Shown here: piece by piece, positions 1 to 34,542 of the stretch
Layout of the letters: every line of letters begins with the position of its first letter
Numbering within the stretch: position 1 is the first letter of the stretch
NCBI GenBank assembly: GCA_030651965.1
Contig: JAUSBQ010000387.1
Span: 1 to 34,542 of the forward strand
From: Pseudolabrys sp.
Lineage (GTDB): Bacteria > Pseudomonadota > Alphaproteobacteria > Rhizobiales > Xanthobacteraceae
Direction: 5' to 3'
Length of the DNA stretch: 34,542 nt
Position numbers and translations under genes: made by a program
Notes under the pieces: generated by a model
What the model was told of the DNA's origin: nothing
Seen by the model: the letters and a program-made list of their open reading frames with translations, nothing else
Databases searched by the model: none

Positions 1-105
1 GTACAGCGGACACATCCGCCGCCGCGTCTTGTGACCCAAGCGATCCAGAAATGGTTCGAGCCAGCGTGCAAGCTCATCTTCCCACTTCGACGTCGTGTCT
101 ACCAT
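1..105 (-). CDS. IS701-family-like transposase, N-terminal fragment (gene continues off the left edge)
   Basis: Own translation of the reverse strand: MVDTTSKWEDELARWLEPFLDRLGHKTRRRMCPLY, open to the window edge. Resembles the N-terminus of IS701-type transposases (W..PFL.RLGHK.RRRMCPLY). An in-frame upstream ATG at 135 is also possible. Confidence 0.7.
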   Translation of the reverse strand, partial: MVDTTSKWEDELARWLEPFLDRLGHKTRRRMCPLY

Positions 106-295
106 TGGTCGGCCCTCCAGAAGCCGACCACTCATGAATCATTGAAAATCTGATTCGGGAATCCAGTTTCGTCGATAAATCCAAAAATCTGCCAAAGTAG
201 TGCTAGTACGAGTAATCCAATCCCTACTAGCGTCGCGAACTTAACCATCATTCCCCCAATCGAGACCAGACCCACAGCACACAAAGGTTGCCAAA

Positions 296-469
296 ATGAA
301 TGGGACTATAAATATTGCGCAAGCCTTAAAAGATGAAGTTGCGCGCCTCCGTCGAGTCTTGGCGCAGAATATCAAGGTGGGCGAAACTTTTCCCGGTGAT
401 AGTCAAGTCAAGCGGATCGAAGCTCTCATTGATCAACTTGACGATTCAATAAAGCTAAGCGACAGATAA
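296..469 (+). CDS. small hypothetical protein (57 aa)
   Basis: Own translation: MNGTINIAQALKDEVARLRRVLAQNIKVGETFPGDSQVKRIEALIDQLDDSIKLSDR*. Plausible composition; not in the supplied ORF list. Confidence 0.4.
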   Translation: MNGTINIAQALKDEVARLRRVLAQNIKVGETFPGDSQVKRIEALIDQLDDSIKLSDR

Positions 470-569
470 GCTGAGCCCGTCGTCCTCTCGGCTCGTATCC
501 ACCACACCCGCCCAATGGCAAGCAGGCCGCAGGGCTCTTATTGCGGATTCACAAGTGCTTGCAACGCCG

Positions 570-1403
570 TCACGGCGTGACAATAGCGCGAGGCAATGAG
601 CCTGAACCGTCCTCCACGGGAGCGACAACTGGCTGCTCTTCAACTTCTCGGGCCGATGACTTCTTCCGACTCGCTGCTCTTTGGAGTCGCTTGACGTTCT
701 GAGCAGCCGCTTTTGCTTCCTCTCCGTCGATAAGGTCGCGCTTGATGATATCATTTACGAGCAATGAACGCAGATAGTCGATATCTACTTTGATGCCAGA
801 GCCGAGACGACGAATCTCTTTTCTGAGGTCGTCCAGCATGTCATCAGAAACCAACAACGCGGCCACGGTGAATTTGTTTGTGACCTGTTTTTGATGGAGC
901 AAGTCAGCCATCGTGCTCTTTGAAAAGCCCTCACGACTGAGGTTACCAAAGCACTCCAAGATTTCACCGCTTTTTGGGCTTGATGAAATGAGGTCAACTT
1001 CGCAGACTAAAATCTTTTCTATGGGCTGGCCAAAGTGAACCTTATAGACTCGCCACATCGCACCATTGGTGAGCACAACCCATTCGATTCCTTCGTTAGC
1101 GGCGTAATCAATAGCTTGCTTGACGTGAATATCTTTGAGTTCGATGCCGATAGCTTTGACCTCGATAAGATATCTTATCGTGTCGTCTACTCTTACGGCT
1201 AAGTCGACAAACGTCCCACGAATGGCATATTGGCTAGTTACCTCATGGTATTTGTCATATCCGCATGCATCGGCCAAAATATCATTGATGACGGTGACCG
1301 TGTCGGCCTCGCTGATGTCTTTCTTTTGTATCGCCGACAGGACGCCCTGATAGCGCTTTAGCTGTGTTGAAATGCGTGCCGATACTTTTGCCGATATGCC
1401 CAT
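570..1403 (-). CDS. HsdR N-terminal-like / PD-(D/E)XK-type orphan nuclease-domain protein
   Basis: ORF 570..1631, start most likely at MGISAKV (1403). Contains FVDLAVRVDDTIRYLIEVKAIG (D...EVK pattern of PD-(D/E)XK folds and HsdR_N_2-type domains) with no helicase part. Confidence 0.6.
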   Translation of the reverse strand: MGISAKVSARISTQLKRYQGVLSAIQKKDISEADTVTVINDILADACGYDKYHEVTSQYAIRGTFVDLAVRVDDTIRYLIEVKAIGIELKDIHVKQAIDYAANEGIEWVVLTNGAMWRVYKVHFGQPIEKILVCEVDLISSSPKSGEILECFGNLSREGFSKSTMADLLHQKQVTNKFTVAALLVSDDMLDDLRKEIRRLGSGIKVDIDYLRSLLVNDIIKRDLIDGEEAKAAAQNVKRLQRAASRKKSSAREVEEQPVVAPVEDGSGSLPRAIVTP

Positions 1404-1490
1404 CGAGACCCCCACCAATTCCGAATACAAAGGCGCGCGCACGCCATTAGAATGCATACGGGCAGTTGTGTCGAGACGAATCTGAGAGCT

Positions 1491-1522
1491 GAACCCGAGA
1501 GGAGCCATGTCCTCTCGGGTTC
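1491..1522. repeat. perfect 13-bp inverted repeat (hairpin), 6-nt loop
   Basis: GAACCCGAGAGGA gccatg TCCTCTCGGGTTC, in the gap between two minus-strand genes. Confidence 0.85.
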
Positions 1523-1582
1523 GTATCCAGCGACCGCACGACGCCCGAGGGGGCAAGCGTCGGATGGGCCGGCCGCTGAAAC

Positions 1583-2149
1583 TCAATCCACTAAATGCAA
1601 CCCGCGCTTTTCGGCCAGCGCCGCAAGCCACGTCGATGGTCCCTTGGGCTTCTCATTGACGAGCGGCACTGGAGTGCCGACCGGCGCGCCGGGGTGTGCG
1701 ATGCTGTGGCCGCCTTCGACCTTGTCCCATGACGCGAGGCTCGTGCCGGTGTCGTCGAGTTGGACATAGCGATTGCAGACGACATGCTTTGGCAAAGCCT
1801 CGGGCCATCCGGCCGGATACGGATTCGCGTTGCCCTCAAGCGTGGCCTTGATGAATTTCGTCATGCCTTCCACGGCATCCCACGCTGCTTGCCGCGCAAG
1901 TTCAAGATACTCGGCGTCGTCGCCTTCACCCGAGGCAAGCGAAGCGGCTGACCGTTGCCGCTGTGTCGTCTCCGTCTCGATGGCGCGCGCGTGGCTGACC
2001 TCCTCGGGCGCATGTTCGGGGAGCGGCTCGTAAGTATTTCGAAGCCGCGTCCATTCCGACTCGGCGTAGTTGAGTTGCCGAATGAGCGATGCGTTTTCGC
2101 GTTCGAGCACTCGCACGCGGTCGCGCATTTCAAATGCTGCATTTCCCAT
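1583..2149 (-). CDS. hypothetical phage-type protein with N-terminal coiled coil
   Basis: ORF 1583..2206; start taken at MGNAAFEMRDRVRVLERENASL (2149), directly after the stop of the preceding gene (2151). Confidence 0.6.
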   Translation of the reverse strand: MGNAAFEMRDRVRVLERENASLIRQLNYAESEWTRLRNTYEPLPEHAPEEVSHARAIETETTQRQRSAASLASGEGDDAEYLELARQAAWDAVEGMTKFIKATLEGNANPYPAGWPEALPKHVVCNRYVQLDDTGTSLASWDKVEGGHSIAHPGAPVGTPVPLVNEKPKGPSTWLAALAEKRGLHLVD

Positions 2150-2150
2150 T

Positions 2151-2954
2151 TTACTTCCCTCCCGCTGCCAACGCGGCAATCTTCTTTGCGGCTTCGCCTT
2201 TGCCACTCTTCAACTGAGGCGGCTGTAGGTCAGCGTACTTGCTGACAAAGGCCCCACCCGCGCTCTCGACCTTGGACAGCACAGCGCGCACCGCGCCAAG
2301 CTGTTCGAACTCCCCCTTGGTCGCGGGGAAATACTGAGCGGCGAAGATTCGCAACTCGGCGTGCTGCTTGCGGTCGAAGCCCGAGACGAAGGGCGAGGCG
2401 TCGAGGATGGCCGCGACCGTTTCGAGGTCGCCGTCCATGACGGCCCTATGGAAGAAGTCCGTTCGGTCGCCGGGTTTCATCGATTTGACGTGCTCACGGA
2501 TTTCGCTCGCAACCTGCGAGACCGACGTCTTGTCGGCGTTCGGGTTGACGAGCTTGGCCGCAATCGACTTCTCGATGTCAGCAACGCTTGCCTCGATTGC
2601 CTTGCGCTGACGGTCAACGACTTCGCCGGCACGCCCGAAGGAGCGGGACATTGCTTCGCGGAGCGATTCCTCTTGGCCGTTGACTTGATAATTCCCGGCC
2701 GGCTCGCCATTGCGGGAATTCAGATGCACGACTTCGCCGGTCGGGGTTGCGGTGCTCGTGACGTATTTCTTGACGTCAGTCATGTCGCCGAGCGCGTCGT
2801 GCATCGTCCGCATCGCCACCTCTGCCGCACCGAATGCACGGGAGCCGGGTGTGCCCGGTTTATCGAGAACAGAGCGGTGCGGCAGCAGCATCATCGGCGA
2901 TACTGCCAGCGGCAGGTCGGCGCGGATGGTCGGCTTTTCATTTTCATTTGGCAT
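2151..2954 (-). CDS. hypothetical protein downstream of terminase
   Basis: ORF 2151..3017; start taken at MPNENEKPTIRADLP (2954). In the same minus-strand series as TerL; no recognised domain. Confidence 0.6.
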   Translation of the reverse strand: MPNENEKPTIRADLPLAVSPMMLLPHRSVLDKPGTPGSRAFGAAEVAMRTMHDALGDMTDVKKYVTSTATPTGEVVHLNSRNGEPAGNYQVNGQEESLREAMSRSFGRAGEVVDRQRKAIEASVADIEKSIAAKLVNPNADKTSVSQVASEIREHVKSMKPGDRTDFFHRAVMDGDLETVAAILDASPFVSGFDRKQHAELRIFAAQYFPATKGEFEQLGAVRAVLSKVESAGGAFVSKYADLQPPQLKSGKGEAAKKIAALAAGGK

Positions 2955-2986
2955 TTTCGGTCTCCAGTTCTGGTTCGAGTTGAGTC

Positions 2987-4372
2987 TTATTCCCCGGCTT
3001 TTCGGGAGTATCGCCAAACCGCAGGCGGTGTGTTGCAGAAGTATCGAAGCGCATCGCAGGAATGGTCGTTTGCCCCGGAGTCCAAATCATCCGGCTTGCG
3101 CGGGTCGCGGATGATGAACGGTGCGGTCTGCCAGAAGTGGCTGCAGCGCGCCGAAAGCATGAGCCCCGGTTTGCCGGTCTTGTCGCGCGTGGCGATGAGG
3201 CGGTTGCGAATCGCGGCCCATCCTTGGATGCGGCCCTTGGCCGGCTTTGTCAGGTAGACATTTTCCGTCCTGAAATAATTCAGGAGCGTGTCCTCATTGC
3301 CCGAGAGGCCGACCGCATCGTCGCCGACCCCGTTTGCTGCCATATTGTAGCGGGCGCAAATCTCTCGAATCGATTCCGCGACCTTGCTCGGCGGCCAGCC
3401 GAGTCCGGCGCTGATGTCATCGGGACGATGCGTGGACAATTCGTCAAATATGATGAGCGTCCCTTTCGGGCCGACGCCTTTAATCGAATCCGAGAGATAG
3501 CCGCCGAACAATGTGACGCACGGTGCTGCCGTTCCCCAATCGAGCGCGAGTGACTTGGCGTAGAGTATGTCCGTGGAGAACGGCAACGCGCTCGGCAGCA
3601 TGTGAGTGGCCTCGCTCAAGCAGTCGGCGAAGAACGCGCCGCGTGCGATGTTCCATGAACCCGAGAGCCAAGCCTCGGCCAGCGCCTCGTCGCCGCTGCA
3701 CGACGCAAGAATTTTTGTTTTATAGTCGGCGTGATTCAGATACGGATTGTCCAAGTACGTGCCAGCGCAATGCACCCACGTCTCGCCTTCAACTACAAAG
3801 GGGTGCCACGCAGGCGCGGCCGAAATGTACTTCGATTGGAGCAGTTGATGCTGCGAACCCCCTGGGTTGGCGGTCATTATGGTGGCAAGCGGGATATCTG
3901 CTGGCGACCTCAGGTTCGATTTCAAAAGCTGAACCCACCGCATTTCGCGCAGCAGACCGGCTTCGTCGATGCAGAGCAGCGTGGTTTCGCGGCCCATGTA
4001 TTTGCTGACATCGCGATGCGATTCCAACTGACCAAATTCGACGGTGCCGCCGTCCGCGATGCGAACCATGTGCTCTTGCTTATTGAAGCGGGCCCGCCCT
4101 CCGGGAAATGCTTGGTCCAGAATCGTCACCATCAGTTCTTCGATGGCCTGAAGCCCTTTGTAGTTCTCGCGCAGAATTAGAACCTTCGCCGCCGTCCCGT
4201 ATTTCGTCAGGTGGCGCAAGATGCGCAGCGCCATCGCGTGCGTCTTGCCGGGACCGCGCCCGCCTTCGAGAAGCAGATTCCAGACCTCGGGAATTTTCAG
4301 AACGCGGCTCTGCCATTCTGTTGGCTGGATGCCGGCGTGAACCGGTGCCTTCATGGTGTCGGTCATAGTCAT
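2987..4372 (-). CDS. phage terminase large subunit (TerL-like)
   Basis: Start at MTMTDTMKAPVHAG (4372), overlapping the upstream stop. Walker A GGRGPGKTHA, Walker B-like LLCIDEAG, RNaseH-like nuclease motifs LALDWGTAAP and SCDALRYF. Confidence 0.85.
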   Translation of the reverse strand: MTMTDTMKAPVHAGIQPTEWQSRVLKIPEVWNLLLEGGRGPGKTHAMALRILRHLTKYGTAAKVLILRENYKGLQAIEELMVTILDQAFPGGRARFNKQEHMVRIADGGTVEFGQLESHRDVSKYMGRETTLLCIDEAGLLREMRWVQLLKSNLRSPADIPLATIMTANPGGSQHQLLQSKYISAAPAWHPFVVEGETWVHCAGTYLDNPYLNHADYKTKILASCSGDEALAEAWLSGSWNIARGAFFADCLSEATHMLPSALPFSTDILYAKSLALDWGTAAPCVTLFGGYLSDSIKGVGPKGTLIIFDELSTHRPDDISAGLGWPPSKVAESIREICARYNMAANGVGDDAVGLSGNEDTLLNYFRTENVYLTKPAKGRIQGWAAIRNRLIATRDKTGKPGLMLSARCSHFWQTAPFIIRDPRKPDDLDSGANDHSCDALRYFCNTPPAVWRYSRKAGE

Positions 4373-4905
4373 CGCGTGGTCCCTCCTGTGCCCGAGAGAG
4401 GGGCAAGCGCGACCGGCCGGGTGACCTTGGGGCGCTCGTTGATGACGCGCATGTACTGCTCGGGTGTGTACGAATCCGGCAGGACGATGGTGATGTTCGG
4501 TGCCGTGGTCGGCGGCGCGGCAGTCTCGGTGTACCCATGGCGCGTCTTGAGCAGGAAAAGCGCGGCGACGGCATAGCCTTTGCGCGCCGCCTGCTTCAAA
4601 ATGTCGACAAGCTCCATCTCCTCCAGAGCAGCGCCGTGCTCCCACGCAACGCGGCACCGCTCATCGCGTTGGAAGAGCTTCTGCAACGTGGCCTTGGTAA
4701 GGCCCATCTCGGCGGCGATGAGATTCTGACTCGCGCCATCGCTGGCACGGCGCTTGATGAACTCTAAACCGGTGTCGGTTATGCTGACGGTGCCGAGCTT
4801 ATCGTCGGCGCGCGTGATGTACGGCGGCATAGGCATGGCGACCGATGCGATGAATGATGCCGTCTCGTCGTCGGCCGGCGCGGGAGTTTGTTTCGGCTTC
4901 TTCAT
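4369..4905 (-). CDS. terminase small subunit-like / HTH protein
   Basis: 178 aa with HTH-like region (SQNLIAAEMGLTKATLQKLFQRDERCRVAWEHG), immediately upstream of and overlapping TerL. Confidence 0.65.
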   Translation of the reverse strand: MKKPKQTPAPADDETASFIASVAMPMPPYITRADDKLGTVSITDTGLEFIKRRASDGASQNLIAAEMGLTKATLQKLFQRDERCRVAWEHGAALEEMELVDILKQAARKGYAVAALFLLKTRHGYTETAAPPTTAPNITIVLPDSYTPEQYMRVINERPKVTRPVALAPLSGTGGTTR

Positions 4906-5138
4906 TCGCCCCTCCCAGCCTGATTCAAAAATTCGGCGCGTTCTCGACGCTCGCGTTCGCGCAACTCCTCGGGCGTCAATTTGATGGTGACCGGAGCCGG
5001 GCCTTCGGGAAGCGTGAGCGCGGCGGCAACCTTCGCAAGGTGCGCGAGCGACTCGGCGGTCGGCGCGGGTCGAGGCGTCTCGGGTTGCGCAGCGACGGCA
5101 CGTTGTGCGGCGATGAATGCGGCGGTCTTATCGGTCAT
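4902..5138 (-). CDS. small hypothetical protein (78 aa)
   Basis: MTDKTAAFIAAQRAVAAQPET...; ATGA-type overlaps with both neighbours indicate translational coupling. Confidence 0.55.
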   Translation of the reverse strand: MTDKTAAFIAAQRAVAAQPETPRPAPTAESLAHLAKVAAALTLPEGPAPVTIKLTPEELRERERRERAEFLNQAGRGE

Positions 5139-5308
5139 GATGTGGTCTCCTTGGGCTTGTGCGCGGTGTCGTCCTTACCTACGGCGTTCCACTCCGCCTC
5201 TTGCATGGCGAGCAATGCGCGCCGCGCGGCGCGGGCCTGCCTTGCGTGGATTTGGCGGCACTCGTGCGCAGGGTCATGTGCGATGCCGGAGCGATAGCGG
5301 TCGGTCAT
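5135..5308 (-). CDS. small hypothetical protein (57 aa)
   Basis: C-terminal part of ORF 5135..5917, start MTDRYRSGIAHDPAHECRQIHARQARAARRALLAMQEAEWNAVG; overlaps neighbours by 4 nt. Confidence 0.5.
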   Translation of the reverse strand: MTDRYRSGIAHDPAHECRQIHARQARAARRALLAMQEAEWNAVGKDDTAHKPKETTS

Positions 5309-5646
5309 GGCTTGGCCCTCCGTTGGGGCGCGCCAGTGCGGCGCGTATCGTCGTATGTTCCGAACTCGCCGCGTGCGGCCTTGGCCCGAAAGTGTGAGTC
5401 GATGGTCGCGCCGGCCTCGATGCGCTGGTGAGCCGTGGTGAAACCCAAGGGCTCGCCCCGGCCAATCACATTGGCATCGCGCGTCATCGGGTTGCGCGCG
5501 CCGCTGTTCACCTTGGCGGCCGGCCAAGGCGCGGCCGGCGGACTCAGCGGTGCCCTGTGCGACGGCGCGGCCGGACGGCCGATGGCGCGCGGCGGTGGAT
5601 TCATCGCGCCAATGAGGGCTGAGAACGGGCGAGTCGGTGCGTTCAT
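5305..5646 (-). CDS. hypothetical protein (113 aa)
   Basis: C-terminal part of ORF 5305..5928 starting MNAPTRPFSALIGAMNPPPR; overlaps the next gene start by 4 nt. Confidence 0.5.
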   Translation of the reverse strand: MNAPTRPFSALIGAMNPPPRAIGRPAAPSHRAPLSPPAAPWPAAKVNSGARNPMTRDANVIGRGEPLGFTTAHQRIEAGATIDSHFRAKAARGEFGTYDDTRRTGAPQRRAKP

Positions 5647-5872
5647 GGCTGGCCTCCCTGTGCGATGGCCCGAGAAGCCGTGCAGGCGGTGCCGATAGGG
5701 GCGAGAAAGGCGGCCGATTTGCACGAACGCCGTGCGTTCCCCCTGCAATTGCTGGAAGTCGGTGCAAGAAGTGGCCGCCGTTGGCGCAGAACTTCGTTTC
5801 GACCCGCTGTCCGTGTGGCAGTCGGCGGCCTTTTTGGCGCGGCCGGGACGCGGTTGGCGGGCGAAAACCCGA

Positions 5873-6020
5873 GAAGCCGGGAGTCCTGAGTCCCGTGGAG
5901 TCCAATGGACTCCGCATCGTGCTCCCACCCCATCCGAAGGGAGGCTGGTTTCGACTCGACGTTGAGACCAGAGGAAGATGCTGAGTCCATTGGACTCGGT
6001 TGGACTCGGGACTCGGCTTC
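5873..6020. repeat. large imperfect inverted repeat with nested palindromes and a cluster of nine GANTC sites
   Basis: Arm 1 (5873-5918) gaagccgggagtcctgagtcccgtggagtccaatggactccgcatc; reverse complement of arm 2 (5977-6020) gaagccgagtcccgagtccaaccgagtccaatggactcagcatc. 38 of 44 aligned positions match, with one 2-nt gap. GANTC at 5881, 5888, 5898, 5908, 5953, 5983, 5993, 6003, 6010. Confidence 0.9.
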
Positions 6021-6054
6021 CTTGCTTTTCGGGTTAAAAATCAATGGTGCCTCC

Positions 6055-7563
6055 TCAAAATGGGATTTCAGGGGCGTCGACCGGAGGCGCGCGCTCCTCG
6101 GGCAACGGCAATCGGATTCCCAAGAGTCCCCGAGGCCGTTGTGAATCGATTGCCGCCGCAATGCGGTGGCGTTTGACAGTCGGCGATGCGGCCAGCACGG
6201 CCTCGCACAATTCGGTCTTGATGTCGGGACGCGCTCCGTTGCTGGCGCACCATTGCTGGTAAGCGACATATAGGGCGGTCTCGGTGATGAACGCTTTCGC
6301 ATCCAGCACGCAGCACTCTTCAACGAATGTTGCGGTCGGTGATGCGGCGCGCTGGAAGCTCTCCTTGGCAGCGTCACTGGATTCAGTCTCAGTGAATTTG
6401 CCATTCGCTTTAAGGCGGTCGTATCCCTCCAATGCCCAATTCAGAATTCCCGGCAGTTCGGTCCTTAGTTTGTCCGTGAGCGCCTTGTCCTCGCGACCAA
6501 CGAAAGTATTCGTCATGCGAAGCACAACTAGGCGAGCGCTGAACGCGGAAGAGTCGTCAGCGAAATTCGGGATTTTGTTTACCAGCAGGAGAAAACGAGT
6601 GAGCAGCTTCCCGACCCAAGAGACTCTATTTTTGCGGTCGACTTGTACGTTGTCTTCGCCGCTGATGGCTTTGAGGTGACCAGTGACGGTTACCTTGTCA
6701 ATCTTGGGGCCTATCGCAGCCTCCGAGATGATGGCCGCAGTCTTGGCAATAAGCGGTTGCCGACCGAATGGCTCCTGCGCGAGCGCCTGCAGCGAAGATG
6801 CTGCGACGTTCAATTCGCCGAGCAGCATGGTGATGACGCGGGCGATTGTGCCTTTGCCGCTGCGTCCCGGCCCGAGAAGGACGAAAATCTTCTGCAACGA
6901 AGTATCGGGAAGCAGCAGGTATCCCATAATCTCCTGCAGCAAAAACACTTCGCCGGCCGTAGTGCTATCGAGATTCGATGGCCAGTATTGTTCGAGCGTG
7001 TTGAGCCAAAGTGGACATGCGGCATCCGGGTCGTAGTCAAAATTCAGTGCGTTCCGCGTAAAGAAATTTGGCGTTGGCTCAGCGCATTTTCGAGTCGGGA
7101 CATGCAGAATGCAGTTCTGCAAGCTGATGCATTCCAATGGCGAAGGATTGCCGGCGTCATTCAGCCAGCATGGCGGAGCCATCTCGTCGCGCGCGGTGTA
7201 ACTCTCGCATTTGAGCGCGTGAAAGAGCGCCGACCACTGCTTGGGCTCCGCGTCATAGGGCCGTTCGACCCACGCGCCTCCGTCTTCGCCTTGCACCCTA
7301 ACCACTGCCCAATTGAAGAACGAGACGATGTCAGACATCACCGCGAGGTCTTCAAGCTCGTGATAGGCACCCTTGCGGTAGTCGAGGAAGTCGCCATTCC
7401 AATGCAGCAGCGTGGGACGCTTGCACTGGCGGAACTTCTCGGCAGTCGTAACCCAGTCCTTCCGCTGGAGAACGACAGGGAGCCGGAAGTCGCGAGGTGG
7501 CGCGGCTAGCTGCTCTATGCTCTCGGGTTCGGGCCGGGTCACCGGGCGCGTGACTTTGTTCAT
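6055..7563 (-). CDS. phage/plasmid primase-helicase, P4/D5 type (DUF5906-like)
   Basis: 502 aa; LLQEIMGYLLLPDTSLQKIFVLLGPGRSGKGTIARVI (Walker A GPGRSGKGT), SEAAIG...LKAISGEDNVQVDRKN, FLLLVNKIPNFADDSSAFSARLVVLRM, typical of P4-type SF3 helicases. Confidence 0.85.
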   Translation of the reverse strand: MNKVTRPVTRPEPESIEQLAAPPRDFRLPVVLQRKDWVTTAEKFRQCKRPTLLHWNGDFLDYRKGAYHELEDLAVMSDIVSFFNWAVVRVQGEDGGAWVERPYDAEPKQWSALFHALKCESYTARDEMAPPCWLNDAGNPSPLECISLQNCILHVPTRKCAEPTPNFFTRNALNFDYDPDAACPLWLNTLEQYWPSNLDSTTAGEVFLLQEIMGYLLLPDTSLQKIFVLLGPGRSGKGTIARVITMLLGELNVAASSLQALAQEPFGRQPLIAKTAAIISEAAIGPKIDKVTVTGHLKAISGEDNVQVDRKNRVSWVGKLLTRFLLLVNKIPNFADDSSAFSARLVVLRMTNTFVGREDKALTDKLRTELPGILNWALEGYDRLKANGKFTETESSDAAKESFQRAASPTATFVEECCVLDAKAFITETALYVAYQQWCASNGARPDIKTELCEAVLAASPTVKRHRIAAAIDSQRPRGLLGIRLPLPEERAPPVDAPEIPF

Positions 7564-8039
7564 GGCCGCTCCTGCAATTTGCCGGTGGCGTCGACCACGC
7601 CGCTACGCATTCCGTAGGACTCACCCGCGAGAGGGCTTGGCATCGCAACGCTGAATCCGGTCGTTTCACCGAAGAAGCAGCCAAGCCAAGCGATGTCATC
7701 GGCGTCGTCTGCGGTATCAAACGTTCCCGACCCGACAACTCTGTTGTCGGCGTCGATAAGTGTATAGGTGTACGGCGGAGCAATTCCGGCGGCGCGGTTG
7801 GCCTCAAGAATTTTCGCTGTCTTGTCGCGCACCATCCAGTAGTAGTCGCGGCGTCGTTCGGCGACCGGCATTCCGTTTGGAATGAGAAAGACGTTTTCCG
7901 TGTCATCGCGCTCGTACCAAGTGAGCATGCGAAGTTTCCACAGCTTGCCAGCGCCGAAGCCCGGCGGCGTTGCGACCGTGGGTGCGCTCAAGATTGCACC
8001 GACTTCACAAAGGCGTTTACGCCGCCATTGCGAATCCAT
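7560..8039 (-). CDS. hypothetical protein (159 aa)
   Basis: MDSQWRRKRLCEVGAILSAPTVATPPGFGAG...; 4-nt overlap with the primase gene. Confidence 0.55.
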   Translation of the reverse strand: MDSQWRRKRLCEVGAILSAPTVATPPGFGAGKLWKLRMLTWYERDDTENVFLIPNGMPVAERRRDYYWMVRDKTAKILEANRAAGIAPPYTYTLIDADNRVVGSGTFDTADDADDIAWLGCFFGETTGFSVAMPSPLAGESYGMRSGVVDATGKLQERP

Positions 8040-8305
8040 GTGTCGAGCGCGTCACGGTGGAAGCGGCGACCGTTTCCGACCTTCACCGACTCCGGCGCGG
8101 TCTTTTCTGAAACGTACCGTGCGAGCGTCTGCTCGCTGATGCAGATGTAGTTCGCCGCCTGTTGAGCGGTAAACCAAACCTTTGGCGCGAGGAAACCGCC
8201 AGCGATAAGGGCGGCAACAGCAGCCTCACCACCGGCAATGCCCGCCTGGCGGAAGCCATCGGCGAAAAAGTCTTCGTTGGTTTTGAGTTCGGGAATCGAC
8301 GACAT
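7988..8305 (-). CDS. excisionase/MerR-like helix-turn-helix protein
   Basis: Start MSSIPELKTNEDFF (8305); VWFTAQQAANYICISEQTLARYVSEKTAPESVKVGNGRRFHRDALDTWI matches the excisionase-type HTH_17 pattern. Confidence 0.7.
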   Translation of the reverse strand: MSSIPELKTNEDFFADGFRQAGIAGGEAAVAALIAGGFLAPKVWFTAQQAANYICISEQTLARYVSEKTAPESVKVGNGRRFHRDALDTWIRNGGVNAFVKSVQS

Positions 8306-8529
8306 AGCGGACCTCCCGCCCCGTAGGGCTTTGGGCTCGCCAGCGATACGAGGCTGCAGCGTGCGCCTCTTCCCCATCCTGCCGAGCCGGTGTCCGAAGA
8401 ATCCGGTTTAAGGTAGGGGCCGCTTATCAATCCGCACGGCGCTCGTCGCTGCCGTGAGGTGGCATTATTAAAGGCGTCGTACTCAATCTCAGGGTTTGCA
8501 GTCAAGTCGCCGGTTCGTGTTAACCCTTG

Positions 8530-8550
8530 ACCCGCTGAATTGCGGGTTTT
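8530..8550. terminator. hairpin followed by short T run (possible + strand terminator or operator)
   Basis: ACCCGC tgaatt GCGGGT followed by TTT. Confidence 0.35.
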
Positions 8551-8563
8551 GCGTCAATCCTTC

Positions 8564-8582
8564 TGCAACGTTTTTCGTTGCA
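8564..8582. promoter_or_regulatory. perfect 7-bp inverted repeat just upstream of the + strand small ORF
   Basis: TGCAACG ttttt CGTTGCA; ends about 10 bp before the ATG at 8593. Confidence 0.4.
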
Positions 8583-8592
8583 CAATTCGGTC

Positions 8593-8883
8593 ATGGGTAG
8601 GGTCCAATCCGCCATATTGCGCTGCCTCCGCGACGGCGTGGCGCTGACGACCCGAGAATTGACGGTCGGCGCATTCAATACTTGGACTCCGTCAGGCGCG
8701 TCCGCTGTGCGCCGCGCGTTGGCCACTCTCAAGGCCGACAAGCTGGCATCCTGCACGGCACGGCGCTGGCGACTTCACAAGGCGCTTGGTCAAACGAAGC
8801 GGCGCAAACCGAAAAAATCGAAGCAGTGGACAGCGAGGCAGGGCCGCGACGAATTGGCCGGGCAGGAGGAATTGCCGCTCTAA
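8593..8883 (+). CDS. small basic protein, possibly winged-helix
   Basis: ORF 8578..8883 (TTG or ATG 8593): MGRVQSAILRCLRDGVALTTRELTVGAFNTWTPSGASAVRRALATLKADKL...; only + strand ORF in the element core. Confidence 0.5.
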   Translation: MGRVQSAILRCLRDGVALTTRELTVGAFNTWTPSGASAVRRALATLKADKLASCTARRWRLHKALGQTKRRKPKKSKQWTARQGRDELAGQEELPL

Positions 8884-10058
8884 CCCTTCATTAGTTGCAT
8901 CATGCGCGCACTGATTTTTCGCTGCGCAGCCCGCAACGACGAACCGACCAGCAGCGCCCGCGTGATGTAGCCTTGGCTGACACCGACCAGCGAATGCCCG
9001 AGGAGCAAGCGGATATCCAGTTCATTGACGCCGATTTGCGCGGCGACCGTGCGATAGGTGTGCCGCCCGGCGTTGCCGCTGTGCGTGAGTTTGCGGTGCC
9101 TCTCGTGCGTTTCAATGAGGTGGCCGTCCTTGCCGGGACCGGGAAAGACCCATTCGTTGCTGCGTGCCTCGAACGCGATGCGGCCGGCGGCGCGCGCGAG
9201 CTTTAGCTGTCGAACGATTGGCAGGCTCATCGGAATCTCAATATCAATGCCGGTCTTGGTCTTGCCAATTACGACCTTGCGTTTGGCGCAATCGACACCG
9301 TCCCAACGCAAGCGGGCAAGCTCTCCGGGCCGCATGCCAGTCAGCACGCAAAGCCGATGGTAGGCCGCACGCAAAGCGTCTTTCTCTTCGATGGCATCGA
9401 CCTGCGCTGCCCATGCTGGAAACTCGGCGAATGGAATTGCGCGGTTCGCGCGCTCTTGCTTGTTCCACTGAACGCCGGTCGCCGGGTGCATAGCTGGCAG
9501 TGAACGGTTGAATTTCTGCGCATGGCGATAGGTTGCCCGAAGGAGGCGAGCCGCATTGTTCGCCTGTACAGGGCCGCGCTTTTTGGAAAGCGCGAGGTGC
9601 CAGTCGCGTACCTTCTCGGGTGAATTCGAAATATCCGCGAGCGACTGATGTTCCCATAGCCCGAGGCAACGCTTGAAGATGCCTTCGCAGTCCGCCAGCC
9701 AACGGGTCCGTAGCGTGGCTTTGTACGCTACGAACGCTTCCGCCAACGTGACGCCGCGCGGCGGGGTGATGACGAACTTGCCGACCGCCCGCTCACCGAT
9801 GATTTCGAGCACCCGAGCGCGCGCTTGGTCGGCCTTAACGTGCGGCCACTCACCGAGCTTGCGGCTGATTGTCTTGCGGTGGCCGTTTTCACGCCCCTCC
9901 GACTGGTACCGAAAGGTCTTCCGCTTCATGCCGACGCGAAGCATGAGACCGGGGGTTTTGGAATCCCGGTGGACAATGCCGGCGCTGGAAGTGGCGAACG
10001 GAATCCGCTTGATGGCCGTGTCGGTGAAAATCATAGGTCCCTCCATTTCGCCGAGCAA
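8880..10058 (-). CDS. tyrosine recombinase / phage integrase
   Basis: 392 aa with catalytic signatures LTGMRPGELARLRWDGVD (R), GRHTYRTVAAQIGV (HxxR-type), LLLGHSLVGVSQGYI (H...Y); start adjacent to a tRNA 3' fragment. Confidence 0.9.
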   Translation of the reverse strand: MLGEMEGPMIFTDTAIKRIPFATSSAGIVHRDSKTPGLMLRVGMKRKTFRYQSEGRENGHRKTISRKLGEWPHVKADQARARVLEIIGERAVGKFVITPPRGVTLAEAFVAYKATLRTRWLADCEGIFKRCLGLWEHQSLADISNSPEKVRDWHLALSKKRGPVQANNAARLLRATYRHAQKFNRSLPAMHPATGVQWNKQERANRAIPFAEFPAWAAQVDAIEEKDALRAAYHRLCVLTGMRPGELARLRWDGVDCAKRKVVIGKTKTGIDIEIPMSLPIVRQLKLARAAGRIAFEARSNEWVFPGPGKDGHLIETHERHRKLTHSGNAGRHTYRTVAAQIGVNELDIRLLLGHSLVGVSQGYITRALLVGSSLRAAQRKISARMMQLMKG

Positions 10059-10231
10059 TTGCAGGGGTTTCTGCAGGGGGCTCGGGGGACGGGACGACTA
10101 GCTCGAACCAGTGGGTCGCAGGGGTAGAAACGACCTTCTTGGTGAACTTCGCCTGTAATGTGTGGCCTTTCGGAGCCTCCTCAGGGTAGGTTGATAACCA
10201 GCGAGAACCAGTGATAATTCGCTTGGCGAGA

Positions 10232-10276
10232 TTCCTAAACCGAAGGTCGGAGGTTCGACTCCTCTCGGGACCGCCA
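10232..10276 (+). repeat. 3' part of a tRNA-Arg(CCU) gene (anticodon loop to CCA), probable integration-site duplication
   Basis: TTCCTAAACCGAAGGTCGGAGGTTCGACTCCTCTCGGGACCGCCA: anticodon loop TTCCTAA, T-loop TTCGACT, acceptor CGGGACC-G-CCA. Upstream sequence does not complete a tRNA. Confidence 0.75.
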
Positions 10277-10296
10277 CGCGTTCACATCACAAGAAC

Positions 10297-11601
10297 TCAA
10301 TACTTCACAACGGGCCCGCGACCCAGCGTGCGGAAGACGAGTTCGGCCACAGCCAGCAACCGATTATCGGCATAGGGCGCGCCGACAAGCTGAATGCCGA
10401 CCGGCAAACCGCGCGCTCCTGCATGTGTCGGCAATGTCACGGCCGGCGTGCCGAGCTGGGTCCAGATGCTTTGAAAGCGGTGGTTGCCCGTCTCGCTCAA
10501 GCCGAGCGGGGCTTCGCCCTGCGCCGCCGGCACCAACAGGACGTCCACGTCGGCGAAACCGTCGCCGAGTCGCTTGCGACAATTTTCGACCCGCATGCAT
10601 GCATCGAGGTAACGCTCGCGTGGTATTGCAAAGCCGTTGCTGATCGTCTTGGCCAAACTTGCACTGATGAGATCACGGTGGGTATGCCATTCAAAGGCCA
10701 TGCCGCGCGCCCGCTCAAAATCATTGACGATCACGCGGGCCATCGGCAAGTCGTCGAAGGAAGCGGGCAAAATAACTTCGCTCACGGAAAAGCCCGACTT
10801 CGCCAAACCCGCGGCGGCGTTGTCGACGGCCTCGCGTGTCGCGAGCTCGGCCGTTTCCCAGGCATAGTTACGGCAGACGCCGACGCGGACCGGCGTTTTT
10901 TGCGGGAGCCAGCCGACCGGCTCTGCATTGGTGAGAACACGCATGGCGAGTTCGACGTCCTCGACCGTGCGCGCCATGAGACCGACCGTATCGAGACTTT
11001 CGGCCGCCGGCTTGACGCCCTGACGGTTGATGAGACCAAAGGTCGGCTTGTAACCGACGATGCCGCAATAGGAAGCCGGTCGTTGCACCGACCCGCCTGT
11101 TTGCGTTCCCAGCGCAACAGCCGCCATACAATCCGCCACAGCGGCGCCTGAACCGCTCGACGATCCTCCGGGTGTATGGGAGGGATTATGGGGATTGGTG
11201 GTTTCCCCGGCGGTTGTCCCGGCGAATTCACAAGTGACGGTTTTGCCAAGGATCAGCGCACCGGCGGCGCGCAATAACGCGACGCAGGACGCGTCTGATC
11301 TGGTGCGATAACCGCGATAAATTGGCGAACCCATCTGTGTGGGCATGTCGAAGGTCTCGATAATATCCTTCACCCCGACGGGGACGCCGTGCATCGGCCC
11401 GCGCTCGGCCTGGGAATCCAGGGCGCGCGCCTGACGGAAAACCAGATCGCGGTCGAGGAAAGACCATGCGTGAATGGTCGGCTCCCGCCGGTCGATACGA
11501 TCCAAGCAAGCCTGCGCGATATCTTCGCAACGCAGCGAGCCGGCGCGTACCCGCGCGGCGATTTCGGTTGCCGGCAACGCATTGAGAGAATGGTCGATCA
11601 T
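10297..11601 (-). CDS. amidase (amidase signature family)
   Basis: Start MIDHSLNALPATEIAARVRAG; GVPVGVKDIIET, TPGGSSSGSGAAVADCMAAVALGTQTGGSVQRPASYCGIVGYKP (Ser-cisSer-Lys amidase signature). Confidence 0.85.
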   Translation of the reverse strand: MIDHSLNALPATEIAARVRAGSLRCEDIAQACLDRIDRREPTIHAWSFLDRDLVFRQARALDSQAERGPMHGVPVGVKDIIETFDMPTQMGSPIYRGYRTRSDASCVALLRAAGALILGKTVTCEFAGTTAGETTNPHNPSHTPGGSSSGSGAAVADCMAAVALGTQTGGSVQRPASYCGIVGYKPTFGLINRQGVKPAAESLDTVGLMARTVEDVELAMRVLTNAEPVGWLPQKTPVRVGVCRNYAWETAELATREAVDNAAAGLAKSGFSVSEVILPASFDDLPMARVIVNDFERARGMAFEWHTHRDLISASLAKTISNGFAIPRERYLDACMRVENCRKRLGDGFADVDVLLVPAAQGEAPLGLSETGNHRFQSIWTQLGTPAVTLPTHAGARGLPVGIQLVGAPYADNRLLAVAELVFRTLGRGPVVKY

Positions 11602-11644
11602 GTCATGACCCGGAGCATCGTCGTACTGGCAGGATACCGACTGG

Positions 11645-12547
11645 CTAGCTTCCTGGCACGATGCCGGGCGGGAGAGAAGCGGAATATTTGGCAATCTCGC
11701 CCGGCGAGGTGACCCATACGCTTTGCTCGAATGATTTATGAGTCAGAACACAGTCGAGCGCCTGGGCGAGCTGTCGCAATCGAAACGGTTGTCCGGCCAC
11801 GAAAGTATGCATCGATATTCCGAAGACAAGCGATTGTTCTTTGCTCTGTTCGAGCATGGTCTCGAACTGATCGACGATCATCTGCCGAAAGTCGGTCGCG
11901 GGTTGCGCGCGGCTCAACATCGTCGGGCTGTCATTGATCTCGATCGGATAGGGGACGGAAAGCAGCGGTCCCGATCTGGTCTTCATCCAGAACGGCTGAT
12001 CGTCCGCGGGCCAGTCCATGACGAAATCGTAGCCGGCCTCTTTGAGCAGATCGGGGGTAGTCATCGTCTCCGCGATCCACGGACCCATCCAGCCGAGAGG
12101 CCGCCGGCCGACATGTCTGTTCAATGTTGACGTTGCATCGCGGATCATCGCGGCTTCGGTCGGTTCGTCCATGTCCGACTGCCGTTCGGAATTCGTGTAT
12201 CCATGCCCGATAATCTCATCGCCGCGTTGGCGGATTTTCGCGATGATTTGCGGGCATCGCTCGCACACCGAGGCATTCAGCAAGTGGCACATGGGAAGCT
12301 TGAGCTTTTCCATGAGATCGAAAATGCGCCAGATGCCGACCCGGAGTCCGTAGTCCCGCCAGGCATAGTTGCGCGGATCGGGTTGCGGACCCAGGGCCGT
12401 CGGCGTGTGGCCCAATCCTTCGCCGAAGCTGAAGTCCTCGACATTCAGCGCGACATAGAACGCGAGGGATTTGCCGCCCGGCCAATGAAAGGGCGGGCGT
12501 TCGACGATCGGCGAATAGTCATAGCGGTCGTGACTGCGGATTTTCAT
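11645..12547 (-). CDS. polysaccharide deacetylase / PuuE-type (allantoinase- or cyclic imide hydrolase-like) protein
   Basis: 300 aa; FYVALNVEDFSFGEG, YGLRVGIWRIFDLMEKLKLPMCHLLNASVCERCPQII, GDEIIGHGYTNSERQ: NodB-fold PuuE-like layout. Confidence 0.75.
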   Translation of the reverse strand: MKIRSHDRYDYSPIVERPPFHWPGGKSLAFYVALNVEDFSFGEGLGHTPTALGPQPDPRNYAWRDYGLRVGIWRIFDLMEKLKLPMCHLLNASVCERCPQIIAKIRQRGDEIIGHGYTNSERQSDMDEPTEAAMIRDATSTLNRHVGRRPLGWMGPWIAETMTTPDLLKEAGYDFVMDWPADDQPFWMKTRSGPLLSVPYPIEINDSPTMLSRAQPATDFRQMIVDQFETMLEQSKEQSLVFGISMHTFVAGQPFRLRQLAQALDCVLTHKSFEQSVWVTSPGEIAKYSASLPPGIVPGS

Positions 12548-12571
12548 AGGGGCCTTCGCGGCATGGCAAGT

Positions 12572-14965
12572 TCATGGTGAAGGAGGCGTGACGGATTGCG
12601 GCTTTGGGCCGGCGCTTTGAAGAAGGGCTGCGAGTTCGAGGGGACGAATAGGAAATTGGCTCACGCGAACGCCAAATTCCGCAACTGCATTGTCAATCGC
12701 AGAGGCTATCGCCGCGGGAATAGCGATGACGCCGGATTCGCCGACGCCCTTCACCCCGAGCGGATTGAGCGGCGTTGGCGATTCGCGATGGCCGAGCTCG
12801 AACCTCGGCATTTCTGTCGCGGTCACCAGCAGGTAATCAGCGAACGTCGTCGTCTGCGGTTGGCCATCCTCGCCGTAGCCCATCCATTCGAATAGCGTGT
12901 TGCCGATGCCGTGCGCGATCGCGCCGACAATCTGGCCCTCGACGATGGCGGGATGAATGATCTTTCCGGCATCATGGATAAATACGACGCGGGTGACTTT
13001 GACATGCCCGGTAGCCGGATCGACTTCGACTTCGACGACGGCCGAGCCGTTGCCGTAAGTCATGGCGTCGATCACGACGGTCTCGGTCGCGTCGAGGCCG
13101 GGCGGCAGGTTGCCCGGCAGGCGGAACCCCGCGGCGCCGGCCATGGCTTCGGCGATCTTGCCGAGGGACAGGCTCATGCCGGTCGCACCTTTGACGAAAA
13201 CCTGGTCGCCTTCGATCTCAAGATCGGCGGCATCGGCTTCCAGCAAGTGACTGGCCGCCAACAGCACTTTCTTGCGAACGGCGACGGCGGCAACATGCGC
13301 CGATGAGCCCGCCATCACTGTCTGCCGGCTGTTAAAGCCGCCGAAGCCGACGGCGATCTTGGCGGAATCGCCAGTGGTGACGACGATACGATCCATCGCG
13401 CCACCGAGTTGTTCGGCGACCACTTGAGCCAACATGGTCTTGGTGCTTTGCCCCATCGCCGCGGCGCCGGTCGCGACATGGATCATGCCGGTTGGCGCGA
13501 CGCGGATGCTGACTTGTTCGTAGGGGCCGCGGCCTGTCGCTTCGACGAAGTTGGCCAGGCCAATACCGATGAACCGGCCCTGCGTGCGCGCCGCGCGCTG
13601 TCGCGCAGCGAAATCTTCCCAGCCGGCCTTTTTCAATGCATCTGCCTGGCAGGCCGGGTAGTCGCCGGAATCGAGAACGATCGGAATGCCGCCGCGCGTG
13701 ACGAAGCCTTTGGTGTAAGGCATGGCATGCGCCGGCACGAGGTTGCGGCGGCGGATTTCACCGCGGTCGATCTCGAGTTCGCGCGCGGCAAGATCGAGCA
13801 GCCGCTCCATGATAAAGACACCCTGCGGCTGGCCGGCGCCGCGGATAGGCGACACCGGCACCTTGTTGGTGAGCACGACCTGAACATCCATCCGAAATGC
13901 CGGAATGTCATAGGCCAGCGACAGTGCGGCCACCGCGCCCTGCGGAACCGTGAGACCACGTGCGGTGTAAGCACCATGGTCGTGCACCAACGTGCCGCGA
14001 ACCCCGAGCACCTTGCCGTCGCGATCGAGTGCGATCTCGGCGCTGCAATATTGATCGCGTTCTTGCGAGGTTGAGATGAAGTTTTCGCGTCGGTCCTCTA
14101 TCCACTTGATCGGTTTGCCGAGTATCATGGCGGCAATGGCGGTAGCAGCCTCTTCAGGATAGAATACAAGCTTCGGCCCAAAGCCGCCGCCGACGTCCGG
14201 CGTTACAACGCGGATCGATGACTCTTCGCGTTCCAGGATCTGAGCCAGCAGCCGCGCGGCCACCAGCGGCGTTTGCGTGGAGCTCCAGAGCGTCAGCCTG
14301 TCTTCAACCGCATCAAGCGAGGCGATGCAGCCACGGCACTCCATGGCGGCGGCGCAGCCCCGATGCATCCAGAAGGCTTCCTTGAAAACATGAGCCGCGC
14401 CGGCGAAGGCCGCATCGACATCGCCATAGGAACTCGCAAAGGCCGCCAGCAAATTATCTGGCCCGTCGCTATGGGCGAGTGCCGAGCCTGGCGACAGGGC
14501 TTTCTGACAATCGCCGACGGCCTGCAGGACCTCATACTCGATATCGATCAGCGCGAGCGCGTCCTCCGCGAGGTACGGATCATCGGCGATGACCATCGCC
14601 AGCGCTTCGCCGACATAGACGGTCTCATCGCCGGCCAGAATCGGCCGGTCGCGTTTTTGTCGGTAGCTGCGGTCGGGGAGGGCGACGGCGAGGCGGTCGG
14701 TGCGCGCGAATTGGCGGATATCGTCGCGCGTCAACACCGCATGGACACCCGGCATGACGAGCGCTGCGCCGGCATCGATCGACAGGATTTTGGCGTGGGC
14801 ATGCTGACTGCGGACGAAGGCCGCGTGCAGCATGCCATTCATATGGATGTCGGCGACAAATCGGCCTTTGCCGATCAGCAGATCACGATCTTCTAGCCGC
14901 GGCGTGCTTTGGCCAAAGGTCTTTGTATTGACGCTTGGGTCCGCCGTCATGCCGCGTGCCTTCAC
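12572..14965 (-). CDS. xanthine dehydrogenase/CoxL-type molybdopterin-binding large subunit (copy 1)
   Basis: 797 aa; RLEDRDLLIGKGRFVADI, VGGGFGPKL, GVKGVGESGVIAIPAAIASAIDNAV with the conserved catalytic Glu region. GTG start overlaps the upstream TGA; alternative ATG at 14950. Confidence 0.85.
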   Translation of the reverse strand: MKARGMTADPSVNTKTFGQSTPRLEDRDLLIGKGRFVADIHMNGMLHAAFVRSQHAHAKILSIDAGAALVMPGVHAVLTRDDIRQFARTDRLAVALPDRSYRQKRDRPILAGDETVYVGEALAMVIADDPYLAEDALALIDIEYEVLQAVGDCQKALSPGSALAHSDGPDNLLAAFASSYGDVDAAFAGAAHVFKEAFWMHRGCAAAMECRGCIASLDAVEDRLTLWSSTQTPLVAARLLAQILEREESSIRVVTPDVGGGFGPKLVFYPEEAATAIAAMILGKPIKWIEDRRENFISTSQERDQYCSAEIALDRDGKVLGVRGTLVHDHGAYTARGLTVPQGAVAALSLAYDIPAFRMDVQVVLTNKVPVSPIRGAGQPQGVFIMERLLDLAARELEIDRGEIRRRNLVPAHAMPYTKGFVTRGGIPIVLDSGDYPACQADALKKAGWEDFAARQRAARTQGRFIGIGLANFVEATGRGPYEQVSIRVAPTGMIHVATGAAAMGQSTKTMLAQVVAEQLGGAMDRIVVTTGDSAKIAVGFGGFNSRQTVMAGSSAHVAAVAVRKKVLLAASHLLEADAADLEIEGDQVFVKGATGMSLSLGKIAEAMAGAAGFRLPGNLPPGLDATETVVIDAMTYGNGSAVVEVEVDPATGHVKVTRVVFIHDAGKIIHPAIVEGQIVGAIAHGIGNTLFEWMGYGEDGQPQTTTFADYLLVTATEMPRFELGHRESPTPLNPLGVKGVGESGVIAIPAAIASAIDNAVAEFGVRVSQFPIRPLELAALLQSAGPKPQSVTPPSP

Positions 14966-15930
14966 ATCAGTGCGGTCGGCGGCTTGCCGCGTGCTGGACT
15001 CTTGGTCGGCGCGGGCTCGGCTTCCTCGGGCTCGTCATGATCGGTCGGACGGCCTTCGCCGGCCAGAAGACGGCGCACGCACTCGGCCGCCGCCTGTCCC
15101 TTCAAGCTGCGGCCCCACATTTCCTTGATCGCATTCTCATGAAAAGCCAGTGCATCCGGTGCAGAGGTGATCATCGCGACGCCGACGCGGACATTAGGCT
15201 CGCCGCCGAGCCGGAACGGACTCAAGACTAGAATATTGCGGTCCGGCTGGCGGAAAATCTGGAAGCCGGCATGCGGCAGGGTGTCGGTCACGATGCCGAT
15301 CTGGACGCCCATCGGCGGATCCTCGATCAGCGCCATGAAATGTTCGATTTCGGCCCGCGCCAGAGCCTTGCGCTTGACCAGCAGGTCCTGCGGCAACCCT
15401 TCGCGCCCAATCAGACCGTGATGAAGAAACCGTTCAATTTCCAGGGCCGACATCAGGTTGACGATGGTCGGCCGGCGGCGGCGGTAAATCTCTTTGCGCT
15501 CGCGCAGGATCGCCATGATCTTGGGAATGTCGCTGAGCGCCTTGGTCCTGTTGGCCACGTTCTTGGTGACGTTTTCGGTCAGAACCTCTTCCAGAGTCGT
15601 GTCGAAACGATCGGAGGCGAGCAGGAACGAGATCGGCCCCGAGAGCAGCATGATGTGCTCGGCCGATCCTTCAATCTGCCGCATGCGCTCGAAATAGGTC
15701 ACGGCCGACGGGATGTATTCGATCCCGACCCCGAGTAGCGACGGGATCGAGACCCCGAGCAGCTCGGCCAGCCGCTCCAAAGTTTCGATCTTGGCCAGTT
15801 CGCCTTTTTCGAACCGATACAGCGCGGTGCGCGAAATCCCGAGTTGCTTGGCGATCTCGTCGGCACTCAGCGCCGAGCCGAGGCGATAGGCCTTCAGGCG
15901 GTTGCCGATTTCGTCGTAACGGAAAGCCAT
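14962..15930 (-). CDS. XRE-family transcriptional regulator with C-terminal effector domain
   Basis: Start MAFRYDEIGNRLKAYRLGSALSADEIAKQLGISRTALYRFEKGELAKIETLERLAELLGVS (classic HTH_XRE) plus about 250 aa. Confidence 0.8.
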   Translation of the reverse strand: MAFRYDEIGNRLKAYRLGSALSADEIAKQLGISRTALYRFEKGELAKIETLERLAELLGVSIPSLLGVGIEYIPSAVTYFERMRQIEGSAEHIMLLSGPISFLLASDRFDTTLEEVLTENVTKNVANRTKALSDIPKIMAILRERKEIYRRRRPTIVNLMSALEIERFLHHGLIGREGLPQDLLVKRKALARAEIEHFMALIEDPPMGVQIGIVTDTLPHAGFQIFRQPDRNILVLSPFRLGGEPNVRVGVAMITSAPDALAFHENAIKEMWGRSLKGQAAAECVRRLLAGEGRPTDHDEPEEAEPAPTKSPARGKPPTALM

Positions 15931-15955
15931 GATGGAGCTCCGAGGGCGAGTGCGC

Positions 15956-16948
15956 TCAAAGGTTGGGCGTGAGGACGATTCGGCCGCGCACGCGCCGGTC
16001 CAAAATGTCCTGTAATGCCTTGGCGAAGTCTTCGAAAGGATAGACGATAGTCGGGCTGGGAACGAGCTTGCCGGCCTCATACCAGGCGAAGATTTCGCGC
16101 ACGCATTCGGCCATCATATCCGGCATGCGCTTGCGATAGTCGCTGACCTGCAGGCCGCTGACCTCGATGTTTTTCAACAGCAGATAATTAGCCTTCACGG
16201 TCGGGATGCGACCCGCGGCAAAACCGATCACCACCAGGCGGCCCCGCCAGGCGAGTGCCCGCAACGCGGCGTCGAAGGCATCGCCGCCCACCGGATCGAT
16301 GACGACATCGACGCCTTTGCCATTATTGTGAGCGTAGACCTGCTCGCGCAGGCTATCGCGAAGATTATCCTGGCCCAGGTCGACGATCGCGTCGGCGCCG
16401 GCATCGCGCGCGAGTTGCGCCTTGTCGAGATTGGAGACCCCGGCCAGAACAGTCGCGCCGATCGCCTTGGCGAGTTGCACGGCCGCCAGCCCGACTCCGC
16501 CGGTGCTGCCGAGCACCAGCACGGTTTCGCCGGGGCGCAGACGCGCCCGTTCGCGAAGGGCAAACCACGACGTGTCGTAGACCAGGGCCATGGCGGCGGC
16601 ATCGACGAAGCTCATCGACGCGGGTAGCTTGAAACATTGATGGGCCGAGGCTTTCGCTTTCTCGGCGTAACCGCCTTGTTCGGCGAGCGTGAGAACGCGG
16701 TCGCCGATCTGAAAGCCGGTCACGTCCGGCCCAAGTGCGCTGATTGTCCCGGCAGGCAATTTGCCCGGCGCAAATGGCCGCTCCGGCAGGAACTGGTATT
16801 TGCCGGTCACGACCAGGGTATCGACTAAATTGACGGCGACCGCTTTGACGGTGACGACGACTTCGCCCGGGCCCGGCGTCGGATCGGGCAGTTCTCCCAT
16901 CAGGTGGCTGGCGATGGGCCCGAATTCCTTAACGACCGCTGCGCGCAT
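15956..16948 (-). CDS. quinone oxidoreductase-type (MDR) NAD(P)H dehydrogenase
   Basis: 330 aa; MRAAVVKEFGP..., GETVLVLGSTGGVGLAAVQLAKAIGATVLAGV Rossmann motif. Confidence 0.85.
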   Translation of the reverse strand: MRAAVVKEFGPIASHLMGELPDPTPGPGEVVVTVKAVAVNLVDTLVVTGKYQFLPERPFAPGKLPAGTISALGPDVTGFQIGDRVLTLAEQGGYAEKAKASAHQCFKLPASMSFVDAAAMALVYDTSWFALRERARLRPGETVLVLGSTGGVGLAAVQLAKAIGATVLAGVSNLDKAQLARDAGADAIVDLGQDNLRDSLREQVYAHNNGKGVDVVIDPVGGDAFDAALRALAWRGRLVVIGFAAGRIPTVKANYLLLKNIEVSGLQVSDYRKRMPDMMAECVREIFAWYEAGKLVPSPTIVYPFEDFAKALQDILDRRVRGRIVLTPNL

Positions 16949-16969
16949 GCCGGCTCCTGCCGCGATTAT

Positions 16970-16987
16970 AATGGGCCTTGGCCCATT
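16970..16987. promoter_or_regulatory. perfect palindrome, candidate operator
   Basis: AATGGGCC tt GGCCCATT, 22 bp upstream of the quinone oxidoreductase start in a divergent intergenic region. Confidence 0.5.
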
Positions 16988-17238
16988 CCCAAAGTAAAGT
17001 GCGTCTCACAGGCTATGCCGTTTTTAGAACAATGGCCCGACAGGCGCAACAGCAACATAGGTGGCCACCAAGCGAGGCGGATAAATTTGCATTACTTCGA
17101 AAGGCCTTATCCGCCAGATTTTTGCGTGCAAATCCTCTGGGAGCCTTGTACTATTTAGTTTACAGAAAACTTCCGCCGCTATCCCGGACTGAGACGACGG
17201 GGCTTGGCAGCGGAGCTCCCGTACCTGAAGGTTGGTTT

Positions 17239-18099
17239 ATGAAGCCCGCCCGATTTTGCTATCACCAGCCAACGACAGTCGATGAAGCCGTTGCCTTGCT
17301 CGGGCAACTGGCGCCGGAGGATGGCCGTATCCTCGCCGGCGGCCAAAGCCTCGTGCCGACCATGGCTTTCCGGATGGCGCAGCCGCCCCATCTGATCGAT
17401 ATCAACGGCATCGCCGAACTGGCCGGCATTGAAGTCGACGGTGACATTGTCCGCATCGGCGCCTGCGTGCGTCATACCGCTTTTGAGGTTGCCGGCGCCG
17501 TTCCGGGCGCGACGGGCGTGTGGCTCCGCAAGGTGGTCCGGCACATCGCGCATTATCCGATCCGCACCCGCGGCACATTTTGCGGCAGCGTCGCCAACGC
17601 CGATCCGGCATCGGAATGGTGCTGCGCGGTGACGGCGATTGACGGTCGTATCGTCGCGCGGAGCGCAAGCGGCGTGCGGCGGATCGCAGCGAACCAATTT
17701 TTCGAAGGGGTGATGGCGACCACGCGTCGGGACGATGAACTGGTGACATCGGTTGAACTGTCGCTGTTGCCGGAAGGCACACGCTGCGGCTTTGCCGAAT
17801 TCAGCCGCCGGCCCGGCGATTTCGCCATTGCCATGGCCATGGCCAGTTATCGGCTTGTCGACGGCAATCGTATTGCCGAAGCGCGCATTGCCGTCGGCGG
17901 CGCCGAGCCTATGCCGCGCCGGATCGCACAGGCCGAGGCCGAGCTCAACGGGAAAACGCCGTCGACGCCGGTTTTTGCGGCGGTCGCCGACGCGGCGGCC
18001 GCAGCCATCGATCCCATGGAAGACAGCAACAACACGGCCGACTACCGACGCGGCCTGGTGCGAACCATGACATTACGGGCGCTGGAGAATGCAGCATGA
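17239..18099 (+). CDS. CoxM/XdhB-type FAD-binding subunit of Mo hydroxylase
   Basis: Start MKPARFCYHQPTTVDEAVALLGQLAPEDGRILAGGQSLVPTMAFR; TRGTFCGSVANADPASEW. Confidence 0.85.
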   Translation: MKPARFCYHQPTTVDEAVALLGQLAPEDGRILAGGQSLVPTMAFRMAQPPHLIDINGIAELAGIEVDGDIVRIGACVRHTAFEVAGAVPGATGVWLRKVVRHIAHYPIRTRGTFCGSVANADPASEWCCAVTAIDGRIVARSASGVRRIAANQFFEGVMATTRRDDELVTSVELSLLPEGTRCGFAEFSRRPGDFAIAMAMASYRLVDGNRIAEARIAVGGAEPMPRRIAQAEAELNGKTPSTPVFAAVADAAAAAIDPMEDSNNTADYRRGLVRTMTLRALENAA

Positions 18100-18593
18100 G
18101 TGGAAACCCGAGCGACAAGGTCGAGATCGCCCTCGACGTCAATGGCCGGGTGCACCACGCCCGGGTCGAACCGCGCAAGACCCTGGTCGACGTCATCCGC
18201 GACGACTGCGGCCAAACCGGCACGCACATCGGCTGCGAGCATGGCGTTTGCGGTGCCTGCACCGTCTTGCTCGACGGCGAGCCGGTGCGCTCCTGTTTGA
18301 TGTTCGCGGTCCAGGCGCAGGGTTGCAAGATCCGCACGGTCGAAGGCCTCCAGTCGGGTAACGAGCTTCACCCGATGCAGCAGGCCTTCATGGATCATCA
18401 CGCTCTGCAGTGCGGGTTCTGTACGCCGGGCTTTCTGATGCTGGCGGTCGGCGTGCTCGAGAAACGACCGGACATATCGGACGAAGAGATGCTTGATGTT
18501 TTGTCATCGAATTTGTGCCGTTGCACCGGCTACCAGAACATCATCAAGGCAGTTAAGGCGGCAGCGCATACGATGAAGGCCGCCGATGACTGA
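18096..18593 (+). CDS. CoxS/XdhC-type 2Fe-2S subunit
   Basis: 165 aa; GCEHGVCGACTVLLDGEPVRSC and CGFCTPGFLML...NLCRCTGYQNI. Confidence 0.9.
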   Translation: MSGNPSDKVEIALDVNGRVHHARVEPRKTLVDVIRDDCGQTGTHIGCEHGVCGACTVLLDGEPVRSCLMFAVQAQGCKIRTVEGLQSGNELHPMQQAFMDHHALQCGFCTPGFLMLAVGVLEKRPDISDEEMLDVLSSNLCRCTGYQNIIKAVKAAAHTMKAADD

Positions 18594-20931
18594 GACAGCA
18601 GACCGCTGGATCGGTGCTTCGGTCACGCGGCTCGAAGATCTCCCGCTGGTAACGGGACGCGGGCGCTTCGCCGGCGACATCGATTTTCCCCATCAACTGC
18701 ATATGCGGATCGTGCGCTCGCCTTACGCGCACGGCCGGTTGAAATCGGTGGATGCGGCGGCTGCTTTGGCCATGAATGGCGTGGCGGCGGTGTGGACCGC
18801 AAAAGATATAGCCGATCTGCCGCCGATTGAATTCCGCGAAGGACCGAACGAAAACCTGTCGCCTTACCGGCAGGCTGTGCTGGCGGCTGAATGGGTTCGC
18901 TATGTCGGCGAACCGGTGGCGGCGGTTTTTGCCGAGGATGCCTATGTGGCGGAAGACGCGGCGGAGTGCGTTTTCGTCAACATTGATGAATTGGAGCCTG
19001 TCCTCGACGCGGCTGCTGCGCCGACCGAACTTCGGCCCGGCCTCGGCACTGAATCGACGGTTTGCCGACAGGGTTATGGCAACGTTGACACCGCCTTTCG
19101 CGACGCTCACACGATCGTCGAACTTGATGTGTCTATTGGACGGCACTCTGCCGTGCCGTTGGAAACGCGCGGCGCCATTGGCCGCTACGATGCGGCGCGC
19201 GATGTCCTTGAACTGCATGGCGCGGCCAAAGTGCCGCATCGGAACCGGGAGTCGCTGGCGCGCATGTTGGGGCGCAGCACCGGTGGCGTTCACCTGTACG
19301 AAGGCCATGTAGGCGGCGGGTTTGGCGTCCGTGGCGAAATCTATCCAGAGGATGTCTTGGTGTTAGTCGCTGCGTTGCGGCTCGGGCGTCCGGTGAAATG
19401 GCTGGAAGATCGCCGCGAGCACATGATAGCGGCCAATCAGTCGCGGCAGCAGCGGCATCGCATACGCGCCGCCATCGATGGCGACGGCCGGCTCATGGCG
19501 ATTGACGATGATTTCTTTCACGATCAAGGCGCGTATCTGCGTACCCATGGCGCGCGAGTCGTCGATACCACCTGCGGCATCCTGCCGGGTCCCTACCGTC
19601 TGCCGCATTACCGCGTGGCGGGTCATGTACGCATGACCAACAAGACGCCGTGCGCGACTTACCGTTCGCCGGGGCGCTTTGAAAGCAATTTCGCGCGCGA
19701 ACGGCTCATGGATGCCATTGCCGATAAGCTTGGTTTGTCGCGCATTGAGGTGCGTCGCCGCAATTTGATCGCCGCGAGCGAAATGCCGTTCGAACGTCCG
19801 TTGGTCGCGCTGGGCGACGACGTCGTCTATGACTCCGGTCGATATGAAGCGTTGCTCGACAAGGCGCTGGCGCATATCGGTTGGGATGCCCTGCAGCGTG
19901 ACGTCGCATCCCGCCGCGCTGCCGGCGAATATGTCGGTCTCGGCGTCGCCATCTATGTCGAAAAAAGCGGCCTTGGGCCGACAGACGGCGCGCGGATTAA
20001 CATCCATACCAGCGGTGAGATCGAAGTCATCACCGGCGGTGCGTCGATCGGGCAGGGCTTCGAGACCGTGGTGGCGCAGGTTTGCGCCGAGATGCTGGGG
20101 AGCGATTATCGTCAGGTGCGGGTGGTGCACGGCAGGACCGATCGCATCGAATACGGCATCGGCGCGCATGCGACCCGTGCGACCGTCATGACGGCGAACG
20201 CGGCCGCCGTGGCGGCGAAAAAGGTTCGCGACAAGGCGCTCGATATGGCCGCCCAGTTATTGCAGGCCGATGCCGCCGATCTCGATATCGTCGGCGGATG
20301 CGTGGTCCGCACCGGCATGATTGGCGGCCCCGCCATCAGTCTGGGAGATATTGCGCACCACCTTCGGCCAACCTCGTCGACGCGCGGGGAACGCGATCCT
20401 GGCCTGTCGGCGGAAGGCTGGTTCAGCACGAGCCATATGACTTATCCCTATGGCGTGCAGATTGCGGTGGCCAAGATCGACAAGGGCACCGGCGCGGTGC
20501 GGATCGAAAAACTTCTGATTGCTTACGATATCGGCCGCGCCATCAATCCGATGTTGGTCGAGGGCCAATTGGTCGGCGGTTTCGCTCAGGGGCTCGGCGG
20601 CAGCTTACTTGAGGAGTTTCGCTACGATGAGCGCGGCCAGCCTTTGTCGGTGACCTTCGCGGACTATCTGTTGCCGACAGCGCAAGACGTGCCATTCGTG
20701 GACATCCTGCTGACGGAAGATGCGCCGAGTGGCGTTAATCCGCTCGGCATCAAGGGCGCTGGCGAAGGCGGAATTGCCGCGGCTGGCGCGGTGATCGCTT
20801 CGGCCGTGGACGATGCACTCGGTGCATCTGGCACAATTTCCCATCTTCCCATCATGCCGCAGCAGTTGAAGATGATGATCGACGCGTTTGAGGCGACGGG
20901 TGCTGCGGCCGCCTCGTCCGGCAGCGGTTGA
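18586..20931 (+). CDS. xanthine dehydrogenase/CoxL-type molybdopterin-binding large subunit (copy 2)
   Basis: 781 aa; RLEDLPLVTGRGRFAGDIDF, VGGGFGVRGE, IKGAGEGGIAAAGAVIASAVDDAL; start overlaps the 2Fe-2S gene. Confidence 0.9.
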   Translation: MTETADRWIGASVTRLEDLPLVTGRGRFAGDIDFPHQLHMRIVRSPYAHGRLKSVDAAAALAMNGVAAVWTAKDIADLPPIEFREGPNENLSPYRQAVLAAEWVRYVGEPVAAVFAEDAYVAEDAAECVFVNIDELEPVLDAAAAPTELRPGLGTESTVCRQGYGNVDTAFRDAHTIVELDVSIGRHSAVPLETRGAIGRYDAARDVLELHGAAKVPHRNRESLARMLGRSTGGVHLYEGHVGGGFGVRGEIYPEDVLVLVAALRLGRPVKWLEDRREHMIAANQSRQQRHRIRAAIDGDGRLMAIDDDFFHDQGAYLRTHGARVVDTTCGILPGPYRLPHYRVAGHVRMTNKTPCATYRSPGRFESNFARERLMDAIADKLGLSRIEVRRRNLIAASEMPFERPLVALGDDVVYDSGRYEALLDKALAHIGWDALQRDVASRRAAGEYVGLGVAIYVEKSGLGPTDGARINIHTSGEIEVITGGASIGQGFETVVAQVCAEMLGSDYRQVRVVHGRTDRIEYGIGAHATRATVMTANAAAVAAKKVRDKALDMAAQLLQADAADLDIVGGCVVRTGMIGGPAISLGDIAHHLRPTSSTRGERDPGLSAEGWFSTSHMTYPYGVQIAVAKIDKGTGAVRIEKLLIAYDIGRAINPMLVEGQLVGGFAQGLGGSLLEEFRYDERGQPLSVTFADYLLPTAQDVPFVDILLTEDAPSGVNPLGIKGAGEGGIAAAGAVIASAVDDALGASGTISHLPIMPQQLKMMIDAFEATGAAAASSGSG

Positions 20932-21148
20932 AGGCCGACCCGCGTCGCAGCCTAAGGAACAGGCGCACACCGGCGCTTTCAGCGGCATTCGAAGGGAAGT
21001 GTAATATTTTTTGTATTAGTCCTTGATTTGTTTCAAATCCCCTGTTGAACTGAGCTCTGCTGAACTTGCGGCCCCGCCTCGGTGGTTTGGAAGCTTCGTC
21101 TTCCATGCGCACAAGGCGGATTACTCAATTGCGATCAGGGAGATTTCC

Positions 21149-22132
21149 ATGCGTAGACTTATCGCGACAACCGCAACGATCCTGCTGGTTTCGATCAGCA
21201 CCTCACAAGCTAAGCCGTTAAATCTGACGCTTTGCGGTGCAAGCCCAGGCGGCTTGTGGTCGCTCGTGGGAGCCGGTGTCGATGCGAGCGTGAAGGCGGC
21301 CTATCCGGGGTCGGTCATCACTTATCAGACATCGAGTGGCGGCCCGGCCAATGTGCTTCAGGTCAAGAGTGGAAAATGCGAACTCGGGATGGCGAATGAC
21401 GGCGACCTGATTTTCGCCATCGAAGGCAAGCCGCCGTTCAAGAGCCCGGTCAGCGGTCTCAAGGCTGTTGCCGTACTTTATAACTGGACGCCGGTCATGT
21501 GGATTGCGCGCCGCGACTTCCTCGCGAAATACGGTATTAAAGATCTCGGCGATCTCGTGAACAAGAAACCGCCGGTCCGCCTCGCATTCAACCGCCGCGG
21601 CCTTCTGACCTCGGCCATGACGGATTCGACGCTGAAAGCGCTTGGCGTCACCCCCAAGGATATTGAGTCGTGGGGCGGCTCGGTTCAATACCAGGCGTCG
21701 AACGAGCAGGCGCAGTTGATGAAGGACGGGCGCATCGACCTGCTCGCCAACACCTTATTCGAGGGCCATCGCTCCATCGCCGAAATGGCACAGTCCGTCG
21801 ATCTCGCGATGCTTGACCTGCCCGAGCGGGCGATCACGCCGGTTATCAAGGAGTTCGGCCTGAAGCCGTGGACCATCAAGGCCGGTACGCATCCTTGGCA
21901 GAAAATCGACGCACATACCGTCACCACCAGCGTCATCCTCTTCGTCGACGAGAAAATGGACGAGCAGACCGTCTATGACATCACCAAGGCGATGATCCAG
22001 CATCCGGAGGGGATGGGCGCCGTTTCGGAAGCGATGAAGCGTTTCAAACCACCTGTCATGATCGAGCAATCGGCAGCACCCTTCGCCGAAGGTGCGATCA
22101 GGGCCTACAAAGAAGCCGGTTTGATGAAGTGA
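21149..22132 (+). CDS. TAXI-family TRAP transporter solute-binding protein
   Basis: Start MRRLIATTATILLVSISTSQAKPLNLTLCGASPGGLWSLVGAGVDASVKAAYPGSVITYQTSSG (signal peptide plus TAXI-type opening). Confidence 0.8.
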   Translation: MRRLIATTATILLVSISTSQAKPLNLTLCGASPGGLWSLVGAGVDASVKAAYPGSVITYQTSSGGPANVLQVKSGKCELGMANDGDLIFAIEGKPPFKSPVSGLKAVAVLYNWTPVMWIARRDFLAKYGIKDLGDLVNKKPPVRLAFNRRGLLTSAMTDSTLKALGVTPKDIESWGGSVQYQASNEQAQLMKDGRIDLLANTLFEGHRSIAEMAQSVDLAMLDLPERAITPVIKEFGLKPWTIKAGTHPWQKIDAHTVTTSVILFVDEKMDEQTVYDITKAMIQHPEGMGAVSEAMKRFKPPVMIEQSAAPFAEGAIRAYKEAGLMK

Positions 22133-22178
22133 GCAGCGTGACTTCTGCGTCTGCGATCGTCCGGTTTCGGAGCCGGCT

Positions 22179-24086
22179 ATGAGGGTCTTCGCTTCACTCG
22201 TTTCGACGGGCGTCAGGCGGCAGCCGCACGGTTTTATGGGTCACATCTTCCGTGCGTTTGCCGTCTGCGTGGCGTGCTATACGATCTGGGCCGCGGCCTT
22301 TTCGACCTGGGACCTGGTCGCGCGGACTATGGTTTTTCTCTGCATGATGCTTGTGCTGGTGTTCCCGATGGTCGGACACGGCGAACGTGCAAATTCTGAC
22401 CATCCGTCGATCATCGACTGGATTCTTTCAGCTTCGGCGCTTGCCTGTCTCCTTTTTTTCCTTTTCGAAGTCGATACGATCGCTGTTCGCATTACGCTGT
22501 TTGATCCGTTGCCGATCGGTTACTGGATTTTCGGCGTAATGGTCTTGCTCCTCTCGCTCGAGGCGGCGCGGCGGACGGTGGGCATGGGGCTCACCAGCCT
22601 GGTGATCGCGCTGATGGTCTATAATCTCGGCGGTCATCTCCTCACCGGCACGCTCAAACATGGGCTTATTACGCCGGCTCACCTGCTTGATATCATGGTC
22701 TTTACGACTGACGGTTTGTTCGGCGTTCCGATCCAGGTGACAGCCAGCTACGCTTTTCTTTTTGTTCTCTTTGGTGTGCTGCTTGAGCGCGCTGGAGGCG
22801 GCGAATTCTTTTTCGGGCTAGCTGCCTCAATTTCGGGGCGCAAGGTCGGCGGACCGGCAAAGGTCGCGGTATTCTCGTCCGCGCTCTTCGGTACGTTGTC
22901 GGGCAGCCCGACCTCGGACGTTATGACCACCGGATCGGTGACGATTCCGATCATGAAGCGGCTCGGCTATCCAGCGGTGCTTGCGTCGGCGGTCGAGGTC
23001 GCTGCTTCAACCGGCGGCAGTATCCTTCCGCCCGTGATGGGCTCCGCTGTTTTCATCATGGTCGAATTTACCGGAATTTCTTATGTTTCGATCGCGATCG
23101 CCTGCATTATTCCGGCGCTGCTCTATTACCTCGGCATTTACGTGCAAGTTCATTTGCGCTCGGTCAAGCTCGGGCTGCGCGGGTTGCCTGAGGACCAGAT
23201 ACCAAGGCTTTTGACGACATTGAAATCAGGGGGCACATTCATCGTGCCGCTGGTGACTTTGGTGACAGCGTTAGGGCTCGGATATAGCCCGACCATGGTT
23301 GCGCTGTTCGGCGCCGCGTCGGTGATCGTCGTTTGGGTGCTGCGGTGGCGGACCTTCTCGGTCGGCAATTTGTACGACGCCGTCGCACAGACAGCCTTCA
23401 ATATGGTTGCGGTGACCGGCGCTTGCGCCGCCGCCGGCATGGTGATCGGCGGGATCACGATGACTGGCCTCGCCGGCAAAGTCTCGGAACTGCTGGTGTT
23501 GGCGGGCGGATCCAACATGGCGCTGACCCTCGTCATAGCGGCGGCACTTACGATCTTTCTCGGAATGGGCATGCCCACGCCGGCGGCCTATGCTCTCGCC
23601 GCGGCGCTGCTGGCACCGACTCTGATCAACGTGTTCGATCTGCCGGTGCTGCAATCGCATCTTTTCCTTCTGTATTTTTCTGTTCTGTCGGCGATGACAC
23701 CGCCGGTTGCGGTCGCCGCTTATGCTGCCGCGGCCATATCGCACGCTAATCCGATGAATATTGCCGTGGCGGCCTGCCGGCTTTCCCTGGCTGCCTTCGT
23801 CTTGCCATTTGCTCTTATCTATGACCCTGCCATCCTGTTGCAGGGCACCGTGCTCGATATCCTTGTCTCGGTTATTACAGTAGCGCTCGCGGTCGTTCTG
23901 CTGTCGGTTGCCGCAGAAGGCTTCTATCGCGTCAAGCTCCCGTGGTGGAGCCGGGTGATCTGCGTTGCCGCTGCCTTTTGCTATTTGATCCCAACGACGT
24001 TGAGTTTGCTCTATGGCACAGTCGCCATGGCGATCGCATTGCTGCCGCTGAAGCCGTGGCGGAGCGTCACGACGCCGGCCGTATAG
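22179..24086 (+). CDS. TRAP transporter fused permease
   Basis: 635 aa, highly hydrophobic; ...GTLSGSPTSDVMTTGSVTIPIMKRLGYPAVLASAVEVAASTGGSILPPVMGSAVFIM..., LGMGMPTPAAY. Confidence 0.9.
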   Translation: MRVFASLVSTGVRRQPHGFMGHIFRAFAVCVACYTIWAAAFSTWDLVARTMVFLCMMLVLVFPMVGHGERANSDHPSIIDWILSASALACLLFFLFEVDTIAVRITLFDPLPIGYWIFGVMVLLLSLEAARRTVGMGLTSLVIALMVYNLGGHLLTGTLKHGLITPAHLLDIMVFTTDGLFGVPIQVTASYAFLFVLFGVLLERAGGGEFFFGLAASISGRKVGGPAKVAVFSSALFGTLSGSPTSDVMTTGSVTIPIMKRLGYPAVLASAVEVAASTGGSILPPVMGSAVFIMVEFTGISYVSIAIACIIPALLYYLGIYVQVHLRSVKLGLRGLPEDQIPRLLTTLKSGGTFIVPLVTLVTALGLGYSPTMVALFGAASVIVVWVLRWRTFSVGNLYDAVAQTAFNMVAVTGACAAAGMVIGGITMTGLAGKVSELLVLAGGSNMALTLVIAAALTIFLGMGMPTPAAYALAAALLAPTLINVFDLPVLQSHLFLLYFSVLSAMTPPVAVAAYAAAAISHANPMNIAVAACRLSLAAFVLPFALIYDPAILLQGTVLDILVSVITVALAVVLLSVAAEGFYRVKLPWWSRVICVAAAFCYLIPTTLSLLYGTVAMAIALLPLKPWRSVTTPAV

Positions 24087-24122
24087 TCTCGGCCGATCGA
24101 TGACAACGCGCAGGGACGTTCC

Positions 24123-25787
24123 TTAAGTCTTGGCGGGCCACCGGACCGGCGTCGGTGTAACGCTGCCGTCCGCGATCCAGTCGGTGACGTCGCGCTTCCT
24201 GACTTTGCCGCTGGCGGTCAGGGGAATTTCGGCGAGTTCGAGGAAGTATTCCGGCATGTCGTATTTTGACAGCCCGATCTCGTTGAGATGGCCGAGAATT
24301 TCGTTGGGGCTCACCTTCATGCCGGGCCGGAACACGACCGCCAGGCATACCTTTTCACCGAGCCTTTGATCGGCGACCGGCACGGCTGCGGCACGTTGGA
24401 TGGCATGATGCGAGGACGCCAGCGCCTCGATCTTGGCCGGGAAGATATTGTGACCGCCCCGAATGATGACATCCTTCTTGCGGCCGGTAATGCGCAGGTA
24501 TCCGTGTTCATCGACCCAGCCGAGGTCGCCGGTCATGAACCAGCCGTCCCGGTTGAAAGAATTCTCGGTGGCGGTCTGATCGTCAAAATAGCCAAGCATC
24601 AGGCTGGCGCCTCGGCCGCCGATCTGGCCGACCTGGCCGGGGGCCAGCGGCCGGTTTTGATCCTCGCGGTCGAAAATCTTGACCTCATAACCCGGGCAGG
24701 AGCGGCCGCTGCTCTCGACGATGAGCTTGGCGTCGTCGTCGGGCAGCGTGTACTGGTGTGAGCAGGTCTCGGTCATGCCGTAGCCGCTTTGCGGCACGAT
24801 CCCGTGCTTCAACAAGTCGGCGACGACCTCGCGCGGTGCCGAGGCGCCAGAAATTCGAAAGCCCTTGAGCTTACCGATCCCGGACAGCTTTTTCGCCTTG
24901 ACCTCGGCCAGGAGGTCGATCGCATGCGTTGGCACGCCGATCAAAAATGTCGTGCCGGTTTCAATAAGGCGGTCGACCAGACTGTGGCCACGCGGCAGAT
25001 CGTGCACCACGAGTTCGCCGCCGACCAGCAGCGCCATGATGATCGCGCCGAAGCCGAGATTATGGCTCAGCGGACTGAGGGTGTAGATCACCGCGTCTTC
25101 GGTGATGCTCCAATCGGCTGTTAGCGCGCGTGCATTGGCCAGCAGCGTATTGTCGCTGTGCATGACCCCTTTTGGCGTGCCGGTCGTGCCGGATGTAAAG
25201 GCCAGATAGAGAACGCGATCGGGATTTTGCGGTGCCGGCGGAAAATGCGCAATGTCATCCGCTGCCTTGGCAGCGACAATTCCGGGCGCCGTCTGACCGG
25301 CGATTTTCTCGAGCCGATAGGCGTGCCGCAGGTCTTCGAGCGTGGCTGTTTGCTCAAATAGATCGTGTTTATCGGCATCCGCGCCGTAGCCGCTCTCGGC
25401 GATAACGGCTGACGCCCGCATGCGTTTCAGGAGCTCAACTATGTCGCCGACGGTGTGGTCACGATGCAGCGACGGGCAGCAGACGTAGCCGTTACGTGAA
25501 CAGGCCACCAAGGCGATGACCGTGTCGAGCCGGCTGGGCAACCAGACAGCGACCCGTTGTCCGGCAATGACGCCGCGCTCAGCTAAATCGGCCGCCAATG
25601 TGTCGGCAGCCAGTAGCAGTTGCCGGTAGGTCAAGGCCGATTGGCTGCTACGGACGGCGACTTTGTCAGGGGTGCGTTCCGCATGCGTCTGGACCAGCGC
25701 ATAGACAGTTTGGGCACGCCAAAACCCACTCTCGTAATGTTTCCTAGAACCCTCGGCGCTAAACAGCGTCAGCAGCGTGTTGGACAT
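24123..25787 (-). CDS. AMP-dependent acyl-CoA synthetase/ligase
   Basis: Start MSNTLLTLFSAEGS; YLAFTSGTTGTPKGVMHS, GYGMTETCSH, GWFMTGDLGWVDEHGYLRITGRKKDVIIRGGHNIFP. Confidence 0.9.
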   Translation of the reverse strand: MSNTLLTLFSAEGSRKHYESGFWRAQTVYALVQTHAERTPDKVAVRSSQSALTYRQLLLAADTLAADLAERGVIAGQRVAVWLPSRLDTVIALVACSRNGYVCCPSLHRDHTVGDIVELLKRMRASAVIAESGYGADADKHDLFEQTATLEDLRHAYRLEKIAGQTAPGIVAAKAADDIAHFPPAPQNPDRVLYLAFTSGTTGTPKGVMHSDNTLLANARALTADWSITEDAVIYTLSPLSHNLGFGAIIMALLVGGELVVHDLPRGHSLVDRLIETGTTFLIGVPTHAIDLLAEVKAKKLSGIGKLKGFRISGASAPREVVADLLKHGIVPQSGYGMTETCSHQYTLPDDDAKLIVESSGRSCPGYEVKIFDREDQNRPLAPGQVGQIGGRGASLMLGYFDDQTATENSFNRDGWFMTGDLGWVDEHGYLRITGRKKDVIIRGGHNIFPAKIEALASSHHAIQRAAAVPVADQRLGEKVCLAVVFRPGMKVSPNEILGHLNEIGLSKYDMPEYFLELAEIPLTASGKVRKRDVTDWIADGSVTPTPVRWPAKT

Positions 25788-25966
25788 TGACGATACAACC
25801 CGACGGCGCGAGGCCACTTTTAAAGACTGACAAGGCGAGCAGCGACCTTGTGGGCGAGTTATTAACGCAGGAGTAAAGCAGAAAACTGTTCCGTTTTTTA
25901 TACATATCCATATTATATTACAATGCCATCACCGCTAGCCGCCTCTGCGCCACCAGGATATCTTTA

Positions 25967-26671
25967 ATGGAAGCCTCGAAACGGTTGCTGGCTACCGCAA
26001 ACCGTATTCTGGCGCAGGAGGGCGTCCTGGACGCCTTCGGCCATGCCAGTTTGCGGGACCCGGCCGATGCAAGCCGCTTTATCCTTTCCCGGTCGCTCGC
26101 GCCCGAGCTTGTCACCCAGGAGGACATCCTCGCCTTCGATCTGATGTCGCAGCCGATCGGCCCGACCGATACGCCGCTTTATTCCGAGCGGGTCATCCAC
26201 GGCGCGATATATCGGGCGCGGCCCGACGTCATGGCGATCTGCCATCATCACGCACCGCCGCTGCTGCCATTTTGTCTCGCCGATCTGAAGCTGCGGGTCG
26301 TCACCCAATTGGGGGCGACCATCGGCAAGCAGGTGCCCGTTTGGGACCAGCGCGACGAATTCGGCGCCACCAACCACCTTGTTGTCCGCGAGGACGAAGC
26401 GGTATCCTTGGCACGTTGCCTTGGGCCGCATTCGATCGTGCTGATGAAGCGGCACGGCGCGACAGTGGTCGGCTCGACGATCGAGCAACTGACGTTCCGG
26501 TCGATATACAGCTGCCGAGACGCCGAGTTACAACTGCGCGCCTTGACTTACGGCGCTGTCGATTCGTTCAGCGACGCGGAAATCGACGCGGCGTCCCGCT
26601 ATTCCCAGGCGACGCTTTCGCGCGCCTGGGAATACTGGAATTCGCGGCTCGCCGCCACGCCATCCCACTAA
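25967..26671 (+). CDS. class II aldolase/adducin family protein
   Basis: 234 aa; EGVLDAFGHASLRDPADASRFILSRSLAPE, RARPDVMAICHHHAPPLLPF, LMKRHGATVVG. Confidence 0.85.
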   Translation: MEASKRLLATANRILAQEGVLDAFGHASLRDPADASRFILSRSLAPELVTQEDILAFDLMSQPIGPTDTPLYSERVIHGAIYRARPDVMAICHHHAPPLLPFCLADLKLRVVTQLGATIGKQVPVWDQRDEFGATNHLVVREDEAVSLARCLGPHSIVLMKRHGATVVGSTIEQLTFRSIYSCRDAELQLRALTYGAVDSFSDAEIDAASRYSQATLSRAWEYWNSRLAATPSH

Positions 26672-26723
26672 GCGCAAAGTTGTCGCTCTTGCTTTCCTAT
26701 CGACTGGTGGTACCGCACTGATC

Positions 26724-28118
26724 ATGAACATAAACGAGATTTTCGATGTAGTGGTGGCAGGCGGCGGCAATGCCGCGCTGTGCGCTGCGATTACGGCCGC
26801 CCGCGCCGGCCGAAAGGTCGTCGTGCTCGAAGGCGCGCCGCAATTCTATCGCGGCGGCAACACCCGCCACACGCGAAACCTGCGCTGCGCCCATGACGGC
26901 ACCGCGTCGAACATGGCAGGGCCTTACGATCCGGCCGAGTTCCTCGACGATTTGTATCGCGTCACCGGTGGCGAGACCGACAAGGCGCTGGCGCAACTGA
27001 CCATTGCGCGCTCGCACGAACTGATCCCGTGGATGAACAAGCAGGGCGTATTCTTTCAGCCGCCGCTCGGCGGCACGCTGTCGCTCGGCAAGACCAATGC
27101 GTTTTTCCTCGGCGGCGGACGTGGCATGTTGAACGCGCTGTACCGCCAGGCGGAATCCCTCGGCGTTGTTTGCGTTTACGATGCCATGGTGACGGCGCTG
27201 AACGTGGAAAATGGCTTCTTCGTCTCGGCGACGATCAAGTTCGACGGTGCCGAAAAGGAAGTGCGCGGCCGGACTTTTGTTGCTGCTTGCGGCGGCTTCG
27301 AGGCCAATATTGAGTGGCTGCGCGAATACTGGGGCGATGCCGCCGACAATTTCATCATTCGCGGCACGCCCTATAATCGCGGCGCGGTGCTGCGCATGCT
27401 GCTCGACAAGGGCGTGATGCCGGTCGGCGATCCGACGCAATGCCACGCCATCGCGCTCGATGCCCGCGCGCCGAAGTTCGACGGCGGCATCGCTACGCGC
27501 CTCGACAGCGTCGTCTTCGGCATCATGGTCAATCGCGACGGGCAGCGTTTCTATGACGAGGGCGAGGAAATTTGGCCAAAGCGCTATGCCATCTGGGGCC
27601 GGCTGATTGCCCAACAACCGGACCAAATCGGCTATTCGATCCTGGATTCGAAATCGATTCACATGTTCATGCCGTCGATTTATCCCGCGATCGTGGCCGG
27701 CACCATCGGCGAACTGGCGAGCAAGCTGGAGCTTGACCCGGTTGCCGTCGAAAAAACCGTCGCTGACTTCAACGCCGCGGTTCAGCCCGGCACGTTCGAC
27801 CACACCGTGCTAGACGATTGCCGCACGGAAGGACTCGCGATTCCGAAAAGCCACTGGGCACGAAAGATCGACACGCCGCCTTATTATGCCTATCCGCTTC
27901 GGCCAGGCATCACCTTCACTTATCTCGGAGTCCGCGTGAACGAGGAGTCCCGCATGATCCTAGCCGACGGCAAACTCGCGGCCAACATGTTCGCCGCCGG
28001 GGAGATCATGGCCGGCAACGTGCTGGGCAAGGGCTATCTCGCCGGCATCGGCATGACCATCGGCGCAGTGTTCGGACGCCTCGCTGGCGAGGGGGCAGCC
28101 AAGCATGCGCGGAATTGA
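26724..28118 (+). CDS. tcuA: FAD-dependent tricarballylate dehydrogenase-like flavoprotein (TcuA-like)
   Basis: 464 aa; FDVVVAGGGNAALCAAITAARAGRKVVVLEGAPQFYRGGNTRHTRNLRCAHDG, GEIMAGNVLGKGYLAGIGMTIGAVFGRLAG; followed by TcuB-like gene. Confidence 0.75.
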   Translation: MNINEIFDVVVAGGGNAALCAAITAARAGRKVVVLEGAPQFYRGGNTRHTRNLRCAHDGTASNMAGPYDPAEFLDDLYRVTGGETDKALAQLTIARSHELIPWMNKQGVFFQPPLGGTLSLGKTNAFFLGGGRGMLNALYRQAESLGVVCVYDAMVTALNVENGFFVSATIKFDGAEKEVRGRTFVAACGGFEANIEWLREYWGDAADNFIIRGTPYNRGAVLRMLLDKGVMPVGDPTQCHAIALDARAPKFDGGIATRLDSVVFGIMVNRDGQRFYDEGEEIWPKRYAIWGRLIAQQPDQIGYSILDSKSIHMFMPSIYPAIVAGTIGELASKLELDPVAVEKTVADFNAAVQPGTFDHTVLDDCRTEGLAIPKSHWARKIDTPPYYAYPLRPGITFTYLGVRVNEESRMILADGKLAANMFAAGEIMAGNVLGKGYLAGIGMTIGAVFGRLAGEGAAKHARN

Positions 28119-29190
28119 TCCCACGCGCTCCGCTGCGCTGACCGAAGCCGACCGGCTGATGACAATCTGCAATGCCTGCCGCTATTGTGAGGGCCTGTGC
28201 GCCGTGTTTCCGGCGATGGAAAAACACCGTACCTTCGGCGAAGGCGATCTCAATTATCTCGCCAATCTCTGCCATCAGTGCGGTGCGTGTTATTCCGATT
28301 GCCAATATTCGCCGCCGCACGAGTTCAACGTCAACGTGCCGTCTGCACTCTCTAAAGTGCGCAACGACAGTTACGAGCAATATGCCTGGCCGCGCGCCTT
28401 CGCCGGCGCATTTGCCCGCAACGGGCTGTTCATCACGTTGCTGGCTTCAGGGAGCGTCGCGGCCTTCATCGCCGGCTTCGTTGCGCTTCGCGATCCTGCG
28501 GTGTTGTTCGGACACCACGCCGGCGACTTCTACAAACTGATGCCGCATAACGCGATGGTGGCGATCTTCGGGACGGTCTTTATCTATGCCATCCTGGCGC
28601 TGACCATGAGCCTGCGGGCGTTCTGGCGCGACATTAACGGTGCGGGATCGGGCGCGGCGGTGGCCGAGGCGACTCACGATGCCGGGCATCTCACCTATCT
28701 CGGCGGCGGCGGTGGCGGCTGCACGTCGGAAAACGAGAAGCCGTCGGCGCAACGGCGCATCTTCCATCATCTGACATTCTACGGCTTTATGTTCTGCTTC
28801 GCGTCGACGTCGGTGGCGACGGTCTACCACTATGCGCTCGGCTGGCATGCGCCTTACCCGCTCACGAGCCTGCCGGTGCTGCTCGGCATTATTGGTGGCG
28901 TAGGGCTGCTGGCTGGACCCGCCGGGCTATTCCTGTTGGCGCAAAAACGCGATCCGGTCTTGGTCGACAGACCGCGCCTCGGCATGGATGTCGCGTTCCT
29001 TACAATGCTCTTTCTGACCGCCCTGACGGGCTTTGCGCTCATGCTGCTGCGTGATTCCAGCGCGATGGGCCTGTTGCTCGCGATCCATCTCGGCGTTGTG
29101 CTCGGGCTGTTCCTGAGCCTGCCTTACGGCAAATTCGTCCACGGCATGTACCGCTATTTGGCGTTGGTAAAATTCAACAAGGAGGGCTGA
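28105..29190 (+). CDS. tcuB: TcuB-like 4Fe-4S/membrane electron-transfer protein
   Basis: 361 aa; CNACRYCEGLCAVFPAMEK, LCHQCGACYSDCQYSPPHEFNVNVP, several TM segments; overlaps tcuA end. Confidence 0.8.
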   Translation: MRGIDPTRSAALTEADRLMTICNACRYCEGLCAVFPAMEKHRTFGEGDLNYLANLCHQCGACYSDCQYSPPHEFNVNVPSALSKVRNDSYEQYAWPRAFAGAFARNGLFITLLASGSVAAFIAGFVALRDPAVLFGHHAGDFYKLMPHNAMVAIFGTVFIYAILALTMSLRAFWRDINGAGSGAAVAEATHDAGHLTYLGGGGGGCTSENEKPSAQRRIFHHLTFYGFMFCFASTSVATVYHYALGWHAPYPLTSLPVLLGIIGGVGLLAGPAGLFLLAQKRDPVLVDRPRLGMDVAFLTMLFLTALTGFALMLLRDSSAMGLLLAIHLGVVLGLFLSLPYGKFVHGMYRYLALVKFNKEG

Positions 29191-29199
29191 TCGAGCCTT

Positions 29200-30985
29200 A
29201 CGACGGTCACCCTCGCCGCGGATGGTGTCGCGGGCGAATTCGCGGCGGGGTACGGCACTGAAGCGACGGTCTTAAGCAAGGGCTACGGCGATGTCGAAAC
29301 GGCATTTCGCGCCGCGCATGCCGTTGTAGAGCTCAAACTCACGATCGGGCGCCACTCCGGGGTGCCGTTCGAAAAGCGCGGGGCGATCGCGCGCTACGAT
29401 GCAGCGCGCGACGCGCTCGAACTGCACGGCGCCGCGAAAATTCCGTATCGGAATCGGGACCTGCTCGCCAGTTGGCTCGGCCGTAATCCGATCTCGATCC
29501 GAGGATTTGCTGGTTTGCGTCGCCGCGCTTCGGTTCTGCCGCCCCGTCAAATGGATCGAGGACCGGCGCGAGCATTTGATAGCGACCAATCATTCCCGTC
29601 AGCGGCATCATCATGTGCGCGCCGCGATCGATGCCCATGGTCACGTGCTGGCCATTGATGAGGGTTGTCGGTATGACGGCCGGCAGGCTGCCCGGACCTT
29701 ATCGTATCCCCGCAGATCGGGCTGTCGGCCATTTGCGTCTCACCAACAAAACGCCAGCCGCGGCCTACCGTTCGCCCGGCCGTTACGAAAGCACTTTCGT
29801 CCGCGAGCGGCTCTTCGATGCCATCGCCGCGAAGCTCGGTATCGATCGTATCGAATTGCGCCGCCGCAATCTCATTGCAAAAACCGAGATGCCTTTCGCC
29901 CGACAAATGGAAGTCCTCGGTGAGCAAGCCTATGATTCAGGCAAGTACGAGGGGCTGCTCGACAAGGCGCTTGCGGTCTTCGATTAGGATAGTTTGCAGG
30001 TGGAACTGAAGCGGCGCCGGATGGCTGGCGAGTTGGTTGGCGCCGGCGTCAGCATCTCGACCGAGGAAAGCCGCTTTGGTCCCGCCGATGGCGTGAAGGT
30101 CGCGGTCGATACCACGGGCGCGGTCGAAGTCGTCACCGGCTCGGCCTCTGCCGGCTAGGGCGTCGAGACAGTGATGCTTCCCGTGCGACCGTCATGACTG
30201 GTTCCGCCACGCGTATCGCCGCGGGCGAACCGCGCGCCAAGGCGCTCGAAGTCGCGGCCGACTAATGCAAGCGCCCGCCGACAGGCTCGAGATTATCGAC
30301 GGGAAGATTCTTCGCAAGGACCTCCGTCGGGGCCCTCCATGAGTTCGGCGAAATTTCAGGTCATCTCGCGCCAACCTCGAAAACCCTTGGCGATCGCGAG
30401 CCGGGACTCTCCGCCTTTGGCTGGTTCCGGACCGAATACATGAACTATGCCTACAGCGTTCATATGGCCGTGCTGAAAGTGGATAGCGAGATCGGCGCGG
30501 TGGCGGTCGAGCGCTATCTTGTCGCGTTCGACGTGGGGCGCGCTGTCAATCCAAGACCGATCAAGGGCCAGATTGTCCGCGGCTTTGCCCAAGGCCTCGG
30601 CGGCGCATTGATGGAAGAATTTCTCTATGACGCTCACGGCGAGCTCCTATCGGTCACTTTTGCCGATTTCCTGATGCCGACGGCATCCGATGTGCCGACC
30701 ATCGATGTCCTGATCACGGAAGATGCGCCGAGCCCGTGCAACCCGCTCGGCATCAAGGGCGCCGGTGAGGCCAGCATCACCGGCGTTGGCGCGGCCATTG
30801 CCTCGGCGATCGACGATGCCATCAGCGAGCCGGGCGCCGTCATGCAGCTCCCGGTCACGCGAAAACGGCTGAAGAAGTTTTTCGCTGCTGATTCCCAGGA
30901 GCGTTTGGCGTCCGTGACGCTTCTGAATGGTCCCGACGAGCGCCGCTTGTCCCAAAAAGTTGACAGTGTGCCGATAGCAACATAA
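29200..30985 (+). pseudogene. degraded Mo-hydroxylase large subunit (paralog of 18586..20931)
   Basis: Homologous segments in different frames: GYGTEATVLSKGYGDVETAFRAAHAVVELKLTIGRHSGVPFEKRGAIARYDAARDALELHGAAK...; VAALRFCRPVKWIEDRREHLIATNHSRQ; LPGPYRIPADRAVGHLRLTNKTPAAAYRSPGRYES; in-frame TAG codons near 29985 and 30157; deletions; C-terminal frame 30440..30985 ending IKGAGEASITGVGAAIASAIDDA. Confidence 0.9.
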
Positions 30986-31035
30986 CGTTTCAACACAGAG
31001 GCTTTTGCACTGTCAGAGTTTCAGGCCGTTAGATA

Positions 31036-31890
31036 ATGACCAGTTTCGACTTGGTGGAACCGCGATCGCTCGAAGAGGCGTTCAGGTATCTTGACCCCAG
31101 TGATCCTGCGATCCGGCCCTTTGGGGGCGGAACGGCGCTTATGCTCATGATCAAGGCTCAGATGTACAAGCCGCAGCGGCTTGTCAGTCTCGGCCGGCTC
31201 GGCGGCCGCTTCAGCGGCATATCCTTTGATGCGAATGCGTGCCGTATCGGCGCCATGACAAGGTTTGCGACGCTCGAACACTCGCCTGAAATCGCCGCAC
31301 GCTTGCCCGTCATCACGGAAGCGATGAAGACGCTGGCGAACGTGCGCGTGCGCAATGTTGCGACCGTCGGCGGCAATCTCGGCCATGCCGATCCGCATCT
31401 CGATCTGCCGCCGATCTGGCTCGTCCTCGACGCCAAGGTAACCGTCGTCAATCGCGGCGGCGAGCGCGTGCTGCCCGTAGCCGATATATTTTCCGGCTAC
31501 TACGAAACCACGCTGGGCAACGACGAACTCATCGCCGAGGTGGAAGTGCCGGTGCGGCAAGGCTGGCGCTCGAAGTACGTCAAGGTCACGACGCGCGCGA
31601 CCCACGATTGGCCGGCGCTCGGCTTGGCAATTTCCGTCCAGATCGATGGGCACTTGATCAAAGATCTGCGGATCGTGCTCAGCGCCGCGGTCGACTTCCC
31701 TCGACGGCTTCTCGGCGCGGAGGCGGTTCTTCGCGGCGCTGCGATCGACGAGCCCTTATTGCAGCGTGCGGGCGAAGCCGCGGCCGAGGAGGCGGATATG
31801 GAATCTGACAGCCGCGGCACCGGCGACTACAAACGTCATCTTCTGCGTGCGCATCTTCGACGCGCAGTCCTGGCCCTCGCGGCGGAGTGA
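31036..31890 (+). CDS. CoxM-type FAD-binding subunit (second set)
   Basis: 284 aa; PFGGGTALMLMIK, ANVRVRNVATVGGNLGHADPHLDLP. Confidence 0.85.
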   Translation: MTSFDLVEPRSLEEAFRYLDPSDPAIRPFGGGTALMLMIKAQMYKPQRLVSLGRLGGRFSGISFDANACRIGAMTRFATLEHSPEIAARLPVITEAMKTLANVRVRNVATVGGNLGHADPHLDLPPIWLVLDAKVTVVNRGGERVLPVADIFSGYYETTLGNDELIAEVEVPVRQGWRSKYVKVTTRATHDWPALGLAISVQIDGHLIKDLRIVLSAAVDFPRRLLGAEAVLRGAAIDEPLLQRAGEAAAEEADMESDSRGTGDYKRHLLRAHLRRAVLALAAE

Positions 31891-34181
31891 CAGAGGCGCC
31901 CATGACATCTTTCCGCAACATCGATCGCTCGGTTCCGCGCCTGGAAGGGCGCGAGAAAGTGACCGGCAAGGCCGAGTACGTTCATCATCTGCGGCTGCCG
32001 GGAATGCTCTATGGAAAGATATTCCGGAGCACGGTCCCGCACGGCCGCATCAAGCATATCGACGTCTCCGCCGCTGCGGCAGTGGAAGGCGTCTACCGCG
32101 TCGTTACGATCGACGACATTCGCACCATAATCCCTCATCCCTATTACGGGCCGGCCTTCCACGACCAGCCGGTTCTGGCGGACGGCAAGGTTCGTTTCGC
32201 CGGAGAGCCTGTGGCGGTGGTGATTGCCACGGATAGACGCGTCGCGGAGGAAGCTGCCGGCCTCATCACGGCCGAGTACGAAGAATTGCCGGCGGTCTTC
32301 GATGAAGTCGAGGCAATGACCTCGGACGTGATCGTGCATGACGAATTGAAGCCGGCTGCTACATTCCCGGACCTGCAACATCTCAAAGGACGTTCGGGTA
32401 CCAATGTCGCGCTTGATTACAAACTTCGCCGCGGCGACGTCGATGCTGGCTTTGCCGCGGCTGATCGTATTTTCGAGCACACCTTCCGCAATCAGCAAGT
32501 GATGCACACGCCGCTGGAGCCCTTCGTCACCGTGGCGGAGCCGGGCGATGGCCGCATGACGCTCCACACTGCGTCGCAGGGGCCTTCTTTCGTCCGCATC
32601 GAGATTGCGCGCCTACTCGGCTGGCCGGAGAATCGCGTCCGTGTCAAAGTTCCGTTTCTTGGGGGCGGCTTTGGCGGCAAGCTTTACATCAAGCTGGAAG
32701 CGCTGGTCGCGTCCCTGGCGTTGCTGGTCCAGTGCCCGGTGAAGATCTCGCTCACCATGGAAGAGCAGTTCTTCATGGTGACGCGCCACCCTTGTACAGT
32801 CCGGATCAAGAGCGGCGTGAACAACGACGGAAAGATCGTCGCACGCCGCTGCGATGTGATTTGGAACGGCGGCGCCTATGCCGATATCGGCCCGCGCGTG
32901 ACGCAGAAGGCCGGTTTCACGTCCGCAGGGCCCTACGACATCGAGAACGTATCGATCGATTCATACGCGGTTTACACCAATCGTCCGCCCGCCGGCGCGC
33001 TGCGCGGCTTCGGCGCGCCACAAACCGCGTGGGCCTACGAAACCCACATGGACATGATTGCCGACGCGTTGGGGATGGATCAGATCGAATTCCGGCGCAA
33101 AAACCTGCTGCGGGAGGGACGCGAACAGGCAACCGGAACGCCGATGCGCGACGCGGCGCTGGATGCCGTGCTCGATCAGGTGTCAACCCGCATGGCCTGG
33201 AGTGAGCCAGTCGATCGCGGCACGGGACGCATTCGGCGCGGCCGCGGCATAGCGGTTGGCTTCAAGGGGATTACGGCGCCGACGACATCGGTCGCCATGG
33301 TCAATTGCTATGCCGATGGAAGCTGCGCCTTGTATATCGGCACCGTCGATATGGGGCAGGGCTCCGACACCGTGATGGCGCAGATCGCAGCCGAGGTGCT
33401 GGAGATCGATGCCGAATCGATTCGCGTCATTCATTCCGATACCGACGTGACGCCCTACGACATGGGTACATTAGGTTCGAGGTCGACGTTCCACATGGGC
33501 ACGGCGGTTCTTCTTGCCGCCAAGGACGCCAAGAACAAGATCGCCGAGCTTGCGCGCGAACTTTCGCTGCCGCCGGGCAACAACCTGCCGTTGCCGGAGC
33601 TGTTCCGCCGCAAATACGGCATGCAGGCCGGTAATATCATCGGCACAGGCAGCTTCATCCCCGATTACGAAAAGCCCGAAAAAGACACCGGCAGGTCGAC
33701 CAAAGCCACGCCGTTCTGGGGCGTCGGCGCGTCCGGTGCGGAGGTAGAGGTGGACACCGAGACCGGGCATTTCACCGTAACCAAGCTAGTCAATGTGGCC
33801 GATGTTGGAGTCCCTCTCAATCCGAAGCTTGTGCAAGTGCAACTGTCCGGCGCGGCCATCATGCAACTCGGGTTCACGCTCACAGAAGAGATGATCTTCA
33901 GCGAAGGCCAACTCACCAATGGCTCCTTCGCTGATTACAAAATTCCGACATTGCTCGACTTGCCGGCCGAATTCATCAACGAATGTGTCGAATCACGGCA
34001 GAACGACGGGCCTTTCGGCGCCAAAGGGGCAGGAGAAACCAGCACGATTGCCCTCTCTCCCGCCATCGGCAATGCGTTGGCCGATGCGATCGGCATCCGT
34101 CTCACTGACCTGCCGCTGACCCCGGAGAAGGTTTTCAAGGCCTTGTCGGACGCCAAGCGCCTCTGGTCCGCAGGAGGGTAA
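31887..34181 (+). CDS. xanthine dehydrogenase-type molybdopterin-binding large subunit (copy 3)
   Basis: 764 aa; RLEGREKVTGKAEYVHHLRLPGMLYGKIFRSTVPHGRI, LGGGFGGKLYIKLE, GALRGFGAPQTAWAYE, GAKGAGETSTIALSPAIGNAL; GTG start overlaps the upstream stop. Confidence 0.9.
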   Translation: MTEAPMTSFRNIDRSVPRLEGREKVTGKAEYVHHLRLPGMLYGKIFRSTVPHGRIKHIDVSAAAAVEGVYRVVTIDDIRTIIPHPYYGPAFHDQPVLADGKVRFAGEPVAVVIATDRRVAEEAAGLITAEYEELPAVFDEVEAMTSDVIVHDELKPAATFPDLQHLKGRSGTNVALDYKLRRGDVDAGFAAADRIFEHTFRNQQVMHTPLEPFVTVAEPGDGRMTLHTASQGPSFVRIEIARLLGWPENRVRVKVPFLGGGFGGKLYIKLEALVASLALLVQCPVKISLTMEEQFFMVTRHPCTVRIKSGVNNDGKIVARRCDVIWNGGAYADIGPRVTQKAGFTSAGPYDIENVSIDSYAVYTNRPPAGALRGFGAPQTAWAYETHMDMIADALGMDQIEFRRKNLLREGREQATGTPMRDAALDAVLDQVSTRMAWSEPVDRGTGRIRRGRGIAVGFKGITAPTTSVAMVNCYADGSCALYIGTVDMGQGSDTVMAQIAAEVLEIDAESIRVIHSDTDVTPYDMGTLGSRSTFHMGTAVLLAAKDAKNKIAELARELSLPPGNNLPLPELFRRKYGMQAGNIIGTGSFIPDYEKPEKDTGRSTKATPFWGVGASGAEVEVDTETGHFTVTKLVNVADVGVPLNPKLVQVQLSGAAIMQLGFTLTEEMIFSEGQLTNGSFADYKIPTLLDLPAEFINECVESRQNDGPFGAKGAGETSTIALSPAIGNALADAIGIRLTDLPLTPEKVFKALSDAKRLWSAGG

Positions 34182-34182
34182 T

Positions 34183-34542
34183 TTGACCGCGCCTCGCCGT
34201 ATCAGCTTCGCACTGAATGATGTGCCGGTATCCATCGACGTGATGCCGCACGAAACGCTTGTCGAAGTTCTGCAATATCGCCTCGACCTGAACGGGGCGC
34301 GCGAGAGCTGCGGTCAGGGCCTGTGCGGCTGTTGCACGGTTTATGTCGATGCGCAGCCCGTGTCGGGCTGTCTGTTTCTGGCGGTTCTTGCCGACGGGAC
34401 ACGGGTGCGAACCATTGAAGGGCTCGCCCAGGGTAAGCAGCTCGATCCTGTTCAGCAGGCCTTTATCGATGCCGGCGCATTCCAATGTGGATTCTGTACC
34501 CCCGGCTTCATCATGATGGTAAAGCAACTGCTCAAGCAGAAC
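34183..34542 (+). CDS. 2Fe-2S subunit of Mo hydroxylase (second set), truncated by window end
   Basis: Own translation from TTG after CAGGAGGG: (M)TAPRRISFALNDVPVSIDVMPHETLVEVLQYRLDLNGARESCGQGLCGCCTVYVDAQPVSGCLFLAVLADGTRVRTIEGLAQGKQLDPVQQAFIDAGAFQCGFCTPGFIMMVKQLLKQN; open to the end, absent from the supplied ORF list. Confidence 0.85.
   Translation, partial: MTAPRRISFALNDVPVSIDVMPHETLVEVLQYRLDLNGARESCGQGLCGCCTVYVDAQPVSGCLFLAVLADGTRVRTIEGLAQGKQLDPVQQAFIDAGAFQCGFCTPGFIMMVKQLLKQN

Follow-up and report, generated by a model that had tools for sequence, protein, structure and literature searches.

A candidate iteron-type replication origin directly 3' of a P4-family helicase gene in an integrated phage-satellite-like element of Pseudolabrys sp.

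The window analyzed here is a 34.5-kb stretch on one contig of Pseudolabrys sp., and all coordinates are given as window positions. It covers one end of an integrated element, the contig stopping before the other end is reached. The genes of the element lie on the minus strand and, read leftwards, encode a tyrosine integrase (8880–10058; PF00589, PF13356), a 159-aa protein of no recognized family whose ORF (7560–8039) overlaps the start of the helicase gene, a P4-family replication helicase of 502 aa (6055–7563) and, beyond a noncoding gap, a 113-aa protein, also of no recognized family (5305–5646), a terminase-small-subunit-like DNA-binding protein (4369–4905), and the terminase large subunit (2987–4657; Terminase_3, phrog_2). 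The small-subunit match is weak (phrog_664, E-value 4e-5), its gene adjoining terL, and the ORF listed for the large subunit probably begins upstream of the true start, at about position 4600. A possible piece of defence cargo lies at the element's far end, where a minus-strand gene (570–1631) encodes a product whose domain resembles the N-terminus of type I restriction HsdR (PF13588, phrog_17239). The gap on the terminase side of the helicase gene, estimated at about 400 bp in the initial annotation, measures 408 bp (5647–6054) and contains the proposed origin.

The helicase carries D5_N, SF3/DUF5906 and a C-terminal Pox_D5 region (Pfam, PHROGs), and its score against the NCBIfam model TIGR01613 (161 bits for a cut-off of 108.7) places it in the P4 family. 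Compared with solved structures, the family profile matched PDB 7OLA, the SaPI5 primase-helicase, over nearly its full length (E-value 4e-37), and 7OLA was also the best structural match of the predicted structure, an AlphaFold model of moderate confidence (mean pLDDT 70). The C-terminus of the family profile matches an RFX-type winged helix (E-value 3e-6); according to a paper on a related protein, the winged helix is a fold common to RFX1 and the origin-binding domain of P4 alpha (PMC10516667). The gene had been described as encoding a P4-type primase-helicase. Membership of the P4 helicase family holds, but no primase catalytic domain was recognized in the 502-aa protein by Pfam, PHROGs, or NCBIfam, which returned only the D5_N, helicase, and C-terminal regions, and the protein is therefore better named a helicase/initiator than a primase.

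Within the gap, 23 bp from the stop codon of the helicase gene, begins an interrupted inverted repeat of 170 bp (5862–6031, hereafter the block), whose arms of 63 and 61 nt (5862–5924 and 5971–6031, with gaps) flank a spacer of 46 nt (5925–5970). Without gaps, the arms (5881–5924 and 5971–6014) are 82% complementary; the inverted repeat noticed initially, with arms of about 44–46 bp, is thus real and larger than stated. Folded as DNA, the block reaches −54.8 kcal/mol, against a mean of −28.5 for shuffled sequences (z = −8.9), and it also folds strongly as RNA on both strands. The GC content of the spacer, 61%, equals that of the locus, so the DNA between the arms is not AT-rich.

The arms are themselves made of short repeats. 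Nine GANTC sites, all GAGTC or GACTC, start at 5881, 5888, 5898, 5908, 5953, 5983, 5993, 6003, and 6010, exactly as first reported for 5881–6014, with spacings of 7, 10, 10, 45, 30, 10, 10, and 7 (nine sites in 134 bp for about 0.6 expected in that span); elsewhere in the window, the count over 134 bp from any site never exceeds four. At eight of the nine, the exception being the site at 5953 in the spacer, the hexamer GAGTCC or its complement is present, so that what recurs is a longer and more specific unit than GANTC. Each arm has four such hexamers and the two sets face each other: the left set (5881–5912) has GAGTCC at 5881, 5888, and 5898 and inverted GGACTC at 5907, and its mirror on the right (5983–6014) has GAGTCC at 5983 and GGACTC at 5992, 6002, and 6009. 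The 15-nt palindrome previously assigned to each arm was found as GAGTCCAATGGACTC (5898–5912) and its complement, GAGTCCATTGGACTC lying at 5983–5997, each being only a near-palindrome of 7 + 1 + 7. The mirror symmetry of the GANTC spacings, to which the initial annotation had drawn attention, is correct as described; it follows from the inverted repeat, however, and hence is not independent evidence. The whole window contains 22 GAGTCC hexamers, and the 8 of the block form their only cluster. No second iteron cluster was found in the window, but because the contig end cuts the element, a second site comparable to P4 ori is possible.

Searches with the block itself gave no relative: its DNA matched nothing in phage or plasmid records, nor in 60 related genomes, and Rfam returned nothing at the gathering score, a match to MIR6450 below threshold being a hairpin artefact. 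The block occurs only once in its own genome, which led us to reject a MITE or REP family, and its ends, read from the sequence, lack the core boxes of an integron attC site. A pattern search of IMG/VR for the GAGTCC layout returned one contig (L090), in which the pattern falls in an irrelevant collagen-like repeat gene. With the terminase as query, no relative was found among viral contigs or in the genus.

Because the DNA of the block had no match elsewhere, relatives were sought via the helicase, in searches of the genome, genus, order, and class and of viral contigs (loci are numbered with the prefix L). A folding-energy scan of the first loci often placed the strongest hairpin of the 18-kb locus directly after the helicase stop codon. 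We then used a fixed measure, namely the best inverted repeat and the number of repeated 7-mers in 320 bp around that stop codon, with 554 equivalent intervals that follow other ORFs in these loci as control and their 95th percentile as cut-off. In the first batch, from which the idea came, 10 of 17 relatives exceeded the cut-off (Mann–Whitney p = 8e-5). In an independent class-level batch collected later, an inverted repeat above the cut-off was present in 17 of 23 (Mann–Whitney p = 5e-11) and repeated 7-mers also differed from control intervals (p = 8e-5), figures to be read with the proviso that relatives are not fully independent phylogenetically and that some of the inverted repeats counted, for example in L042, may be terminators. 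About a quarter of this second batch has no repeat 3' of the helicase gene. Among three further viral contigs, only L088 shows the repeat, in a perfect 35-bp form; the repeat is also missing 3' of the related gene in all five lytic phages examined, indicating that it belongs to a subset of elements and does not accompany every P4-family helicase gene.

Where present, the repeat lies within about 170 bp of the helicase stop codon, and most of the 27 inverted-repeat-positive relatives show two or three tandem units of 8–10 bp per arm, inverted on the opposite side. The motif varies among elements (AAAGTGACGAAAGTGACG in L076, TGGGACAGGTGGGACAGG in L043, TGGAGGGTGTGGAGGGT in L064, GTCCGCGTGTCCGC in L038, and ACTGTCGC in L088, the last with a palindromic pair like that of the window), so a large stem-loop directly 3' of the helicase is conserved in structure and not in sequence, as in pRN1. 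Similarity between iterons rises weakly with similarity between helicase C-termini (Mantel rho 0.16, p = 0.008); the coefficient is small, but its direction is that predicted for a helicase that recognizes the repeats. The median GC content of the 27 spacers is 12 points below that of their loci, whereas the window spacer is not lower. In the P4 record NC_001609, the annotated crr comes directly 3' of alpha, beyond a terminator, and its type 1 repeats of 8 bp form sets that face each other; applied to this record, the same measure gave p = 0.014 for repeats and a marginal p = 0.09 for the inverted-repeat score.

Other observations were made in these loci. Seven of them (L036, L043, L021, L080, L085, L038, and L039) have the order helicase, repeat, then terminase, portal or head-protease genes, and resemble capsid-forming PICIs. 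L040 and L041 are two places in one genome with near-identical origin regions. Spacers or inner arms consist of alternating CGCGCG/GCGCGC in L078, L080, L081, L086, and L088, which could favour Z-DNA or easy melting in place of AT-richness. Outside Proteobacteria, a near-perfect 27-bp hairpin directly follows the same helicase type in a Flavobacteriaceae MAG (L004, 2580–2700), and a strong iteron-like inverted repeat occurs in a Thaumarchaeota MAG (L003, 7080–7220). The latter repeat lies within the helicase coding sequence, at its 3' end, and its fold was left out of the support.

The initial annotation had proposed a methylation-sensitive switch linking the element to the cell cycle of the host. 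On such a reading the cluster would have been selected as sites for CcrM, and hemimethylation of GANTC would make excision or replication depend on that cycle. The density of sites is far above chance, and the host encodes GcrA together with an N6 methylase of 379 aa that has a RAMA domain and a DPPY motif, a homolog of CcrM, so GANTC methylation in the window element is possible. CcrM accepts any base at the N of GANTC, whereas the unit repeated here is GAGTCC and neither GAATC nor GATTC occurs in the arms. Moreover, the comparison of GANTC sites with structure across relatives, which the same annotation had suggested as a check, shows the structure kept and the sites lost, with 8 GANTC in the 27 repeats for 10.9 expected, an outcome that it had itself listed as refuting. 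These relatives nearly all belong to the same bacterial class. Methylation is very unlikely to be the reason why the structure exists, and it does not appear to be a general property of such repeats. GANTC is probably present in the block because the iteron of the window element happens to contain GAGTC; an incidental local effect of methylation may occur in this element.

A pac or cos site recognized by the terminase encoded 1–3 kb downstream was also suggested, and terminase genes do lie beyond the repeat, both in the window and in a number of relatives (L036, L043, L021, L080, and L085). However, the same architecture stands beside the helicase gene in two P4-family-helicase elements (L040 and L020) in which the genes right after the proposed origin are not terminase genes but the type I restriction–modification genes HsdM/HsdS, and the repeat tracks the helicase stop codon, lying about 950 bp from the terS-like gene in the window, so that a role in packaging is highly improbable. 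Equally adjacent to the helicase gene would be a transcription terminator or a structured RNA ending its transcript, with which the strong RNA fold on either strand is consistent and which the repeat of L042, similar to a plain terminator, brings to mind. Yet no terminator pattern was found in the block, Rfam gave no match, a terminator has no need of the short internal repeats that make up the arms, and a separate terminator precedes the repeat in both L016 and P4; in pRN1, moreover, the terminator proved dispensable and the stem-loop did not (PMC4234260). We regard this explanation as extremely doubtful.

We propose instead that the block serves an integrated phage-satellite-like element as its replication origin, or as an essential replication site similar to crr, a reading of the sequence to which we assign a probability of about 0.82. 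The origin would most likely be of the iteron type, by analogy with the kind already known from P4 and the SaPI/PICI islands. This option, one of those raised initially, gains support from the presence of the same type of inverted repeat, with element-specific tandem repeats, 3' of the helicase in most relatives, and because the cis-acting sites of P4, PICIs (PMC6092414), and pRN1 (PMC4234260) lie at the same place. The anatomy of the block, its position, its family-wide recurrence with changing iterons and the relation of the helicase to SaPI5 and P4 initiators are all shown by the analysis; from them we infer protein binding, melting, and replication at the block. The C-terminal winged-helix domain of the helicase would bind the GAGTCC iterons, spaced by about one helical turn, and as the two sets face each other across the 46-bp spacer, two helicase rings would load, one per half-site, and melt the spacer, bidirectional replication starting after excision of the element. 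Points against an origin are the composition of the spacer, the relatives and lytic phages devoid of the repeat, and the marginal inverted-repeat score of P4 crr.

A bolder form of the origin reading, which we consider unlikely, holds that the window element has an epigenetically gated origin of the P4/PICI type. Its initiator iterons would coincide with CcrM sites, having arisen by drift of the iteron onto GANTC, and host cell-cycle methylation would gate binding of the initiator. In its broader version, stem-loop and iteron origins would be one architecture, a hairpin with iteron arms common to SF3/winged-helix initiators, that would unite the origins of pRN1 and of PICIs and P4.

As a replication origin, what appeared to be an epigenetic cluster becomes testable, and a simple rule emerges for locating the origins of integrated elements purely from sequence, namely to search the first 170 bp or so past a P4-family helicase gene for sets of short repeats that face each other. 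The rule held in about three-quarters of an independent set of elements of the same bacterial class. The varied iteron motifs, paired with their helicases, also provide material on how a winged-helix domain selects its DNA.

Several known systems share parts of this layout. Cch2, the helicase of SCCmec, has its binding site just past the end of its own gene, a position like that of the window repeats; three short direct repeats carry this binding, for which the inverted repeats are dispensable (PMC7581432). The archaeal plasmid pRN1 cannot replicate without a 100-nt stem-loop situated 54 bp past its SF3 replication gene (PMC4234260), and the likeness extends to a stem-loop of about 100–170 nt less than 60 bp after the replication gene and to conservation of structure over sequence (PMC4234260). 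The pRN1 stem-loop was described without iterons, whereas the window arms are made of them, and the pRN1 replication protein has an archaeo-eukaryotic primase domain, of which none was recognized in the window helicase. P4 crr shares with the window block short direct and inverted repeats around a spacer, and a palindromic pair, directly 3' of a P4-family helicase gene, the motif being TGTTCACC in P4 and GAGTCC in the window; P4 crr differs in being a 120-bp duplication whose spacer is AT-rich, and a second site, ori, lies elsewhere in P4. In PICIs, the origin is immediately 3' of rep and always has an AT-rich region placed between two sets of iterons (PMC6092414). The window spacer does not resemble this region, and the window element is only putatively a PICI. 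SaPIs and other PICIs nevertheless share with it both a site immediately 3' of an SF3/D5-type initiator gene and the two iteron sets, and the SaPI5 primase-helicase is the closest solved structure to the window helicase.
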